Shown piece after piece: positions 1 to 64,000 of a stretch of DNA of 64,000 nt. Made by a program: the position numbers and the translations under genes. Source of the stretch: Chloroflexota bacterium. Its GTDB lineage: Bacteria > Chloroflexota > Anaerolineae > Anaerolineales > VGOW01. Numbering within the stretch: the stretch's first letter is position 1; each line of letters begins with the position of its first letter. Location of the stretch: positions 1-64,000 of the forward strand of contig JACPWC010000064.1 in assembly GCA_016197225.1 (NCBI GenBank), in the 5' to 3' direction. The notes under the pieces were generated by a model. That model was not told the DNA's origin. It saw only the letters and a program-made list of their open reading frames with translations, and made no database searches.

Positions 1-270
1 AGTTTCACCGCCTTTGCTTTGGACTGGGATTTGTGGCACGACATCTTCCACGACAATATCCTGGCGGGCGGCTTCCGCTGGCTGGCCGGATTCACGTCCG
101 GCTTTGTGGACAAGGGCATCGTAGACCGGTTCTTCGACGGGCTGGCTGGTTGGGTGCGCGAGACGGCGGATGTCTGGCGCAGATTGCAAACCGGCTACGT
201 TCGCAATTACGCGCTGGCCGTGCTGGTCGGCGTGCTGGCAATATTGAGCTTCTTCTTGTTCACAAGATAA
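1..270 (+). CDS. nuoL: NADH-quinone oxidoreductase subunit L, C-terminal end (partial)
   Basis: Open from the first base and ending at TAA 268-270, so only the last 89 residues are present. NuoL is the distal antiporter-like proton-pumping subunit of complex I in the cytoplasmic membrane. What is visible is the typical C-terminal end: an amphipathic stretch (FVDKGIVDRFFDGLAGWV) followed by RNYALAVLVGVLAILSFF, the last transmembrane helix. It is followed directly by nuoM and nuoN in the standard gene order, which is the main support for the assignment. The rest of the gene lies before this window. Confidence 0.88.
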   Translation, partial: SFTAFALDWDLWHDIFHDNILAGGFRWLAGFTSGFVDKGIVDRFFDGLAGWVRETADVWRRLQTGYVRNYALAVLVGVLAILSFFLFTR

Positions 271-276
271 AACTGA

Positions 277-343
277 ACCGCTAAGACGCAAAGGACGCAA
301 AGAAAATCATAAAAATCTTTGCGAACTTCGTGCCTTCGCGGTG
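277..343. repeat. Imperfect palindrome nuoL-nuoM
   Basis: Two arms, ACCGCTAAGACGCAAAGG... and ...GTGCCTTCGCGGT, are imperfect reverse complements separated by about 12 AT-rich bases. The left arm itself repeats the word GACGCAAAG. It fills almost the whole gap between the nuoL stop and the nuoM ribosome binding site, so it should be transcribed as a hairpin within the operon. Confidence 0.75.
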
Positions 344-363
344 AAAAGGTTGGAGATCATTCT

Positions 364-1881
364 ATGGATGTGTTGTTTGCTACTCTGACTGTTGTCACCT
401 TCTTTCCTGTGCTCGGCGTGATCGTCCTGCTCTTCACGCCCAAAGAGCAGAAGGATACCATCCGCTGGATCGCGGTGGGCGCGTCGCTCATCACCTTCCT
501 GCTATCGCTGGTGATGCTCATCCAGTTCAACCCCAACGATCCTGGGATGCAGTTGGTGGTACGCGCCCCGTGGATTCAGATCGGCTCGAACTGGAACATG
601 GAATTCCACCTGGGCATTGACGGCGCGAGCCTCCTGCTGGTTCTGCTCACCACCTTCCTCACGCCCATCGCCATCTTCTCCTCGTGGACGGCAGTGGAGG
701 AGCGGGTGAAGGAATATATGATCTTCTTCCTCCTGCTCGAAGTGGGCATGGTCGGCGTGTTCGTCGCCCTTGATCTCTTCCTGTTCTACGTCTTCTGGGA
801 ATTCAGCCTGGTGCCGATGTATTTGTTGGTCGGCATCTGGGGCGGCTCCAACCGGATGTACGCCGCCATCAAATTCTTCCTTTACACGATGGCCGGTTCC
901 ATTTTGATGTTGCTGGCTATTCTGTGGCTGGGCATCAACGTCGGCACGTTCTCCTACACCGACATGCTCGGCAAAGTTCCGGCGGCGGCGCAGGGCTTGC
1001 TCTTCCTGGCCTTCGCGGCGGCCTTCGCCATCAAAGTGCCGGTCTGGCCGCTCCACTCGTGGCTGCCCGACGCCCACGTTGAAGCGCCCACCGCCGGGTC
1101 GGTCATCCTGGCGGGCGTCCTGCTGAAGCTTGGCACCTACGGCTTCCTGCGCTTCAACCTCGGCCTCTTCCCCGAAGCCGCCCGGCAATACGCGCCGGCC
1201 ATCGCCGTGCTGGCCGTCATCGGCATCATCTACGGCGCGATTGTGTCGTACCCACAAAAGGACGTGAAGAAGCTGGTCGCCTATTCGTCGGTGAGCCACC
1301 TGGGTTTTGTGATGCTCGGCCTCTTCGCCCTCAACGCCCAGGGCATCCAGGGCGCGGTTCTGCAAATGATCAACCACGGCCTCTCGACGGGGGCGTTGTT
1401 CCTCCTCGTCGGCATGATTTACGAGCGGCGGCACACCCGTGAGCTGGCCCAGTTCGGCGGCTTGTGGAAAGTCATGCCGCTTTACGGCACGATCATGTTG
1501 ATCGTCTCTCTGTCGTCAATGGGATTGCCCGGACTCAACGGCTTCGTCGGCGAGTTTGCCATTTTGCTTGGCGCGTGGGGCGCCGGCCAACCCGGTGGGC
1601 CGTTTGGTTCTTACATTTACGCCGCCCTCGCCTCGCTCGGCGTCATCCTGGCCGCCGTCTACATGTTGTGGATGTTCCAGAAGATGTTCCTGGGCAAGGT
1701 GGAGAACCCGGCCAACGAAGGCCTGGCCGACCTCAACTGGCGCGAAGTGGCGGTGATGGTCCCTCTGCTGATCATGATCTTCTGGATCGGCCTCTACCCG
1801 GCCCCGTTCTTCAACCTGATGAGCCCTGCTGTCAACCAACTGGTGCAGGTGCTGAATGGCGCGGCGGTGGCTTTGCGATAA
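364..1881 (+). CDS. nuoM: NADH-quinone oxidoreductase subunit M
   Basis: A 505-residue polytopic membrane protein of the Nuo/Mrp antiporter family, one of the proton-pumping subunits of complex I. Family marks include the conserved FYVFWEFSLVPMY region, the lysine-containing KVPVWPLHSWLPDAHVEAP segment and VAYSSVSHLGFVMLG. Length and hydrophobic pattern (about 14 helices) fit NuoM. The ATG at 364 is preferred over an earlier in-frame codon at 319 because GGAG lies 8-11 bases upstream and the earlier start would add a hydrophilic tail encoded by the intergenic palindrome. It lies between nuoL and nuoN in one operon. Confidence 0.96.
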   Translation: MDVLFATLTVVTFFPVLGVIVLLFTPKEQKDTIRWIAVGASLITFLLSLVMLIQFNPNDPGMQLVVRAPWIQIGSNWNMEFHLGIDGASLLLVLLTTFLTPIAIFSSWTAVEERVKEYMIFFLLLEVGMVGVFVALDLFLFYVFWEFSLVPMYLLVGIWGGSNRMYAAIKFFLYTMAGSILMLLAILWLGINVGTFSYTDMLGKVPAAAQGLLFLAFAAAFAIKVPVWPLHSWLPDAHVEAPTAGSVILAGVLLKLGTYGFLRFNLGLFPEAARQYAPAIAVLAVIGIIYGAIVSYPQKDVKKLVAYSSVSHLGFVMLGLFALNAQGIQGAVLQMINHGLSTGALFLLVGMIYERRHTRELAQFGGLWKVMPLYGTIMLIVSLSSMGLPGLNGFVGEFAILLGAWGAGQPGGPFGSYIYAALASLGVILAAVYMLWMFQKMFLGKVENPANEGLADLNWREVAVMVPLLIMIFWIGLYPAPFFNLMSPAVNQLVQVLNGAAVALR

Positions 1882-1883
1882 AT

Positions 1884-1946
1884 ACAGAATACGCAATACT
1901 CAATACCCAATATTGGGTACTGAGTATTCGGTATTGAGTATTCAAT
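1884..1946. repeat. Imperfect palindrome nuoM-nuoN
   Basis: The gap is made of the word AATACTCAATACCC and close variants, then the inverse GGGTACTGAGTATTCGG and variants, meeting at CCAATATTGG. The right arm runs directly into the nuoN ATG at 1947, leaving no recognisable Shine-Dalgarno sequence. The hairpin would hold the start region of nuoN in the mRNA. Confidence 0.8.
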
Positions 1947-3401
1947 ATGACAACTTCCGACTTCAACGCCATCCTCCCCATGTTCACCCTGGCCGGGTGG
2001 GCGTGCCTGCTTCTGCTGGCCGACTTGTGGATTCCCAAGACGCGCAAGGCGATCACCGGTTGGCTGGCCTTGCTCGGTTTGGCCGTCACTTTTGGGGTTG
2101 GCCTTTTGGTATCCCGGCTCGGCCTGCCCATCGTCGCCTTCAACGGCATGGTGACGTTTGACGGCTTTGCCAACCTGCTCAACTTGATTGTGTTGTTCAC
2201 CGGGGCCGCCGGAATCCTGATGGCCCTCGACTACCTCAAGAAGAACAACATCGAGCGCGGCGAGTTCTACCCGCTCCTGCTGTTTGCCATCACCGGCATG
2301 ATGATGATGGCCTCGGCCAGCGATCTGATCATCGTCTTCCTCGCCCTCGAACTGCTCTCGATCCCGCTCTACGTTTTAGCCGGGTTCGCCCGCCCGCGCG
2401 CCGACTCCGAAGAGTCGGCCATGAAATACTTCCTGCTCGGCGCGTTCGCTTCGGGCTTCTTTGTGTATGGTGTGGCCCTCACTTACGGCGCTACTCAAAC
2501 GACCAACCTTCAGGGCGTGGTGGCGGCCATCACTTCGGCGTCCGCCACTGATCCGTTGTTGCTGGCGGGCGCGGCTCTGATCCTCGTCGGCCTGTCGTTC
2601 AAAGTGGCGGCTGTCCCGTTTCACATGTGGACGCCGGACGTGTACGAAGGCGCTCCCACCGTAGTGACGGCTTTCATGTCGGTTGGGGCCAAGGCTGGCG
2701 GCTTCGCCGCGCTCCTGCGAGTCTTCTTCACCGCCTTTCCCGCTCTCTCGGCTGATTGGGTTCCCGTCGTCGCCATTGTCTCGGCGCTGACAATGACGCT
2801 TGGCAACGTGGTGGCCATTGCCCAAAGCTCGATCAAACGCATGTTGGCCTACTCGTCTATCGCTCACGCGGGATACATTCTCATGGCCGCCGTCGCCGGT
2901 GGGCAGGGCCGCCTCTCGGCGTTTGCGGCCAGCGCCGCGCTCTTCTACCTCATGGCTTACGCGTTGATGAATCTGGGTGCGTGGGCCGTCGTCATCGCTG
3001 TCGAGAAGCGCGAGGGTGAAGGCAACCGCATTGAAGACTTTGCCGGGCTGGGCGCGACCCGCCCGGGCCTGGCCCTGGCGATGGCCGTCTTCATGCTCTC
3101 GCTCACCGGCCTGCCTCCCACCGTCGGCTTCATTGGCAAGTTCTACGTCTTCCGGGCGGCGATTGACGCCGGTTACATGTGGCTGGCCCTCGTCGGTGTA
3201 ATCACCAGCCTGATCTCGGCCTTCTACTACTTGCGGGTGATCATGGTGATGTGGATGAGGCCAGGGGAGGGGGCGGCGACCCTGCCCCGCGCGCTGGGCT
3301 TCGTGGTCGGCGTCACCGCCATCGCCACCTTCCTGCTGGGCATCGTCCCCCGCCCGGTGATGGAAATGGCCGAACGGGCTTTGCTCTCGCTGTTCATCTG
3401 A
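1947..3401 (+). CDS. nuoN: NADH-quinone oxidoreductase subunit N
   Basis: A 484-residue integral membrane subunit of complex I, homologous to NuoL/M and part of the proton-pumping arm. Typical motifs are FHMWTPDVYEGAPT with the conserved proline/lysine region upstream, KAGGFAALLRVF, and MLAYSSIAHAGYILM. The start has no clear ribosome binding site because the intergenic palindrome abuts the ATG, so translation may depend on nuoM read-through or on the hairpin. It is the last nuo gene here; a terminator-like palindrome follows the stop. Confidence 0.96.
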   Translation: MTTSDFNAILPMFTLAGWACLLLLADLWIPKTRKAITGWLALLGLAVTFGVGLLVSRLGLPIVAFNGMVTFDGFANLLNLIVLFTGAAGILMALDYLKKNNIERGEFYPLLLFAITGMMMMASASDLIIVFLALELLSIPLYVLAGFARPRADSEESAMKYFLLGAFASGFFVYGVALTYGATQTTNLQGVVAAITSASATDPLLLAGAALILVGLSFKVAAVPFHMWTPDVYEGAPTVVTAFMSVGAKAGGFAALLRVFFTAFPALSADWVPVVAIVSALTMTLGNVVAIAQSSIKRMLAYSSIAHAGYILMAAVAGGQGRLSAFAASAALFYLMAYALMNLGAWAVVIAVEKREGEGNRIEDFAGLGATRPGLALAMAVFMLSLTGLPPTVGFIGKFYVFRAAIDAGYMWLALVGVITSLISAFYYLRVIMVMWMRPGEGAATLPRALGFVVGVTAIATFLLGIVPRPVMEMAERALLSLFI

Positions 3402-3406
3402 CTTCT

Positions 3407-3440
3407 CTCAGCCGCCCAATTGGGCGGCTGAGTGCTTATT
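3407..3440 (+). terminator. Terminator-like palindrome after nuoN
   Basis: Perfect 11-bp arms CTCAGCCGCCC and GGGCGGCTGAG around an AATT loop begin 6 bases after the nuoN stop. The following T-run is poor (TGCTTATTAG), so efficiency as an intrinsic terminator is uncertain, but position at the end of the operon fits. Confidence 0.6.
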
Positions 3441-3561
3441 AGCCCATTCCATGCCCTTTCTATTTCATCATTGAAAACGGTCATCACCTTCAACGATGAT
3501 AAGCATCTGTGCTAAACTTTGTGCTCATCATATGTACACTTAACAATGCTGTAGAGGGCTG

Positions 3562-4614
3562 ATGGCTAAACTTACAAAGTATCGAAAGACATTTGAAGAA
3601 CTTGAGAAAGTAGCATCCAAGTTTTGGCCCTCCGAACTTTCGGAGATGGAAGCCAAACTGAGCGTTATTCCGTTACTGCTCAAAACACAAGACCAGTTCA
3701 CCAGCATCATTAGCGTTGACACAAATGACTTGGAGGATCTGTTCAGCATAATCGGGGTCTCAAGTTTGCCTCCCAACCTCTTCCTCAAGCATTTAGCCAT
3801 CTTGGCTGATGTCGGCGGAGAGATGTTGCGAAAGGTCAGCAATGAATTTGGCATGTTGTTTCCAGATGGGAAGTTGCATTACCGATGGAAGGGCAATCAG
3901 CGCACATACACCTTCAAAGTTGTTCCAAAGAGGAAATTTGGGAATCAGCCACTTAAAATCGACGGTAAAGAACTACTCAAAAAGCACCCCCTCAGCGACT
4001 TACAGGAAGATGCGATAGCCCTACTTTTGTTTGGTAGTGCATACAGCGGGGACAATGAGGAAATTGCCAACACATTAGCAAAATGCGAAATTGGCGAACA
4101 CTTGGGCAAACCTGCGCAACTAACAGACTTCATTAAGCAAAGATACATTTGGGTGAGTCAAATTACGAAGGGCGCTAAGGCCAACTCTTTGGGGCAAATA
4201 GCTCAACAGTTTGTAGCTCGGTATCTCAAAGAGCAGTTGGGCCTGTCAGGAACGGACATTAAGATAGGTGGCCGCTTGCCAGGTGTCACACATACAGATC
4301 CCGAGACAGGACGGTTGACGGCCTTTGATATAGTAGTAACAAAGGCAGCCAAGTACTTGGCAATTGAAGTGAGCTTCCAAGTGACAACAAATAGCACTAT
4401 AGAGCGCAAGGCGGGTCAGGCTAAATCCCGCTATGAGCAAGTGGAGCAGGCGGGTCACAAGATCGCATATGTAATAGATGGAGCAGGCAATTTTGAAAGA
4501 GAAAGTGCATTGAGGGTCATTTGCTCGTACAGTCATTGCACTGTGGCCTTTTCTCGTAGCGAGTTAGATATTTTGTGTCAGTTCGTTCGACAATACTTCT
4601 CCAAGATGGAATGA
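3562..4614 (+). CDS. Type II restriction endonuclease (putative)
   Basis: A 350-residue protein of unrecognised specificity, called a restriction enzyme because it overlaps the start of a DNA methyltransferase gene (ATGA overlap at 4611-4614) and because its C-terminal third has a PD-(D/E)XK-like layout: an aspartate in AFDIVVT (about residue 254), then IEVSFQ about a dozen residues later, followed by a basic helix with IERKAGQAKSR. The last catalytic position reads ExS rather than ExK, which is a variant and should be treated with caution. The gene is AT-richer than its nuo and liv neighbours, suggesting acquisition. GAGGG precedes the ATG. No transmembrane or signal segment. Confidence 0.65.
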   Translation: MAKLTKYRKTFEELEKVASKFWPSELSEMEAKLSVIPLLLKTQDQFTSIISVDTNDLEDLFSIIGVSSLPPNLFLKHLAILADVGGEMLRKVSNEFGMLFPDGKLHYRWKGNQRTYTFKVVPKRKFGNQPLKIDGKELLKKHPLSDLQEDAIALLLFGSAYSGDNEEIANTLAKCEIGEHLGKPAQLTDFIKQRYIWVSQITKGAKANSLGQIAQQFVARYLKEQLGLSGTDIKIGGRLPGVTHTDPETGRLTAFDIVVTKAAKYLAIEVSFQVTTNSTIERKAGQAKSRYEQVEQAGHKIAYVIDGAGNFERESALRVICSYSHCTVAFSRSELDILCQFVRQYFSKME

Positions 4615-6446
4615 CAATGACTCACATTTCAGAGAATAGCCACCCCCTGCGAGTCAGACAGATTGCCGTCCAGAGCCGCGAAGAATTACTCGCGGCTTCA
4701 AAAGGTTTGACTGACGTTTGCATCGTGAGATTACCCGCCTGCAACACAGCGAGCGAATATAACCGCCCCCTAAACTCGGTTGGTGAACTTGTGGCCAGAG
4801 TTGACGACAACTTGGGGCCGTCAGCAACGCTGGTGGTCTTGGGCGAAGTGATAGACCTCGTGCAGGTACAGGCACAAATGCCTGCTTCAGTGCGTTATCA
4901 GCATTGGATAGCCGTAAACCGCACTACGTCACAAATCATAGACAAGCGGCAACTACCCCATCAGCACTTTGGCGCATTAGTCTATACTCGATATACACCG
5001 TCTTTGCGCCATACAAAGACGAGAATCAAGTACACCTATTGCCCGGTTTGCGACAAGACTACGAAAGACTATGGCGGGAAGAAACACACTTACCATGAAG
5101 CCGGAACCCTCATATCTGACGTTTGGCGGGATATTTCTTGTGACCTGGGCGGCGATATAAGCCCCGTTGTTGACCGCTTCGCAGACCTATTCGGCCTAGA
5201 ACCGCATAAAGAGTTAACCGTTTTTGATTGCAGGCCGCTAAACCTTCAACGCTTACCGGCCCAACTCATGCACGTTGAATTTGAGGAAGAGAAATTACCA
5301 GATGACTTGACCGACCACATCCTAAACGGCGATTGCTTAGAAGAACTTAGACGCATACCGAGCAATTCAATTGACTTTGTCTTTACTGACCCTCCTTACA
5401 ATTTGGGCAAAAAGTACCTCGGCTACACCGACGACTTAGAGATTCAAGATTACTTCAAATGGTGTGATGAATGGATTGGAGAACTGACCCGCATTCTAAA
5501 GCCAGGCCGTACGCTTGCCCTTTTGAACATTCCACTTTGGGCCGTCCGTCATTTCTTGTATATGCAAACGGTTCTCAAGTTCCAGAATTGGATTGCATGG
5601 GACGCTCTCGCTTTCCCTGTGCGCCTGATAATGCCTGCCCATTACACAATCCTCTGTTTCAGCAAAGGAGAGTCTCGTGAATTACCGGGGCTTACCGGCG
5701 AGTCAAAGCATATTAGAGTTTCAAGCGCCCCCAAGACCTTTAATGCCCTCGAACCTTTGGCGGACGGCTACTGCCTAAGAGCTGATTGTGTGGATACTCG
5801 AATCGCAACGCGTATCAATGACCGAACGCCGCTGACTGACCTTTGGGGCGACATTCACAGGCTAAAGCACAACAGCCGAAGGGTTGACCACCCTTGCCAA
5901 CTGCCGCCTCATCTCATGTATCGCCTCATTTCGATTTTTACCAGGCCCGGAGAGTCAATCCTTGACTGCTTTAACGGTGCGGGCACTACTACGCTGACAG
6001 CACATCAACTAGGCCGAAAATACGTTGGCGTTGACTCGTCCGAAAAGTATTGCAAGATGGCTGAAGAAAGGCATTTGGAAATACTCAATGGCCTGGACCC
6101 ATTCCGCAAGGAAGAACGAGTCTTGACCAGTAAGAATAGCCCTGTGCCCCGTTTGGCGAAGCAAGTGTATAAGGTCCCCAAGAAGACTCTCCAATTGGAA
6201 GTTCGGAGGGTTGCAAAGCAAATTGGCCATATTCCCTCACGCGATGAATTGATAAAGTATGGCAAATACTCTATTGAGTATTACGACAAATACTTTGTGA
6301 GTTGGGGCGAAGTAACAGCCGCCGCCCGAACAACGGGGATGACGGAAAAGAGGGCCAATGGAAACGGCGACAGGGCGCAGCCCGCAGAGGAACAGTTACA
6401 GCTATTGGAAAGAAGAGCATCTTACCGTCGAAATAGGAGAGATTGA
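4611..6446 (+). CDS. DNA methyltransferase of the R-M pair (beta-class, DPPY)
   Basis: A 611-residue AdoMet-dependent methyltransferase. Motif IV DPPYNLG (about residue 260) comes before motif I DCFNGAGTTT (about residue 452), the beta-class order; DPPY favours N6-adenine methylation. The N-terminal 240 residues are an unusual extension containing a CPVC knuckle (about residue 144) that may bind zinc or contribute to DNA recognition; about 110 residues also follow the catalytic part. The start at 4611 is chosen because it overlaps the nuclease stop (ATGA), typical of coupled R-M genes; an ATG two codons later is possible. Its role would be to protect the host DNA from the adjacent nuclease. 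Base composition is lower in GC than the flanks. Confidence 0.85.
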   Translation: MTMTHISENSHPLRVRQIAVQSREELLAASKGLTDVCIVRLPACNTASEYNRPLNSVGELVARVDDNLGPSATLVVLGEVIDLVQVQAQMPASVRYQHWIAVNRTTSQIIDKRQLPHQHFGALVYTRYTPSLRHTKTRIKYTYCPVCDKTTKDYGGKKHTYHEAGTLISDVWRDISCDLGGDISPVVDRFADLFGLEPHKELTVFDCRPLNLQRLPAQLMHVEFEEEKLPDDLTDHILNGDCLEELRRIPSNSIDFVFTDPPYNLGKKYLGYTDDLEIQDYFKWCDEWIGELTRILKPGRTLALLNIPLWAVRHFLYMQTVLKFQNWIAWDALAFPVRLIMPAHYTILCFSKGESRELPGLTGESKHIRVSSAPKTFNALEPLADGYCLRADCVDTRIATRINDRTPLTDLWGDIHRLKHNSRRVDHPCQLPPHLMYRLISIFTRPGESILDCFNGAGTTTLTAHQLGRKYVGVDSSEKYCKMAEERHLEILNGLDPFRKEERVLTSKNSPVPRLAKQVYKVPKKTLQLEVRRVAKQIGHIPSRDELIKYGKYSIEYYDKYFVSWGEVTAAARTTGMTEKRANGNGDRAQPAEEQLQLLERRASYRRNRRD

Positions 6447-6451
6447 CTTCA

Positions 6452-6595
6452 GTGCCTTCCTCCCAACTCTGCCCCCTCTGCCGCCGCCCTCTCGACCCGG
6501 CCCTCATAGAAATCCAACCGAAACTCGAAAGCCACAACGCCTATATCTTGACTTGCCCGGCACTTGACTCAATCCGAGCAACGAGTAGACTTTAG
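6452..6595 (+). pseudogene. Zinc-ribbon N-terminal fragment (decayed copy of the subtilase 5' end)
   Basis: A GTG-started frame of 47 codons. Its DNA at about 6470-6516 is identical over about 47 bases to the 5' end of the subtilase gene at 20370, including the codons for CPLCRRPLDPALIEIQP; similarity fades after KLE. The second zinc knuckle and the protease are absent, so it looks like a broken duplicate. It sits just after the methyltransferase stop. Expression as a tiny zinc-knuckle peptide cannot be excluded, but no good ribosome binding site is seen. A related short frame occurs at 15647. Confidence 0.5.
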
Positions 6596-6643
6596 CAAAC
6601 GAGCGCTCAGTCTTCACCATCTCAATTTAATCGCACCCAACTC

Positions 6644-7441
6644 ATGTCAATGGATTCGCTGGCGCCTGTCCTTCAGGCACACGGGCTGGCTAAATCTTTT
6701 TTGGGCTTGCAAGCCTTGCAGGACGTGTCGCTGGCGATCCAGCCCGACGAGATCGTGGGCCTCATCGGGCCAAACGGCGCGGGCAAGACCACCTGCTTCA
6801 ACCTGCTCACCGGATTTCTGATCCCAACCGCTGGCCGCATCCACTTTCAGAATCAAGACATTACCGGCCTGCCCCCGGCCCGCATCGCCCGGCTGGGCAT
6901 CGCCCGCACGTTTCAGAATATTCGCCTCTTCGGTTCGCTCTCGGTGTTAGAGAATGTGCAGGCGGCGGCCCAACTCCGGGCGGCGGCCTCCCTGTGGGAG
7001 ACGTTGCTCAGCGCCCCCGGCTTTCATCGCCAGGAAGGAGAGACGAAGGCCCGCACCCGCGACTTGCTCGATCTGCTCGATCTCGCGCCCTACGCCGATC
7101 AGTCAGCAGCCAGCCTGCCCTATGGTTATCAGCGCCGGGTCGAGATCGCCCGTGCCCTGGCCACCCGCCCGGCCATCCTGTTGCTGGATGAACCGGCGGC
7201 GGGCATGAACCCGGCCGAGAGCGACGCCCTGCATCAATTGATCCTCGACTTGCGCGCCCGTTTCAAGTTGACTATCCTCCTGGTCGAACACGACATGCGC
7301 CTGGTGATGAATTTGTGCGAGCGCATCGTGGTGCTGAACTATGGCAAGATCATCGCCCAGGGCAAACCCGAAGAGGTGCGATCCGACCCGCAAGTGATCG
7401 CCGCTTACCTGGGTGGAGACCACACGGGGCGCGATGCTTGA
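6644..7441 (+). CDS. livG: Branched-chain amino acid ABC transporter ATPase LivG-like
   Basis: A 265-residue cytoplasmic ATPase of a HAAT-family importer. It has Walker A GPNGAGKTT, the ABC signature region LPYGYQRRVEIARAL (LSGGQ replaced by LPYGY, usual for LivG), Walker B ILLLDEPAAGMNP and the LivG C-terminal end with VLNYGKIIAQGKPEEV. It overlaps livF by 8 bases, showing translational coupling. The in-frame ATG at 6650 is an alternative start. First gene of the liv cluster; substrate is probably an amino acid or an amide given the ligases downstream. Confidence 0.93.
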   Translation: MSMDSLAPVLQAHGLAKSFLGLQALQDVSLAIQPDEIVGLIGPNGAGKTTCFNLLTGFLIPTAGRIHFQNQDITGLPPARIARLGIARTFQNIRLFGSLSVLENVQAAAQLRAAASLWETLLSAPGFHRQEGETKARTRDLLDLLDLAPYADQSAASLPYGYQRRVEIARALATRPAILLLDEPAAGMNPAESDALHQLILDLRARFKLTILLVEHDMRLVMNLCERIVVLNYGKIIAQGKPEEVRSDPQVIAAYLGGDHTGRDA

Positions 7442-8138
7442 ACTGCGCGAGGTCGAAGTCTATTACGGCGGTATCCGCGCCCTCAAAGGCGTCTCGTTGA
7501 CGATTGCCGATGGCGAACTGGTGACGCTGATCGGCTCGAACGGGGCGGGCAAGTCCACAACCCTGAAGACGATCTCCGGCTTGTTGCGGCCAAAGACCGG
7601 GGCCATTCTCTACGACGGCCAGCGCATTGATGGAACTTCGCCGCATCATATTGTCGGGTTGGGGGTGTCGCATTGCCCCGAAGGCCGCCACATCTTTGGT
7701 CAGTTGACGGTGGAAGAGAATCTGCGGCTGGGGGCGGTGCAGCGGCGCGACGGCGATGGTGTGAAGGCCGACCTCGAGCGCGTCTATGGTCTCTTTCCGA
7801 TTCTCAAACAACGCCGCCAACAGTCCGGGGCCACGCTCTCCGGCGGCGAACAACAAATGCTGGCCATCAGCCGGGCGCTCATGAGCCGGCCCAAGTTGTT
7901 GTTGCTCGACGAGCCGTCGCTCGGCCTGGCGCCGCTGTTGGTGGAGACGATCTTCAACACCATCCGGCAATTGAAAGACGAGAAGACGACGATCCTGCTG
8001 GTGGAACAGAACGCGCGGCTGGCCCTCGACGTGGCCGACCGGGCTTACGTCATGGAAACGGGGCGCATTACCCTCGACGGCCCGGCGGTGGAACTGAAGC
8101 ACAACCCGCAAGTGGAGCACACCTATCTCGGAACCTGA
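7434..8138 (+). CDS. livF: Branched-chain amino acid ABC transporter ATPase LivF-like
   Basis: A 234-residue second ATPase of the liv transporter. Walker A GSNGAGKSTT, signature LSGGEQQML, Walker B LLLLDEPSLGLAP and the LivF-typical LVEQNARLALDVADR are present. The ATG at 7434 overlaps the livG stop by 8 bases and gives the standard N-terminus MLELREVEVYYGG; GGTGGAG lies upstream inside livG. It would form a heterodimer with LivG under the LivH/LivM permeases. Confidence 0.93.
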   Translation: MLELREVEVYYGGIRALKGVSLTIADGELVTLIGSNGAGKSTTLKTISGLLRPKTGAILYDGQRIDGTSPHHIVGLGVSHCPEGRHIFGQLTVEENLRLGAVQRRDGDGVKADLERVYGLFPILKQRRQQSGATLSGGEQQMLAISRALMSRPKLLLLDEPSLGLAPLLVETIFNTIRQLKDEKTTILLVEQNARLALDVADRAYVMETGRITLDGPAVELKHNPQVEHTYLGT

Positions 8139-8179
8139 CAGTCAACATTTGGGATTTTGAATTTGAGATTTGGTATTTT
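8139..8179. repeat. Word repeat between livF and livH
   Basis: The gap reads as repeats of the word TTGGGATTTTGAATTTGAG without a matching reverse arm. It abuts the livH ATG, leaving no canonical Shine-Dalgarno sequence. It uses the same words as the two-armed palindrome at 11625. Confidence 0.55.
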
Positions 8180-9160
8180 ATGACTCTGGTCTATTACGCC
8201 CTCCAGCAACTTGTCAACGCCCTGAGCATCGGCAGTCTGTACGCATTGATGGCGGTGGGGCTGGCGATGGTGTTCGGCATTCTGCGGCTGATCAATTTCG
8301 CTCACGGCGATTTGATGATGATCGCCGCTTACTTCGCCGCCTTCGCCCTGCTGGCCAAGTTACCTCTGCCGCTGGCGATCGGGATCATGATCGTCGGCAC
8401 GATCCTCGTCGGCTTGATCATGGAGCGCGTGGCCTATCGGCCCATCCGCGGCGCGCCCGATGTGGCCGCCCTGCTCACCTCATTCGCCGTCGGACAAATT
8501 TTGCAGAATGGCACGTTGTTGATCACCCGCTTATTGCAAAAGCCCAGCCCGCTCGCTTTTCCGGTGATCGGACTCCTGAGCGGCGTGTTCGCTTTCGGCC
8601 CGATCACCGTGCCGCGGGTGAACGTCGTCAGCCTGATCGCCGGTATCATCCTGTTGGTGCTGCTGTCGCTCTTCGTCACCCGTTCCAACCTCGGCCTTTC
8701 GATGCGCGCCGCCGCCGAAGACCTGCACGCGGCGCAACTGATGGGGATTGACATCAACCGGGTGATCGCCACCGCCTTCGCCATCGGATCGGGGTTGGCG
8801 GCGGTGGCGGCGTTATTGTATGCGGTGCAGGCCGGGCAGTTGACGCCCTACATGGGATTCACCCCGGTGCTCAAAGCCTTCATCGCCGCCGTCATCGGCG
8901 GCTTTGGCACGATTGCCGGAGCCGTCGTCGGCGGCTATGCGTTGGGGGCGCTGGAAGTGTTCCTCACCGCCATTCCCGGCATCGGCGACATCCTGCCGCC
9001 GGGCCTGGTCTCGCCCGCCGTGCAAACCTTCCTCAAAACCTGGTTGCCGGGGTCGCTGACCAGTTATCGTGATGCCTTCGTCTTCGTCGCCCTCATCCTT
9101 ATGTTGCTCTTCCGGCCCGGCGGCATTGTGGGCCGCCGTGAGCGGGAGGAGATGCAATAG
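8180..9160 (+). CDS. livH: Branched-chain amino acid ABC permease LivH-like
   Basis: A 326-residue polytopic inner-membrane permease. The N-terminus (QQLVNALSIGSLYALMAVGLAMVFGILRLINFAHGD) is the hallmark of LivH, and a C-terminal loop with GGFGTIAGAVVGGYALG is the ATPase contact region. The start at 8180 gives the normal family N-terminus. Upstream sequence is a word repeat lacking a clear ribosome binding site. Pairs with LivM. Confidence 0.93.
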   Translation: MTLVYYALQQLVNALSIGSLYALMAVGLAMVFGILRLINFAHGDLMMIAAYFAAFALLAKLPLPLAIGIMIVGTILVGLIMERVAYRPIRGAPDVAALLTSFAVGQILQNGTLLITRLLQKPSPLAFPVIGLLSGVFAFGPITVPRVNVVSLIAGIILLVLLSLFVTRSNLGLSMRAAAEDLHAAQLMGIDINRVIATAFAIGSGLAAVAALLYAVQAGQLTPYMGFTPVLKAFIAAVIGGFGTIAGAVVGGYALGALEVFLTAIPGIGDILPPGLVSPAVQTFLKTWLPGSLTSYRDAFVFVALILMLLFRPGGIVGRREREEMQ

Positions 9161-9177
9161 ATGTTGGAGGTTGGAGG

Positions 9178-10227
9178 ATGGAAGCTGGAGGTTGGAAGTT
9201 AGAGATGGCAGCGTCGTGGCGTCGGGCCGGTGGCCCGCTGGCGGCAATCTTTATGTTGTCGGTCGTGCTGACGATCCTGCAAGCCTCGGGGCTGGCTTTC
9301 TGGCAGGGCCTGTTCGTCAACCTCGGCATCTTTTTGATCCTGGTCCTGAGTCTGAATCTCTCCAACGGGTTCACCGGCGTGTTCTCGCTGGGGCATATCG
9401 GTTTTATGGCCCTGGGCGCATATGCCTCAGCCGTCTTGACGTTGCCTCTGCGCGAAAAGCACGACTATCTGCCGAACCTGCCGGGGTGGCTGGCCGGCCT
9501 GCATTTCGACTTTTATCTCGGCCCCTTCCCGTCCGGCTTTCTAGCCGCCACCCTCATCGCCGCCGTCTTCGTGTCCCTCATTGCCCTGTTGGTCGGTTTG
9601 GTGTTGATGCGGCTCTCCGGGCATTTCGTGGCCGTGGCCACGCTCGGCTTCCTGGTCATCGTCCGCGTCGTCCTCTTCAACGCCGACAACTTCACCCGCG
9701 GCTCGCGCACCTTCTCCAACGTCACCCCGTACACGAACCTGTGGTGGGTCTGGGCCTGGGCGCTGCTGGTGTTATATATCGTGTGGCGGATCAAACGATC
9801 GTCGTTCGGGCGGGCGATGCTGGCCCAGCGGGAAGATCGCTGGGCGGCGCAGTCCATCGGCATTGCGGTGATGCCGCCACGACTGTTAGCCTTCGTCATC
9901 AGCGCCTTCTTCACTGCCGTCGCCGGATCGTTGTATGCTCACTTCATCACTTCCTTCTCGCCGACCGTCTTCTACTTCGACCTGACGTTCCGGGTGATCA
10001 CTATGCTCGTGGTCGGCGGCATGGGCTCGGTGAGCGGGTCGGTGATCGGCGTGGTTTTGGTAGTTGGGCTGGCCGAGCTTCTGCGCCGCATCGAAGATGC
10101 AACTTTGCTCTATGGCATCAGCCAGATCATTCTGGCAACGATCTTCATCTTCATCATCATCTTCCGGCGTGAAGGTCTGCTAGGCCAACGCGAGATCGCC
10201 CTCGACCGGTGGTTTGAAAGGAGGTAG
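9178..10227 (+). CDS. livM: Branched-chain amino acid ABC permease LivM-like
   Basis: A 349-residue polytopic permease and partner of LivH. Diagnostic segments are NLSNGFTGVFSLGHIGFMALGAYASA and the loop MGSVSGSVIG. The ATG at 9178 has GGAGG 8 bases upstream, within a GGAGGTTGG word repeat; an in-frame ATG at 9205 is also plausible, and the first nine residues (MEAGGWKLE) are themselves encoded by that repeat, so the start is uncertain. Ends with KRR-rich tail RWFERR. Confidence 0.92.
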   Translation: MEAGGWKLEMAASWRRAGGPLAAIFMLSVVLTILQASGLAFWQGLFVNLGIFLILVLSLNLSNGFTGVFSLGHIGFMALGAYASAVLTLPLREKHDYLPNLPGWLAGLHFDFYLGPFPSGFLAATLIAAVFVSLIALLVGLVLMRLSGHFVAVATLGFLVIVRVVLFNADNFTRGSRTFSNVTPYTNLWWVWAWALLVLYIVWRIKRSSFGRAMLAQREDRWAAQSIGIAVMPPRLLAFVISAFFTAVAGSLYAHFITSFSPTVFYFDLTFRVITMLVVGGMGSVSGSVIGVVLVVGLAELLRRIEDATLLYGISQIILATIFIFIIIFRREGLLGQREIALDRWFERR

Positions 10228-10298
10228 CCTATCGCCTCGTACCTGTCGCGCGTCGTCACTGTGCCGGTATTCAATTGAGCTATCGGAAATAAATTTTA

Positions 10299-10366
10299 GC
10301 CGCGAATTTCGCCAATGATCGCGAATAGCCTAAAAATGATTCGTGTGAATTCGCGTAATTCGTGGC
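10299..10366. repeat. Imperfect palindrome livM-livK
   Basis: Arms GCCGCGAATTTCGCC... and ...GCGTAATTCGTGGC are imperfect reverse complements around AGCCTAAAAATG. It lies in the 200-base gap before the binding-protein gene. The 70 bases on the livM side show nothing recognisable. A hairpin here could explain higher stability of the livK part of the transcript (inference). Confidence 0.72.
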
Positions 10367-10429
10367 AAAGAAAATGGTCAACTATCAATTCCGGTAGAGT
10401 CCAATATTGAACTTGGAGGAGATACCATC

Positions 10430-11608
10430 ATGAAAAAGAGAATTCTGTCATTTGTGACATTCGCCATCGTCGCCAGTCTGGTGCTGGCCGCCTGCGGCGG
10501 CGGGGGCGGGGGCGCATCCGGCCCCATCAACATCGGCGGCGGCTTCGCCCTCACCGGGGCCGAGTCTTCACTCGACTTGCCGGCGGCTAACGGCGCACAA
10601 CTGGCCGCCAAAGAGATCAACGCCGCGGGCGGCGTGCTGGGCCGCCAGATCAATCTCATCGTCCACGACAGCCAATACAAGATGGACGTGACGGCTCAAG
10701 TCGCCAAACAGTTTGTCGAGCAGGACAAAGTGGTCGCCGTGATCGGCTTCACCGACACCGACTCGGTGTTGGCCGCCGGGCCGACCATCCAGGCCGCCGG
10801 GTTGCCGTTCATCACCGCTGGGGCTACGTCGCCCAAGATACCCTCTCAAGTGGGCGATAAGATGTTCCTGGCCTGCTTCGGCGATAACGTCCAGGCGGCG
10901 GCGGGCGCAGAGTATTCGTTCAAGAACTTCGGTAAGAACGCTTACCTGCTCTGGGACAAAGGCGTGGAGTACACCACCCTGCTTGGCGGTTACTTCAAGG
11001 CCAGCTTCACCGGGATGGGCGGCACGATTGTCCTCGAAGACTCTTATGAAGACGCCGCCACCGATTTCTCGGCGCAGATCGCTAAAGTGAAGGCCCTGCC
11101 TCAGCAACCTGACTTCTATTACATCTCCGCCATGCCTTACAACGTCGGCCCGGTCGTCAAACAATTCCGCGACGCCGGGTTGACCGGCCCCATCGTCGGC
11201 GGCGACGGCTATGACACGCCCGACATCCTTAGCGTGGCCGGCGACGCCGCCAACGGGGTGTGGTTCTCCACCCACGCCCTGATGGACTCCAGCGGCGGCA
11301 CTGACGGCATCAAGAAGTTCATCGCCGCCTATAACAAAGAATACGGCCACGATCCGGAGAACGCCTTTGCCGCGCTCGGCTACGATACGATGTATCTGAT
11401 GGCCGACGCCATCAAACGCGCCGGTTCCACCGACGCGGCGGCCATCACCAAAGCCATCGCCGAGACGAAGAACTATCCCGGCATCACCGGCGCCATCACC
11501 TTCGCCGACTCCCACGTGCCGCAGAAGGGCGTGACGCTGATCAAGATTGAGGGCGGCAAGTTTACCCTCGGCGCGGAAGTCGTGCCGGAGAAAGTGCCAG
11601 CGCCATAA
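10430..11608 (+). CDS. Substrate-binding lipoprotein of the liv transporter
   Basis: A 392-residue periplasmic/extracellular type I solute-binding protein (Peripla_BP_6 family). It begins with a lipoprotein signal peptide (MKKRILSFVTF...) and lipobox LAAC, followed by a glycine-rich linker. The mature part starts with INIGGGFALTGAESSLDLPAANGAQLA, the usual ligand-binding strand of LivK-like proteins. GGAGGAG is well placed before the ATG. It captures the substrate for LivHMGF; family members bind leucine-type amino acids, amides or aromatic acids, so the exact ligand is open. Confidence 0.93.
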   Translation: MKKRILSFVTFAIVASLVLAACGGGGGGASGPINIGGGFALTGAESSLDLPAANGAQLAAKEINAAGGVLGRQINLIVHDSQYKMDVTAQVAKQFVEQDKVVAVIGFTDTDSVLAAGPTIQAAGLPFITAGATSPKIPSQVGDKMFLACFGDNVQAAAGAEYSFKNFGKNAYLLWDKGVEYTTLLGGYFKASFTGMGGTIVLEDSYEDAATDFSAQIAKVKALPQQPDFYYISAMPYNVGPVVKQFRDAGLTGPIVGGDGYDTPDILSVAGDAANGVWFSTHALMDSSGGTDGIKKFIAAYNKEYGHDPENAFAALGYDTMYLMADAIKRAGSTDAAAITKAIAETKNYPGITGAITFADSHVPQKGVTLIKIEGGKFTLGAEVVPEKVPAP

Positions 11609-11624
11609 TCGCGCTTCGCGCAAG

Positions 11625-11690
11625 CCCCAAATCCCAATGACCAAATCTCAACTTGCGTGTTGGAATTTGGGAATTGGGGTTTGGGATTTT
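11625..11690. repeat. Imperfect palindrome before the first GS-like gene
   Basis: CCCCAAATCCCAATGACC... is mirrored by ...GGGAATTGGGGTTTGGG. The right arm ends just before TAGGAG, the ribosome binding site of the next gene. Same word family (CCCAAAATCCC) as the element at 35294. Confidence 0.75.
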
Positions 11691-11700
11691 AGGAGATCAT

Positions 11701-13083
11701 ATGCCTGCTCGCCAGACTCGCAAGACTGATCCATTGACCGCGCTCGAAAAACGCCTCAGCGCCGACGGCATTGAATTCGTCCGCTTCGAGCAAACCGATA
11801 CACATGGCATCAGCCGCTCGAAGACGATCCCGGCCCGCCACGTGCGCCGTTTCGCCGAAGGCGGCTTGAACTTTTTGCTCGGCCAACTGGGCTTCGACGC
11901 TCAGGCTGGCGTCGCCCTGGGCACCGGCTATCTCGAAGACCTGGGCTTCCCCGACTCGCGCATCTTCCCCGATCTCAGCACTTATACCGTTTTGCCCTGG
12001 GCTGATAAGACGGCGCGCATATTGTGCGAGCCGCACTTTCAGGATGGCCGCCCGGCGATGGCCGCGCCTCGCGCCGTAGCTCGTAAACTTCTGGGTGAAC
12101 TGGAGGGGTGGGGGTATCGGTTGTTTTCGGGTTTCGAGTACGAGTTCTACCTCGTCAACCGCGAGACGCGCCAGCCGCCGTTCCCCGGTATCCAAATTTT
12201 CGCCACCCTCCGCAACAACTTCGACGAGTCGCTCGTCTATCAAATCCTGCGCGGCATGAGCGCCATTGGCGTGGACATCATCACCTCCAACGCCGAATAC
12301 GGGCCGGGGCAGATGGAGATCAACTTTGCGCCCGCGAGTGGTATCGCCGCGGCCGACCAGGCCTTCACCTTCAAGAACGGCGTCAAAGAAATCGCCCAGC
12401 GCAACGGATATATGGCCTCGTTCATGACCAAACCTTATGGCGATCAATCGGCCAACGGCTGTCATTATCATCACAGCCTGCTCGAGGCGAAGACGGGTCG
12501 CAACTCCTTCAACAGCCGCAAGGATGGCAAACTCACCGATGTTGCCCGCTGGTGGCTGGGGGGGCAGATCGCTCACGCGACGGCGTTGACGGCCCTCGCC
12601 GCGCCCACCGTGAACTGCTACAAGCGCTACAAGCTGTGGTCGTTCGCGCCCACCAACGCGACCTGGGGTAACGAGAATCGTTCAGTCGGCTTTCGCATGA
12701 AAAACCTCGGGGGCGAGAGCGCCCACATCGAAAACCGTTTGCCAGGCGGCGCTTCGAATCCATACCTGGTCATGGCCGGGGTGTTGGCCGCCGGGCTGGA
12801 TGGTTTGCAGAACAAGACCGAACCGCCAGCCGAGACCTCGGGCATTGCTTACGGCCTCACCGGCGTGACCGATTTGCCGACGCGACTCGAAAAGTCGCTT
12901 GATGCTCTTGAAGCCGACTCTCCTTTGCGCGCCGCGCTCGGCGAGGAGTTCGTCAAACTCTTCGTCGCCGTCAAGCGCCACGAGATCGCCAAAGCCAAAG
13001 CCGCCATCCCCGACTACGACTCGCCCGACTTCAACAACACCGTGCATGAATGGGAGCGGAGCGAATACTTTGAGTTTCTATAA
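11701..13083 (+). CDS. Glutamine-synthetase-like ligase 1 (GlnT/PuuA/FluG type)
   Basis: A 460-residue GS-fold enzyme that joins glutamate (or another carboxylate) to an amine or ammonia with ATP. GS landmarks: the metal glutamates in GFEYEFYLV, YGPGQMEINF, the histidine block NGCHYHHSL, the ATP/phosphate arginine region NRSVGFRM and NPYLVMAGVLAAG. It lacks the adenylylation loop pattern of housekeeping GlnA and resembles gamma-glutamyl-amine synthetases. The ATG at 11701 follows AGGAG. It is followed by a second GS-like gene 20 bases later and an amidohydrolase, the domain pair found fused in FluG proteins. Confidence 0.88.
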   Translation: MPARQTRKTDPLTALEKRLSADGIEFVRFEQTDTHGISRSKTIPARHVRRFAEGGLNFLLGQLGFDAQAGVALGTGYLEDLGFPDSRIFPDLSTYTVLPWADKTARILCEPHFQDGRPAMAAPRAVARKLLGELEGWGYRLFSGFEYEFYLVNRETRQPPFPGIQIFATLRNNFDESLVYQILRGMSAIGVDIITSNAEYGPGQMEINFAPASGIAAADQAFTFKNGVKEIAQRNGYMASFMTKPYGDQSANGCHYHHSLLEAKTGRNSFNSRKDGKLTDVARWWLGGQIAHATALTALAAPTVNCYKRYKLWSFAPTNATWGNENRSVGFRMKNLGGESAHIENRLPGGASNPYLVMAGVLAAGLDGLQNKTEPPAETSGIAYGLTGVTDLPTRLEKSLDALEADSPLRAALGEEFVKLFVAVKRHEIAKAKAAIPDYDSPDFNNTVHEWERSEYFEFL

Positions 13084-13103
13084 GAAGCAACCTTTCGGGA
13101 GCC

Positions 13104-14489
13104 ATGATGCCTGCTAAACGAACCGCTCGCAATACTACACCTGCTGACCGCGTGACCGAGGCCGCCCGCAAGGCTGGGGTGCGTCTGGTGCGTTTTTTGT
13201 ACACCGACAACGGCGGCGTTACCCGGGGCAAGGCGACGCACATTGAGTTCCTGCGAAACCGGATCGGCGACGGGATCGGTTTGACGATGGCGATGCAGGC
13301 GATGAACATGCTCGATCAATTGGCCGCCGTGGAGGGCCTGGGGCCGGTCGGCGAAATCCGCCTCGTTCCTGATCCCGATACGTTCCGTATCCTGCCCTAC
13401 GCGCCGCATGTGGCGGCCATGACAGTGGACATGCTCAACCACGACGGGACGCCGTGGGCGGCCTGCCCGCGCTCGTTCCTCAAACGACAGATCGCTGATT
13501 GCGCCGCCGAAGGCTTCAGTGTGCAGGCCGCTTTTGAGATCGAGTTCACTCTGGCAACCCGAAATTCCGACGGCGCTTTTGCCCCTTTCGACGAGACTTT
13601 GTGTTTTTCCACGACCGGAATGACGATGTCGGCGAAAGTGATGGACGACATCATCGCCGCCTTTGAAGCGCAAGGGATGCAAGTGGATCAGTATTATCCT
13701 GAACTCGGTCACGGCCAGCAGGAACTGCCCATCCGCCACGCGGCGGCCCTGGCCGCCGCCGACCGGCAGGTGTTCTATCGTGAGACGGTGCGCAATGTCG
13801 CCTACAATCATGGCCTGTATGCGTCGCTGGCACCCAAACCTTTCCCCGATCAAGCCGGCAATGGCGCGCACATTCACTTCAGCTTGTGGGACAAAGCTGG
13901 CAAGCGCAACCTGATGTACGACCCGAACGACAACTATGGAATCAGTCAGCTTGGCTACTACTTTATCGCCGGGGTGCTGGCGCATTTACCGGCTCTGCTC
14001 GCCCTCACTTGCCCGTCTTTCAATTCATACCGCCGCTTGCAACCGCATTTCTGGAGTTCGGCCTTCACCGTCTGGGGGCCGGACAACCGCGAGGCCGCCG
14101 TCCGCGTGCCATCCAAATACAAGTCCGATCCTTCCGGGTCTGCCAACGCCGAACTGAAATCGTCTGACTCTTCATCCAATCCCTATTTGTCTTTGGGCGG
14201 GGTGCTGGCCGCCGGGTTGGATGGCGTGAAACGCAAACTGATGCCGGGCGAGCCGGTATTGATTGACCCCGGCAACTTCACCGACGATGAACGCGCCGCA
14301 CGCGGTATCAAACGCTTCCCCACCAGCCTCAACGAGGCGCTCGACAACCTCGAAAAGGATCAGGTGTTGATAGACGCCCTCGGCCCATTGTTGTCCCGTT
14401 CATTCCTGGCGGTCAAACGTCTCGAATGGGAGTCGTTCAGCAAAGAAGACGTAGCCTTTGAAGTCAAGCATCATTTCTGGAAGTTCTGA
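13104..14489 (+). CDS. Glutamine-synthetase-like ligase 2
   Basis: A 461-residue paralogue of the preceding gene product, clearly diverged. It keeps AAFEIEFTL, YPELGHGQQELPIRHA, GNGAHIHFSLWD, DNREAAVRVP and SSNPYLSLGGVLAAGLDG. GGGAG precedes the ATG. Two adjacent GS-like subunits may form a hetero-oligomer or act on different amines; this cannot be decided from sequence. The close spacing to both neighbours indicates one transcript with the liv genes. Confidence 0.88.
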   Translation: MMPAKRTARNTTPADRVTEAARKAGVRLVRFLYTDNGGVTRGKATHIEFLRNRIGDGIGLTMAMQAMNMLDQLAAVEGLGPVGEIRLVPDPDTFRILPYAPHVAAMTVDMLNHDGTPWAACPRSFLKRQIADCAAEGFSVQAAFEIEFTLATRNSDGAFAPFDETLCFSTTGMTMSAKVMDDIIAAFEAQGMQVDQYYPELGHGQQELPIRHAAALAAADRQVFYRETVRNVAYNHGLYASLAPKPFPDQAGNGAHIHFSLWDKAGKRNLMYDPNDNYGISQLGYYFIAGVLAHLPALLALTCPSFNSYRRLQPHFWSSAFTVWGPDNREAAVRVPSKYKSDPSGSANAELKSSDSSSNPYLSLGGVLAAGLDGVKRKLMPGEPVLIDPGNFTDDERAARGIKRFPTSLNEALDNLEKDQVLIDALGPLLSRSFLAVKRLEWESFSKEDVAFEVKHHFWKF

Positions 14490-14492
14490 TTC

Positions 14493-15635
14493 ATGTCCCT
14501 CGATCTCGCCTCTATTCCTATTCTCGACCACCACTGTCACGCCTTCCTGCGCCGTGAAACGCCGTATACGGCGTTGGAGTTTCAGGGCTTCTTCAGCGAA
14601 GGCGGGGATAACGCCACTGTCGCCGAGCATACGCCCAACACCGTCTTCTTCCTCTGGGCGATCAAAGAACTGGCGAACTTTCTGGGTTGCGCCCCGACGA
14701 CCGAGGCCGTCACGGCGGCGCGGGCGGCCATGCCGCTCGCCGAGTTGGCCGGACATATGTTGCGCGACGCCAACATCTCAACTTTGTTGATTGACTATGG
14801 TCTAGCGGGCACAGATCGCATGACAATTAGCGACATGAAAGCCTGCCTCCCGGCGTGCCGCATCGAACCCATCCTGCGCCTGGAGACGATGGCCCAGGAC
14901 TTGATTCTGCAACAGGAGACGTTCGATCAATTTATGGATGCCTATGTGACGACGGTGGAGGGCGCGCGCGCGGCGGGCCACGTGGGGCTGAAGAGCATCA
15001 TCGCCTATCGCACCGGGCTGGCGATCCGCGAGACAAGCAAGAGCCAGGTAGTGGAGGCGTTCACGGGCGCGAAGGAACGCGCCCGGCGCGAAGGCAAAGT
15101 CCGGCTGGCCGATAAACCGCTCAACGATTATCTCGTCCTGCGGGCGCTGGACATTGCCGAGAAGCAGGAGATGTCGGTGCAGTTTCACACCGGCCTGGGC
15201 GATAATGATCTGGATATGCTGTTCGCCAACCCTCTGCACATGCGCCCGTTGTTTGAGAGCGGCAGGCACAAGCGAGTGCCGTTTGTATTATTACATGCCA
15301 GTTATCCTTACGCTCGTGAATTAGGCTATCTGGCCTCACTCTACTCAAATGTATGGATGGACGTGGGCCTGGCCGTCCCGTTCGTCACGATAGACATCCC
15401 GGCGCTCTGGCGGCAAACGCTGGCTCTGACTGCCACCAGCAAAATTCTATTTTCAACCGACGCCTATAGCATCCCTGACATCTATTGGCTTGCGGCGCGC
15501 TGGGGGCGGTGGGGACTGGGTAAAGTGCTGGATGAATTGATCGAGTTGGGCGCGTTCACTCGCGACGAAGCTCTGACTGCCGCTCATCAAATTTTGCACG
15601 GCAACGCGGCGCGTCTTTACGCGGTGGGGGAATAA
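14493..15635 (+). CDS. Amidohydrolase (FluG N-domain type)
   Basis: A 380-residue metal-dependent hydrolase of the amidohydrolase (TIM barrel) superfamily. It starts PILDHHCHAFLRRE, the HxH metal motif, and later has VQFHTGLGDND, LLHASYPYARE, and FSTDAYSIPDIYW (metal aspartate). In FluG and nodulin-GS proteins this domain is fused to a GS domain; here it follows two GS-like genes by 3 bases. A likely role is hydrolysis or recycling of the gamma-glutamyl or amide product of the ligases. The GGAAG in the preceding codons may serve as ribosome binding site. Confidence 0.82.
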   Translation: MSLDLASIPILDHHCHAFLRRETPYTALEFQGFFSEGGDNATVAEHTPNTVFFLWAIKELANFLGCAPTTEAVTAARAAMPLAELAGHMLRDANISTLLIDYGLAGTDRMTISDMKACLPACRIEPILRLETMAQDLILQQETFDQFMDAYVTTVEGARAAGHVGLKSIIAYRTGLAIRETSKSQVVEAFTGAKERARREGKVRLADKPLNDYLVLRALDIAEKQEMSVQFHTGLGDNDLDMLFANPLHMRPLFESGRHKRVPFVLLHASYPYARELGYLASLYSNVWMDVGLAVPFVTIDIPALWRQTLALTATSKILFSTDAYSIPDIYWLAARWGRWGLGKVLDELIELGAFTRDEALTAAHQILHGNAARLYAVGE

Positions 15636-15646
15636 GGGCCGCCTTT

Positions 15647-15742
15647 GTGCCCTCAGCCTCTCACTGCCCCCTCTGCCATCGCTCCTCGACTGTGTCAGCA
15701 TCTCTAATCCGGCGATTTTGTTCTGCAAAGAAAGTGCTCTAG
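15647..15742 (+). pseudogene. Short zinc-knuckle frame related to the 6452 fragment
   Basis: A GTG-started frame of 31 codons with the same layout as the one at 6452: VPS, four residues, then CPLCxR. Unlike the 6452 frame, the downstream codons do not match the subtilase. It lies between convergent genes and its TAG overlaps the stop of the minus-strand HD-GYP gene. It may be a decayed remnant; no ribosome binding site is seen and chance similarity is possible. Confidence 0.3.
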
Positions 15743-18700
15743 CGGTCAGCGGCCAGTTCCGGGTGATCCGCCGCTATGATTCCCAGGAACACTTGCGCCA
15801 CCTGCGGGTCGAAGTGCGCGCCGGTCAGAGAGCGAATGTGTTCGCGCACTTGCTCCAGCGGCCAGGCTTTGCGGTAAGGCCGGTCGGAGCATAAGGCGTC
15901 CCACACATCCACCACTGCGAAGATGCGCGCCGCCAGCGGAATTTGTTCGCCCTTCAGCCCGCGCGGGTAGCCGGCGCCGTCCCATTTCTCGTGATGGCAA
16001 TAGGGGATGTCAAGCGCCGGGCGCAAGTAGGCGATGGGGGAGAGCATTTCGTAGGCATAGGTTGGATGCCGACGCATGATCCCCCACTCCACACCAGTGA
16101 GCGGGCCGGGTTTGAGCAGAATGCTGTCGGGGATGCCCATCTTGCCAATATCGTGCAGGAGCGCGCCGCGGCGGACATGAACCAGTTCGGCATCGGGCAA
16201 ACCCATGGCCAGGGCCAGGCGCAGGGTGAGTTCGGTGACGCGCCGGGTGTGGCCTTCGGTTTCCTTGTCGCGCAGTTCCAGCGCGCGCGCCCAGCCTTCC
16301 AGGGTGGAGTCGTAGGCCTGGGCCAACTCCACATTGGAGCGCTGGAGGTCGTTGAACAAGACAATGTTATCTATGGCAATGGCGGCCTGACCGGCGAGTG
16401 TTTCCAGGAAGTCCAACCACTCGGCATCGGAAGCGAGCGGGGAGTGGTGGAAAATTTCCAGCACGCCTTTCACCTGCCCTTTGGTCACCAGCGGCACAGC
16501 GTAATAAGCGAGGAAGCCCTCGCTCGCCAGCATTTGGATTTCAGATTGCTCCAGGTCTGCCGGGGCCGCTGAGACATCAGGGATGGAGAGAATGCACCGT
16601 TCGAGCGCGGCGCGGCCCACGTAGCCTTCGCCCAAACGCCAGACGGGAGGGCGGAGAACGCCGGTACGGAAGCCGTGCCGGGCGGCGTATTCGAGGGTCT
16701 GCGTGTACGGATTGAACAATAACACTGCGGCGGCCTTCATACCCACCTGGGCCGTAATCTGATTGAGTAGAACGTTGAGGGTGAGGTGCAGGTCGAGGCT
16801 GGCACTGATGGCCAGGTCAATGGCGTGCAGGGCAGTCAGGCGTTGCAGGCGTTGCTCGGTCTGCTCGTACAGGGTTGCGCGGTGGATGGCGTTGCCGGCC
16901 ATCTCGGCGATGGCGATGAGCAGACGGACTTCCCTTTCGGTGAAGTCGCGTTGCTCGCGCATCCAGATATGGATCACGCCGATAATGTGTTCTTGAGCGA
17001 GCAACGGCAGGCTGATGCCACTGCTTAAGGCGCTTAGCCGTTCGGCCTCGGCGGGAAGAATAACGGCCACCGGGTCGTGCGGCAGGTCGTTGGTGATGTA
17101 AATCTCGCCGCTGGCGGCCACGTAGCCGGTGATGCCTTCCCCCAGACGGTAGCGCAGGCGGGGAGCAGACAAGGCGTCGTTTGTGAATTGCCACCCGTTG
17201 CCGGCCGAGAGCCAGCCGCGAGACACCCACTCACCGGTTTCAGGCTCCCGCAGAAAGATCGAACTGGCGTCGCCGCCGACGACCTCGGCCGCTTTCTGGA
17301 TCAGCAAGGGGATCATCTCCTCAATGTTGCGGGCGGCGCGCATCGCCGAGGAGACCTGGGACAGGCTTTCAAGCTCGGCGGCCCGGCGGCGCAGGGATTG
17401 TTCGGCCTGCTTGCGTTCGGTGATGTCGTGGTAATTCACGACGATGCCACTGAGGCGGGGATCGCTCAGGAGGTTGCGGCCCGTGCCTTCGAGGATGCGC
17501 CACGACCCGTCGTGGTGCCGGAACCGGGCTTCCACGGTGGAGACCTGGCCCAGGTCGCGGATGGCTTCAAAGGTCTGGGCCGCCGCCGGCACGTCGTCCG
17601 GGTGCAAAAACCCGAAGGCATCCCGTCCAACCAACTCTTCTTGCTGGTAGCCGATGATGCGTTCGGCGGACGGGCTGGCGTAGCGGAGGACCCCCTGGCT
17701 GTTCATAATCAACACGCCGTCCCAGGCGTTTTCGATGATGGCGCGGAAATAGGCTTCGCTGTGTTGCAAGGCCTCAAACAGCCGGGCGTTTTCGATGGCC
17801 ACAGCCACCTGGTCGGCAAAGGCGGCCACCAGCCGGGCGTGGTGCGGCGTAAAATAGTTCGGCTGAACACTGTCCACCGCCAACATGCCAATCACCCGGT
17901 CGCCGATAATCAGCGGCACGCCGAGCCACGACTGAATGTGGCTGTGGGGTTCTTGCTGAAAAGGCGCATGGGCGGCGGGCGCGTTCGCCACGATGTGGGG
18001 CGCCCGCTGTTGAATCACAGTCGTGTTGGGGTTGTTGCCGGGCACTGGAAAGCGCAGGCCGATGACGGCTTTCGGGTCGGGCCAGCCGCGCCCGCCGACG
18101 ATTTCCAGATAATCTTCTTTCAGCAATTGCACCGAGCCGCTGTCGTATGGCACCACATGCGCCAACTCTTGCAAGATGCGCTCGATGGCCTCTTCCGCTC
18201 GCAGGGTGGCGGCCACCACCGCCCCGGCCTGCCGCAGGGTTTCGGCTTCCTGCGCCTGCCGCTGTGTTTCCTCAAACAGCCGCGCATTCTGAATCGCCAC
18301 CCCGGCCTGCCGCCCGACTGACTCGGCCAGCGCTAGGTCGCGCTGAGTGAAACGCTTTTCAGGGTTTAGGATGAACAAGCCTATTGCGCCCAGGCGCCCC
18401 TCGCCGGCGGCGATGGGGACACCGATAAACCCGCGCACGCCAGAGTCTATCCACTCCGGCAGTGCATTCGGATGCGCGCCGTAGTCGGGCAGCAACAGCG
18501 GCTCGCCGCTCTCGACAATGCCCCAGGCCACGCCTTTACCTTTTGGTGAGGGCCGCAGGCTCAATGATTTGGGGAGCTTGAAGAGATAGGGATAACTAAT
18601 GGTCTGGCCGTCGGGCGCAACGAGGGCAATTGCGCCCGCATCTGCCCCGGCCAGTTCGGCGGCCAGCCGCGCCACATTCTGCAAAATTATTGGCAGGTCA

Positions 18701-20247
18701 AGGGTGCTGCTCAAGGTCTGCGCCATCTCGTTGAGGCGCTGCTCGCGGGCCAGGTTCTCGACTGTTTCGGCGTGAAAGCGGGCGCGGGCGAGGGCGACGG
18801 CCAGTTGATGGCCGATTGCCGAGAGGGCGGCCAAATCGTCCTCGTCGAAGTGCGGGCCGCCGGGCGGAGTGGCCAGGTTAAGCATGCCAAACACGTCGCG
18901 CCCCATGCGAATAGGAATGCTGGCATGAAGGGTCAACCCGCCGGTATCGCCCGTTGCCCATTCGAGGAGTCTCTGGCAATTCAGGATATTGACCGCTTCC
19001 GGCAGTTCACCGGCCAATATTTTGCGCTGGCAATTACAGGGCTGTCGGCGCATCACGGCGCAGTCGTCGTCGGCCAACGCGGGCGGCAGGTTCTGGTGAG
19101 CGGCGAGCCGGAACTTGCCGCCCTGGTGCAGGCTGATCCAACCTGCGGGCAAGTCCAGCGTCGCGAGCGTCTCGGCCAGCGCCACGCGCAGAGCCTCGTC
19201 CAGGCTCATGGTGTTGTTGAGCGCCGAAGCGATGGTGTTGAGGGCATTCAGGCGGTGGATGCGGTTTTGCGCCGCGCGATAAAGGCGGGCGGTGTACAGC
19301 GCGCCAGCCATTTGCCCGGCAAAGACCGACACTGCCGGGATGTCGCCTTCCTGTAGATCCTCACCCCACATCATCAACACCCCCAACGTCCGCTCTTCGA
19401 CGACTAAAGGAACGACGATTGAATGGGCGCGAGAGGACAGGCCGACCATGTGAAGAATATTCTCGACAACCGGCCGCGGGAATTCGGGCAACAGGGTAGT
19501 AGAAGGCAACAACACATCGGGCAAAAAGAGGGCGCGCCTTTGCTCGACAACTTCGGCGTAGTAGAGCCAGCTTTGGGGGGGCATACGGAAGCCGCGCAAC
19601 TTGTGCCCGGTCAGTTTTTCGGCGAGGGTCAGCGCAGTTGACTCAATGGAACCATAACGAATCACCAGCGTCTGGTCGTCTGAGTCCAACAGCGTGACGA
19701 GGCAGGTTACGCCCAGTTGCTTGAGTTCCGTCCCCATGGTTTCCATGACCTGGTCGGGGTCAAGGCTGATCTGCAAGCGCGTGGCTACCCGGCTCAGGGC
19801 AGTGATGAGCGTGCCGCTCTGTTGCAATGCCGCTTCCGCCCGCATACGCTGGGCAAGTTCCCACTTTGCCCGCTCGCCCAGGTCGCGCAACCGCCCGATC
19901 ACAAGGCCGACCAGCACCAGGGCAAGCGAGCCGGCCGCCCCTCGAGTCATAATCTCCCAGCCTGAATCTCCGGCCAATGTGATCAACAGAATGTTTAATG
20001 GAAAAGCCAGCAAGCCGGTGAGCAGGCCGGCCCACGCGCCGAAGAACCACCCGGCCGCCGCTACCGGCAATATGGAGAGCGCCGCGATCTCAGGCCCCGC
20101 AATGCGGAAGAGCAGGCTGAACGCAGCCCCGTAAACAACCCAGGCCAGAAGAACGAAAGCCGCCCGCGTTTGACGAGATCGAAAATCAAAGCGGGCGGCG
20201 GCTGGGGGCTTATCTTTTTTGCCAGGTTTGTCGAGGGTGTCAGGCAT
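15739..20247 (-). CDS. Multi-GAF/PAS sensor with HD-GYP phosphodiesterase output
   Basis: A 1502-residue signalling protein. Residues about 28-120 hold three or four membrane helices; GAF-type domains follow at about 160-320, 345-490, 515-655, 680-825, then PAS 830-945, GAF 975-1120 and 1150-1295, and a C-terminal HD-GYP domain (1310-1495) with LLHDIGKMGIPD and HHEKWDGAGYPRG intact. HD-GYP domains hydrolyse cyclic di-GMP, so the protein probably lowers c-di-GMP in response to several ligands or redox inputs. The ATG at 20247 gives a short basic cytoplasmic N-terminus before the first helix. Transcribed alone, divergently from the subtilase. Confidence 0.92.
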   Translation of the reverse strand: MPDTLDKPGKKDKPPAAARFDFRSRQTRAAFVLLAWVVYGAAFSLLFRIAGPEIAALSILPVAAAGWFFGAWAGLLTGLLAFPLNILLITLAGDSGWEIMTRGAAGSLALVLVGLVIGRLRDLGERAKWELAQRMRAEAALQQSGTLITALSRVATRLQISLDPDQVMETMGTELKQLGVTCLVTLLDSDDQTLVIRYGSIESTALTLAEKLTGHKLRGFRMPPQSWLYYAEVVEQRRALFLPDVLLPSTTLLPEFPRPVVENILHMVGLSSRAHSIVVPLVVEERTLGVLMMWGEDLQEGDIPAVSVFAGQMAGALYTARLYRAAQNRIHRLNALNTIASALNNTMSLDEALRVALAETLATLDLPAGWISLHQGGKFRLAAHQNLPPALADDDCAVMRRQPCNCQRKILAGELPEAVNILNCQRLLEWATGDTGGLTLHASIPIRMGRDVFGMLNLATPPGGPHFDEDDLAALSAIGHQLAVALARARFHAETVENLAREQRLNEMAQTLSSTLDLPIILQNVARLAAELAGADAGAIALVAPDGQTISYPYLFKLPKSLSLRPSPKGKGVAWGIVESGEPLLLPDYGAHPNALPEWIDSGVRGFIGVPIAAGEGRLGAIGLFILNPEKRFTQRDLALAESVGRQAGVAIQNARLFEETQRQAQEAETLRQAGAVVAATLRAEEAIERILQELAHVVPYDSGSVQLLKEDYLEIVGGRGWPDPKAVIGLRFPVPGNNPNTTVIQQRAPHIVANAPAAHAPFQQEPHSHIQSWLGVPLIIGDRVIGMLAVDSVQPNYFTPHHARLVAAFADQVAVAIENARLFEALQHSEAYFRAIIENAWDGVLIMNSQGVLRYASPSAERIIGYQQEELVGRDAFGFLHPDDVPAAAQTFEAIRDLGQVSTVEARFRHHDGSWRILEGTGRNLLSDPRLSGIVVNYHDITERKQAEQSLRRRAAELESLSQVSSAMRAARNIEEMIPLLIQKAAEVVGGDASSIFLREPETGEWVSRGWLSAGNGWQFTNDALSAPRLRYRLGEGITGYVAASGEIYITNDLPHDPVAVILPAEAERLSALSSGISLPLLAQEHIIGVIHIWMREQRDFTEREVRLLIAIAEMAGNAIHRATLYEQTEQRLQRLTALHAIDLAISASLDLHLTLNVLLNQITAQVGMKAAAVLLFNPYTQTLEYAARHGFRTGVLRPPVWRLGEGYVGRAALERCILSIPDVSAAPADLEQSEIQMLASEGFLAYYAVPLVTKGQVKGVLEIFHHSPLASDAEWLDFLETLAGQAAIAIDNIVLFNDLQRSNVELAQAYDSTLEGWARALELRDKETEGHTRRVTELTLRLALAMGLPDAELVHVRRGALLHDIGKMGIPDSILLKPGPLTGVEWGIMRRHPTYAYEMLSPIAYLRPALDIPYCHHEKWDGAGYPRGLKGEQIPLAARIFAVVDVWDALCSDRPYRKAWPLEQVREHIRSLTGAHFDPQVAQVFLGIIAADHPELAADR

Positions 20248-20369
20248 GTAAACATCATACTATAATTACCGACCGAACTGCTCGTGGCGGATTGCCCGCT
20301 TCGCGTCTGGCGTGAGGGCAACGCAGTCTTCCTGTTCCACCCGGATCAGGCGAGTCGCTGAAAAAGCTA

Positions 20370-22025
20370 ATGCCTATTAAATCTTGTCCCCTCTGCCGCC
20401 GCCCTCTCGACCCGGCCCTCATAGAAATCCAACCCAAACTCGAAGACCACATCGCCCGCATTCTGCGCGAGAACAATGCGGGCTGGAAGCACGACGACGG
20501 CGTTTGCCCCGATTGCGTTTACGGTGCTGTCGAGAAAGCGCGCGAGGCGCGCAGCCCGGCATCGCTCCAGCAGGAACTGCTCACGCCGTTTCCGGTTTAC
20601 GTGCGCGACGAAAAGCGGCTCCTGCCCACGCCCGTCCGCGTCCACGCCAACCCGAACTTCACCGGGCGCGGTGTCACCGTCGCCTTCCTCGACTCCGGCT
20701 TCTACCCGCATCCCGATCTCATCCGGCCCAGGAACCGCATCCTGTGTTACGTGGATGCCACCGGCCAGGCGCCGATTGAGAAGCCAAACTTCAAAAAGCA
20801 ACACGCCACAAGCTGGCACGGTCTGATGACTTCGTGCATCGGCTTCGGCAACGGCTTCATGTCCAACCGCCTCTATCGCGGCCCCGCCGAGGGGGCGCAG
20901 TTGGTGCTGGTCAAGACCGGCAACCCGCGCGGGCGCGGTATTCGAGATCGCGACATTGCCCGCGCCCTGAGTTGGGTGCTGGCGAATCAGCAGCCCTTCC
21001 ACATTCGCGTCGTCAACATCTCGCTCGGCGGCGACACTCCGACGACGGGCAAATTCACCGAGTTGGACGAACTTGTGGAAGAGGCGGTTTCACGCGGCAT
21101 GGTCGTAGTGGTCGCCGCCGGAAACAGTGGCCGCCGCATCGTCATCCCACCGGCCAGCGCCCCATCGGCCATCACCGTCGGCGGCCTCGACGATCAGAAT
21201 CATCTCGACCTGCGCTATCATCGCCTGTACTGGTCGAGTTATGGCCGGGGCATCAATGGCCTGCGCAAGCCGGAGATCGTCGCGCCCGCGCTGTGGCTGG
21301 CCGCGCCCATGTTGCCCGGCACGCGCGCCCACCACGACGCGCTCTACTTCTGGCGGCTGGCGCACGCCAGCGACGCCGAGTTGAGCAGACTGTTGGAGTC
21401 GAACTACGCGCAGACTCGCTTCAGCAAAAGAACACTAAGTTTGCCCCTCCCCGAAATTCATCGCGCCATCCAGGAGCACCTCAACGAGCAAAAGTTCATT
21501 CACCCGCACTACCAGCACGTGGACGGCACCTCAATGGCAACGCCCATCGTCAGCGGGGTCGTGGCCCAGATGCTCGAAGCCAACTCGTCGCTCACGCCGG
21601 CCCAGGTCAAAGAGATTTTGATGGCGACGGCGGATCCGTTGAACGATGCCCCGGCGGAGAGACAGGGCGCGGGCGCGATCAACGCCGGGCGGGCCGTGGC
21701 CGCCGCCTTGCGCGCCGGCGGCGGGGTTCTGCGCGGGGCACCGATCTCGCCCCACATTGCCTCCCACACAATCACGTTTTACTATTATGATCCGGGTGCG
21801 CGGGAAGTGGCGCTGGTGGGGAGCTTCAACGGCTGGCAAACAAAAGACGGCGAGATGCGCCAGACCCGGCCCGGTTTATGGCAAATCACCCTGACCACGA
21901 TTCCGCGTGGCACACATCCTTATAAATTCATAATTGACCGCGTGCGCTGGGTGAACGACCCCGAAAACCCGGCGCGTGTCGAAGATGGGTTTGGGGGGTT
22001 TAACTCGCTGATAACAATTGACTGA
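20370..22025 (+). CDS. Subtilisin-like serine protease with zinc ribbon and CBM48-like domain
   Basis: A 551-residue protein without a signal peptide. Residues 6-49 form a zinc ribbon (CPLC ... CPDC). The S8 peptidase core (about 95-445) has Asp108 in FLDSGFYPHPD, His150 in TSWHG, the oxyanion region VVAAGNSG and Ser388 in DGTSMATP, so all three catalytic residues are present. Residues about 470-545 resemble the CBM48/isoamylase-N fold (VALVGSFNGW ... TIPRGTHPYKFIID), known from AMPK and glycogen enzymes. The combination suggests a cytoplasmic protease targeted by a carbohydrate- or protein-binding tail. The ATG lacks a clear Shine-Dalgarno sequence. The 5' end is partly duplicated at 6452. 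Confidence 0.85.
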   Translation: MPIKSCPLCRRPLDPALIEIQPKLEDHIARILRENNAGWKHDDGVCPDCVYGAVEKAREARSPASLQQELLTPFPVYVRDEKRLLPTPVRVHANPNFTGRGVTVAFLDSGFYPHPDLIRPRNRILCYVDATGQAPIEKPNFKKQHATSWHGLMTSCIGFGNGFMSNRLYRGPAEGAQLVLVKTGNPRGRGIRDRDIARALSWVLANQQPFHIRVVNISLGGDTPTTGKFTELDELVEEAVSRGMVVVVAAGNSGRRIVIPPASAPSAITVGGLDDQNHLDLRYHRLYWSSYGRGINGLRKPEIVAPALWLAAPMLPGTRAHHDALYFWRLAHASDAELSRLLESNYAQTRFSKRTLSLPLPEIHRAIQEHLNEQKFIHPHYQHVDGTSMATPIVSGVVAQMLEANSSLTPAQVKEILMATADPLNDAPAERQGAGAINAGRAVAAALRAGGGVLRGAPISPHIASHTITFYYYDPGAREVALVGSFNGWQTKDGEMRQTRPGLWQITLTTIPRGTHPYKFIIDRVRWVNDPENPARVEDGFGGFNSLITID

Positions 22026-22026
22026 T

Positions 22027-22069
22027 CGTATTCCGTATTCTGTAAGATTTTTACGCGATACGCAATACG
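22027..22069. repeat. Imperfect palindrome subtilase-esterase
   Basis: CGTATTCCGTATTCTGTAA is mirrored by TTACGCGATACGCAATACG with a short loop. Same words as the nuoM-nuoN element (ATACGCAATAC). The gap links two co-directional genes. Confidence 0.72.
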
Positions 22070-22126
22070 CCAAGTGCATCGCGAACACCACCACTGGCAC
22101 AGCTTACCGGCCAACAAGGAGCAACC

Positions 22127-22858
22127 ATGCAACGTTTTATTGACGGCTGGCACAGCCCCAGCCTCAGCCAGCACATGGAAATCGTCACCTACGGCCACTA
22201 CGGTTTCCCCTTGCTCCTGTTCCCCACCGCCGCCGCCGATTATCTGGAGTACGAGCGCTTCCACGTTATCGACTCCATCGGCGAGTATATTGACGGCGGC
22301 AAGGTCAAAGTCTTCTCCATCAACAGCATCAACCGCGAAAGCTGGATGAACCGGGGCCTGCACCCGCGCGACCGCGCCCTCCGTCAGGTTCAATATAACT
22401 ACTACGTGACGGATGAAGTGGTGCCTTACATCTGGAACAGTTGTCAGGGTAAAATCGGCGTCATCACCTGCGGGGCCAGCTTGGGGGCTTACCATTGCGC
22501 CAACCAGCTTTTCCGCCGCCCGGACTTGTTCGACGGCATGATCGCCATGAGCGGCAACTACAACATCCGCAACTTCACCGACGGCTATTACGATGACGAT
22601 GTGTACTTCAACGACCCACTGGCCTACATGCCCAACCTGAACGACGACCATTACTTGTCGCTTCTGCGCCAGAAACAGCACATTCACATTCTCTCCGGGC
22701 AAGGCTCATACGAAAATCCGGAAGGCTCGCGGCAGTTGGCCGGAATCCTGGCCAGCAAAGGCATCCCGCACAATCTTGACCTGTGGGGCTACGACATGCC
22801 GCACGACTGGCCGACCTGGCGGGCGATGATAAAGTATTATGTGGGGGAAACGTTCTGA
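22127..22858 (+). CDS. Alpha/beta-hydrolase, putative esterase
   Basis: A 243-residue hydrolase of the esterase-D/PF00756-like group. The nucleophile elbow GASLG (Ser118) and a late histidine in MPHDW (His226) are visible; an acid is likely in between (VYFNDP or the SGQGSYENP loop). No signal peptide, so probably cytoplasmic. AAGGAG precedes the ATG. It lies upstream of the ATP-grasp operon, separated by an oppositely oriented toxin-antitoxin pair, and similar esterases are seen near ATP-grasp ligases, so it may cleave an ester or amide product of that pathway (inference). Confidence 0.78.
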   Translation: MQRFIDGWHSPSLSQHMEIVTYGHYGFPLLLFPTAAADYLEYERFHVIDSIGEYIDGGKVKVFSINSINRESWMNRGLHPRDRALRQVQYNYYVTDEVVPYIWNSCQGKIGVITCGASLGAYHCANQLFRRPDLFDGMIAMSGNYNIRNFTDGYYDDDVYFNDPLAYMPNLNDDHYLSLLRQKQHIHILSGQGSYENPEGSRQLAGILASKGIPHNLDLWGYDMPHDWPTWRAMIKYYVGETF

Positions 22859-22871
22859 CGGTAGCGTGGCG

Positions 22872-23282
22872 TCAGGGAGCCAAAACAAAGGCGTCGCAGT
22901 GTTTGGGGCGTAATACGCCGAAGTGACGGCGATCAACTGTCAGGATGTTTTGGATATTCAGGCGCTCGGCGAGAGCGGCGATTGCGCAGTCCACAAAATC
23001 AATTTTGTTGTCGGCATATTGCACGATCAAGTCCGCCGACCGTGCAAGGTCTTCAGCAGTAATGTAAGCGATGACCAGTTCGCCGTCGGCAACCGTGTTT
23101 AGAAAGGCGGCAAGTGGAGTTGTCCCAAGTTCGCGCATTACCATGTAGGCAAGTTCTGGCAGAACAACGTCGGGCAATATCGGTTCAGGCTCTGCCTCCA
23201 GCGCGGCAACACAGGCTTCATGCAAATCGTCGTCCGCATCGAGCACGGCTAGCAAAAAGCCGGTGTCAATCAGGGCGGCCAT
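22872..23282 (-). CDS. PIN-domain toxin (VapC-like)
   Basis: A 136-residue PIN ribonuclease. The acidic residues expected for metal binding are in LIDTGFLLAVLD, the central LPELAYMVM, and KIDFVDCAIAALAE plus ILTVDRRHF. The start at 23282 is preferred over an ATG five codons upstream because it overlaps the antitoxin stop as TAATG. It would cleave RNA when released from the antitoxin. Located between the esterase and the ATP-grasp operon on the opposite strand. Confidence 0.85.
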   Translation of the reverse strand: MAALIDTGFLLAVLDADDDLHEACVAALEAEPEPILPDVVLPELAYMVMRELGTTPLAAFLNTVADGELVIAYITAEDLARSADLIVQYADNKIDFVDCAIAALAERLNIQNILTVDRRHFGVLRPKHCDAFVLAP

Positions 23283-23533
23283 TATTTCAGGCTCCACCCC
23301 TCGCGGCGATTGGCGGCTTGCGCGAGCGTCGCCTCGACCTGTTGCGACAAATCGCGTTTGCCGCTTCGCCCGATTCCGACAAACGAATAGCGTCGTTTGG
23401 GAATGGGGTGCGAGCGAACGTAATGGGTTAGGGCCTCACGCGCCACAGCATCCAGAGATGTTGAACGCTTTTGGGCGATAAGGCGGAGCGCTTCGACAAG
23501 CTTGTCGTCAGCCGAAATTGTAATGAGTGTCAT
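23282..23533 (-). CDS. Antitoxin of the PIN-domain pair
   Basis: An 83-residue protein starting MTLITISADDKLVEALRLIAQKRSTSLDAVAREALTHYV in its pattern: a short beta strand followed by two helices, as in ribbon-helix-helix antitoxins. The basic C-terminal tail would bind the PIN toxin. AAGGAG lies 7 bases before the ATG, and a TATAAT (minus strand, 23555-23560) lies about 20 bases upstream. It overlaps the toxin start by one base, the usual vapBC arrangement. Confidence 0.78.
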   Translation of the reverse strand: MTLITISADDKLVEALRLIAQKRSTSLDAVAREALTHYVRSHPIPKRRYSFVGIGRSGKRDLSQQVEATLAQAANRREGWSLK

Positions 23534-23554
23534 AGTTGCAACTCCTTGACGCCA

Positions 23555-23560
23555 ATTATA
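23555..23560 (-). promoter_or_regulatory. Candidate -10 box for the 23282-23533 TA operon
   Basis: A perfect TATAAT on the minus strand 22 bases upstream of the antitoxin ATG. No convincing -35 at 17 bases is visible, so only the -10 is offered. Confidence 0.35.
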
Positions 23561-23657
23561 CGGCACAATGGCAAAGATGTGCCGCCTAGCGGGCTGACGC
23601 GGCGGGCGATGGGAGTATATGGTACGGATTAATTTCAGTTTATAAGCAAGGTTGAAA

Positions 23658-24209
23658 ATGAATCGTTTGAAAGACATTTCTCCATCAGATATACTCGATA
23701 TTGCTTTCAACACTGAGGAAAGAGCTTATCTTGAAAAGCTAGCCGAAAGTTCCCGTTTGCGAGATTGCAAACTCTGTATTCGCTACCTTGAAGCTAGTTT
23801 GAGAATTCAACGAAATCGGAAGTTTGTGCTTACGATTGCCGATCGATTAGTTTTGAACAACAAAGTCAGACACGAGGCACTTGGAATATTCCAGCAATTT
23901 CTTGACAAATACCCTGAGAAAATTTGGCCGTTTGTGTTGAAGTATGGATCGCACGCAAGCCGTCACGTTCGAGAATCTCTGGCAACAATGGTGCTCGAAG
24001 AGTTAATGGCCAGATACCATGATAGGTATTTCCCTGAAGTAAAACGTATTGTCTTGAGTGGAGATGGAAGGTTTCTTGACATACTTGTACGATGTTGGCC
24101 TTTCGGACAACCTTTGAAGAAATGGCATCAGACAGTCAGGCTGATTAAACGAGCAGGCGGTGATATGAGCCGCATTTACGTAAGCAAGAAATATCCATTG
24201 CCTGTTTAG
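23658..24209 (+). CDS. Hypothetical helical protein, AT-rich
   Basis: A 183-residue protein with no recognised family. It is predominantly alpha-helical by composition (for example LRDCKLCIRYLEASLRIQRN and HVRESLATMVLEELM), reminiscent of HEAT/ARM-type repeats, with no membrane or signal segment. Start taken at the ATG 23658 (AAGG upstream); TTG at 23652 is possible. Its lower GC content than the flanking ATP-grasp genes suggests recent acquisition. It ends 23 bases before the next gene and so may be co-transcribed with it. Confidence 0.5.
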   Translation: MNRLKDISPSDILDIAFNTEERAYLEKLAESSRLRDCKLCIRYLEASLRIQRNRKFVLTIADRLVLNNKVRHEALGIFQQFLDKYPEKIWPFVLKYGSHASRHVRESLATMVLEELMARYHDRYFPEVKRIVLSGDGRFLDILVRCWPFGQPLKKWHQTVRLIKRAGGDMSRIYVSKKYPLPV

Positions 24210-24232
24210 AACTTGTTTTGTTTGGAGGGCAT

Positions 24233-25159
24233 ATGCTCAAAATCGGTGTCATCGTCGGCCGTGAGTGGTCGTGGCCGCCAGCTTTTATCGAAGAAGTAAA
24301 CAGGCGGAACGAGGGCGTGATCGCCGAGTTCGCCAAACTCGGCGGCACGCGGATGAACGAGCCGAGCGAGTATGCAGTGCTGGTGGATCGCATCTCGCAC
24401 GAGGTGCCGTACTATCGCTCTTATCTCAAGAACGCAATGCTTCAAGGCGCTTACGTCATCAACAACCCCTTCATGTGGACGGCGGATGACAAATTTTTTG
24501 GCGCGTCGCTCATCACCAAACTTGGCGTCGCCAGCCCCAAGACCGTCGCCCTCCCCAACAAAGAGTACGTCCCCGGCATCGTCCACGACGAGAGTCTCCG
24601 CAACTTGATGTATCCCACGCCCTGGGAGGAGCATGTCGAGTACCTCGGCGGCTTCCCGGTGGTGCTCAAAGACGCGCACGGCGGCGGCTGGAAGCAAGTC
24701 CACATTTGCCGCTCGATGGAGGCGCTCTGGAATGCCTACAACCAGTCCGGCCTGCTAACGATGGTCTTGCAGGAATTTATCAGGTGGGATGAGGGCCAGT
24801 ATTTGCGTTGCATGTGCCTCGGCCAGCAGGACATCAAAGTGATGAAGTACGACCCCGACAACCGCCGTTACCTGCCGCCCGACATCCCGCCCGACCTGTA
24901 TGATCGGGTGGTGGCCGACTCGCTCAAGATTGTCCGCGCTTTGGGTTACGACATGAACACCATTGAGTGGGCGGTGCGCGACGGTGTGCCTTACGCGATT
25001 GACTTCATGAACCCCGCGCCCGACATGGACATCAACTCGACCGGCATTGAATACCACCGCTGGTGCGTGGAGAAAATGGCCGACCTGAGCATCCGGCTGG
25101 CCAAGAACCCGAAGCCGCAGGTGGCTGAGGTGAAGTGGTCAACCATGTTCAATGGATGA
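24233..25159 (+). CDS. ATP-grasp family protein 1
   Basis: A 308-residue protein with the outline of an ATP-grasp ligase: GGFPVVLKDAHGGGWKQVHIC (ATP-binding lysine and glycine-rich loop), VLQEFIRWDEGQYLRC (adenine-contacting strand with glutamate) and YAIDFMNPAPDMD (metal ligands Asp and Asn). These enzymes join a carboxylate to an amine through an acyl phosphate. GGAGGG precedes the ATG at 24233. It opens a cluster of four ligase-like genes (24233-28999) followed by tldD. Confidence 0.75.
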   Translation: MLKIGVIVGREWSWPPAFIEEVNRRNEGVIAEFAKLGGTRMNEPSEYAVLVDRISHEVPYYRSYLKNAMLQGAYVINNPFMWTADDKFFGASLITKLGVASPKTVALPNKEYVPGIVHDESLRNLMYPTPWEEHVEYLGGFPVVLKDAHGGGWKQVHICRSMEALWNAYNQSGLLTMVLQEFIRWDEGQYLRCMCLGQQDIKVMKYDPDNRRYLPPDIPPDLYDRVVADSLKIVRALGYDMNTIEWAVRDGVPYAIDFMNPAPDMDINSTGIEYHRWCVEKMADLSIRLAKNPKPQVAEVKWSTMFNG

Positions 25160-25219
25160 TTTGTCGTTTGACGAATGACGTTTGATATTCCCCTCAAGCG
25201 TCAAACGACAAACGTCAAA
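25160..25219. repeat. Palindrome between ATP-grasp genes 1 and 2
   Basis: A 14-base perfect match, TTTGTCGTTTGACG and CGTCAAACGACAAA, with inner degenerate copies of GACGTTTGA. Located in the 77-base gap; the ribosome binding site (GAGGAG) of the next gene follows directly. Confidence 0.78.
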
Positions 25220-25236
25220 GCGAGAGGAGCGCCCGC

Positions 25237-26589
25237 ATGACGAACCTGCGCGAGACGATTGACCACTATCACTCCCTGCTCGACCCGGAGACGGCCCGCG
25301 AGACGCACGAGCAGTTGACTGAGCAACTCCGGCGGCGCGGACTCTTTTTTGGCGAGCGGCCTCTCAGCACCGTCCTCCGCCCGCGCTTCATCCATCCCGG
25401 CCAATACTCGGCTCTGAAAACAGCCATTCGTGTGATCATGCCCGCCTTTCAGAAAGCGCATGAGGCGGCAATGGCCGATGCCAACTTTCGCGCTCAGTTC
25501 CGCCTCAATGCTTGGGAAGAGGAACTGGTGATGGCCGACCCCGGCTTCCGCGCCCCCAGCCCGACGGCTCGCATGGACACCTTCTTCGATGAAGCGGGCA
25601 CCCTCTGGCTCACCGAGTACAACGCCGAGACGCCCGCCGCCGTGGCTTACAACGACGTGCTCTCCGAAGTCTATTACGGTCTGCCGGTCATGCGCGAGTT
25701 CAGCAAGCACTACGAAGTGCGCCCGCTCGTCGCCCGCCACCTCATGCTTCACGCCCTGCTCGACTCGTACAAGCAGTGGGGCGGCAAGGACAAGCCCCGC
25801 ATCGCCATCCTCGACTGGCGTGAAGTGCCGACCTACAGCGAGTTCGTCCTCTTCCACGATTACTTCGAGTCGCATGGCTACGAGTGCGTCATCGCCGACC
25901 CGCGCGATGTGACTTACGATAACGGACGGTTGATAGCCGACGGCGAACAGATTCATATCATCTACAAGCGGGTGCTAATCAGCGAATTGGTGGAGCGGGG
26001 CGGGCTGGATCATCCGGTGGTGCGGGCAGTGCGTGATCGGGCGGTGTGCATGGTCAACCCCTTCCGGTGCAAGATTCTGCACAAGAAGGCTAGCCTGGCC
26101 GTGTTGAGCGACGAGGCCAACGCTCATCTCTTCACCGCCGACGAGCGAGCCGCGATTGCGAAGTACATTCCGTGGACGCGCCTGGTCGAAGCGCGCCACA
26201 CCACTTACAAGGGCCAGCGCATAGACTTGTTGTCGTTTTTGGTGGATCACAAGGATGACTTTGTGATCAAGCCCAACGACGAGTACGGCGGCAAGGGCGT
26301 GGTTCTGGGGTGGGAGGCGGCCTCCACCGAGTGGGATGCCGCCCTCAGAGCCGCGGTTGACGAGCCGTCCATCGTGCAAACGCGCGTGCCGCTCCCCAAA
26401 TTTCCTTACGCCAGTTGGGTGGACGGCAAGGTCGAAATCTACGACCGGATGATTGATACCAATCCTTACATTTGGTATGGCGGTTACGTGGACGGATGTT
26501 TGACCCGCCTCTCGACGGCGGCCTTGCTCAACGTCACCGCCGGCGGCGGCTCGACCGTGGCTACGTTTGTGGTTGATAAGAGGGAGTGA
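25237..26589 (+). CDS. Circularly permuted ATP-grasp-like ligase
   Basis: A 450-residue protein. The C-terminal half has the ATP-grasp signature [21 protein letters not shown], with SIVQTRVP as the adenine-binding strand; the N-terminal half has [16 protein letters not shown], the metal-ligand segment that normally comes last, so the domain order is permuted. GAGGAG precedes the ATG. Family members are predicted amide- or peptide-bond-forming ligases. It lies three bases upstream of the GCS2-type gene. Confidence 0.8.
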
Positions 26590-26592
26590 CCC

Positions 26593-27705
26593 ATGCCTGA
26601 GAAACCATCGTTCAGCATCGGCATTGAAGAGGAATACCAGATTGTCGATCCAGAGACTCGGGAATTGAAATCGTATATCACCGAACTGCTCGAGGCAGGC
26701 AAGATGACTCTGCGCGAGCAGGTGAAGGCTGAACTGCACCAGTCCATCGTGGAAATTGGCACCAAAGTGTGTCGCACGCCAGCCGAGGCCCGCGACGAAC
26801 TGGTGCGCCTGCGCCGGGGCGTGATGGAACTGGCGGCCCGCAAGGGATTGAAGATCGCCGCCGCCGGAACTCACCCCATCTCGTCGTGGAAGGAACAGGA
26901 GATCACGCCCTTCGAGCGTTACGCGGGTGTGAAGCAGGACATGCAAGAGCTGGCCCAGCGGCTGTTGATCTTCGGCACGCACGTCCACATTGGCATTGAA
27001 GATCGTGAGTTTATGATTGACGCGATGAATGTGGCCCGCTATTTTCTGCCGCACCTGCTGTGCCTCTCCACCAGTTCGCCGTTCTGGATGGGCCGCAACA
27101 CCGGCTTGATGTCTTATCGAAGCATCATCTTTCGCAATTTTCCGCGCACCGGCATCCCGCGCGAGTTCCGCTCGTGGAACGACTTCTCCGAGATCGTGGA
27201 TACTCTGATGAAGACCCGCTGTATTCCCGACGGCTCCAAGATTTGGTGGGACATCCGCCCCAACTGGAATTACCCGACGTTGGAGATTCGCATTTGTGAC
27301 GTTTGCACCCGCGTGGACGAGGCCGTTTGCATTGCGGCCCTGTACCAGGCCATCATCTACAAGATCTGGAAATTGCGGCGCGACAACATGACTTTCCGTG
27401 TTTATCCTTCGGCCCTGGTTGAGGAGAACAAATGGCGGGCAGTGCGTTACGGGTTGAACGGCAAGATGATTGATTTCGGCAAGCAGGAAGAACTGCCGGC
27501 TAAAGACTTGTGCCGTGAACTGGTGGGCTGGTTTGTGGATGACGTGGTGGACGAACTGGGTAGCCGCAAGGAAGTGGAATATGCTTACCGCATCCTCGAA
27601 GGAGGTACCAGCGCCGACCGCCAGCTTGCCACCTTTGAGCGCACCGGCAGTTTGCAGGCGGTGGTGGATCAGTTGATTGCAGAAACGGAAGAAGGCGTGC
27701 TTTGA
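26593..27705 (+). CDS. Carboxylate-amine ligase, GCS2/YbdK type
   Basis: A 370-residue protein of the glutamate-cysteine ligase type 2 family (YbdK-like). The N-terminus SIGIEEEYQIVDPETREL is the diagnostic acidic metal/ATP motif; GTHVHIGIED and NYPTLEIRICDVCTRVDEA also match. Members ligate an amino group to glutamate or a related carboxylate using ATP. Two residues separate it from the permuted ATP-grasp gene, indicating a single translation unit. Confidence 0.9.
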   Translation: MPEKPSFSIGIEEEYQIVDPETRELKSYITELLEAGKMTLREQVKAELHQSIVEIGTKVCRTPAEARDELVRLRRGVMELAARKGLKIAAAGTHPISSWKEQEITPFERYAGVKQDMQELAQRLLIFGTHVHIGIEDREFMIDAMNVARYFLPHLLCLSTSSPFWMGRNTGLMSYRSIIFRNFPRTGIPREFRSWNDFSEIVDTLMKTRCIPDGSKIWWDIRPNWNYPTLEIRICDVCTRVDEAVCIAALYQAIIYKIWKLRRDNMTFRVYPSALVEENKWRAVRYGLNGKMIDFGKQEELPAKDLCRELVGWFVDDVVDELGSRKEVEYAYRILEGGTSADRQLATFERTGSLQAVVDQLIAETEEGVL

Positions 27706-27706
27706 T

Positions 27707-27770
27707 ATTAGAGAATTGGAGGATTAGAGATTGGACAACCTCAATTCTCTAATTCTCCAATCTCCAATTT
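27707..27770. repeat. Imperfect palindrome before ATP-grasp 3
   Basis: Words ATTAGAGAATTGGAGG and reverse CAATTCTCTAATTCTCC. The element begins at the GCS2 stop and ends just before TTGGGAG, the next ribosome binding site. Same words as at 38649. Confidence 0.75.
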
Positions 27771-27787
27771 TGTTGGGAGCAACTCAC

Positions 27788-28999
27788 ATGGCCGACTCTC
27801 ACCCCCAAACCATCCTCTGCCTCGCCAGCTACTTCAAAGGCGGCGCGTTTTTGCAGGCGTGTAAACAGGCGGGCCTGAACGTCATTTTGGTCACCGTTGA
27901 TAAGATGAAAGATGAAGCCTGGCCGCGTGAGAGTATTGACGAGTTCTTTCACATGCCGGAACTCGGCAAGCGGCCCGACATCACTCATGCCGTGAGCTTC
28001 CTGGCCCGAAGCCGCCAGATTGATTTGATGGTCGCCCTCGACGATTTCGACGTGGAGACCGCCGCCCACCTCCGCGAGCATTTTCGCCTGCCGGGCATGG
28101 GCGACACTCTGGCCCGCAACTTCCGCGACAAGTTGGCGATGCGAACGACAGCCCGCAACGCCGGTCTGCTCGTGCCGGAGTTTACGGGCGTGTTCAACCA
28201 TGATCGTTTGCGCGAGTTCATGGGTCGCGTGCCGCCGCCCTGGCTCCTCAAGCCGCGCTCCGAAGCCAGTTCGATGGGCATCAAGAAGATCAACAACCCC
28301 GACGCGTTGTGGCCGATTCTGGACTCGCTGGGCGATCAGCAGTCATTCTTTGTGCTGGAGCAGTTCGTGCCGGGCGACGTGTATCACGTGGACGGGCTGG
28401 TGGATGGCGGCGAGGTGCTGTTTTCGATAGCCCACAAATACGGCAAGCCGCCTCTGTCGGTTTATGCGGGCGGTGGGGTGTTCATCACCCGCTCGCTGGA
28501 TCGCGACTCGGAAGAATCGAAGGCGCTGGTGGCCTTCAATAAGCAAGTATTGAAGGCTCTAGGCCTGGTGCGCGGGGCGACGCACTCAGAGTACATTCGC
28601 GCTCACGCCGACGGGCGCTTGTACTTCCTGGAAAACGCCGCCCGCGTGGGCGGGGCCAACATCGCCGAGTGTGTTGAACATGCCACCGGCGTCAACCTGT
28701 GGGCCGAGTGGGCGCGGATCGAGATTGCCAACTTGCGCGGCGAGAAGTACCAGTTGCCTCAAACCCATGCCGGCTACGCCGGCGTGATCAACTGCCTGGC
28801 CCGGCAAGAGTGGCCCGACCTTTCCGATTACAGCGACCCGGAGATCGTCTGGCGGCTGAACAAGAAATATCATGCCGGGCTGATCGTGTCGTCGCCCGAC
28901 GCGGCGCGAGTCGAGTCTTTGTTGAACAACTATGCCGAGCGATTCGGCCACGACTTTCTGGCGGTGATGCCGCCCAAGGAAAAAGCGGCAGATATGTGA
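27788..28999 (+). CDS. ATP-grasp family protein 3
   Basis: A 403-residue ATP-grasp enzyme of the carbamoyl-phosphate-synthase/biotin-carboxylase-like type: a preATP-grasp Rossmann-like part (ILCLASYFKGGAFLQACKQAGL), then PPWLLKPRSEASSMGIKKI, FVLEQFVPGDVYHVDG, and the metal-binding YFLENAARVGGANIAE. ATG at 27788 follows GGGAG. A rho-independent terminator 20 bases after the stop closes the ligase operon. Together with genes 24233-27705 it suggests stepwise formation of amide bonds. Confidence 0.85.
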   Translation: MADSHPQTILCLASYFKGGAFLQACKQAGLNVILVTVDKMKDEAWPRESIDEFFHMPELGKRPDITHAVSFLARSRQIDLMVALDDFDVETAAHLREHFRLPGMGDTLARNFRDKLAMRTTARNAGLLVPEFTGVFNHDRLREFMGRVPPPWLLKPRSEASSMGIKKINNPDALWPILDSLGDQQSFFVLEQFVPGDVYHVDGLVDGGEVLFSIAHKYGKPPLSVYAGGGVFITRSLDRDSEESKALVAFNKQVLKALGLVRGATHSEYIRAHADGRLYFLENAARVGGANIAECVEHATGVNLWAEWARIEIANLRGEKYQLPQTHAGYAGVINCLARQEWPDLSDYSDPEIVWRLNKKYHAGLIVSSPDAARVESLLNNYAERFGHDFLAVMPPKEKAADM

Positions 29000-29018
29000 T
29001 AAGCTTGCTTCAGACAAG

Positions 29019-29046
29019 GCCCTGCGCGTTGAGCAGGGCTTTTTTA
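29019..29046 (+). terminator. Intrinsic terminator of the ATP-grasp operon
   Basis: A 7-bp stem GCCCTGC/GCAGGGC with a 7-base loop followed by six T. Located 20 bases after the stop of the third ATP-grasp gene. Confidence 0.88.
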
Positions 29047-29123
29047 TAGAGATATGCCGGGCGAAGGAATCTGGCGGGTTACAACGATTAAGTTAAGAGA
29101 CTATCAACTGGCAGGAGTGAGGC

Positions 29124-30584
29124 TTGAACGACTTGATGTTGCGGGCGCTTGATCGGGCAACGCGCAAAGGCGCGCAGTACGCCGATGTCCGGGTGGTGCA
29201 GACGGCGGAGCAATCGCTGAGTGTGAAAAACGGAATAGTGGAGTCGCTGAGTTTCGCCGAGTCGCTTGGGCTGGGCGTGCGGGTTCTGGCGGGCGGCGCG
29301 TGGGGGTTTGCTTCGTCGCATGAGCTTTCCAACGCCGAAGTGGATCGCGTCGCCGCTCTGGCGGTGAAGATCGCAGAGGCCTCGGCGCTGGTTGACGGCC
29401 AGACCGTTAATCTTGGCCCGGCAGTGACAAGCCGGGGCGAATACACCACGCCCATCCAAATTGATCCGTTTGCGATCCCTGCTTCCGATAAAGTCAACCT
29501 GCTCCTCGAAGCCGACCGCAACATGGCCCGGGTCAAAGACGCCACCGTGCGGCAGGGCCACCTGACCTTTATTCGTGAAGAGAAGCAATTTGCCAACAGC
29601 GAAGGCGCGCAGACGACACAGACAATTTACGAAGCGGGCGGGGGAATTGCGGCGACGGCTGTGGATGAGGACGAAGTTCAGCGGCGCTCGTACCCCAATT
29701 CGGGCGGGCAACAGGGTTGCGCCGGCTGGGAATACATTTTGGCGATGGACCTGTCGGGCAATGCCGAGCGGGTGGCTTCAGAGGCCGCCGCCCTGCTCAC
29801 GGCAGATCACTGCCCGGCGGATATTCAAACGACTGTCATTCTGGACGGTTCGCAGATGGCGCTTCAGGTTCACGAGTCGTGCGGCCACCCGGCAGAGCTG
29901 GATCGGGTGTTTGGCGCTGAGGCGGCTTATGCCGGAACGTCGTTTCTTACCACCGACAAGCTCAATACTTTTCGCTATGGTTCAGAATTTGTGAACCTGA
30001 CCGCCGATTCGGTGAGGCAACACGGCCTGGGCACGTTTGGCTGGGATGACGAAGGGGTGGCCGCCGGCTCGACGCCGATTGTGCAGGACGGCCTGTTTGT
30101 GGGTTACCTCATGTCGCGCGAGACCGCGCCCCGGCTGGGGCTAACGTCCAACGGTTGTATGCGGGCGATGGGCTGGAACCGGGTTCCGCTCATTCGCATG
30201 ACAAACGTAAGTCTGGAGCCGGGAACCTGGTCGCTGGACGATTTGCTCGCCGACACCGATGACGGGATTTACATGGAGACGAATCGCTCGTGGAGCATTG
30301 ACGACAAGCGATTGAATTTCCAGTTTGGCACTGAGATCGGCTACGAGATCAAGAATGGCAAGTTGGGACGATTGCTCAAGAATTGCACCTACACCGGCAT
30401 CACGCCGGAGCTCTGGAATGCGTGCGATGCTGTTTGTAATAAAGAGCATTGGGTGATGTGGGGCACGCCCAACTGTGGCAAGGGCCAGCCTCAGCAGGTA
30501 GCCCATACCGGCCACGGCGCTTCCCCGGCCCGGTTTCGAAATGTAAGGGTGGGGGTGTTGAACGGCCGGCTGGGACATGATTGA
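29124..30584 (+). CDS. tldD: TldD-family metalloprotease
   Basis: A 486-residue TldD/PmbA family protein. The zinc motif HESCGH (about residue 250) fits HExxxH, and the C-terminal domain (VAAGSTPIVQDGLFVGYLMSRETA, NGCMRAMGWN) matches TldD. TldD works with TldE (PmbA) as a heterodimer in E. coli to degrade unfolded or modified peptides and to remove leaders from some RiPPs; no complete tldE is seen next to it. A TTG start at 29124 is used because AGGAG lies 7 bases upstream; ATG at 29136 is an alternative. The terminator upstream separates it from the ligases. Confidence 0.9.
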   Translation: MNDLMLRALDRATRKGAQYADVRVVQTAEQSLSVKNGIVESLSFAESLGLGVRVLAGGAWGFASSHELSNAEVDRVAALAVKIAEASALVDGQTVNLGPAVTSRGEYTTPIQIDPFAIPASDKVNLLLEADRNMARVKDATVRQGHLTFIREEKQFANSEGAQTTQTIYEAGGGIAATAVDEDEVQRRSYPNSGGQQGCAGWEYILAMDLSGNAERVASEAAALLTADHCPADIQTTVILDGSQMALQVHESCGHPAELDRVFGAEAAYAGTSFLTTDKLNTFRYGSEFVNLTADSVRQHGLGTFGWDDEGVAAGSTPIVQDGLFVGYLMSRETAPRLGLTSNGCMRAMGWNRVPLIRMTNVSLEPGTWSLDDLLADTDDGIYMETNRSWSIDDKRLNFQFGTEIGYEIKNGKLGRLLKNCTYTGITPELWNACDAVCNKEHWVMWGTPNCGKGQPQQVAHTGHGASPARFRNVRVGVLNGRLGHD

Positions 30585-30708
30585 ACTGCTGTTCAGTCAG
30601 GACGTTTTACCTGCCTTGCGCGGGACTTCGCTTCGCAGTATCATGCGCTTGGGGGGCGTTGAACATAGGCCGTTTATCACGGATTTTTACTCTTTCATTG
30701 GGCATTGA
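30577..30708 (+). CDS. Small ORF coupled to tldD
   Basis: A 43-codon frame starting ATG ATT GAA inside the tldD stop (8-base overlap), a position and first residues (MIELL) that fit a translationally coupled partner such as TldE/PmbA. After MIELLFSQDVLPALRGTSLR it does not resemble PmbA in length or content, so it may be a truncated remnant or a chance frame. Confidence 0.22.
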   Translation: MIELLFSQDVLPALRGTSLRSIMRLGGVEHRPFITDFYSFIGH

Positions 30709-30748
30709 GAGAAATGCCAAACTCACAGGGGCGGAGGGAATCCAGTCA

Positions 30749-33442
30749 ATGACCACTTTAATAACATCACTTTTATTTCGTTCTTTTTTGCGGCGCGTCT
30801 TGCCAATAGCCTTGCTATTGGCATTTGCTTTAATTTTTGCCGTTCACCCGGCCCGCGCCGAAGGCAGCCGCGATATGTTCCCCGACCCGCCTTCGGGCAA
30901 CCGCACCAATATTGAATGGCGCAACAGCGCCTATGGCGGCGGTTTGCTGTTGCGGCGCACGTTGTTCAAGGTGTTCGCCAACCAGAATGAAGTTATTTTG
31001 CTTGGTTCAACAGCGGTCGGGGTCACCAATGGCGATGTTCTCGTTTACAACCCCGGCACGGTCACCGGGCCGGTTGGCAACGAAACCATCCCTGGCGCCG
31101 CCGATTTCAGTTGCGTGGCGCAACGGACAGCGAGTGGCATCGCCGACCAGGGCCAGATCAATAGTCGGGCCGAGGAACTGGCCGGGCCGGACACCGTCCC
31201 GGCTGGTGGCGTTCCCGGCGGTTACACGCCTTGCACCTACACTGCTCCGGTCACGGGCATTTACAGTGTCGTCTTCTACGGCCCGGTAGGCAACAACTCC
31301 AATGCTCAGGGCACGGTGACCGGTGACGTAACACTGGCCGGCGCGGCCAACTTTGACGCCACCCAGAGCACGGCGGTTGCGGCCTGGGACGTCACCGTTC
31401 GCGCCAACCTGGCTTCCGCTGTCAACGTTGATGGCCGGTTGTTCACTTACTACCTGACGGCCTTCACCGGCGGCAATGGCCGCAACGTCAACTCGGTCAT
31501 GTTTGCAGTGACGACCGATGGCTACCGGTACCAGATTGACCTGCGCGGCGTTGACCCGAATGGTTTTGTGCTGTATGGCAACCAGGTCGGTTATTACGAC
31601 AGCGACGGGACAACGCCTCTGCTCCGAGATGCATTTGGAAATGATAATCAACTTAACGTCGTTGATGGCGGGGTGACGATTGCCCTGCCCAGTTACCCGC
31701 TCTTCTTCAACACGCCCGCCGCCGCCACTATCACTGCTCTGGGCATTACCCTCAATCCGGTAGCGCCGGTGATTAGCAACCTGGCCTTCACTGGCACGGC
31801 TGGCGGCAACAACAGCTTGTTCAGCACCGGCGGCACGTTCACCTTCAATTCAAATGTCGCTTCGGTTTACCAACTGGTGATCAGCCGTGATGGCATAGAC
31901 TTTGACCCGACCAACCCGTTGAACAGAGTTTTGCGCGGCGTCATTGCCGCTGGCGCGCAATCCGTGCTCTGGAACGGCCTGGCCAATGACAACAACCCCT
32001 TTCCGGTTGGCAACAACTATCAAGTCCGGGCGGAGATCCGCGCTGGCGAATACCACTTCCCGTTGATGGATGCTGAAAATAGCGTCAATGGCGGCCCGGC
32101 TTTTACCTTGTTAAATCCGCCGGGCGGCGCTTGCCCGCCCTTCACTGGCGGGTGTAGCGGCGCGTTCTATGATGATCGTGGTTACCTCACGGTTGGCGGC
32201 ACGCTTGTCGGCACGGCAGTGAATACCTTGTTGTGCGGCAACAACCCTCCAGCGGTTAGCCGGAGCGATCCTTTCACCGGTTTTAACAGCGCCACCAACC
32301 CCAGCCAGCGCGCGTTCGGAGCGGCGGCGGGTGGCAACACTGGCGCACAATGCACCGGTTCATTTGGTGACGTGAAGGGCCTCGACCTGTGGACGTTCTA
32401 CCCCAGCAATACAACACTCACTGTCCTCAATATCATCATTTCAGCCGACCTGGCTCTCACCAAAGACGACGGCACAACCACCTATACGCCGGGCGGAACC
32501 ACCACTTACACTGTCACCGCCGTCAACAACGGCCCCAGCGACGTCACCGGGGCAACCGTCGTGGATAATTTACCGGCGGCCATCACCAGCGCCACCTGGA
32601 CGTGTGCGGCTTCGGCTGGCTCGGCCTGCGGCGCGGCGGCGGGCGTGGGCAACATCAACACCACCGTTGATCTGCTGAACGGCGGTTCGGCCACCTTCAC
32701 CGTTGTGGCCAACATCTCTGCGGCGGCGACCGGCAACCTGACCAACACGGCCTGTGTCACCGCCCCAGGCGGCGTCACCGACCCGACTCCTGGCAACAAC
32801 TGCGGCACCGACACGGACGTGCCGCCCGGCGGCGCGCCAACCTCTACGCCGACCGGTGGCGCAACCTCCACGCCGGGCGGCGGTTGTGCTGGCTGTGGCA
32901 CTTCGCCCACTTCGACCCCCGGCCCAATTCTGGTTGACCCGGTGATTACGAAGGAAGCCAGCGTGGACGTGGCCCGAATCGGCGATGCGGTAACATTCAC
33001 TCTCAGGGTCACTAACCCCAATTCGGTTCCGGTGACTAACGTTGTGGTCAACGACCCGATTCCGGTTCAACTGGACTTCATCAGCGTGTCCGCCACGTTT
33101 GGGTCGTGCGCCTTTGACTCTGCCGCTCGCGCCGTGAATTGCAATTTGGGCCAGTTGGCGCCGTTGCAAGTTGTTACCATCACCATTCAGACTCGGGTGA
33201 ACAACAACGCCCGCCCGCCCGAGACCGTGCGTAATGTGGTCATCGTTGACGCCGACCGACCGGATCGACATTACAGAGGCGAAGCCAGCGATGCGGTGAC
33301 AATCGTCCCCGATGAAATACCGGTCACCGGCATTGGCCCCGGCCCGCTGGAAATGTTGACGACGGTCGGGCTGGTCATCCTGGCGGCCCTGACCCCATTG
33401 GCCGCTTGGCTCTTCATCCGCCGACGGCGGCGTGAGGTCTGA
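30749..33442 (+). CDS. Cell-surface DUF11 protein with LPXTG-like anchor
   Basis: An 897-residue secreted protein. The N-terminus is a signal peptide (basic FRSFLRR, hydrophobic core, VHPARA cleavage region). Two DUF11 Ig-like domains lie at about 565-685 (ADLALTKDDGTTTYTPGGT) and 729-847 (DPVITKEASVDVARIGDA), joined by a Thr/Pro/Gly linker with a CAGC pair. The end is EIPVTG, a hydrophobic helix and RRRRRE, the layout of a sortase sorting signal with I in place of L. The start at 30749 gives a normal signal peptide; GGAGGG lies upstream. It ends at a strong bidirectional terminator. Probable role: surface adhesion or envelope structure. Confidence 0.82.
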   Translation: MTTLITSLLFRSFLRRVLPIALLLAFALIFAVHPARAEGSRDMFPDPPSGNRTNIEWRNSAYGGGLLLRRTLFKVFANQNEVILLGSTAVGVTNGDVLVYNPGTVTGPVGNETIPGAADFSCVAQRTASGIADQGQINSRAEELAGPDTVPAGGVPGGYTPCTYTAPVTGIYSVVFYGPVGNNSNAQGTVTGDVTLAGAANFDATQSTAVAAWDVTVRANLASAVNVDGRLFTYYLTAFTGGNGRNVNSVMFAVTTDGYRYQIDLRGVDPNGFVLYGNQVGYYDSDGTTPLLRDAFGNDNQLNVVDGGVTIALPSYPLFFNTPAAATITALGITLNPVAPVISNLAFTGTAGGNNSLFSTGGTFTFNSNVASVYQLVISRDGIDFDPTNPLNRVLRGVIAAGAQSVLWNGLANDNNPFPVGNNYQVRAEIRAGEYHFPLMDAENSVNGGPAFTLLNPPGGACPPFTGGCSGAFYDDRGYLTVGGTLVGTAVNTLLCGNNPPAVSRSDPFTGFNSATNPSQRAFGAAAGGNTGAQCTGSFGDVKGLDLWTFYPSNTTLTVLNIIISADLALTKDDGTTTYTPGGTTTYTVTAVNNGPSDVTGATVVDNLPAAITSATWTCAASAGSACGAAAGVGNINTTVDLLNGGSATFTVVANISAAATGNLTNTACVTAPGGVTDPTPGNNCGTDTDVPPGGAPTSTPTGGATSTPGGGCAGCGTSPTSTPGPILVDPVITKEASVDVARIGDAVTFTLRVTNPNSVPVTNVVVNDPIPVQLDFISVSATFGSCAFDSAARAVNCNLGQLAPLQVVTITIQTRVNNNARPPETVRNVVIVDADRPDRHYRGEASDAVTIVPDEIPVTGIGPGPLEMLTTVGLVILAALTPLAAWLFIRRRRREV

Positions 33443-33452
33443 TTTCTCACCC

Positions 33453-33489
33453 ATCAAAAACTCCCCGATGCTTTCGGGGAGTTTTTGAT
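33453..33489. terminator. Bidirectional terminator between the surface protein and the ABC exporter
   Basis: Stem ATCAAAAACTCCCCGA/TCGGGGAGTTTTTGAT with a 5-base loop; A- and T-runs flank the GC part on both sides, so it can serve both converging transcripts. The last bases overlap the stop of the minus-strand ATPase frame. Confidence 0.9.
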
Positions 33490-34485
33490 CACGGCCTCTC
33501 CAACAGACGCTCCTCGTAAATTCGCCGCACGGTGGCTTCGATCTCCGGCTCGCGCACCGAGAGATCGAGAATGCGATAGCGGGCCGACAGCCGCCCGATC
33601 AACGTGGACGCCGTCATATCACCCCGGCTGAAATGGTAAGTGACCTGCCGCCCTTCGCGCCCGGCCACTTGCGCACCCCTCCACCGGAACCTCTTCATAA
33701 TCTTCGGCAAAGTCCACCACCAACGCCCGATCGCCGCCGAAACGCTGGCGCAGGGTTTCCAGTTGGCCGTCGAACAACAGCTTGCCGTGATCGATGATCA
33801 TCACCCGCTCGCACAGCTTTTCCACGTCCGAGAGATCGTGGGTGGTAAGAATTACGGTCGCGCCGCGCTGGCGGTTCACCCGTTGAATGAATTGCCTGAT
33901 CCGGTCTTTGGCCACCACGTCCAACCCAATCGTCGGCTCATCGAGGAAGAGAATGTCCGGGTCGTGCAGGAGGGCGGCGGCCAGGTTGGCCCGCATGAGC
34001 TGGCCCAGCGAGAGCGACCGCACGGGCGTGAGCAGAAATTCGTCGAGGCCTAGCAGGTCGCAGAACGTGGACAGATTTTGCCGGTAGCGATCGGCGGGAA
34101 TGCGATAGATGTGCCGGAGCAGGTCGAGCGACTCGACGACGGGCAAATCCCACCACAGCGTGTTGCGCTGGCCGAACACGGCGCCGATGCGGGCCACGTG
34201 CGCCCGCCGTTCGCGCCAGGGAACCCGGCCACTCACGCGCACCTCACCCGAGCTTGGCGCCAGAATGCCGGTAAGTATTTTGAGGGTGGTGGATTTGCCG
34301 GCGCCGTTCGGCCCCAGGTAGCCCACCAACTCGCCGGGCTGGATGGTGAAGGTGATGCCGTCCACTGCTTTGACCAGCCGGTGTTCGCGGGTGAGCAGGT
34401 TGCGAATTGCGCCAAGCGCGCCCTGATGATGGCGAAATACTTTGAAGTCTTTGTGAAGGTCGGCGACGGAGATGATGGGAGGCAC
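33489..34485 (-). CDS. ABC-2 exporter ATPase with an apparent frameshift
   Basis: An ABC ATPase of the DrrA/CcmA-like exporter type with Walker A GPNGAGKSTT, signature LSLGQ, Walker B ILFLDEPTIGLD and HDLSDVEKLC. The reading frame that carries these ends early after EEVPVEG; the expected C-terminal domain (AQVAGREGRQVTYHF ... RRIYEERLLERP) continues in another frame to 33489. Removing one base from the CCCC run at 33676-33679 (GGGG on the coding strand) restores one protein of about 331 residues. GTG at 34485, immediately after the permease stop, is the likely start. It would power the two permeases upstream in its operon. Confidence 0.8.
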
Positions 34486-34487
34486 GA

Positions 34488-35285
34488 TTATGTTCCAGTG
34501 GAGGTGTACTTTTGCACGCCGAAACGCCAGAAGGCGAAGGCGGCGGCCAACACGGCGAACCCGGCCAGGGGGGCCAGAAACGGCGTCACCGGCGGCAGGC
34601 CCAGCGGGTCGGGTTTGTCCAAAAAGTAGAGCGCCGGATAATAGATGATGAGCGCCGCCGGGATGACGAAGGTGAAGAGGCGGCGCATCCATTCGGCGTA
34701 AATGTGCATGGGATAGGACAGCATGGTGACGCCGCCGTAGGTGAAGATGTTGATGGCTTCGATGGATTGCACTGTCCAGAAGCAAATGGCCGCCCCGACC
34801 ACAAACAGCCCACCAAAGAAGGCGACACCGCTGAGGTAGACAACCGGCAGGTACAGCAGTTTGCCTGCCGTCCAGTGAACGTGGACGAAAGACAGGCTGA
34901 GGGCAAAGATGGCGACGCCGTTGGCAATGCGGCCCAGGCGGCGGATGATAAACTCGGAGCTGAACACTTGCAAGGGCAGGCCGAGCGGGCGGAGCAACAT
35001 CTGGTCGAAAGCGCCGCGCTGGATCTGTTGCGAGAAGTAGTCGGGGTCGAAGCCGCTGAAGATCATGTCCATGGTGGCAAAGGACATTTCGGCCAGGCCG
35101 TAGAGGAAGGCCACTTCGCCCAGCGTCCAGCCGCCGATGTTTCCGAATCGGGTGAACACGGCGGCCAGGGTAATGAACTCGACAAGCGTGCCCAACATGC
35201 TTCCCAGCGCATCGAGAACAAACGACAGCCGGTATTGCATCTGCGAGCGGATGCGGACAGAGATGAGGCGGAGATAGAGCAACAT
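34488..35285 (-). CDS. ABC-2 type permease 1 (DUF990-like)
   Basis: A 265-residue protein with six predicted helices, resembling the ABC2_membrane_6 (DUF990) family: SQMQYRLSFVLDALGSML near the N-terminus, and RPLGLPLQVFSSEFIIRRLGRI in the cytoplasmic loop. ATG at 35285 is preferred; a TTG eight codons upstream is possible. It partners the ATPase and the second permease as a heterodimeric exporter of unknown substrate. Confidence 0.82.
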   Translation of the reverse strand: MLLYLRLISVRIRSQMQYRLSFVLDALGSMLGTLVEFITLAAVFTRFGNIGGWTLGEVAFLYGLAEMSFATMDMIFSGFDPDYFSQQIQRGAFDQMLLRPLGLPLQVFSSEFIIRRLGRIANGVAIFALSLSFVHVHWTAGKLLYLPVVYLSGVAFFGGLFVVGAAICFWTVQSIEAINIFTYGGVTMLSYPMHIYAEWMRRLFTFVIPAALIIYYPALYFLDKPDPLGLPPVTPFLAPLAGFAVLAAAFAFWRFGVQKYTSTGT

Positions 35286-35293
35286 GTCGAAGG

Positions 35294-35377
35294 AAATCCC
35301 AACTTCCAAAAGCCCAAAACCCCAAACTGGTTTGCCGCTCCACTTTGGGATTTTGGGCCTTGGGGTTTTGGGATTTT
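35294..35377. repeat. Imperfect palindrome between the two permeases
   Basis: Left arm words CCCAAAACCCCAAAC and AATCCCAAC, right arm GGGATTTTGGGCC and TTGGGGTTTTGGG, around TGGTTTGCCGCTCC. Same words as at 11625. It fills the whole gap between permease genes. Confidence 0.78.
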
Positions 35378-35379
35378 TC

Positions 35380-36165
35380 TTACCCGCCTTGAATCACTAA
35401 TTTCCTCACACCTGCTGAGAGAAGAATGCGGGCCACAGCGTAGAGGCCGACGAACCAAAGTAGTTGCGTTCCAAGCACGCCGAGCAGGGCCGGGCCGGAG
35501 ACCAGGCCAAGATAAATTTCAACCGGGGCGTTGAGTTGATACGGAAACGGCATGAGGGAGATGAGTTTGACGGCCCAGGATGGAAAGAAGGCGACAGGCA
35601 TGAGAAGCCCGGAGAGGAAGATGCTGAAGTTGTAGGCCAGCCGCCCGATGCCGACGGCGTCTTGAGTCCAAAAGGCGGCCAGGTTGACGATGAAGCGGTA
35701 GGCAAAGCTGATGAGGAGGGCGAGCAGGACGGAAGCCGCGAAGGCCAGGGCATGAAAGAGGGTGGGCGGCAGAGCGATCCGGTAAACCAGGGCGTAGAGG
35801 GCCATGAGTGGCAGGCCGCGAAACACGAGGTGGCCGGTTGCCCGTCCGAGGTCCTGAGCGCACCAGTACCAAAAATAGTCCAGCGGGCGGGAGAGGTCGG
35901 AGGCTACGTCGCCGGATCGGATCGTCTTAATCAACTCCCACCAACCGAAGATGGCGATGGAGGCCAGCAGGGCCTGGGTGAGGCCGGTGTAGGTGACGGC
36001 GGCCTGAATGGAATATCCGGCCACGTGGCTCCGCGCCCCGAACAGGGCAATAAGCACGTAGGCCCGGAGCGCGCCGAAGAACAGGTTGGTGACAAGCCCG
36101 GCGATATTTGCGGTGCGATACGCCAATTGGCGTTGGAACGACAGGCGGGCGACGGCAAAGTACAT
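35380..36165 (-). CDS. ABC-2 type permease 2
   Basis: A 261-residue six-helix protein related to permease 1. It carries the same-type loop SRPLDYFWYWCAQDLGRA after the helix containing ALLASIAIFGWWEL. Start taken at 36165 (MYFAVARLSFQ); upstream in-frame codons overlap the lipoprotein gene and would add a hydrophilic tail. It follows the lipoprotein gene by 8 bases in the same operon. Confidence 0.82.
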   Translation of the reverse strand: MYFAVARLSFQRQLAYRTANIAGLVTNLFFGALRAYVLIALFGARSHVAGYSIQAAVTYTGLTQALLASIAIFGWWELIKTIRSGDVASDLSRPLDYFWYWCAQDLGRATGHLVFRGLPLMALYALVYRIALPPTLFHALAFAASVLLALLISFAYRFIVNLAAFWTQDAVGIGRLAYNFSIFLSGLLMPVAFFPSWAVKLISLMPFPYQLNAPVEIYLGLVSGPALLGVLGTQLLWFVGLYAVARILLSAGVRKLVIQGG

Positions 36166-36173
36166 CGCCTTAA

Positions 36174-36575
36174 TTATGGCCTGACTTCGAAGGATGTGAC
36201 ACCCTGCCCCCACTTGCCCCCTTCAACGGCATAAACGGTGAGGGTGACAGTTTGGGTGGCGCTGATGGTGGGCAACTCAAGAGGAACGCGCGTGCGTCCG
36301 TCGGCATCGGTGTTGGGGAAGTAAACGGTGACATCACCGTCTGGTGTGTGATAAACGCCCTGCACCACCGCCCCGGCCACTGGCTGGCCGGTGACGTCGT
36401 TGACGACAACGTTGGCGGCTTGCGGGTAAGTGGCTGACGCAACCGGAAAGTCCACCCACAAACTGGTGTTCAGGGTGGGTGGAGGCGTGGGCATAACCGA
36501 CGGTGTGACCGGGCGCGAGTTACAGGCGACGCATAATCCCACAACAAGAATGAGGCGATAAAGACGACAAGACAA
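36174..36575 (-). CDS. Small lipoprotein with a CarboxypepD_reg-like domain
   Basis: A 133-residue lipoprotein: signal MSCRLYRLILVVGL and lipobox CVAC, Pro/Thr linker, then a single beta-sandwich domain (NVVVNDVTGQPVAGAVVQGV, TDADGRTRVPLELP), typical of carboxypeptidase-regulatory/Big-type folds. First gene of the ABC-2 exporter operon. It could assist the exporter or be an independent surface protein. Confidence 0.7.
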   Translation of the reverse strand: MSCRLYRLILVVGLCVACNSRPVTPSVMPTPPPTLNTSLWVDFPVASATYPQAANVVVNDVTGQPVAGAVVQGVYHTPDGDVTVYFPNTDADGRTRVPLELPTISATQTVTLTVYAVEGGKWGQGVTSFEVRP

Positions 36576-36693
36576 AGAAAAACGCTCCCCGCGTTGTCAT
36601 GGCTGTTCAGGAAATATTTTGCTTGGTGTCAGAGTTTTTTGTTTTCAGCAATGTGAGTATACTACCGAAGCGAAGCATGCCGGTGAAGAAAAC

Positions 36694-37716
36694 GTGAAAC
36701 TTCCCATGAACTCAAATCTCGTTGTAGACACTTTGACACGCCGGACGATCCTGGTCGTGGGCGACATTTTTCTGGACGACTACCTGGTGGGCCGGGCCGA
36801 GCGCCTCTCGCGGGAAGCCCCGGTTCCGGTGCTGGACTTCCGCGCCCGGCGGCAGGTTCCGGGCGGCGGGGCCAACCCGGCCATGAACCTGGCCGCCCTG
36901 GGGGCCGCCGTCTGCCAGATTGGCATGGTGGGCGACGACGCCGAGGGCGAAACCCTGCGCCAGCTATTTGCCGCCGCCGGGGTGGATGCCGGCGGCGTGA
37001 TCACCGACAGTTCGCGGCCTACCATCACCAAACTCCGCGTCATGGCCGAAGGCGAACTGCGCTTTCCGCAACAACTGGCCCGCATTGACCGCCAAAGCCG
37101 CGAGCCGCTGGCCGATTCTCTGCAAGCCCGCCTCGTCGCCGAACTGGAGCGCCTGGCGGCGACTCGCGACCCTGCCGCCATTCTGTTCTCCGACTATCGC
37201 GCCGGGCTGATCGCGCCTGCCCTGCTGGACGCCGCCCGGAACATCGCCGGCGAGCGCGGCCTCCTGCTCACCGCCGACACACAGGGGAGCCTGGACAAAT
37301 ATCACGGCTTCTCCCTGCTCAAGTGCAACCGAGCCGAAGCCGAAGCTTACCTGGGCCAGCCGCTGGCCGACGAGCGCGACTTTGAGCGGACGCTCGCCGA
37401 GCTAAACGGGAAGTTGAACGTGGACGTGATGCTGATCACGCGCGGAGCGCGCGGCATGTCGCTTGGCCTGAGAGGCCGGGGACACGTTCACCTTCCGGCG
37501 GCCAACGCCACTGAAGTCTATGACGTGACTGGGGCGGGAGACACCGTCATTGCTGTGGCAACGTTGGCTCTTGCCAGCGGCGCCGACGCGGTGGAAGCGG
37601 CCCAGTTGGCCAACCTGGCGGCCGGGCTGGTGGTGCGGCGTTGGGGGAATGCGGTGGTGACGAGGGAGGAGTTGAAAGAGGAAGTAGAGAACTTGTCCAA
37701 GTTGCCAGGTACTTGA
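36694..37716 (+). CDS. PfkB-family sugar kinase (RfaE1/HldE N-domain type)
   Basis: A carbohydrate kinase of 340 residues (336 if the ATG at 36706 is used). RILVVGD-like start TILVVGDIFLDDYLVGRAERLSREAPVPVL is the RfaE1 signature; the catalytic DVTGAGDT motif is intact. RfaE1 phosphorylates heptose-7-phosphate at C1, but no RfaE2, GmhA or LPS genes are present here, and Chloroflexota normally lack LPS, so it may act on another sugar or in S-layer/glycan synthesis. GTG 36694 has GGTGAAG upstream. It is followed directly by a vapBC pair. Confidence 0.85.
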   Translation: MKLPMNSNLVVDTLTRRTILVVGDIFLDDYLVGRAERLSREAPVPVLDFRARRQVPGGGANPAMNLAALGAAVCQIGMVGDDAEGETLRQLFAAAGVDAGGVITDSSRPTITKLRVMAEGELRFPQQLARIDRQSREPLADSLQARLVAELERLAATRDPAAILFSDYRAGLIAPALLDAARNIAGERGLLLTADTQGSLDKYHGFSLLKCNRAEAEAYLGQPLADERDFERTLAELNGKLNVDVMLITRGARGMSLGLRGRGHVHLPAANATEVYDVTGAGDTVIAVATLALASGADAVEAAQLANLAAGLVVRRWGNAVVTREELKEEVENLSKLPGT

Positions 37717-37717
37717 T

Positions 37718-37748
37718 GGTTGCATTGTGCAACCACCCGTGCTAGACT
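37718..37748 (+). promoter_or_regulatory. Promoter and operator of the second TA pair
   Basis: A perfect 7-bp palindrome GGTTGCA-TTG-TGCAACC (37718-37734) overlaps a -35-like TTGCAT (37720-37725), followed after 17 bases by TAGACT (37743-37748). The palindrome over the -35 is what an autoregulating VapB antitoxin would bind. Confidence 0.62.
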
Positions 37749-37770
37749 GATGGCGAAAGGAGTTTTGGTT

Positions 37771-38013
37771 ATGCCCACCCTTCACGTCCGTGCCGTGCCC
37801 GATGATCTCTATGCCCGTTTGCAAGGACTGGCTCAGGCTAAACAGCGTTCGTTGAGCGCTGAAGTTGTGACCCTGCTCTACAAAGCCTTGCAGGCCGAAG
37901 ACATGCGTCAGCAACAGGCCCTTACCTTGGCCAAGATTCGCCGACGACGCTTTCGGCCCCCCAAAGGCGCGCCCAATAGCCTGACTCTGTTGCGCGAGGA
38001 TCGGCGGCGGTGA
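37771..38013 (+). CDS. VapB-like antitoxin (Arc/MetJ or FitA type)
   Basis: An 80-residue protein beginning MPTLHVRAVPDDLYARLQGLA, the N-terminal ribbon-helix-helix DNA-binding pattern of FitA/VapB antitoxins; the basic C-terminus (IRRRRFRPPKG) would embrace the toxin. GGAG lies 9 bases before the ATG. It overlaps the toxin gene by four bases (GTGA) and has its own promoter with an operator-like palindrome. Confidence 0.85.
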   Translation: MPTLHVRAVPDDLYARLQGLAQAKQRSLSAEVVTLLYKALQAEDMRQQQALTLAKIRRRRFRPPKGAPNSLTLLREDRRR

Positions 38014-38465
38014 CCGAGGTTTCGCTGGCCTATGTAGTGGATGCAAGCGTCGGGATCAAGCTTTTTGTGGAAGAAAATCTGTCTGAAGAGGCGCACGCTT
38101 TATTTGCGCGCCTGACGACCGAGCCGCCGGCTGAATTTCATGTCCCCGATCTGTTTTATATCGAATGCGCGAACATCCTGTGGAAGTATGTGCAACGGCT
38201 GCATTACTCGGCGAAACTTGCCCGGCAGGATTTGGAGCGACTTGGCAAATTGGCCATTCACGACACAGCCACTTCGCAACTAATGGTGGATGCGCTCGAC
38301 ATCGCCGTAAAACACGGTATTACTGCATATGATGCCTGCTATGTGGCTTTGGCCGGGCAATTGGGACTTCCCCTGATCACCGCCGACGAAAAACTGGCGC
38401 GCATGCTGGCTGGGAAAGAATATGTAGTACATTGGCTGGGGAATTTTCCGCTTCCAGCAGATTAG
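38010..38465 (+). CDS. VapC-like PIN toxin
   Basis: A 151-residue PIN-domain ribonuclease: VVDASVGIKLFVEE (first aspartate), FYIECANILWK (glutamate), TAYDACYVALAGQLGLPLITADEKL (last acids). It starts with GTG overlapping the antitoxin stop. Ends at a bidirectional terminator shared with the tRNA on the other strand. Distinct in sequence from the pair at 22872. Confidence 0.87.
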   Translation: MTEVSLAYVVDASVGIKLFVEENLSEEAHALFARLTTEPPAEFHVPDLFYIECANILWKYVQRLHYSAKLARQDLERLGKLAIHDTATSQLMVDALDIAVKHGITAYDACYVALAGQLGLPLITADEKLARMLAGKEYVVHWLGNFPLPAD

Positions 38466-38472
38466 TCAGATC

Positions 38473-38511
38473 AAAAAAACAGCGGCTGAAGACTCAGCCG
38501 CTGTTTTTTTT
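38473..38511. terminator. Bidirectional terminator of vapC and tRNA-Glu
   Basis: An 11-bp perfect stem ACAGCGGCTGA/TCAGCCGCTGT with an AGAC loop, preceded by seven A and followed by eight T, so it works in either direction. Lies 4 bases from the tRNA 3' end. Confidence 0.92.
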
Positions 38512-38514
38512 GTG

Positions 38515-38587
38515 TGCCCCCACGGAGATTCGAACTCCGGTTTAGGCCTTGAAAGGGCCGCGTCCTGGTCCACTAGACGATGGGGGC
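38515..38587 (-). tRNA. tRNA-Glu (anticodon TTC)
   Basis: A 73-nt cloverleaf on the minus strand. The acceptor arms are GCCCCCA and TGGGGGC with discriminator A; the D-arm has CGTCTAGTGGACCAGGACG; the anticodon loop is CTTTCAA, giving TTC (Glu); the T arm is CCGGAGTTCGAATCTCCG. CCA is not encoded. A promoter is visible 20 bases upstream. Confidence 0.96.
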
Positions 38588-38605
38588 GTTGGTGGCGCGG
38601 GCGAG

Positions 38606-38635
38606 ATTGTATCACGCGGCTTGCGGAAGGGTCAA
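38606..38635 (-). promoter_or_regulatory. Promoter of tRNA-Glu
   Basis: On the minus strand TTGACC (38635-38630), an 18-base spacer, then TACAAT (38611-38606), ending 18 bases before the mature tRNA 5' end. Confidence 0.72.
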
Positions 38636-38648
38636 GGGATGGAGAGCG

Positions 38649-38692
38649 GAAGTTAGAGGGTAGAGATTGGAGAATTAGAGATTAGAGATTGG
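38649..38692. repeat. Word repeat at the aldolase 3' end
   Basis: A run of the words GGTAGAGATTGGAG, AATTAGAGATTAG and AGATTGG (single arm). The stop codon and last ten codons of the aldolase lie in it, giving the tail SLISNSPISTL. Confidence 0.7.
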
Positions 38693-39453
38693 ATTTCGGC
38701 GGCGATGGCTTTGATCAGAGTCTCATCATCTACATGCCGGCCCGAGGGGTGCGGCACGCCGCAGTAGCGGCAGAACTCGTCGGCGTCGGTGGCGCGGGCC
38801 AGGCCCCATTGTTGGCGCGTTTCGATAAGCTTTTGCACCTGCTCCGGCGGCAGTGGCTTTACCTCACCCAACATCCGCGCCTGGGCGATGATCTTCGCCG
38901 TATGCTCCAGAGACTCCAACTTCAAGTAAGCGTCCCACACCGTCGGCCCAACCGTGAGCGAGCCGTGATAGGCCAGCAGGATCGCATCGTGCGTCTTCAC
39001 CAGTTCCGAGATCGCTTGCTGGTTCTCCGCCGAGGACGGGTTGGCGTAAGGCGTGGTGGGGATCGCGCCGAACAGCAGAACCGATTCCGGGATGATGCAG
39101 TCAGTGAGAGGGACGCCGACGATGCTCAGGGCAACGGAGGTGATCGGGTGGGCGTGGATGACGCCGTTCACGTCCGGGCGCTGGCGATAGGCCTCAAGGT
39201 GCATCAACAGTTCCGAGGTGGGCTTGAGGCCGGGCGGGGTTGGCGGCACGAGCTTGCCGTCCGAGTCCACCACGATCAATTGATCGGGTGAGAGGAAGCC
39301 CTTGGCCAGGCCGGAGGGCGTTGCCAGAATCCGATCCGGCCCCAGGCGAGCCGAGAGGTTGCCGGAGGCCCCGTCCACAAATTCAAACTGGTGCATCAGC
39401 TTGCCGACGCGGACGATTTCGTGGCGAAGTTCGGTTTCGCTAATTTGAGGCAT
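38653..39453 (-). CDS. Class II aldolase (fuculose/rhamnulose-phosphate type)
   Basis: A 266-residue zinc aldolase of the FucA/AraD/RhaD family. The zinc site is intact: Glu81 in TSELLMH, His100 and His102 in VIHAHP, His163 in AYHGS; SGNLS near residue 30 binds phosphate. Family members cleave fuculose- or rhamnulose-1-phosphate to dihydroxyacetone phosphate and lactaldehyde, reactions used by some BMCs (Planctomycete-type). Its ATG follows the receiver-protein stop with no gap, so it is translated from the BMC-associated operon. The last ten residues come from a repeat. Confidence 0.88.
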   Translation of the reverse strand: MPQISETELRHEIVRVGKLMHQFEFVDGASGNLSARLGPDRILATPSGLAKGFLSPDQLIVVDSDGKLVPPTPPGLKPTSELLMHLEAYRQRPDVNGVIHAHPITSVALSIVGVPLTDCIIPESVLLFGAIPTTPYANPSSAENQQAISELVKTHDAILLAYHGSLTVGPTVWDAYLKLESLEHTAKIIAQARMLGEVKPLPPEQVQKLIETRQQWGLARATDADEFCRYCGVPHPSGRHVDDETLIKAIAAEIQSLISNSPISTL

Positions 39454-40266
39454 TCAGGACAGTTCAGCGTCGAGTTTGAGGATGGGGAGCGTGCGCTCGT
39501 TGTTGTTGGCGTCGTGGGCGCGAACGGCCTCGCCCTCGCGCTGGCCGAACGAGTAGTGCTGGTGGGCGCGCTCGTCGAACTGTTTGACGACGGTTTCGAC
39601 GATTTCATTCGCCTGGCCGGCGGCGCAGATGATCACAAAGGTGTCGTCGCCCGACTGGCCGAGAAAGTCGTCGGCCTGACCCAGATCGTTGAGGACACTG
39701 TTGAGCAAAAGGGCGGTGGCCCGAATGACGTCGGTGACGGCCAGCGAGCTGTACAAGTCGCGGAAGTGATCCAGGTGGTGGAGATGGAAGGTGATGGTTT
39801 TGCGGTTGGGCAAGTTGGCAACGCGCGCCATTTCCTGGCGCACGGCCTCGAGGGCCGGCAGGCCGGTGCGCGGGTCGGTGAGGCTGTTGCGGGCCGAGCG
39901 GCTGATGGCGTTTTGCACGCGCAGGAAAAGTTCTTCAAGATCGAACGGCTTGGCGATGAAGTCGTCCGCGCCCAGGCTCAGGCCTTCCATTTTGTCGGCT
40001 TTGCGGTCGCGCTTGGTGGCGAAGATGACGGGCAGGTGACGGCCCCGCGCCGTCTGCCTCAAGGTGCGGCAAACGGTGAAGCCGTCAATGTCGGGCAGGC
40101 CGACGTCGAGCAGGACGAGGCTGGGCAGGTCGGTGCGGCAGGAGCGAATGGCCGTTTCCCCGTCGTAAGCCACCAGCACATCGTAGCCATGCGACGAGAA
40201 AAAGAAGTTGAGCATCTCGGCCACTTCAACATTGTCTTCGACAATCAGAATCCGGGGTTTGGTCAT
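39454..40266 (-). CDS. Receiver protein with degenerate GGDEF-like domain
   Basis: A 270-residue response regulator. The receiver domain (4-120) has the phosphoacceptor Asp54 in VLLDVGLP and the conserved Lys in IAKPFD. The second half resembles a GGDEF domain (SLTDPRTGLPALEAV, QSGDDTFVII) but the GGDEF motif reads SGDDT, so diguanylate cyclase activity is unlikely; it may bind nucleotide or serve in partner binding. It overlaps the upstream CpaE-like gene by ATGA and touches the aldolase start. Confidence 0.85.
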   Translation of the reverse strand: MTKPRILIVEDNVEVAEMLNFFFSSHGYDVLVAYDGETAIRSCRTDLPSLVLLDVGLPDIDGFTVCRTLRQTARGRHLPVIFATKRDRKADKMEGLSLGADDFIAKPFDLEELFLRVQNAISRSARNSLTDPRTGLPALEAVRQEMARVANLPNRKTITFHLHHLDHFRDLYSSLAVTDVIRATALLLNSVLNDLGQADDFLGQSGDDTFVIICAAGQANEIVETVVKQFDERAHQHYSFGQREGEAVRAHDANNNERTLPILKLDAELS

Positions 40267-41408
40267 AACTTTTGCAAGAGCGCGCCGAGCGCGGCAACAT
40301 ACGGCGAGTTGGGTTGGGTGAAGGCCAGCGGCGCGCCCTGGAAGAGCGAGACCATGTGAGCGTGGTCGTATGGCAACGTGGCGTCAATCGGGCGGTTGAG
40401 GGCCTTTTCAATCCGGTCGGGCAGGAGCATTGGGTCGTTTGGCGTGGGATGATTGATCACCACGCGCCAGGTGTTGGGCGAGATTTGCATATTAGTCATG
40501 ATGGCGAGGGTAGTGTTGAGGGTTTGGATGGAAGCGACTTCAGGCGCGATGGGCAGGATGATGTCGTTCGCCAGAGCCAGCGCGGCGCGGGTTGCGCCGT
40601 CGGGCGTGGGGGCGGCGTCCACCACCACATCGCCGAACACGTCGAGCAGGAGGCGGAACGTTTTGGCGAAGGCATCGGCGGGGATGATTTCGGTTGGCGG
40701 GGCTTCGGGCGAGGCCAGCAGGTGCAGGCCCGATTTGTGTTTGAGCAGAAGCGCGCCAACGGTAGGCAGGGCCGGGTTGGCCGGCAAGTCGGCCCACGAG
40801 GGCTTGGGCCGCAGGCGCAACATGAGGGCGGCGTGGCTGGAGGTGGGCGAAAGATCGACCAGGCAGACCCGGCGGCCGGCGCTGGTGAGGACGCTGGCGA
40901 TGTTGACGGCGAGGGTGGTGGAGCCAACGCCGCCCCGCCAGCCGGCGACGCAGATGAGCCGACCCGCGCGCGGGGGCGGCGCGGAGGTGGCCGGGGCCGC
41001 CGACGAGGCGGTGACGGCTTCCCCTTCTTTAGCGGCAGTGGAACCGGTGATGAGCAGTTCGGCTATCTTGGCGTTGAGGGCTTCAATGGCAACCGGTTTG
41101 GAGAAGTAGGCGTCGGCGCCGGCAACGATGGCCGATTTTTGATCGACGGGCTGGGCGCGGGCGGTGAGGACGATGATGGGGATGTTCTGAGTGGCCGGGG
41201 CGGCGCGCAGGCGGCGGGCCACTTCGTAGCCGTTCATGTCGGGCATCATCACGTCGAGCAGGAAAATATCAAAGGGTTGTTTTTCGGCCAACTCCAGCCC
41301 GGCAGCGCCGTTGGAGGCCAGCGTCACTTCGTGTCCACTGCGCTTGAGCATGATCTGCATCATGGTACGCAGGCCGTCGTCGTCGTCAACAATGAGGATT
41401 CGGGCCAT
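40263..41408 (-). CDS. Receiver domain fused to a CpaE/ParA-like ATPase
   Basis: A 381-residue protein. The receiver (3-118) has Asp52 (LLDVMMPDMNG) and Lys104 (FSKPV). After an Ala/Pro linker comes a MinD/ParA-type domain with VAGWRGGVGSTTLAVN: the P-loop lysine is replaced by Ser163, as in CpaE/TadZ proteins, then LVDLSPTS and VVVDAAPT. Such proteins localise machines to cell sites. No tad pilus genes are near; the neighbours are microcompartment genes, and the McdA family that positions carboxysomes is also ParA-like, so a role in placing the compartment is conceivable (inference). Confidence 0.85.
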   Translation of the reverse strand: MARILIVDDDDGLRTMMQIMLKRSGHEVTLASNGAAGLELAEKQPFDIFLLDVMMPDMNGYEVARRLRAAPATQNIPIIVLTARAQPVDQKSAIVAGADAYFSKPVAIEALNAKIAELLITGSTAAKEGEAVTASSAAPATSAPPPRAGRLICVAGWRGGVGSTTLAVNIASVLTSAGRRVCLVDLSPTSSHAALMLRLRPKPSWADLPANPALPTVGALLLKHKSGLHLLASPEAPPTEIIPADAFAKTFRLLLDVFGDVVVDAAPTPDGATRAALALANDIILPIAPEVASIQTLNTTLAIMTNMQISPNTWRVVINHPTPNDPMLLPDRIEKALNRPIDATLPYDHAHMVSLFQGAPLAFTQPNSPYVAALGALLQKL

Positions 41409-41929
41409 TAGATGTTTTCTCCGCAAAACAAGTCTACGCGAACGCGATTGACTAAGATGGCTTCGCTTGAGAATTGAACTTGCGGTTGGACGCACAGGCT
41501 GGCGGTGGCGCTGAAAATCGGGAAGAAGCGCGGGTTGCCGTCGAGCAGGACGGATTCGGGGTCAAGCTTGCCGGCCTGCTCCAGCACACCGCGCATCTCG
41601 AAGGCGCGGGTGATGATGAGCACGTTATGGTGGGCTACTCGGGTGAGGCCGGGGCGGGTGGTGGAGGCCGTCACGTTGCGTTTGGCCAGGGCGATGAAGT
41701 CGAGCGAAACTTTGGCAATGCGGATGGCGGCGAAATGGGCCATGATGGTGCCCGGCTCCTGGATGCGCGAGAGATAGGCGTTTTCAATCGTGGCAAACGT
41801 CCGGCTGGTGTCGCTGAGCAGGCCGCTCAGCCCGGAGGCTCCCACGCCGAGCGAACCGGTGATCCGGTAAGTTGGGGTGAAAAAGTCGCCACTGACTTGT
41901 TGGACAACCCGCGCGCGTTCTGTAGTCAT
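41408..41929 (-). CDS. Protein of unknown function in the BMC locus
   Basis: A 173-residue protein I cannot assign. It starts MTTERARVVQQVSGDFFTPTYRITGSLGV, has a middle part RVAHHNVLIITRAFEMRGVLEQ and ends VQFSSEAILVNRVRVDLFCGENI. Beta-rich, no signal or membrane segment, no cysteine clusters. A 161-base gap separates it from eutN, so it may begin a second transcript comprising itself, the CpaE-like protein, the receiver protein and the aldolase. It overlaps the next gene by one base. The position hints at a cargo or adaptor role. Confidence 0.72.
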   Translation of the reverse strand: MTTERARVVQQVSGDFFTPTYRITGSLGVGASGLSGLLSDTSRTFATIENAYLSRIQEPGTIMAHFAAIRIAKVSLDFIALAKRNVTASTTRPGLTRVAHHNVLIITRAFEMRGVLEQAGKLDPESVLLDGNPRFFPIFSATASLCVQPQVQFSSEAILVNRVRVDLFCGENI

Positions 41930-42090
41930 AATAGCTCCATTGAGTTGCCGCAGATTGTAGAATGAGTGGGCAGAAAAGACAACTGGGACAGGAGGCAGGG
42001 GCATTCCAGTTGGGGTGAAGTTCTGGCAGGCCACCCTTTAATCCGCCCTCCTCCGCTGATTCAGGGACGGGCTTGGTTTTGCCGGGACTG

Positions 42091-42360
42091 TCACTCCACC
42101 ATCGTCGAATCCACAATGCCTACGATGACTGAAATCACGCAAGCGTCGGGGTTGTTGAGGACCTGGCGCGCGCCGTTGCCTTCGCGGTTCACCAGCACCG
42201 TGTCGCCAATTCCGGCGTGAGAATTGTCCAGAGCCAGAAAATCACCGTCTTCCGGCTGGCCGGGCAGGGCTAGCGGCTGAACGACCAGCAGCCGCCGGTT
42301 CTTGTAGTGCGGGTGGCTGATGGTGGTGACGACGGTGCCGACGACTTTGCCGATGATCAT
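42091..42360 (-). CDS. eutN: EutN/CcmL vertex protein (BMC-P)
   Basis: An 89-residue BMC-P pentamer protein, which caps the vertices of microcompartment shells. The fold signature is complete: MIIGKVVGTVVTTISHPHYK, LLVVQPL, HAGIGDTVLVNREGNGARQVL and SVIVGIVD. The ATG overlaps the stop of the vertex-cyclase fusion gene as ATGA. It may form mixed pentamers with the EutN domain of that fusion (inference). Confidence 0.95.
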   Translation of the reverse strand: MIIGKVVGTVVTTISHPHYKNRRLLVVQPLALPGQPEDGDFLALDNSHAGIGDTVLVNREGNGARQVLNNPDACVISVIVGIVDSTMVE

Positions 42361-44198
42361 GGTTCTTTCACCGTCCACAGTTCAAACATCTCTCCCTCAA
42401 ACCCTTTTAACTCTGCTTCAAACGGCTCGGTGTGTAAATCGCCGCTTGCCAGCCAGGCCTGAACTTCCGGGTCGGCGTGAACGGCGGCAGAGATCACCAC
42501 GCCATCGCGTTCGCTGGAGAAACCTTCGAGCCGGGCGGCGATGTTGACGGTTGAACCAAAGTAGTCGAGGCGATCATTTAGCGTGACAGCCACACACGAT
42601 CCGGTGTGAATTCCGGCCTTGAGTTGGAGGGGGAAGCTGCCGGGCCTCGGGTCGGCTAATGTCTTTTGGGCGCGCAGGACGGCGCGCAGGGCGGCCACCG
42701 GGCGGCGAAAGGCGGCCATCACTGCATCGCCGATGGTTTTGACAATGGCCCCGTCCTCGGCGGCGATGGCCTGCTTGAGTATGTCGAAGTGATCCATCAC
42801 CCGGCCAAAAGCCACGGCGTCGCCGTCTTCACGATAGAGTCGAGTGGAGCCGCGCAAGTCGGTGAAGAGCACAGTGAGACTGCCCACCGAAATTTTCTCA
42901 CCGGGGCGCAAGGCCTCATTGGCAAACAAGTCGCGGAACACTTGCAGGGTCGTCACCTCGGCGGCGGTCACGGCCTGATCGTTCCAGGCGGTGCGCTCCA
43001 GGATGAACAGTTGCTCTTTGTCCGTCGCGTTTTCAAGGTTCATCGTTGGCGTGAGCGAGAGCAGAACTTCGTCGCCTGGCCAGCCGGAGTCGGCGGCTTG
43101 AAAGGCGGCGTCGGGCCGGCCTTGAGCGTTGGCGGCGAGTGACTGACCGCCGCGCAGTTCGAGGGCGCGCAAACGATAACGGCCCTCGTCGAGCGGCAGT
43201 GATAATTCGCGGCGCTCGCCGGGCGCGAGCAGTTGTTGGGCCACGATGTGCGGCGTGATCTGCGGCCCGCCCACGCAAAACTGGAAAGGGACGCAGGGCC
43301 GCACTGCCGGGTTGGGGCGGAAGGTCAATTCCACCGAGCGATCAAAGTTGGCGGTGAAGTCAATGTTGCAACTGTCACAATGCACTTGGGGCGAGATGCC
43401 GCCAAGCGAGTCACTGCTGTTCTTCGGCCCCCGGCAGAGCGGGCAGAGCAAATCCCATTGAAAATCCAGCAACCCGGCGCGCACCGCTTGCAAGCAGGTG
43501 GTGAGCACGTCACGGCGGGGCTTCTCCCAAAAGTCGGCCAGGGCGTAGGGGCGGATTCGGAACAGGGCCATGTCGTCGGCCTGCTCGATCAACTCCACCA
43601 ACAAGTCCACAATGTCCCGCGAAGCGCCGTTGTTAATTAAGGCTTCGCGCAGTTTGACGAGTCGCTCGCGCCCGCCGGGCGCAAACTCGACGCGGCTGGC
43701 CGGGAGTTCGATAGCCGAAGGTTTGACTTTGGCGGCCTCGCGGTCGTACCGGCGGAATACTTTGTCGGAGCCGTAATAACTCAACACGCCAACTTGAGCC
43801 GGGATGGCGATGAGGCCGAAGAGATTCCGGGGGCGCGCCCACACATCATAAACGAGCCGCGTGCCGCCGCCGGGCTGGGGAGTCATCTCGGCGACGGTGC
43901 GAAGCTCGGCCACAAAATCGAATCCGTCCTTACGGACTTCTAATTCATCTATTACGCCGACCACTGCCAGGTCAACAGGGACAAACTTGACGTCGTGCAT
44001 GGCCAGCGATGCCTCGCGGGCGCGGACCATCACCACCAGGTCGCCCGGCCCGGCGTGGACAACGTCGGCGGCCACCTGCACCCGGCCCAGAGGCTCGAGT
44101 TTTTTGTTGAGGGGTTGAACGGTGAGCAGTTTCACGCCGTCGAGGTCAGGGTATTTGATGGTGCAAACGGCGGAACCGAGGATGCGACCCAGAAGCAT
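42357..44198 (-). CDS. EutN domain fused to DUF5939 and a class III nucleotidyl cyclase
   Basis: A 613-residue fusion. Residues 1-88 are an EutN/CcmL domain (MLLGRILGSAVCTIKYPD ... HAGPGDLVVMVRAREAS ... VVGVID). Residues about 95-155 look like the C-terminal half of an SRPBCC domain (PGGGTRLVYDVWARPRNLFG), 160-300 a DUF5939 region with a zinc-ribbon-like CPLC ... CDSC pair, and 435-613 a class III cyclase with metal Asp447 (LFTDLRGST), KTIGDAVMA (Lys488, second metal Asp) and VNIAARLEG. These residues predict active cyclase, probably adenylate. In usual cyclases of this kind the SRPBCC domain is whole; here EutN takes its N-terminal half. Co-translated with eutN. Confidence 0.93.
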   Translation of the reverse strand: MLLGRILGSAVCTIKYPDLDGVKLLTVQPLNKKLEPLGRVQVAADVVHAGPGDLVVMVRAREASLAMHDVKFVPVDLAVVGVIDELEVRKDGFDFVAELRTVAEMTPQPGGGTRLVYDVWARPRNLFGLIAIPAQVGVLSYYGSDKVFRRYDREAAKVKPSAIELPASRVEFAPGGRERLVKLREALINNGASRDIVDLLVELIEQADDMALFRIRPYALADFWEKPRRDVLTTCLQAVRAGLLDFQWDLLCPLCRGPKNSSDSLGGISPQVHCDSCNIDFTANFDRSVELTFRPNPAVRPCVPFQFCVGGPQITPHIVAQQLLAPGERRELSLPLDEGRYRLRALELRGGQSLAANAQGRPDAAFQAADSGWPGDEVLLSLTPTMNLENATDKEQLFILERTAWNDQAVTAAEVTTLQVFRDLFANEALRPGEKISVGSLTVLFTDLRGSTRLYREDGDAVAFGRVMDHFDILKQAIAAEDGAIVKTIGDAVMAAFRRPVAALRAVLRAQKTLADPRPGSFPLQLKAGIHTGSCVAVTLNDRLDYFGSTVNIAARLEGFSSERDGVVISAAVHADPEVQAWLASGDLHTEPFEAELKGFEGEMFELWTVKEP

Positions 44199-44201
44199 TG
44201 A

Positions 44202-44282
44202 TGATTTTAGATTTTAGATTGCCGATTTTGGATTGTGGACTGGCGCTGCAATCTAAAATCCAAAATCTAAAATCCAAAATCT
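44202..44282. repeat. Imperfect palindrome between the small BMC gene and the cyclase fusion
   Basis: Words TTTTAGATTTTAGATT and GATTTTGGATTG on the left, AATCTAAAATCC and CAAAATCTAAAATCC on the right, around GTGGACTGGCGCTGC. It touches the stop codon of the upstream gene. Confidence 0.8.
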
Positions 44283-44586
44283 ATTTGATTTGCGCGACGA
44301 CGCGGGTGATGACGGCGTCAAGCAAGGTTGGGTCAACGCCATTGCCCAACCGGGCGATGACGGCGGCTTTGACTTTGGCGGCGACTTCATCTTTAGAGGT
44401 GGACGCTGAACCGGGCCGGGAGGCGGTGGCCCCGGCCACGGCGCTTCGCACCAGCTTGAGGCCCAGGTTGAGCGCCTTCTCGCGGGCCAGGTCGGTGAGC
44501 ACCACATCGTCGTTCACGTCCAGAGCCGTCACCCCGCGAGCGGCCAGGTCTTCGATGTCGTGTTCGGTGTAAAAAGTTTTGGGCAT
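44281..44586 (-). CDS. Small EutT/EutQ-N-like protein
   Basis: A 101-residue protein starting MPKTFYTEHDIEDLAARGVTALDVNDDVVLTDLARE: this N-terminal pattern (an acidic helix, a beta turn, then LTDLAREKALNLGLKLV) resembles the short N-terminal module seen in EutT- and EutQ-like proteins and other BMC-associated proteins. The C-terminal half is a second helical part (DEVAAKVKAAVIARLG). GGAGG precedes the ATG at 44586. It may be a core scaffold or encapsulation element. Confidence 0.6.
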   Translation of the reverse strand: MPKTFYTEHDIEDLAARGVTALDVNDDVVLTDLAREKALNLGLKLVRSAVAGATASRPGSASTSKDEVAAKVKAAVIARLGNGVDPTLLDAVITRVVAQIK

Positions 44587-44595
44587 ACTGCCTCC

Positions 44596-44667
44596 AATGC
44601 ACAATTCTCAATGCTCAATTTACAACGCTCGAAGAATTGCGCATTATGAATTGTGAATTGAGAATTA
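44596..44667. repeat. Imperfect palindrome between BMC-T and the small gene
   Basis: Words CACAATTCTCAATGCTCAAT and TATGAATTGTGAATTGAG around AACGCTCGAAG. It touches the stop of the BMC-T gene. Confidence 0.8.
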
Positions 44668-45294
44668 CCTTCCCGGTGTTCCTTCCAACTCTTCAATCGC
44701 CTTCACCGCCGCGTTGCGGGCAGTGAGAATTTCGGCCTCGGAGCCGGAGAGCCACATGCGGCCAAAGCGGCCCACCGACGAGACGTGCAGGATTTTGATG
44801 TTGGCGCCTTTCTCGGCCTCGTTGCAGGCATAGTTGATGTAGGCCGCCGGGGCGCACTCCAGCACCAGCATCGTCTCGCCCGGCACCAGCATACTGCCGC
44901 GCCGGAAGCGGTTGAGCAATTGCGCCTGGTACGGGTCTACATTGGTGATGACCTGCACCGAAGCAATCTCCGGCTTCACCCGGTCTTTGACTTGCAGGCC
45001 CAGCCTTTGCAAAACAATGCGCCCGGCCTCCAGCACTTCGGATTGCGATCTGGAGTGAACCTCGAACATGCCAAACTCGCGTTCGACCAACTGCGCGCCC
45101 GGTTTGGCCTCGGTGGCTTTCACGGCAATATCCACCATGCGGAAGGCTTCGTTGCCGGGGGCCATTTCAATGTAGAGCGAAGCCATGCCCTCGGTGGGCA
45201 AGTCGCCTTGAGTGATCGTGCCTACGAAAGCGGCATACTGCGGTTGCATTCGATCAAGATAGGAATAACATCGTAATTGAAAACCGTCGGCCAT
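44665..45294 (-). CDS. Tandem-domain microcompartment shell protein (BMC-T)
   Basis: A 209-residue protein with two BMC domains. Domain 1 (about 38-100) contains AFRMVDIAVKATEAKPG and GRIVLQRLG; domain 2 (about 140-205) contains MLVLECAPAAYINYACNEAEKGANIKIL and ILTARNAAVKAIEELEG. It forms pseudo-hexameric trimers that tile shell facets. AGGAG lies before the ATG at 45294. It is the only BMC-domain facet protein in the window; no BMC-H is present, and trimers of this type may carry gated pores. Confidence 0.9.
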   Translation of the reverse strand: MADGFQLRCYSYLDRMQPQYAAFVGTITQGDLPTEGMASLYIEMAPGNEAFRMVDIAVKATEAKPGAQLVEREFGMFEVHSRSQSEVLEAGRIVLQRLGLQVKDRVKPEIASVQVITNVDPYQAQLLNRFRRGSMLVPGETMLVLECAPAAYINYACNEAEKGANIKILHVSSVGRFGRMWLSGSEAEILTARNAAVKAIEELEGTPGR

Positions 45295-45309
45295 AAAATC
45301 TCCTAAAAG

Positions 45310-45366
45310 CTCAATTCACAATTCTCAATGCGCAACTGAGAATTGTGAATTGCTAATTGTGCATTG
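45310..45366. repeat. Imperfect palindrome between eutJ and BMC-T
   Basis: Words CAATTCACAATTCTCAATG and GAGAATTGTGAATTGC around CGCAACT. The stop and last three codons of eutJ (MHN) lie inside it. Confidence 0.8.
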
Positions 45367-46165
45367 CGATGCCCAGCGGCGTGATAAACAATGGTTTGCC
45401 AGGCACTATTGTATTGATTCCTGTGTATTCGGCCACCACCCGATCCATGCCGGGGTAGGCGCACGTGCCGCCCACCAGATAAATCGTCTCCACGTTTTGC
45501 CCGGCGATGTGCCGCTGAACAATGTTCCCCACTTTCTCCATCACAGGCCGGATGAGGGGGAACAGCCGCGCTTGCTCGGCAGGAGTCGTCTTCAAGCGTT
45601 CGGCCTCTTCAAACGAAATGTTGAGCGCCCCGGCGATGACGAGCGAGAAGTGCGTGCCGCCCGTCGGCTCGTCGGCAGTATAAACGACTTCGCCGTCTTT
45701 GAACACGGCCACGCCGGTGGTGCCGCCGCCCACGTCTACAATCGCCCCGTCTCGGATTCCCAGCACGTTATTGGCCGCCGTCGGCTCGTCCACCAGGCCG
45801 GTGCATTCCAGGCCGGCGGCGCGGAGGACGTTGGCTGTGGCCCGCACTTCGGCCTGCGGCACGCCGGGCGGGTAGGCGCTGGCTGCCGACTCGAGCGGGA
45901 AGCCGAGACGTTCTTCGACCCGCGCCTTCATCTGGCGCAGTAAATCCACCGCGCCGACAAAATCCACTACCAGCCCGTCGCGAGTTACTTGAGCAAACTG
46001 ATAATCGCCGGCGATCGGTTGTTTGTGCTCGTCGAGCACGGCCAGCACGGTGTAAGCCGTGCCCAGGTCAACGCCCACGTGAACCGGGCCGCGATAGTGG
46101 CCGTTGGCGCGACCGGCCATGACGGCGTCGGTGTGGGTGAGGAGAGAGTTGAGGTTGGGGTTCAT
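45353..46165 (-). CDS. eutJ: EutJ-family chaperone-like ATPase
   Basis: A 270-residue actin/Hsp70-fold protein of the EutJ family found in BMC operons. Nucleotide-site segments: VHVGVDLGTAYTVLAVLD, GAIVDVGGGTTGVAVFKDG, and VETIYLVGGTCAYPGMDRVV. EutJ is thought to act as a chaperone or reactivating factor for the compartment or its enzymes. Start at 46165; the ribosome binding site is weak. It is the first gene of the BMC locus on the minus strand. Confidence 0.9.
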   Translation of the reverse strand: MNPNLNSLLTHTDAVMAGRANGHYRGPVHVGVDLGTAYTVLAVLDEHKQPIAGDYQFAQVTRDGLVVDFVGAVDLLRQMKARVEERLGFPLESAASAYPPGVPQAEVRATANVLRAAGLECTGLVDEPTAANNVLGIRDGAIVDVGGGTTGVAVFKDGEVVYTADEPTGGTHFSLVIAGALNISFEEAERLKTTPAEQARLFPLIRPVMEKVGNIVQRHIAGQNVETIYLVGGTCAYPGMDRVVAEYTGINTIVPGKPLFITPLGIAMHN

Positions 46166-46174
46166 ATCCAAAAT

Positions 46175-47110
46175 TTACCCGCCAACTTTACGATATGCCA
46201 TTTCAATATAGGGTTTTGCAATTTCAAGATCATCAATTGATTTGAGGGTTACCTCAAAATCTCCTGTGCCATAATGGCCTATGTTCGATACATCCCTGGT
46301 GATTTTCGGGGGATTTGCTATGTCTTTCGGGTCCAACTTCAAAAGCACAATTACCCTTTGATTCTGAACTTCCATGCAGGCTATGTTTTGCGAGATTTTG
46401 TAAGCCACGTATAACTTCTTGGGGGCTTCTTCCATCGCTGGGTCAAGGCCCATAATGAACTCTTGAATTGCTAATGCCAGCTCTTTTACTTTTTCAGACT
46501 TGCCTTCAAGATGTTGCTCAAATGTATAGGTAGCTGTCGCTCTAGTAATAGCCGCTTTCTTTCCAGCGGCAACCATAACTGGATTCTTGTTACCTGCTGG
46601 CATCGTAGTCGGCGGCGAATATGACTTTTGCAAAACCTCTTCGAGATACAAGAACTGATTCTTGAAGAGGCGATAAGTCCAAAGTTCGATATTCGCCCCC
46701 ATCACCTGAGCGGCGTAGAGGTCGTATTTTTTGTAATTGGGTGCGATGCAGATCACGCGCACATCTGACCAGTCAACTTTCACGGAATTACCGAGAGCTT
46801 TCTGAGTAGCAATTTCAAAGTCGCCTCTATGGTCACTTATCCACGAAAGGTAATACAGGCTTTGATTGATAAGTTCGGATGATTCGACCTTTTTGTATTC
46901 GATAATTACAGGGTTGTCGTCTTCTGAGAGCGCTAAAGTATCGATTCTGCCAGCGTGTTGCGGGCCTGTCGGAAATTCCGACGCAATGAGCCGACAGTTG
47001 AAAACGATGCGCAAGTTTTGCTCAATAAGATTCTGCAAGGTCTTCTCTGCTGTGAAATTGGCCTGCTCCATTGCAGATAAACGCTGATTGGAAATGGCGA
47101 ACAGAGGCAT
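46175..47110 (-). CDS. NucS-like/DUF5655 protein
   Basis: A 311-residue protein. The N-terminal half looks like a NucS/DUF91 endonuclease: GRIDTLALSEDDNPVIIEYKK supplies D-xn-ExK (ExK in IEYKK). The C-terminal part (about 200-311, TFEQHLEGKSEKVKEL ... CMEVQNQRVIVLLKL) matches the DUF5655 pattern, seen in DNA- or RNA-defence proteins. Lower GC than its neighbours suggests transfer. It starts a minus-strand run and lies just upstream of eutJ with 9 bases between, but is otherwise unlike a BMC gene. Confidence 0.72.
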   Translation of the reverse strand: MPLFAISNQRLSAMEQANFTAEKTLQNLIEQNLRIVFNCRLIASEFPTGPQHAGRIDTLALSEDDNPVIIEYKKVESSELINQSLYYLSWISDHRGDFEIATQKALGNSVKVDWSDVRVICIAPNYKKYDLYAAQVMGANIELWTYRLFKNQFLYLEEVLQKSYSPPTTMPAGNKNPVMVAAGKKAAITRATATYTFEQHLEGKSEKVKELALAIQEFIMGLDPAMEEAPKKLYVAYKISQNIACMEVQNQRVIVLLKLDPKDIANPPKITRDVSNIGHYGTGDFEVTLKSIDDLEIAKPYIEMAYRKVGG

Positions 47111-47178
47111 ATTGTCTCGCTTCCGTAGAAAAAGTTGCTCGACTTATATATCGCTTCGCTCTAACTCTAACTCCCTCC

Positions 47179-48171
47179 CTACCCCGAAGTCAACTGATAC
47201 CCCTCAATCTTCCCGTCCAAGATATTCACAATCACTCCATGCAAAATGCCTTCGCCGTATTCACTGCCAGGGTTGATGCACACCGTTTTGCCCAGCCGGG
47301 CAATGCCGCGCGACTCATGAATGTGGCCGTGCAGGGCCAGCATCGGCTGATATTTATTAATGGCGGCCCGCACCGAGGTGCTGCCCGCGCCAAACAGCAC
47401 CGGGTTGCCGGCTTCCATGATCACCGTCGGCGGGTCGGTGGAGGTGTCGAGCATGGGGCAGGTGTCGAGGGTGCTGTCTTTGGGCGGGCAATGGAAGTTG
47501 AAGATGCACCGGCCAAAATCACCCACGCCGTGAATGGCCTCGACAATCTTCTGCGCCAGTTCGTCTTCGGAAATTTCGCGCGGGGTCTTCCAGGGCGTTT
47601 CGTTGCTGTAGCCCAGGCTCACCATGGCGTGGTCTTCGTCAATCTGCACCGTGTGGCCCTCGCACGGCACCACGTGCTCCTGAGCGTTCTCTTCCAGCGC
47701 CGCCAGCACTTCCCACGGGTCGTCGTTGCCGCCGGTGATGTAGCATTGCAGAGCCGAGTCTTTCAAACGCTCCTCAGCTAGGTTGATCCAGTCGGCCAAA
47801 CGCTGGCGGGCGGCCCCCATAAATGCTTTGTCCTGCGCCGCCGTGTCGTCCTTCATGGCCGTGTATTCGTCCGGCGAGAGCATCACCGAATAGAATCCCA
47901 GAATGCCAAGTTTGCGTTTGAACTCGGCCAGTTCGGTTTCAGTCTCAAGGGTGTGGCTTTGACCGTGCAGGCTGGCGCGGCAGGTGTGACCGTCTTTGAC
48001 GATGGGGATGAGGAGCTTGCCGGCCACGTCGCCGCCGAGGATGAGCACGTCGGCTTCGTAGAACTTCCCGGCGTTGACGAATTTGCGGAAGGAGACTTCG
48101 GAGCCGTGAATGTCGGTGGCAAAAAAGATGCGGGTGGCTTTCTTTTTAGACTTTTTACCGAACAAATTCAT
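47179..48171 (-). CDS. Calcineurin-like metallophosphoesterase
   Basis: A 330-residue phosphoesterase. Metal-binding motifs: ATDIHGS (DxH), LILGGDVAG (GD), YITGGNDDPW (GNxD-like), NFHCPPKD and LHGHIHES (GHxH). ATG at 48171 follows a basic N-terminus MNLFGKKSKKK. Substrate cannot be read from sequence; cyclic nucleotides are one option for this family, which is of note beside a cyclase gene, but this is speculative. Confidence 0.85.
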   Translation of the reverse strand: MNLFGKKSKKKATRIFFATDIHGSEVSFRKFVNAGKFYEADVLILGGDVAGKLLIPIVKDGHTCRASLHGQSHTLETETELAEFKRKLGILGFYSVMLSPDEYTAMKDDTAAQDKAFMGAARQRLADWINLAEERLKDSALQCYITGGNDDPWEVLAALEENAQEHVVPCEGHTVQIDEDHAMVSLGYSNETPWKTPREISEDELAQKIVEAIHGVGDFGRCIFNFHCPPKDSTLDTCPMLDTSTDPPTVIMEAGNPVLFGAGSTSVRAAINKYQPMLALHGHIHESRGIARLGKTVCINPGSEYGEGILHGVIVNILDGKIEGYQLTSG

Positions 48172-48214
48172 GGCTGAGGCTCCGAGGGTGGAATGAGGGA
48201 GAGTATAGCATATC

Positions 48215-48287
48215 AGGGTCAACGGATTGAACGGATTTAGCGGATTTCGTTTGATAATCCGTTCAATCCGGTAAATCCGCTGACCCT
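48215..48287. repeat. Imperfect palindrome HAD phosphatase-metallophosphoesterase
   Basis: Arms AGGGTCAACGGATTGAACGG and GGTAAATCCGCTGACCCT, with internal AATCCG words. The last seven codons of the HAD gene (GSADLPD) and its stop are encoded by the right arm. Confidence 0.82.
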
Positions 48288-48946
48288 ATCTTTTCCAGTT
48301 CGTGGCGCACGTCGTCAAAATTCTCAAAGGGAAAGAGCCGCTTCGGCTTCCCCCACAGCTTCAGGATGGAGAGCAGGGGTTCTTTGGCAAAGACGATGTC
48401 ACACTCAATGGCCGCCCAGCGGTCGGCGCGGCCATCGGTGATCAGCACCACCGGGTCGGCCCAGGACTTGGCCTCGCGGACAGGATACCGTTTGCAAGCG
48501 GCGCACTGGCGGCAGGGTGAACAGTCGCCGTTGCGGTTGGGGAAATGCAATTGCCAGCCATGCTCAAAATCAATCTCGTTGGCGATGATGGGCGGGATGT
48601 TGGTCACGCCATGCCGCTTGAGCACGCCTTCGATGTACCAGGTGAGGCCGTCGGAGAGGATGGCGGCGGGCCACTGGCGAGATTCCAGGAAACGAAGGAA
48701 ATGGGGGAAAGTGGGGTCGAGAGGAACACCGTCGAGGAAGGCTTCCAACTGGGAGACGGTGACACCGGAGTCCCGCAGGGCGGCGAATCCGGCGGTGAGT
48801 CGCTCCGGCACGTCCAGTTCACCCCGTTCCCACCGGGCCACGACATCCCCGGCCCGGCCCGGGCCGTCGAGGTGGGCAAAGAGTTCAAATTCAACGTCGT
48901 AGGGAACGATGGTGCCGTCGAAGTCTATGAAGATGGCGGGCGGCAT
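48263..48946 (-). CDS. HAD-superfamily phosphatase (MtnX-like)
   Basis: A 227-residue HAD hydrolase. Motif I is IFIDFDGTIVPYD (nucleophile Asp), motif II AILSDG, motif III/IV in VLITDGRADRWAA (TDGxAD). An inserted CSPCRQCAACKR cysteine cluster (four Cys) is a notable zinc site. It resembles phosphoserine-phosphatase/MtnX types. Start at 48946 removes a repeat-encoded N-terminal extension. The C-terminal heptapeptide derives from a repeat. Confidence 0.8.
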   Translation of the reverse strand: MPPAIFIDFDGTIVPYDVEFELFAHLDGPGRAGDVVARWERGELDVPERLTAGFAALRDSGVTVSQLEAFLDGVPLDPTFPHFLRFLESRQWPAAILSDGLTWYIEGVLKRHGVTNIPPIIANEIDFEHGWQLHFPNRNGDCSPCRQCAACKRYPVREAKSWADPVVLITDGRADRWAAIECDIVFAKEPLLSILKLWGKPKRLFPFENFDDVRHELEKIGSADLPD

Positions 48947-48957
48947 GAAGGAAGGAA

Positions 48958-49016
48958 TGCACAATTCACAATTCTCAATGTGCATTCGGCATTGAGAATT
49001 GTGAATTGTAAATTGT
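48958..49016. repeat. Imperfect palindrome PotA-like ATPase-HAD gene
   Basis: Words CACAATTCACAATTCTCAATG and GCATTGAGAATTGTGAATTG around TGCATTCG; same words as the BMC-operon repeats at 44596 and 45310. Confidence 0.8.
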
Positions 49017-49017
49017 C

Positions 49018-50079
49018 TTATTCCATTACCCAGCAGGAATCGACGGGGAAGTTGACGGTTATTTGTTCGTTGGCTTTGGGCAAAACCACCTGGCTCTCGT
49101 TGAACAGGTCGAGCGAGACGATGGCTCCGCCCACGTCCACCCGAATGCGGACGACTGAGCCGAGGAAGGTGACGCTCTCCACTCTGCCGCTGAGTTGATT
49201 CTTTTTGCCGTCGCCGTTGGCGCCGCCGAGGTTGAGTTCTTCGGGGCGGAGAGCGAGGCGGCCCGCCGAGCCGTTGGCGAGTTTGATGTCCCGCCCAACG
49301 CTGAGGCTCTGGCCGTTGAAGGTGCAGCGGCCTGAGGCGGCGTCGGCCACGGTGACCGGGATAAGGTTGAGTTGTCCGACGAAGGAGGCAGTGAAAGCGG
49401 TTTGCGGGAAGTTGTAGATTTCAAACGGCGTGCCAACCTGCTCCATTTTTCCGGCGCTCATGACCACGATGCGGTCGGAGATGGACAGGGCCTCTTCCTG
49501 ATCGTGGGTGACGTAAATGGTGGTGATGCCGAGTTGCTGTTGGATACGGCGAATCTCGGTGCGCAGTTCAACGCGGATTTTGGCGTCGAGGGCCGAGAGC
49601 GGCTCGTCGAGCAGAAGCACCTGGGGCTGAAAGGCCAGGGCGCGGGCCAGGGCCACACGTTGTTGCTGGCCGCCGGAGAGTTGATAAGGGTAGCTGTCGC
49701 CTTTGACCGGCAGATGAATCAGGTCCAGCATTTCTTTCACGCGCTTTTTGATCTCATCCGCCGGCCTCTTGGCGATCTTGAGGCCGAAGCCGATGTTGTC
49801 GCCCACCGTCATGTTGGGGAAGAGCGCGTACGACTGGAACACCATGCCCACGTTGCGTTTGTTGGGCGGGGTGTTGGTCATTTCCACGCCGTTGATGGTG
49901 ATGGTTCCTGAGGTGGGCAATTCGAAGCCGGCTACCATGCGCAGGGTGGTGGTTTTGCCGCAGCCGCTGGGGCCGAGGAAGGACACGAATTCGCCGCGCT
50001 CGATATTGAGGTTGAAGTTTTCGACGGCGACGCTGTTGTTGAACTCTTTGCGGACTTTGTCCAGTTCTAGGTAGGCCAT
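49018..50079 (-). CDS. ABC importer ATPase (PotA/FbpC-like)
   Basis: A 353-residue ATPase with a C-terminal TOBE domain: Walker A GPSGCGKTTT, signature LSGGQQQRVALARAL, Walker B VLLLDEPLSALD, and LRPEELNLGG in the TOBE region. GAGG lies before the ATG at 50079. It energises the two permeases and binding protein encoded upstream in the operon. Confidence 0.92.
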   Translation of the reverse strand: MAYLELDKVRKEFNNSVAVENFNLNIERGEFVSFLGPSGCGKTTTLRMVAGFELPTSGTITINGVEMTNTPPNKRNVGMVFQSYALFPNMTVGDNIGFGLKIAKRPADEIKKRVKEMLDLIHLPVKGDSYPYQLSGGQQQRVALARALAFQPQVLLLDEPLSALDAKIRVELRTEIRRIQQQLGITTIYVTHDQEEALSISDRIVVMSAGKMEQVGTPFEIYNFPQTAFTASFVGQLNLIPVTVADAASGRCTFNGQSLSVGRDIKLANGSAGRLALRPEELNLGGANGDGKKNQLSGRVESVTFLGSVVRIRVDVGGAIVSLDLFNESQVVLPKANEQITVNFPVDSCWVME

Positions 50080-50101
50080 GGTTTCCTCGCGTAGGATTGA
50101 A

Positions 50102-50917
50102 TTAGCGACCGCCGGCAATCTGACTCTGGCTGGAGCCGCGGGTGACAAATTGGATGATGCCCAGCGCAACCCAGGTGAGAAGGAAGCTGATGAGAGAGAG
50201 CGCGGCCGGCTCGTAGGCTTTGTGATTGCCCAGCAAGGCCAGATAGGGGCCGAAGGCCGGGCGGGCCAGGAAGGTGGCCAGGGTCAGTTCGCCGACGACA
50301 ATGGAGAAGGTGAGGAGCGCGCCGCTGAGCAAGGCGGTGCGCAGGTTGGGCAGGATGATCCGAAAGAGGATGGTGGGCCAGCCTGCTCCCAGAATCTGGG
50401 CGGCTTCGGTGAGGGTGCGCACATCCATCGCCCGCAAGCCGTTGTCCACCGAGCGGTACATATAAGGCAGGCAGAGGACGATGTAACCGGCGATGAGCAG
50501 GATGTTGGTGCTAAAGACGCTGTTGGTGAGCGGCGGCACGATGGGCAGGCCGAAGACGGTGAGCGGACGGCTGTAGCTCTTGATCAGGCCGAAGACCAGA
50601 ATGATGGCCGGGATCGCGAATGGCACCAGGGTAATAAAATCAAGCACCGGGCGCACCTGGGGCAAACGTAGATGGGCCCAATAAGCGGTAGGCACAATGA
50701 GCAGGATGCTGACGATGATCGTCATCACCGCCATCTGGTTGGAGAAAAGAAACGTCTTGACAAATTCAGGATCGGTCAGCGCGTTCTTGTAGGCGTCCAG
50801 ACTCAACACGTCGCGCTTGATCCGCAGTGAAAAGTCCAGGGCGCCGTAAAGCGGCAGGATGAAATAAAGCGCGCCGAGCAAGATCCAAAACCAACTCCAA
50901 AGTGGAAAGCGTTTCAT
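50102..50917 (-). CDS. ABC importer permease (PotC-like)
   Basis: A 271-residue inner-membrane permease with six helices; the EAA loop reads LTEAAQILGAGWPTILFRIILP. Start at 50917 (MKRFPLW) overlaps the upstream permease stop by four bases. Partners the other permease and the PotA-like ATPase. Confidence 0.9.
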   Translation of the reverse strand: MKRFPLWSWFWILLGALYFILPLYGALDFSLRIKRDVLSLDAYKNALTDPEFVKTFLFSNQMAVMTIIVSILLIVPTAYWAHLRLPQVRPVLDFITLVPFAIPAIILVFGLIKSYSRPLTVFGLPIVPPLTNSVFSTNILLIAGYIVLCLPYMYRSVDNGLRAMDVRTLTEAAQILGAGWPTILFRIILPNLRTALLSGALLTFSIVVGELTLATFLARPAFGPYLALLGNHKAYEPAALSLISFLLTWVALGIIQFVTRGSSQSQIAGGR

Positions 50918-51837
50918 CGCAACCACCTTTCTGTTTGTCGTTGCAGCCAGGTGTAGGCGGCAATGGAAATTGTCATGATGACCACCATGCCGAAGGCCAT
51001 GGCATGGCCCAGGCCGGGGTTGTGCAGGACGTCGCCGCGAATTTGAGCGCCGATCTGAATGGTGACCAGGTTCAACGTTCCGCCGGTGAGGGCGAAGGCG
51101 GTGGCATAGGCGCCGAAGGCGTTGCCAAAGAGCAGAATCATGGTGCCCAGCAGAGACGGCAACAAGATCGGCATGGCTACATAGCGCCAGTATTCAAAAG
51201 AAGTTGCGCCCAGATTCTCGCAGGCTTCGCGCCACTCGCGCTTGAGTCCGTCCAGGGCCGGGGCCATGACCAGCACCATGAGCGGAAATTGGAAGTACAT
51301 GTAAGTCAGGGTCAGGCCCCAAAAGCTGTAGAGGTTGAACCCGGCCTCATAAACGTCAATGTTGAAAAGGCTCTTGAGAACGCCGGTGATGAAGCCGGTG
51401 CGGCCCAGCACGGCGATGAAGGCAAAGGCCAGCGGCACGCCGGCGAAGTTGGAAGCCACACCCGAGAAGGTCGTGATCGTCGAACGAACCCACCGGGGCA
51501 GGCCGCCGATGGTGACGGCGTAGGCCAGCAGGAAGCCAAAGATGCCGCCGCCAATGGCCGTGACGGCGCTGACCTTGATGCTTAGCAAATATGAATCAAG
51601 AATTTTGGGTTGAGAAAGATCAAGGATGTTTTGAAGGGTGAACCCGCCTTCTGAGTTCTGGAAACTGCCGATGAAGAGGGAACTGGAGGGGAGGAAGAGA
51701 AAAGCAAAAGCGAAAAGAAAGAACGGCAGGACGCCGGCCCAGGCCAATAGCTCTCCCCGCACGCGCGGCTTTCTCCCGGGCTGAGACGACGTTTGACTTT
51801 GAAGCGGCGCGCTCGCCGAAATAGAGCTTCTATCCAT
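50914..51837 (-). CDS. ABC importer permease (PotB-like)
   Basis: A 307-residue permease with a long cytoplasmic N-terminus (SSISASAPLQSQTSSQPGRK) and six helices. The EAA motif is EWREACENLGATSFEYWRYVAMPILLP. It overlaps the PotC-like gene by ATGA and follows the binding-protein gene across a terminator-like hairpin. Confidence 0.9.
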   Translation of the reverse strand: MDRSSISASAPLQSQTSSQPGRKPRVRGELLAWAGVLPFFLFAFAFLFLPSSSLFIGSFQNSEGGFTLQNILDLSQPKILDSYLLSIKVSAVTAIGGGIFGFLLAYAVTIGGLPRWVRSTITTFSGVASNFAGVPLAFAFIAVLGRTGFITGVLKSLFNIDVYEAGFNLYSFWGLTLTYMYFQFPLMVLVMAPALDGLKREWREACENLGATSFEYWRYVAMPILLPSLLGTMILLFGNAFGAYATAFALTGGTLNLVTIQIGAQIRGDVLHNPGLGHAMAFGMVVIMTISIAAYTWLQRQTERWLR

Positions 51838-51892
51838 TGGATTTCCCTTTCGGAATAGACAATCCGGTTCGGTGTTTGAAATGTCAGATAGA

Positions 51893-51922
51893 ACGAGACC
51901 CCACCGCAGGGCAGGGTCTCGC
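51893..51922 (-). terminator. Attenuator-like hairpin after the binding-protein gene
   Basis: CGAGACCC and GGGTCTCG form an 8-bp stem with a 12-base loop. No good U-run follows on the minus strand, so it may reduce rather than end read-through from the binding protein gene into the permeases, which would give excess binding protein. Confidence 0.55.
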
Positions 51923-51946
51923 TTGAGTCAACGGCTAATCAACAGG

Positions 51947-53104
51947 TTACGGGGCCGCCTGAACGTTGGCGCCAACCACCGCGTCCCAATTCCCGGTGAT
52001 CAGGGCCTTGGCGTCGTCCAACTGCTTGACGCTGGGGAACACGGCGCCGGAAATGTCTGGCAGTTTAGCCAGCAGGTCAGCCGGGATGGCGTTGCGGCTG
52101 CGCAGGTCTGGTTCGCGGATGGGGTGGCAATATCCCTTGAGCCAGAGCACCTGGCCTTCGTCCGAGTACAGGTATTCCATCCACAACCGGGCGGCGGCAG
52201 GGTGTGGGGCGTAGGCGCTGATGGCCTGCACGTACACACCGGCAAAGCGGCCAGTCTTGGGGACGACGACTTCGATGTTGGGGTTGCCATTCATCGAGTC
52301 GCGGCCAGCCAGAGCGTTGTAGTCCCAGGTGATGCGGATGGGGGTCTCGCCCTTGGCGACCAGGGTGTTGTTGGCGATGACCGGCACGAGGTTGCCAACC
52401 TGGTTCAACTTGGCAAAGTAATCCAGGCCAGGTTGAGCGTTGTCCAGTGTGCCGCCGTTAGCCAGCGTAGCGGCGAACACCGATTGGATAGCCTGGTTGG
52501 AGGTGCGCGGGTCGCCCGACACGCCAACTTGCGACTTGTATTCTTCCTTCAGGAGGTCGGCCCAGTCTTGCGGCACATTCTTAACCACATCGGTGTTGAC
52601 CATGAACGACAACACCCCGTAGTAGTCGCCATACCAAAAGCCTTCCGCGTCCTTGGCATCGGCGGGGATGGTGTCCCAGGTGGAGACTTTGTAAGCCGAC
52701 ACCAGCCCATCGGCCTTGGACGAGGCCCCGAAGGCGAAGCCGACGTCAATCACGTCCGGCGCTTGCGGGCCTTTGTTGTCCTTGTTGGCCTTGATGGCTT
52801 CGATCTCGTCACCTGAACCACCGTCGGGGTTGAGTTCGTTGATGGTCAGGCCATACTTGGCCTTGAAGCCATCGAGGGCTTCACCGTAATTGCACCAGTC
52901 GTGGGGCAGAGCAATGGTTGTCAACTGACCTTCAGCTTTGGCCGCGGTCACCAGGGCGTCCATGCCGCCCCCGTCGGCGGCAGACACCACCTTGCTGAAG
53001 TCCTTCGCCGCGCCGCCGCCGCCGCCGCAGGCCGTGACGGCCAGCGCCAGAATGACGGTCAATGCACTCAGTTTGAACAACAACGCTTTTTTATTGTTGA
53101 ACAT
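51947..53104 (-). CDS. Extracellular solute-binding lipoprotein (PotD/AfuA-like)
   Basis: A 385-residue type II binding protein. Signal MFNNKKALLFKLSALTVILALAV with lipobox VTAC and a GGGGG linker. The mature core (TTIALPHDWCNYGEALDGFKAKYG, PDVIDVGFAFG, GVLSFMVNTDVV) matches the polyamine/Fe3+/aminoethylphosphonate binding families. AAGGAG precedes the ATG. A good promoter with an operator-like palindrome lies 170 bases upstream. Ligand is not determined. Confidence 0.9.
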   Translation of the reverse strand: MFNNKKALLFKLSALTVILALAVTACGGGGGAAKDFSKVVSAADGGGMDALVTAAKAEGQLTTIALPHDWCNYGEALDGFKAKYGLTINELNPDGGSGDEIEAIKANKDNKGPQAPDVIDVGFAFGASSKADGLVSAYKVSTWDTIPADAKDAEGFWYGDYYGVLSFMVNTDVVKNVPQDWADLLKEEYKSQVGVSGDPRTSNQAIQSVFAATLANGGTLDNAQPGLDYFAKLNQVGNLVPVIANNTLVAKGETPIRITWDYNALAGRDSMNGNPNIEVVVPKTGRFAGVYVQAISAYAPHPAAARLWMEYLYSDEGQVLWLKGYCHPIREPDLRSRNAIPADLLAKLPDISGAVFPSVKQLDDAKALITGNWDAVVGANVQAAP

Positions 53105-53260
53105 TTCTTCTCTCCTTAGAATATTGAAAAACAGCGGTGTGGATACGTTTCAGATTACGGCGTTATCGGTTCCGAAATAGACTCACCTCCCATCCTTGCC
53201 ATTGTGGACGATTTTGCATGATAGGTTGTTATTACAAGACTTGAGTAAAAGGGGTGTTAA

Positions 53261-53276
53261 GCAAAGCTAACTTTGC
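53261..53276. promoter_or_regulatory. Operator-like palindrome at the binding-protein transcription start
   Basis: GCAAAG-CTAA-CTTTGC, a perfect 6-bp inverted repeat, sits over the expected start site of the minus-strand promoter. It resembles a repressor half-site pair; it could also be a 5' mRNA hairpin. Confidence 0.45.
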
Positions 53277-53278
53277 AG

Positions 53279-53307
53279 AGTATAGCCTCCTATGCCTGAC
53301 AAGTCAA
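53279..53307 (-). promoter_or_regulatory. Promoter of the Pot/Afu-like transporter operon
   Basis: Minus strand TTGACT (53307-53302), 17-base spacer, TATACT (53284-53279): a near-consensus sigma-70 promoter reading into the binding-protein gene. Confidence 0.78.
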
Positions 53308-53366
53308 TTTAATTTAGGACAATTTTCCAAATCCGGCCTGGCAGTCTCAGCCCGGCGACTTTCGCC

Positions 53367-53372
53367 TATAAT
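53367..53372 (+). promoter_or_regulatory. Candidate -10 box for the phosphotransferase gene
   Basis: A perfect TATAAT 39 bases before the ATG at 53412, without a recognisable -35 at the usual distance. Confidence 0.38.
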
Positions 53373-53411
53373 ATAGCCGTTTCCCACCCCTCCTCACATG
53401 AGGCCGTCTCT

Positions 53412-54314
53412 ATGTCCGATTCCCTCTCTCCCATTCTCAACCGCGTTCCCCTTTTTGCCAACCAGCCCGATCTCAAAATCACCGAACTGTCGGGCGGCAT
53501 TACCAACCGCAATTATAAGATTGAAACCGCCGACGGTCATGCATACGTTCTGCGGGTGGGCGGAAACGACACCGGCCTGCTGGGGATTGATCGCCTCGTC
53601 GAATACGGCTGTACCCTGGCCGCCTCCCGCGTGGACGTGGCCCCTGAGCCGGTAGCCTTCCTTGAACCGGAAGGTTACCTGGTCACCCGTTTCGTCAGCG
53701 GCGTCGGCCTTCCCGCCGAGACGATTGGCTCGGCGGAGAACATTCGGCGGGTGGTGGGCGCGATCAAAACTTACCACGCCCTCGACGGCTTCCCCGGATC
53801 GTTCTCCCCGTTTCGCGTTGTCGAGTCTTATCTCCCCATTTCCCGCCAATACAAAGCCCCGCTCCCCAACAACATAGACTGGTTCCTTGCCACTTCAGTT
53901 GAGATCGAAACAGCGATGCTACGCGATCCTTTCAGGCCAACGCCGTGCCACAACGATTTGCTCAACGGCAATTTTTTGGATGACGGCGCGGGCATCCGCA
54001 TTTTGGATTGGGAGTATGGCGGGATGGGCGACCGCTTTTTCGACCTGGGCAACTTCTCGGCCCAGCACGGCTTTGACGATGAGCAGGATGACCTCTTGCT
54101 CCGTGAGTATTTCGGGGCGCCGACCCAGGCCCAACATGCCCGCTTGAAACTGATGAAGATTATGAGTGACATGCGCGAAGCGATGTGGGCGATGGTGCAG
54201 TGCAACGTCTCGCAGATTGAATTTGATTACGTGGGCTACGGCCAGAAGTATTTTGATCGCATTGAGGTAACGGCTAAAGGCAAGAGTTATCGGCGCTGGT
54301 TGGCTGAGGTGTGA
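53412..54314 (+). CDS. Choline/ethanolamine-kinase-like phosphotransferase
   Basis: A 300-residue APH/LicA-type kinase. N-lobe ELSGGITNRNYKIETADGHAYVLRVGG, catalytic loop TPCHNDLLNGNFL (HxDxxxxN), and metal motif ILDWEYGGMGDRFFDLGN. Members phosphorylate choline, ethanolamine or thiamine. It is divergently placed to the Pot-like importer, which could supply the substrate, and the dimethylglycine dehydrogenase downstream also points to methylated-amine metabolism (inference). Confidence 0.85.
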   Translation: MSDSLSPILNRVPLFANQPDLKITELSGGITNRNYKIETADGHAYVLRVGGNDTGLLGIDRLVEYGCTLAASRVDVAPEPVAFLEPEGYLVTRFVSGVGLPAETIGSAENIRRVVGAIKTYHALDGFPGSFSPFRVVESYLPISRQYKAPLPNNIDWFLATSVEIETAMLRDPFRPTPCHNDLLNGNFLDDGAGIRILDWEYGGMGDRFFDLGNFSAQHGFDDEQDDLLLREYFGAPTQAQHARLKLMKIMSDMREAMWAMVQCNVSQIEFDYVGYGQKYFDRIEVTAKGKSYRRWLAEV

Positions 54315-54349
54315 TTGCAACCCTAACCAACAAATAGGAGGATTATTAC

Positions 54350-55018
54350 GTGACAACAAACACTGCTGAAAAAGAAGATAACCGTTTGGAAACGGTGGTC
54401 GCCTTGCTCATCGCGCTGGTCACCGTCATTGGCGCGGTCGTGGCCTGGCGGGCCTCGGTGGCCGCCGACGGCGCGGGCGACGCCGACTTTGCCGGCCTCA
54501 AGGCCTCCTTGAACGCCGAAGAGACGCGCGCCCTCAACTTCGTCAACGCCTACGAGCATTACGGCGCGTTCACCAACTACGCCCGCTACGACAAGCTCGG
54601 CGACGCGATTGCCGACGACCTGGGGCAGGCCGACGGCCTGACCGAAGAAGAGGCCTTCCTGCTGGATCGCCAGCGCGCCGAAGCTTACGATCTGGCGGAC
54701 GCCAACCAGGATTTATTCCCCAACCGCTTTTTGAGCCGCGATGGCGCGTACAGCGTGGGGCGCGACCTGGGCGAAGCCTGGGCCGACGCCTCCAAAGAGA
54801 AAGACCTCAACCCCGATCCGCAATACGCCGAAGCCGACAAACTGCGGGCCAAAACCAACCGCCTGTTGGCAACGCTCTCGGCGCTGGCGGTGGGTCTGGT
54901 GTTTTTCACTCTGGTCGAGGCCGCCGGAAAACGGCTGCAATACCTGATGATTGGCCTGGGCCTGCTGTTCTCAATTGCCGGCACAGCCGTCGCCGTGATC
55001 ATTGAATTCGCCCGATAG
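54350..55018 (+). CDS. Membrane protein of unknown function, paralogue of the next gene's N-terminal part
   Basis: A 222-residue protein with one N-terminal helix (VVALLIALVTVIGAVVAW), a roughly 120-residue charged extracytoplasmic part and two C-terminal helices. GTG start preceded by AGGAGG. The arrangement, including the helix followed by ASVAADGAGDADF and a pair of later helices, parallels residues 1-220 of the downstream gene product, so they are paralogues that may assemble together. Confidence 0.75.
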   Translation: MTTNTAEKEDNRLETVVALLIALVTVIGAVVAWRASVAADGAGDADFAGLKASLNAEETRALNFVNAYEHYGAFTNYARYDKLGDAIADDLGQADGLTEEEAFLLDRQRAEAYDLADANQDLFPNRFLSRDGAYSVGRDLGEAWADASKEKDLNPDPQYAEADKLRAKTNRLLATLSALAVGLVFFTLVEAAGKRLQYLMIGLGLLFSIAGTAVAVIIEFAR

Positions 55019-55028
55019 AGACAAAAAC

Positions 55029-56729
55029 ATGAACGCCACTCCTTCTACCCAAAACGACGAACGGTTCAAAAAAACAACCGCCGTATTGATTGCGGTCGTG
55101 ACGATGCTGATCGCCGTCGTTACTTATTTACAAAGTGACGCCGGAGCGCGTGACGACGCCGCCAACCGCGACACCAAACGCTACTCGCTGGAAGCGTTTG
55201 GCAAGCAAGTGAGCGGCGACGCCCGCGTGAACTACGATTACAACAGCGCCTATCAAGCCTACTACGAACTCGACTTGCTGGCCGCCGCGGCTCTGACGGC
55301 AGACGACGAAGCCGCCGCCCGCCGTTACGAAGCCTTGCGCGACGAGATGCTCAACCTCAGCCCGATGTTGCAAGCGCCCTACTTTGATCCGGCCACCGGC
55401 CATCTCAATGTCGCCCAATACGAAGCCGACACCTATCTGGTTGAAATTACCGCCCTGCAGGAACGCTTTGCCGCCGCCTCTGCCGTCAAAGACGCCTGGG
55501 ACTCCAAGTCGAACACCTACATCGTTCACCTGACTCTGCTGGCAGTGGCCCTCTTTCTCTACGGCCTCTCGGCCACCATTTCCGGCAACTTCACGCGCTG
55601 GATTTTTGCCGTTGTCGGCACGGGGGTGGCAGTGGTTGCCACCGGCTGGGCGGCGACGACCTTCCTTCAGCCGGTCAAAGACCTGCGCGAGTGCAAAATT
55701 GCCGACGGCGCTAACGCCATTGATGCTTACGCCCAGGGCGTGGGCCTGGCTTATCAGGGCGAGTACGAGCAAGCCATCGCTTCGTTCGACAAGGCGCTGG
55801 CCTGCGAGCCGAACTACATCAATGCTCTCGTCGAACGCGGCGACGCCAACACTGCGCTGGGCAATTACGGCATTGCCGCCGCCGACTACGAAAAAGCCCG
55901 CGCCGCCGGCGACGCCAGCGCCAACGTCGCCGGAAACCTGGCCTGGGTCTACTACCTGCTTGGCCGCTTCAACGAAGCCGCCGACATGAATCGCCTGGCC
56001 CTCAAGGCCGGCCCCGGCGAATTGTGGATTCAATATGATCTGGCCCTCAGCCTGATGGCCGCCAACAGGCTTGACGAGGCCCGCGCCGAATACAAGGTAG
56101 GGATGGACCTGGCCGCCCAACAAGTGGCCGAGGCCAAAGCCGCCGGGGCCGAGCCGCCCTCGTTCCTGTGGTGGGGGCTGGAAGATGCCGCCCTCGGCCT
56201 TGATGAACTGATTGACACGATTGACTTGGGTGAGGGCAGTCCGCCGCGCAATTCTCTGGCCGCCCCGGACGCCATCGGTGAAGCCGCCTTTGAGATGTCC
56301 AGCCGGCTCAAGGGTTTGTCGGTGGCGCTGGAATACACCGGCCAGCCGCCGCAGGGCGAGTTGACAGCCATCATCAGCCCCTTCATCTTTGCCCAGCCCC
56401 TGTTTGACGACGACGGCAACGTGGTGGATTACGAACCGGCTGACGCCTTCGCCTACGGCACTGACGAAGTTTCCATCCTCTTTGACTACGAAGAGATGCA
56501 GGACGGGCAGGAGGTGGTATTCAAAGTTTACGTGGACGGCGAAGAAGACCCCTCGTGGCGATTTGTCGAGCCGTGGTCGCTCGGCCTCTCTGGCTCGGCG
56601 GACAAGTCTCTGAGTTTTGCCTACAGCAACACCCAGGTGCTCACCCCCGGCCTGTACACCGTCGAAATATACGTCAACTCAAACCTGGCGCAGTCGGGGA
56701 ACTTTGAGGTTCTGGACGAAGGAGAATAG
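55029..56729 (+). CDS. Membrane TPR protein of unknown function
   Basis: A 566-residue protein. The first 220 residues share the layout of the preceding gene product (N-terminal helix AVLIAVVTMLIAVVTYL, outer part, then two helices). After the last helix come tetratricopeptide repeats (about 240-370; AYAQGVGLAYQGEYEQAIASFDKALACEP is a clear unit) and a C-terminal beta domain (VVFKVYVDGEEDPSWRF). The TPR part probably mediates protein-protein contacts outside the membrane. ATG at 55029 lies 10 bases after the upstream stop. Confidence 0.8.
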   Translation: MNATPSTQNDERFKKTTAVLIAVVTMLIAVVTYLQSDAGARDDAANRDTKRYSLEAFGKQVSGDARVNYDYNSAYQAYYELDLLAAAALTADDEAAARRYEALRDEMLNLSPMLQAPYFDPATGHLNVAQYEADTYLVEITALQERFAAASAVKDAWDSKSNTYIVHLTLLAVALFLYGLSATISGNFTRWIFAVVGTGVAVVATGWAATTFLQPVKDLRECKIADGANAIDAYAQGVGLAYQGEYEQAIASFDKALACEPNYINALVERGDANTALGNYGIAAADYEKARAAGDASANVAGNLAWVYYLLGRFNEAADMNRLALKAGPGELWIQYDLALSLMAANRLDEARAEYKVGMDLAAQQVAEAKAAGAEPPSFLWWGLEDAALGLDELIDTIDLGEGSPPRNSLAAPDAIGEAAFEMSSRLKGLSVALEYTGQPPQGELTAIISPFIFAQPLFDDDGNVVDYEPADAFAYGTDEVSILFDYEEMQDGQEVVFKVYVDGEEDPSWRFVEPWSLGLSGSADKSLSFAYSNTQVLTPGLYTVEIYVNSNLAQSGNFEVLDEGE

Positions 56730-56760
56730 CTCAGGATGCTGTTTCATCTAAAAGCAGGCA

Positions 56761-56894
56761 AGCACCCTGAGCGGAGTGAAGCGAAGCGGAACGAAGTCGA
56801 AGGGTGCGGGTTTGGTAAGGAACAACCTTGCCGTAAGGGGCCGCGCCCTTCGACTTCGTGGCAGAACTACACTGCCACTTCGCTCAGGGCGCTA
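56761..56894. repeat. Long composite repeat, CCTGAGCGGAG type
   Basis: A stretch of related words: AGCACCCTGAGCGGAGTGAAG, GAACGAAGTCGAAGGGTGCGG, then CGCCCTTCGACTTCGTGG and CACTTCGCTCAGGGCGCTAC, which are reverse complements of the left words. Fills most of the 200-base gap before the PD-(D/E)XK gene. Very similar to the element at 62045. Confidence 0.8.
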
Positions 56895-56933
56895 CACTCG
56901 ACCATGCAGTGCATACCAAAAGTGAGGTAGATC

Positions 56934-58115
56934 ATGAACTCGTCGCCGCCCTTAATCATCGGTGATAAGGATTTAGAAAGCATCTCCGATCTTCATCCTG
57001 TTAGGTCGGACTTGCGCCAGTTCGATGAAGATTGGCTTCAGAAACTCTTATTTGTGCAGCCTGATCTTCTCCCGACAAGAGATATTGACCCGGCTTTTGA
57101 CAAGTTGATTCCTTTGGCACGAGAGTTTCCGGTCACGGTTGGTTTGATAGACGTGCTCTATGTCACCTCGCGTGGCGCGCTGTGTTTGGTCGAAACTAAA
57201 CTCTGGCGAAACCCGGAAGCACATCGCACAGTTCTGGCACAAATTCTAGGTTACGCCAGACATCTAACCAACATGAATTACCCAGACTTTAAAGCAAAAG
57301 TTGAGGCGATAGCTACTAGGGATGGCCGTCCCAAGGACCTTCTCAAGATTGTATCAGCCAAATCCCCCAAGTCCGAATTTGATAGCGTAGCCTTTGAAGA
57401 AGGCTTACGACGCTCGTTATCAACGGGCAACTTTCTGCTACTGATAGTGGGCGATCGGATTCGCCCTGAAGTTGTTATGCTTTCGGAAATTATGGGCACT
57501 GCCCCCAACCTGGAGTTCACACTGAGGTTGGTTGAAATAGCTTTTTACCGTTTGGATAAGAAAAATGATTGGCCGGTTGTAGCTGTGCCATCTATTGTGG
57601 GTCAAACTCGCGAGGTGACACGCGCTGTTGTAAAGATCCGTTACGAGCAAAAGCAACCGGAAGTAGAGGTGTCTGCGGTCGAAGAACAAAGCGATAGTCG
57701 TCGAGGACGCATTGATATAGAAGCCTTTCTGAAGTCGTTGCCAAAAGGCCTTGATGAGATTTTTGAGCCTTATTTGAAAAGTTGGATGGCAGGGCCTCTT
57801 GTAGTCAGTTGGGGGAGTGTGGGCTTCAGTCTTAGATATTCTCGTGGAAATAAACTTCTCACAATTATTGAAGGGTATCCCACTATGATTGCCATTTTTG
57901 TAGAACGGCAACTTGTTGACTGGGGCAATCCAATAGACGCATACAGGGCATACTATTCTCATATAGAGCGGATTCCAGAGGTTCAACGTGTGCATAGCCT
58001 GAACAGAAAGTATGTGTATTACAACAAACTGACACAGGATGAAACGCGCATCATTCTAGAAGCAACAGATCAATTGGCTCAGGCTTTAGTAACGTGGTCA
58101 GCTTCGAGTCAATAG
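56934..58115 (+). CDS. PD-(D/E)XK nuclease-like protein
   Basis: A 393-residue AT-richer protein. The nuclease motif is seen in GLIDVLYVTSRGALCLVETKLWRNPEA (Asp, then ExK in VETKL) and GYARHL downstream. The rest has no recognised domain. Single-copy defence-like or repair nuclease genes of this form are common in mobile-derived islands. ATG preceded by GAGGTAGATC. Confidence 0.65.
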   Translation: MNSSPPLIIGDKDLESISDLHPVRSDLRQFDEDWLQKLLFVQPDLLPTRDIDPAFDKLIPLAREFPVTVGLIDVLYVTSRGALCLVETKLWRNPEAHRTVLAQILGYARHLTNMNYPDFKAKVEAIATRDGRPKDLLKIVSAKSPKSEFDSVAFEEGLRRSLSTGNFLLLIVGDRIRPEVVMLSEIMGTAPNLEFTLRLVEIAFYRLDKKNDWPVVAVPSIVGQTREVTRAVVKIRYEQKQPEVEVSAVEEQSDSRRGRIDIEAFLKSLPKGLDEIFEPYLKSWMAGPLVVSWGSVGFSLRYSRGNKLLTIIEGYPTMIAIFVERQLVDWGNPIDAYRAYYSHIERIPEVQRVHSLNRKYVYYNKLTQDETRIILEATDQLAQALVTWSASSQ

Positions 58116-58139
58116 CCAGTTCTTTCCAGGAGACTCTTC

Positions 58140-60566
58140 ATGCAATCTCACGCGCAAGCCGTCATCGTCGGCGGCGGGGTCGGCGGCTGCAGCATCGCCT
58201 ACCATCTCACCCTCATGGGCTGGAAGGATGTCGTCGTCGTCGAGCGGCACGAGATCACCAGCGGCTCGACATTTCACTCGGCGGGCTTAGTCGGCCAGCT
58301 CCGCACCTCCTCCAGCCTCACCAAGCTGATGCGCTACAGCACCGACCTCTATCGCCGCCTCAAGAACGAAACCGAAGTTGACCCCGGCTGGCGGGAAGTG
58401 GGCAGTTTGCGTATCGCCTCTTCGGCAGAGCGCATGGAAGAACTCAAGCGCATCGTCGGCTACTCCAAAGCTTTCGGCATGCCGCTGGAAATGCTCTCGC
58501 CCAAAGAATGCCATGATCTCTTCCCGCTCATGTCGCTCGACGGCGTGCAGGGCGGCGTGTACCTGCCAACCGACGGCTACATTGATCCGACCGGCCTGAC
58601 CAACGCGCTGATGGCCGGGGCCAGGAGTCGCGGCGCGAAGTTCCTGACGAACACTCGCGTCACCGGCATCACAATAACCAATAACCAAATAACAGAAGTT
58701 GCCACCGACAAAGGCCCCATCAAAACGGACGTGGTCGTAAACGCCGCCGGTTTGTGGGGCAACGACCTTGCCCGCATGGTCGGCCTTGCTCTGCCCATCA
58801 TCCCGATGGCTCATCTCTACCTGATCACTAAACCCATCGCCGGCCAGCCGCACACCATGCCGACGATGCGCGACCCGGACAACCTTGTGTATTACCGCGA
58901 AGAAGTGGGCGGCCTGATCGCGGGCGGCTACGAACGTGAGCCACAGCCCTGGGGCCTCGACGGCGTGCCGCAGGACTGGAACTTCAAACTCCTTGAGCCA
59001 GATTGGGATCGCTTCACGCCGTTGATGGAGAACGCCATCAAGCGCGTGCCTGCTCTTGAAACCGCCGAGATCGTGCAACTCCTCAACGGCCCCGAAGGCT
59101 TCACACCCGACTCGGAATACTTGCTTGGCCCGACGGCAGTGCGCGGCTTCTGGGCCGCCTGCGCCTTTTGCGCCCACGGCCTGGCCGGGGCGGGGGGCAT
59201 TGGCAAGGTGATGGCTGAATGGATCATTGACGGCCACCCCGAATGGGACATGTGGCGGCTCGACGTGCGCCGCTACGGGTCGCAATACAACAGTCAGCAA
59301 TACACGTTGGATCGCACCGTCGAAACTTACGCCCAGTATTACGACATTCACTATCCGGCTGAAGAGCGGGGGTCGGCCCGGCCCCTGCGGCTTTCGCCTG
59401 CCTATCACCGTTTGAAAGAGTTGGGCGCGGTCTTTGGCGAGAAGGGCGGCTGGGAACGGCCAAACTGGTTTGGCCCCAACGAGCGCGACGCCAAACACAC
59501 CCACCGGCCCAAAGGCTGGGGCCAGCACAACTGGTCGCCGGCGATTGGTATGGAGCACGTTGTCACGCGCGAGCGCGCCGGGTTGTTTGACGAAACATCA
59601 TTTAGCAAGATCGAAGTGTTGGGGCCGGGTGCGATGATGTTCTTGCAAAGATTGTGTGCGAATGACGTGGACAAACCTGCCGGAACCGTCATCTACACCC
59701 AAATGCTCAACCCGCGCGGCGGCATCGAATGTGACTTCACCGTGTCGCGGCTGGCCGATGATCGATTCATGATCGTCACCGGCACGGCTTTTGGCACGCA
59801 CGACATCACCTGGTTGCGCCTCAATGCGCCGCTCGACGGCTCGGTGTACATCAACGACATCACCTCAAGCCGGACTTGCTTCGGCCTGTGGGGGCCTCGC
59901 GCCCGCAACATTTTGCAGAAGGTGACGCGAGACGATGTGTCCAACGCCGCCTTTCCTTACATGACGGCCAAACAAATCACCGTCGGCAACGTCCCGACCC
60001 TGGCTCTGCGCGTCACCTACGTTGGCGAACTAGGCTGGGAATTTTACGCGCCGACCGAATACGGCCAGCAGTTGTGGGACACGCTGTGGGAAGCAGGGCA
60101 AGAGTTTGGCCTGGTTGCCGCCGGATACAAAGCGATTGACTCTCTACGACTGGAGAAGGGCTATCGCTACTGGAGCGGCGACATCACGCCCGACTACACC
60201 CCGTTTGAAGCCGGCCTCGGTTTCGCCGTCGCCCTCAACAAGCCCGTTGACTTCATCGGCAAGCAGGCGTTGATTGAAGCGAAAGCGAAAGGCCTGACGC
60301 AAAAGCTGTGTTGCCTCACGCTGGCCGACCCGGATACGGTGACATTTGGCAGTGAGCCGATTCGGGCTGATGGGCAAGTGGTGGGTTGGGTAACGAGCGG
60401 CGGCTACGGCTACAGTGTGGGCAAGAGCATTGCTTACGGCTATCTGCCGGTTGAACTCGCCAAGCCAGGGACGAAGCTGACGGTCGAGTGTTTTGGGGTG
60501 GAGATTGAGGCGGTGGTGGAGAGAGAGCCGTTGTGGGATGCGAGAGGGGAGAAAATAAAAATATAA
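58140..60566 (+). CDS. Dimethylglycine/sarcosine dehydrogenase-like flavoprotein
   Basis: An 808-residue fusion: an N-terminal FAD-dependent oxidoreductase (dinucleotide motif VIVGGGVGGCSIAYHL), a linker FAO_M-like segment (about 370-430) and a C-terminal GcvT-like aminomethyltransferase (430-800; GAMMFLQRLCANDVDKPAG, VTYVGELGWEFYAP). It demethylates N-methylated glycines, passing the one-carbon group to tetrahydrofolate. AGGAG precedes the ATG. TAATG links it to glgA. Confidence 0.92.
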   Translation: MQSHAQAVIVGGGVGGCSIAYHLTLMGWKDVVVVERHEITSGSTFHSAGLVGQLRTSSSLTKLMRYSTDLYRRLKNETEVDPGWREVGSLRIASSAERMEELKRIVGYSKAFGMPLEMLSPKECHDLFPLMSLDGVQGGVYLPTDGYIDPTGLTNALMAGARSRGAKFLTNTRVTGITITNNQITEVATDKGPIKTDVVVNAAGLWGNDLARMVGLALPIIPMAHLYLITKPIAGQPHTMPTMRDPDNLVYYREEVGGLIAGGYEREPQPWGLDGVPQDWNFKLLEPDWDRFTPLMENAIKRVPALETAEIVQLLNGPEGFTPDSEYLLGPTAVRGFWAACAFCAHGLAGAGGIGKVMAEWIIDGHPEWDMWRLDVRRYGSQYNSQQYTLDRTVETYAQYYDIHYPAEERGSARPLRLSPAYHRLKELGAVFGEKGGWERPNWFGPNERDAKHTHRPKGWGQHNWSPAIGMEHVVTRERAGLFDETSFSKIEVLGPGAMMFLQRLCANDVDKPAGTVIYTQMLNPRGGIECDFTVSRLADDRFMIVTGTAFGTHDITWLRLNAPLDGSVYINDITSSRTCFGLWGPRARNILQKVTRDDVSNAAFPYMTAKQITVGNVPTLALRVTYVGELGWEFYAPTEYGQQLWDTLWEAGQEFGLVAAGYKAIDSLRLEKGYRYWSGDITPDYTPFEAGLGFAVALNKPVDFIGKQALIEAKAKGLTQKLCCLTLADPDTVTFGSEPIRADGQVVGWVTSGGYGYSVGKSIAYGYLPVELAKPGTKLTVECFGVEIEAVVEREPLWDARGEKIKI

Positions 60567-62023
60567 TGCAACCCCTCAAAATCCTCTTCCTCGCCGCTGA
60601 AGCCGCCCCCTTCGCCAAGACCGGCGGCCTGGGCGACGTGGTCGGCGCTCTGCCCAAAGCCTTGAGCGCGATGGGCCACGACGTTCGCATTGTCATCCCG
60701 GCCTATCAACCCATCGAAGCCTCTTTTCATGGCGACAACAAATGGAACCTCCGAGCTTTGCCCTGGGACTGGAAAGTGCCGACGGGCGGAGGACTGTTGC
60801 CCGCCGGTTTGTTGGAAGGTCGCGTCCCCGGCAGTGACGTGCCGATCTACTTCGTCGCCGAGCGCAACCTGTTTGGCCGCCCGGAAATTTACGGCTACCC
60901 CGACGACGCCTACCGCTTCTCCTTCTTCTGCCGCGCCGCGCTGGATTTGATCCCGGCTCTCGGCTGGCGGCCCGATATCATCCACGCCCACGACTGGCAC
61001 ACTGCTCCGGCCCTGATGTGGCTCGCCATCACCGGCCAGTACGACGAACGCTATCGCGGCATCCCCAGCCTCTTCACCATTCACAACCTTGCTCATCAAG
61101 GGCGTAGCCCGCGGGATGTGCTCCACTATCTCAGCGTCGAGACTCCGTCCTTGCTTGAAGAACCTTACGGCTCGGTCAATTTTATGGCGCGCGGAATCCA
61201 CCACGCCACCCTCATCAACACCGTCAGCCCCACCTACGCCCGCGAGATCATGACACCCGGCGGCGGCGCTGACCTCGACGGCCTTCTGCGCTTCCGCCAC
61301 TTCGACGTGCACGGCATCGTCAACGGCCTAGACTACGACACTTGGGATCCGACCGTCGACAAAAACCTGGCCCGTGCTTTCGATGTTGATCATCTTGATG
61401 ATCGACTCCACAACAAACGCGCCTTGCAGGAACGCGCCGGTCTGCCCGTCCGCGACGACGTGCCGCTGGTGGCGATGGTGAGCCGCCTCGATTGGCAGAA
61501 AGGCCTTGACATCATGGGCCACGTCATTCATCTGCTCATGAATGATTATGCCGGCGAGGCGCAATTTGTGGTGCTGGGCACGGGCGCGAAAGAATATGAA
61601 GACGTGTTTGCCCGGCTGGCCGGTTACCACAAGCAAAAGATGACAGCCTTCCTCACCTACGCCGCCGACCTCGCGCCGCTGATCTACGGTGGAGCCGACA
61701 TCTTCCTCATGCCCTCTCGCTTTGAGCCATGCGGACTCGGCCAACTGATCGCCATGCACTACGGCTGTGTGCCAGTGGTGCGGGCCACCGGCGGTTTAGC
61801 CGACACGGTTCGGGATGGCCTCACCGGCTTCACCTTTGACGACTACACCCCCGAAGCTTTCTGGAATGCCCTGCAACGCGCCATCTACATCTATAATGTT
61901 GATCAACCAAGCTGGCGGGCCATCCAACATAACGGCATGATCGAAGACTTCTCTTGGAGCCGCTCGGCGCACGGCTATCAGCAGTTGTACGAATGGGCCA
62001 TCGCCCGCCTGCGTGGTTACTGA
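60566..62023 (+). CDS. glgA: Glycogen synthase (ADP-glucose type)
   Basis: A 485-residue GT5 glucosyltransferase. Motifs: KTGGLGDVVGALP near the N-terminus, HAHDWHTA, VNTVSPTYA, SRLDWQKGLD, and the C-terminal PSRFEPCGLGQL. Extends glycogen chains from ADP-glucose in the cytoplasm. The ATG overlaps the upstream stop (TAATG), so the two unlike genes share a transcript. Confidence 0.95.
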   Translation: MQPLKILFLAAEAAPFAKTGGLGDVVGALPKALSAMGHDVRIVIPAYQPIEASFHGDNKWNLRALPWDWKVPTGGGLLPAGLLEGRVPGSDVPIYFVAERNLFGRPEIYGYPDDAYRFSFFCRAALDLIPALGWRPDIIHAHDWHTAPALMWLAITGQYDERYRGIPSLFTIHNLAHQGRSPRDVLHYLSVETPSLLEEPYGSVNFMARGIHHATLINTVSPTYAREIMTPGGGADLDGLLRFRHFDVHGIVNGLDYDTWDPTVDKNLARAFDVDHLDDRLHNKRALQERAGLPVRDDVPLVAMVSRLDWQKGLDIMGHVIHLLMNDYAGEAQFVVLGTGAKEYEDVFARLAGYHKQKMTAFLTYAADLAPLIYGGADIFLMPSRFEPCGLGQLIAMHYGCVPVVRATGGLADTVRDGLTGFTFDDYTPEAFWNALQRAIYIYNVDQPSWRAIQHNGMIEDFSWSRSAHGYQQLYEWAIARLRGY

Positions 62024-62044
62024 AAGGTAATCGCTCGCACACTA

Positions 62045-62170
62045 AGCATCCTGAGCGGAGCGGCGGGTGTTGTTGCCGCCGCGCAGTCGAAGGATGCGGC
62101 TTTCGCACCAGCGCCGCACCCTTCGACTACGGCCAACGAAAAGCACGTTGGCCTCCGCTCAGGGTGCTAC
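62045..62170. repeat. Long composite repeat, CCTGAGCGGAG type (second copy)
   Basis: GCATCCTGAGCGGAGCGG, GCAGTCGAAGGATGCGG, then GCACCCTTCGACTACGG and CCTCCGCTCAGGGTGCTAC, which form long imperfect arms. Same words as at 56761. Confidence 0.82.
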
Positions 62171-62213
62171 CCCGTGAGCATCTACAAAATCTTTTTTATT
62201 GACAAGGACAACT

Positions 62214-63719
62214 ATGAACGAAAAATTTCTCGAACTCAAAAACCGCCTCGCCGAAATTCACGACCTCACCAAAATTTCGTGGGTGCTGGGTTGGGATCAA
62301 CGGGTGATGATGCCGCAAAAAGGCTCGGCCGTGCGGGCCGAGCAGTTGGCGACGCTCGAAAAGGTGCGGCTGGAAAAATTCATCTCCGATGAAATGGGCC
62401 GCCTGCTCGACGACCTTTTGCCTTATGAAGAAAGCCTGCCCTACGACTCCGACGAAGCAAGCCTGATCCGTGTAACGCGGCGCGATTACCAAAAGGCACG
62501 CCGCGTGCCCCCGGAACTGGAAGCCGAGATGGCCCGCACCGCCGCCAACGCCACCGAGGCCTGGATCGAAGCCCGCCAGAAATCCGACTTCTCGATTTTC
62601 CTGCCGCACTTGCAGAAGAACGTCGAACTCAAACACAAATACGTGGAATGCTTCGACGAGGTGGAGCACGTTTACGATCCTCTGCTCGACGACTACGAGC
62701 CGGGCATGAAGACCGCCGAAGTGCGGGCCGTGTTCGACGACCTCAAGAAAGACCTGGTTCCCCTCATCGCCGCCATCAACCAAAAAGCCGACTCGGTCAG
62801 TGACGCCTGCCTGCGCGGCCACTTCCCCGTTGACAAACAACGCGAGTTCTCGTTGAGCATCGTCGAGCGCTTCGGCTTCAACCCCGACTCGTGGCGGCTC
62901 GACCCGACGGTTCATCCCTTTGCTAGCAGTTCGGCCACCACCGACATCCGCATCACCACCCGCTATCGCGAAGATTTCGTCAACGCCGCCATGTTTGGCA
63001 CGATGCACGAGTGCGGCCATGGCCTGTACGAAAACGGCATCAGCCCGGCGCTGGAGCGCACCCCGCTCTGCCGGGGCGTCTCGCTCGGCCTGCACGAGTC
63101 ACAAAGCCGCATGTGGGAAAACTTAGTCGGGCGCAGTCGGCCATTTTGGCGGCACTTCTATCCCAAACTGCAGGCCGCCTTCCCGGATCAATTTAATGGG
63201 GTGGAGATGGAGACGTTCTATCGGGCGATCAACAAGGTTCAGCCGTCATTGATCCGGGTGGAAGCCGACGAGGCCACTTACAACCTGCACATCATCTTGC
63301 GCTTCGAGTTGGAGCAGGAAATGATGGAAGGCAAGGTCGCCCTGCGCGACCTGCCCGAAGCCTGGAACGCCCGCATGAAGTCTTATCTTGGCGTGGACGT
63401 GCCAAACGACGCTCAGGGTGTTCTGCAAGACATTCACTGGTCGAGCGGCGGCATCGGCTACTTCTCCACTTACTCGCTGGGCAACATCATCTCCTGCCAG
63501 ATTTGGGAGAAGGTGTTGGAAGCCCTGCCGGATATTTACGAGCAATTCGAGCGCGGCGAGTTCATGGCCTTGCGCGAGTGGTTGCGCGAGAATCTGCACA
63601 AGCACGGGCGCAAGTTCACCCCGAAGGAGACGCTAGAGAAAGTGGCAGGCAGTTCCATCAACGTTGGGCCGTATGTGAAGTATCTCAAGAGCAAGTACGG
63701 CGAGATTTACGGTTTGTAA
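62214..63719 (+). CDS. Carboxypeptidase Taq family (M32)
   Basis: A 501-residue zinc carboxypeptidase. The metal motif is TMHECGHGLYE (HExxH), the second ligand region LGLHESQSRMWENLVG, and FRTH-like IRITTRYRE, typical of M32. Acts in the cytoplasm on peptide C-termini. ATG at 62214 gives the normal family start (MNEKFLELKNRLAEI). Confidence 0.93.
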   Translation: MNEKFLELKNRLAEIHDLTKISWVLGWDQRVMMPQKGSAVRAEQLATLEKVRLEKFISDEMGRLLDDLLPYEESLPYDSDEASLIRVTRRDYQKARRVPPELEAEMARTAANATEAWIEARQKSDFSIFLPHLQKNVELKHKYVECFDEVEHVYDPLLDDYEPGMKTAEVRAVFDDLKKDLVPLIAAINQKADSVSDACLRGHFPVDKQREFSLSIVERFGFNPDSWRLDPTVHPFASSSATTDIRITTRYREDFVNAAMFGTMHECGHGLYENGISPALERTPLCRGVSLGLHESQSRMWENLVGRSRPFWRHFYPKLQAAFPDQFNGVEMETFYRAINKVQPSLIRVEADEATYNLHIILRFELEQEMMEGKVALRDLPEAWNARMKSYLGVDVPNDAQGVLQDIHWSSGGIGYFSTYSLGNIISCQIWEKVLEALPDIYEQFERGEFMALREWLRENLHKHGRKFTPKETLEKVAGSSINVGPYVKYLKSKYGEIYGL

Positions 63720-63723
63720 GTTT

Positions 63724-63785
63724 ATCCGCAGATTACGCAGATGATTCCAAATCTGCGCGCGAAACGTCTGTGAAAATCTGTGGAT
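63724..63785. repeat. Imperfect palindrome M32-arginase family gene
   Basis: Words ATCCGCAGATTACGCAGATG, AATCTGCGCGCG and reverse CGTCTGTGAAAATCTGTGGAT. A widely seen word type in environmental bacteria. Confidence 0.75.
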
Positions 63786-63796
63786 CAAAGTTTGGA

Positions 63797-64000
63797 ATGG
63801 ATTATCTTCTAAAACCCCATGCCACCCCTCAACACCGCTTTGCCTACATCGGCATTCCGCACGACGCCGCCACCAGCATCGGCAACCCCGGCGCGCGGTT
63901 TGCTCCGGCGGCCCTGCGCGAATCCCTGCGGGGCGTGTTCGAGTGGCGGCTCCGCGACGGCAAGTTGGCCGACATTGACGAAGGCCTCATTGATCTCTCG
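63797..64000 (+). CDS. Arginase/agmatinase-family protein, N-terminal part (partial)
   Basis: The frame runs off the end of the window with 68 codons present. The N-terminus AYIGIPHDAATSIGNPGARFAPAALRESL is the ureohydrolase start pattern (arginase, agmatinase, formiminoglutamase, guanidinobutyrase). Metal motifs lie beyond the window. Confidence 0.78.
   Translation, partial: MDYLLKPHATPQHRFAYIGIPHDAATSIGNPGARFAPAALRESLRGVFEWRLRDGKLADIDEGLIDLS

Follow-up and report, generated by a model that had tools for sequence, protein, structure and literature searches.

The window, i.e. the whole stretch of 64,000 nucleotides of Chloroflexota DNA that was analysed, carries a co-directional microcompartment operon that encodes, in transcription order, EutJ, BMC-T, a small protein, a fusion protein, eutN2, an unknown protein, a receiver-ParA-like ATPase, a receiver/weak GGDEF protein and a class II aldolase (Table 1). 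The frame of the fusion gene is open in the assembly, and its product of 613 aa begins as a BMC-P (EutN/CcmL) vertex protein and ends as a class III nucleotidyl cyclase. Its stop codon overlaps the start of the free-standing eutN2 as ATGA (eutN2 ATG at 42360), just as an earlier note on this DNA had read it.

Table 1. Features of the microcompartment operon and domains of the fusion protein, with the basis of each assignment
Feature	Position	Strand	Basis
EutJ-family chaperone-like ATPase	45353..46171	-	PRK15080 / TIGR02529 above cut-off
BMC-T shell trimer, CcmP-like	44665..45294	-	NF053796 E 3.5e-77, 258.8 bits, below the equivalog cut-off of 340
Small conserved protein, 101 aa	44281..44586	-	tblastn in related loci that hold eutN1; no Pfam match
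Fusion gene, whole frame	42357-44198	-	open frame, 613 aa
Fusion: eutN1 part, BMC-P (EutN/CcmL), residues 1-94	43917..44198	-	PF03319; eutN1 of G003; PDB 2qw7
Fusion: SRPBCC remnant, residues 95-160	43719..43916	-	similarity to the free cyclase of G069
Fusion: DUF5939, residues 188-301	43296..43637	-	PF19363 E 1.1e-15, above curated cut-off
Fusion: class III nucleotidyl cyclase, residues 438-605	42384..42887	-	PF00211
eutN2, free-standing BMC-P	42091..42360	-	PF03319 E 6.3e-21; start overlaps fusion stop
Unknown protein	41408-42034	-	
Receiver domain and ParA/MinD-like ATPase	40263-41495	-	
Receiver domain, then weak GGDEF match	39454-40266	-	GGDEF E 2e-4, below cut-off
Class II aldolase	38653..39453	-	PF00596 E 1.3e-44; co-located in G003, G069 and G002

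The earlier note had claimed that EutN/CcmL, DUF5939 and a class III cyclase are joined in one 613-residue protein, leaving the strand (minus) unstated, and Pfam matches above the cut-offs bear this out. A match of the EutN domain to PF03319, which that note had set as a test, was obtained over residues 1-84 with 76.5 bits against a cut-off of 25 (E 2.4e-21), and profile positions 1-83 are fully covered. The strongest solved relative of the EutN part is the CcmL structure PDB 2qw7 (E 5.7e-12), and the same part is 87% identical to the free-standing eutN1 of a sister species in the same genus (G003). At the other end, Guanylate_cyc PF00211 matches residues 438-574 above its curated cut-off (E 9.7e-15), and in Foldseek the cyclase domain matches solved adenylyl cyclases. 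The catalytic residues, all described as visible, are indeed present and six key ones (D447, K487, D491, D545, N552 and R556) are invariant among the homologues in alignment A4, except that the lysine is residue 487 and not, as had been numbered, 488. We take D447 and D491 to bind metals, N552 and R556 to serve the transition state, and K487 and D545 to form the purine pair, presumably of the adenine type.

Set beside the protein families that it joins, the fusion departs from both in size or completeness. Like other BMC-P vertex proteins (PF03319; EutN, CcmL, CsoS4), it has the full-length domain and lies among microcompartment genes, with the CcmP-like BMC-T, EutJ and eutN2 nearby; free BMC-P proteins, in contrast, are compact, about 90-110 aa, and eutN1 orthologues keep a C-terminal tail of ~10 residues, whereas the eutN1 part is fused at residue 94, lacks the eutN1-type tail and is followed by about 520 more residues. 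As a class III nucleotidyl cyclase, it shows the PF00211 domain, both metal-binding aspartates, the Asn/Arg couple and the Lys/Asp pair. It likewise resembles the SRPBCC-DUF5939-class III cyclases of Chloroflexota and Acidobacteria in having DUF5939 beside the cyclase and in all six key residues, and its residues 95-613 share 64% identity with the free cyclase of a genome from another family (G069), with 58% identity over residues 96-187. The free family has a complete SRPBCC-like N-terminus, but the fusion lacks about two thirds of it and carries EutN instead.

Judged by gene content, the compartment is of the SPU type, marked by RpiB and DeoC, with an EutBC satellite. Both pfam01791 (DeoC) and pfam02502 (RpiB) occur in the system, as RpiB and DeoC are encoded with a third BMC-P (eutN3) on contig C58 of the same genome; contig C126 encodes EutB, EutC, one BMC-H and a two-domain BMC-T. 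The combination of RpiB and DeoC is the signature that SPU microcompartments share, among which SPU6 has been reported from Anaerolineae together with EUT-like satellites (PMC8217296). The arrangement in the window's genome, i.e. a locus with RpiB, DeoC and BMC-P and a satellite with EutBC, BMC-H and BMC-T elsewhere, resembles SPU6 (Sutter et al. 2021, PMC8217296), the agreement with that subtype, which is marked by its own AldDh and set of shell proteins, being confined to the EUT-like satellite and the taxon. The text of the SPU catalogue (PMC8217296) mentions no cyclase, whereas the window's operon has a fused one. The genome holds its eutN1-type BMC-P only as the fusion, alongside the two other BMC-P genes, eutN2 and eutN3. 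Several further features of the operon may be recorded here. The receiver-ParA/MinD-like ATPase and the protein that precedes it are both conserved in another genome, G002 (45%), and possibly form a positioning system like McdA or a CpaE-like one. In related loci, the small protein between BMC-T and eutN1 varies in its middle and is conserved towards the C-terminus, in a segment that might be an encapsulation-type helix. AT-rich, repetitive intergenic blocks at 44210-44280 and 44600-44660 (of the AATCTAAAATC and CAATTCACAATTC types) flank this small gene and resemble short repeated elements.

The two parts of the fusion meet at F94/V95, in frame and without a linker. The eutN1 of G003 ends in ...GFDFEFRSGFTRYT and a stop codon, the fusion reads ...GFDF/VAELRTVAEMTPQPGGG across the join (slash), and the G069 cyclase reads ...GPVGEMRVLAELTPQPGGG at the corresponding region. 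Homology to the free cyclase begins at V95, and the ~95 residues with which the free cyclase starts have no counterpart in the fusion; this bears out the earlier proposal of EutN standing in for the N-terminal portion of the SRPBCC domain. Lost from the other partner is the C-terminal tail of ~10 residues that every complete free eutN1 examined has kept, and the junction thus interrupts conserved parts of both genes. When taken alone, the N-terminal piece of the G069 free cyclase matches Polyketide_cyc2/SRPBCC weakly and below the cut-off (E 6e-4), which is consistent with an SRPBCC identity. A free homologue (L021), modelled with low confidence, begins with a strand, two helices, further strands and a long helix, a helix-grip-like arrangement; by this model, the junction falls just ahead of the sixth strand (95-106) and two strands and the long C-terminal helix remain. 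With mean pLDDT values of 63 and 58, the single-chain AlphaFold models are of low confidence, and only the order of strands and the fold of the cyclase were taken from them; the EutN part was modelled without alignment depth, the retained SRPBCC piece is of low confidence, and an alignment in which P0002 had been misplaced was kept out of folding. A search for the missing SRPBCC half across the window's genome did not find it elsewhere; one weak match, on contig C91 (E 0.155), was set aside, as no open frame there reads SRPBCC-like.

Elsewhere in Chloroflexota, even within the same genus, EutN and the cyclase are encoded separately, the cyclase by a SRPBCC-DUF5939-cyclase gene of its own; the expectation that relatives would share the fusion, which had also been offered as a test, thus failed. 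In G003, eutN2 starts 36 bp past the free eutN1 with no cyclase between them, and the cyclase homologue, broken in that assembly, sits on a different contig; eutN1 and eutN2 are also adjacent in the outgroup loci. In G069, the order is eutN1, an Imm5-like gene, a complete SRPBCC-DUF5939-cyclase of 629 residues, an FAD oxidase and eutN2, and this is the one other locus among those examined that has a cyclase, as a separate gene, in the microcompartment operon. In G002, the corresponding gap is occupied by genes for DUF433 and DUF5615 proteins and by the C-terminal remains of a G069-type FAD oxidase; the G024 contig ends in a piece of an oxidase gene that lies next after eutN1. Within the clade, the eutN1-eutN2 gap is insertion-prone (L029 8880-12949, L040 7632-9835, L039 4491-4791), its contents including Imm5-like, cyclase, FAD oxidase and DUF433/DUF5615 genes as well as remnants. 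In a maximum-likelihood tree, the window's cyclase is sister to that of G069 (support 99/93) and apart from the other cyclases of its genus, while the operon tree has an open polytomy at the depth of the window's locus, G069 and G002. Two congeneric species have free cyclase homologues (L030 6759-8575 and L034 1253-3047) that are broken in their assemblies by a frameshift or an internal stop, reflecting either decay or sequencing error.

A search for EutN and cyclase in one protein, as the earlier note had proposed, returned no second case in about 1,000 Chloroflexota genomes drawn from order, family, class and phylum (overlapping samples, among them 301 genomes for the order, 396 for the class and 400 for the phylum). 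Strong, near-full-length matches to the cyclase begin no earlier than query residue 89, mostly at 93-109, and matches to eutN1 stop by residue 101. With a query that spans the junction, eutN1 homologues were found in 97 of 261 genomes of the order and the junction was crossed in an open frame by the window's gene only, a single eutN1 match elsewhere running to residue 123 through five stops; the other 96 genomes have eutN1 free-standing, and none has it fused. Long frames around EutN in G018, G066, G204 and G191 were ruled out as fusions, since only the upstream frame is open and the EutN proteins end at 107-130 residues. Neither a search of plasmids nor one of GTDB and viral contigs, the latter by peptide patterns of the protein, found the fusion. 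In the literature on microcompartments with a cyclase domain or DUF5939, partly judged by titles, no described case was met, and no BMC-P joined to a signalling enzyme was found in either the literature or the genomes searched.

Taken together, the gene is probably a lineage-specific, one-off deletion fusion and not an established signalling device, the one-off reading following from the fact that none of the ~100 related eutN1 genes checked carries the fusion. A SRPBCC-DUF5939-class III cyclase gene would have been inserted, along with unrelated genes, between the tandem eutN1 and eutN2 of an SPU-type operon, and a deletion would then have taken the end of eutN1, i.e. the conserved tail and stop, plus the start of the cyclase gene, leaving the remainders joined in frame. 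That a deletion was the mechanism, and in exactly which sequence insertion and deletion took place, we infer from comparison among loci. Given the gap contents of G069, G002 and G024 and the cyclase tree, the window's locus most likely descends from an inserted state from which both flanks of the cyclase were lost; since the operon tree leaves open whether the insertion is shared by descent with G069 and G002, an already truncated cyclase may instead have been inserted into eutN1. An error of assembly or binning, in which the contig wrongly merges an eutN1 gene and a cyclase gene that are separate in the organism, would also yield such a frame, and the 126 contigs of the genome, the single copy of the junction, and its lack of confirmation in any second assembly or other genome all leave room for it. 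Such an artefact is nonetheless unlikely, the least probable of the readings weighed here, because the join is in frame and at corresponding homologous ends, the missing SRPBCC half has no second copy in the genome, comparison of the junction with the G003 eutN1 and the G069 cyclase reveals no evident long shared sequence, codon-position GC is alike on its two sides (0.71 and 0.74), and the nearest relative of the cyclase occupies the same operon gap in G069.

By its sequence, neither part of the fusion is decayed. The frame has no stop and no frameshift, and of the columns that 31 other homologues conserve, 3 are changed in the window's protein, an unremarkable number within the set. For the EutN part compared with G003, dN is about 0.09 and dS about 0.97, similar to the values for BMC-T and eutN2; since the constraint so measured mostly predates the fusion, these values speak for a lack of decay and not for selection on the fusion, giving it no date and fitting a young neutral fusion as well as a selected one.

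Class III cyclases act as dimers. The BMC-P fold is expected to survive in the fused chain; should the EutN domain pentamerise, eutN1-type vertices would carry cyclase domains, which crowding on the pentamer could favour as dimers. The expected product is cAMP, because K487/D545 is an adenine-type pair, and the natural input of the cyclase family has probably been lost, because the SRPBCC sensor is destroyed. The fusion could thus decorate shell vertices with a sensor-less cyclase; that it forms pentamers, takes this place on the shell, is active as a cyclase and plays no evolved part in signalling are all projections from the gene and its relatives. The exterior face is the likelier one for the cyclase, since C-terminal tags on BMC-P have been used to pull down, and thereby purify, whole shells (PMC10853475).

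The shell-signalling reading of the earlier note stands as far as its parts, the intact active site, the operon (EutJ, CcmP-like BMC-T and two BMC-P) and the eutN2 overlap are concerned, but not as an evolved, recurring device, given that the site takes in and erodes foreign genes and that the junction breaks into conserved sequence on both sides. It is accordingly doubtful that the protein is a vertex-borne second-messenger module maintained by selection because its cAMP, produced at the shell, signals assembly or cargo state, and equally doubtful that, as a natural vertex with adenylyl cyclase, it yields shell-surface cAMP in proportion to assembled compartments. Such a module would explain why both parts are intact without excess change at conserved columns, co-directional with EutJ, BMC-T and eutN2 and coupled to the last by the stop/start overlap, why the genome has no other eutN1-type BMC-P, and why two receiver-domain proteins lie downstream in the same direction; it sits poorly with the absence of a second case from about 1,000 Chloroflexota genomes and from the 96 other eutN1 carriers of the order, the destroyed sensor, the presence of a cyclase in only one other microcompartment operon (G069) among the loci examined, and the lack of an identified cAMP target. 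Somewhat more credible, if still less probable than not being so, is that the product is unused as a vertex, with the C-terminal bulk or the loss of the tail blocking pentamer packing, eutN2 and eutN3 capping the shells, and the cyclase either soluble or encoded by a gene heading to decay. The two other BMC-P genes, the lost conserved tail and the low confidence of the retained SRPBCC piece in the model all favour this outcome, against which the gene is so far free of stops, frameshifts and excess substitutions; being compatible with a deletion origin, it shares part of the probability assigned to that origin.

BMC-P and BMC-H fusions have been engineered for shell decoration and purification, and C-terminal additions to BMC-P are tolerated and accessible (PMC10853475, PMC11346464), but the additions to BMC-P are small designed tags, whereas the window's gene arose naturally and attaches an entire enzyme. 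Because no other BMC-P joined to a signalling enzyme was found in the literature and genomes searched, even a one-off deletion fusion is a natural test of how much C-terminal load a vertex can bear. If the protein does not enter shells, then a deletion at an insertion-prone gap has yielded a striking but probably incidental domain architecture, and the case cautions against inferring function from single fusions. If it does, an enzyme-decorated vertex would be available ready-made, together with a means of linking shell assembly to a second messenger.
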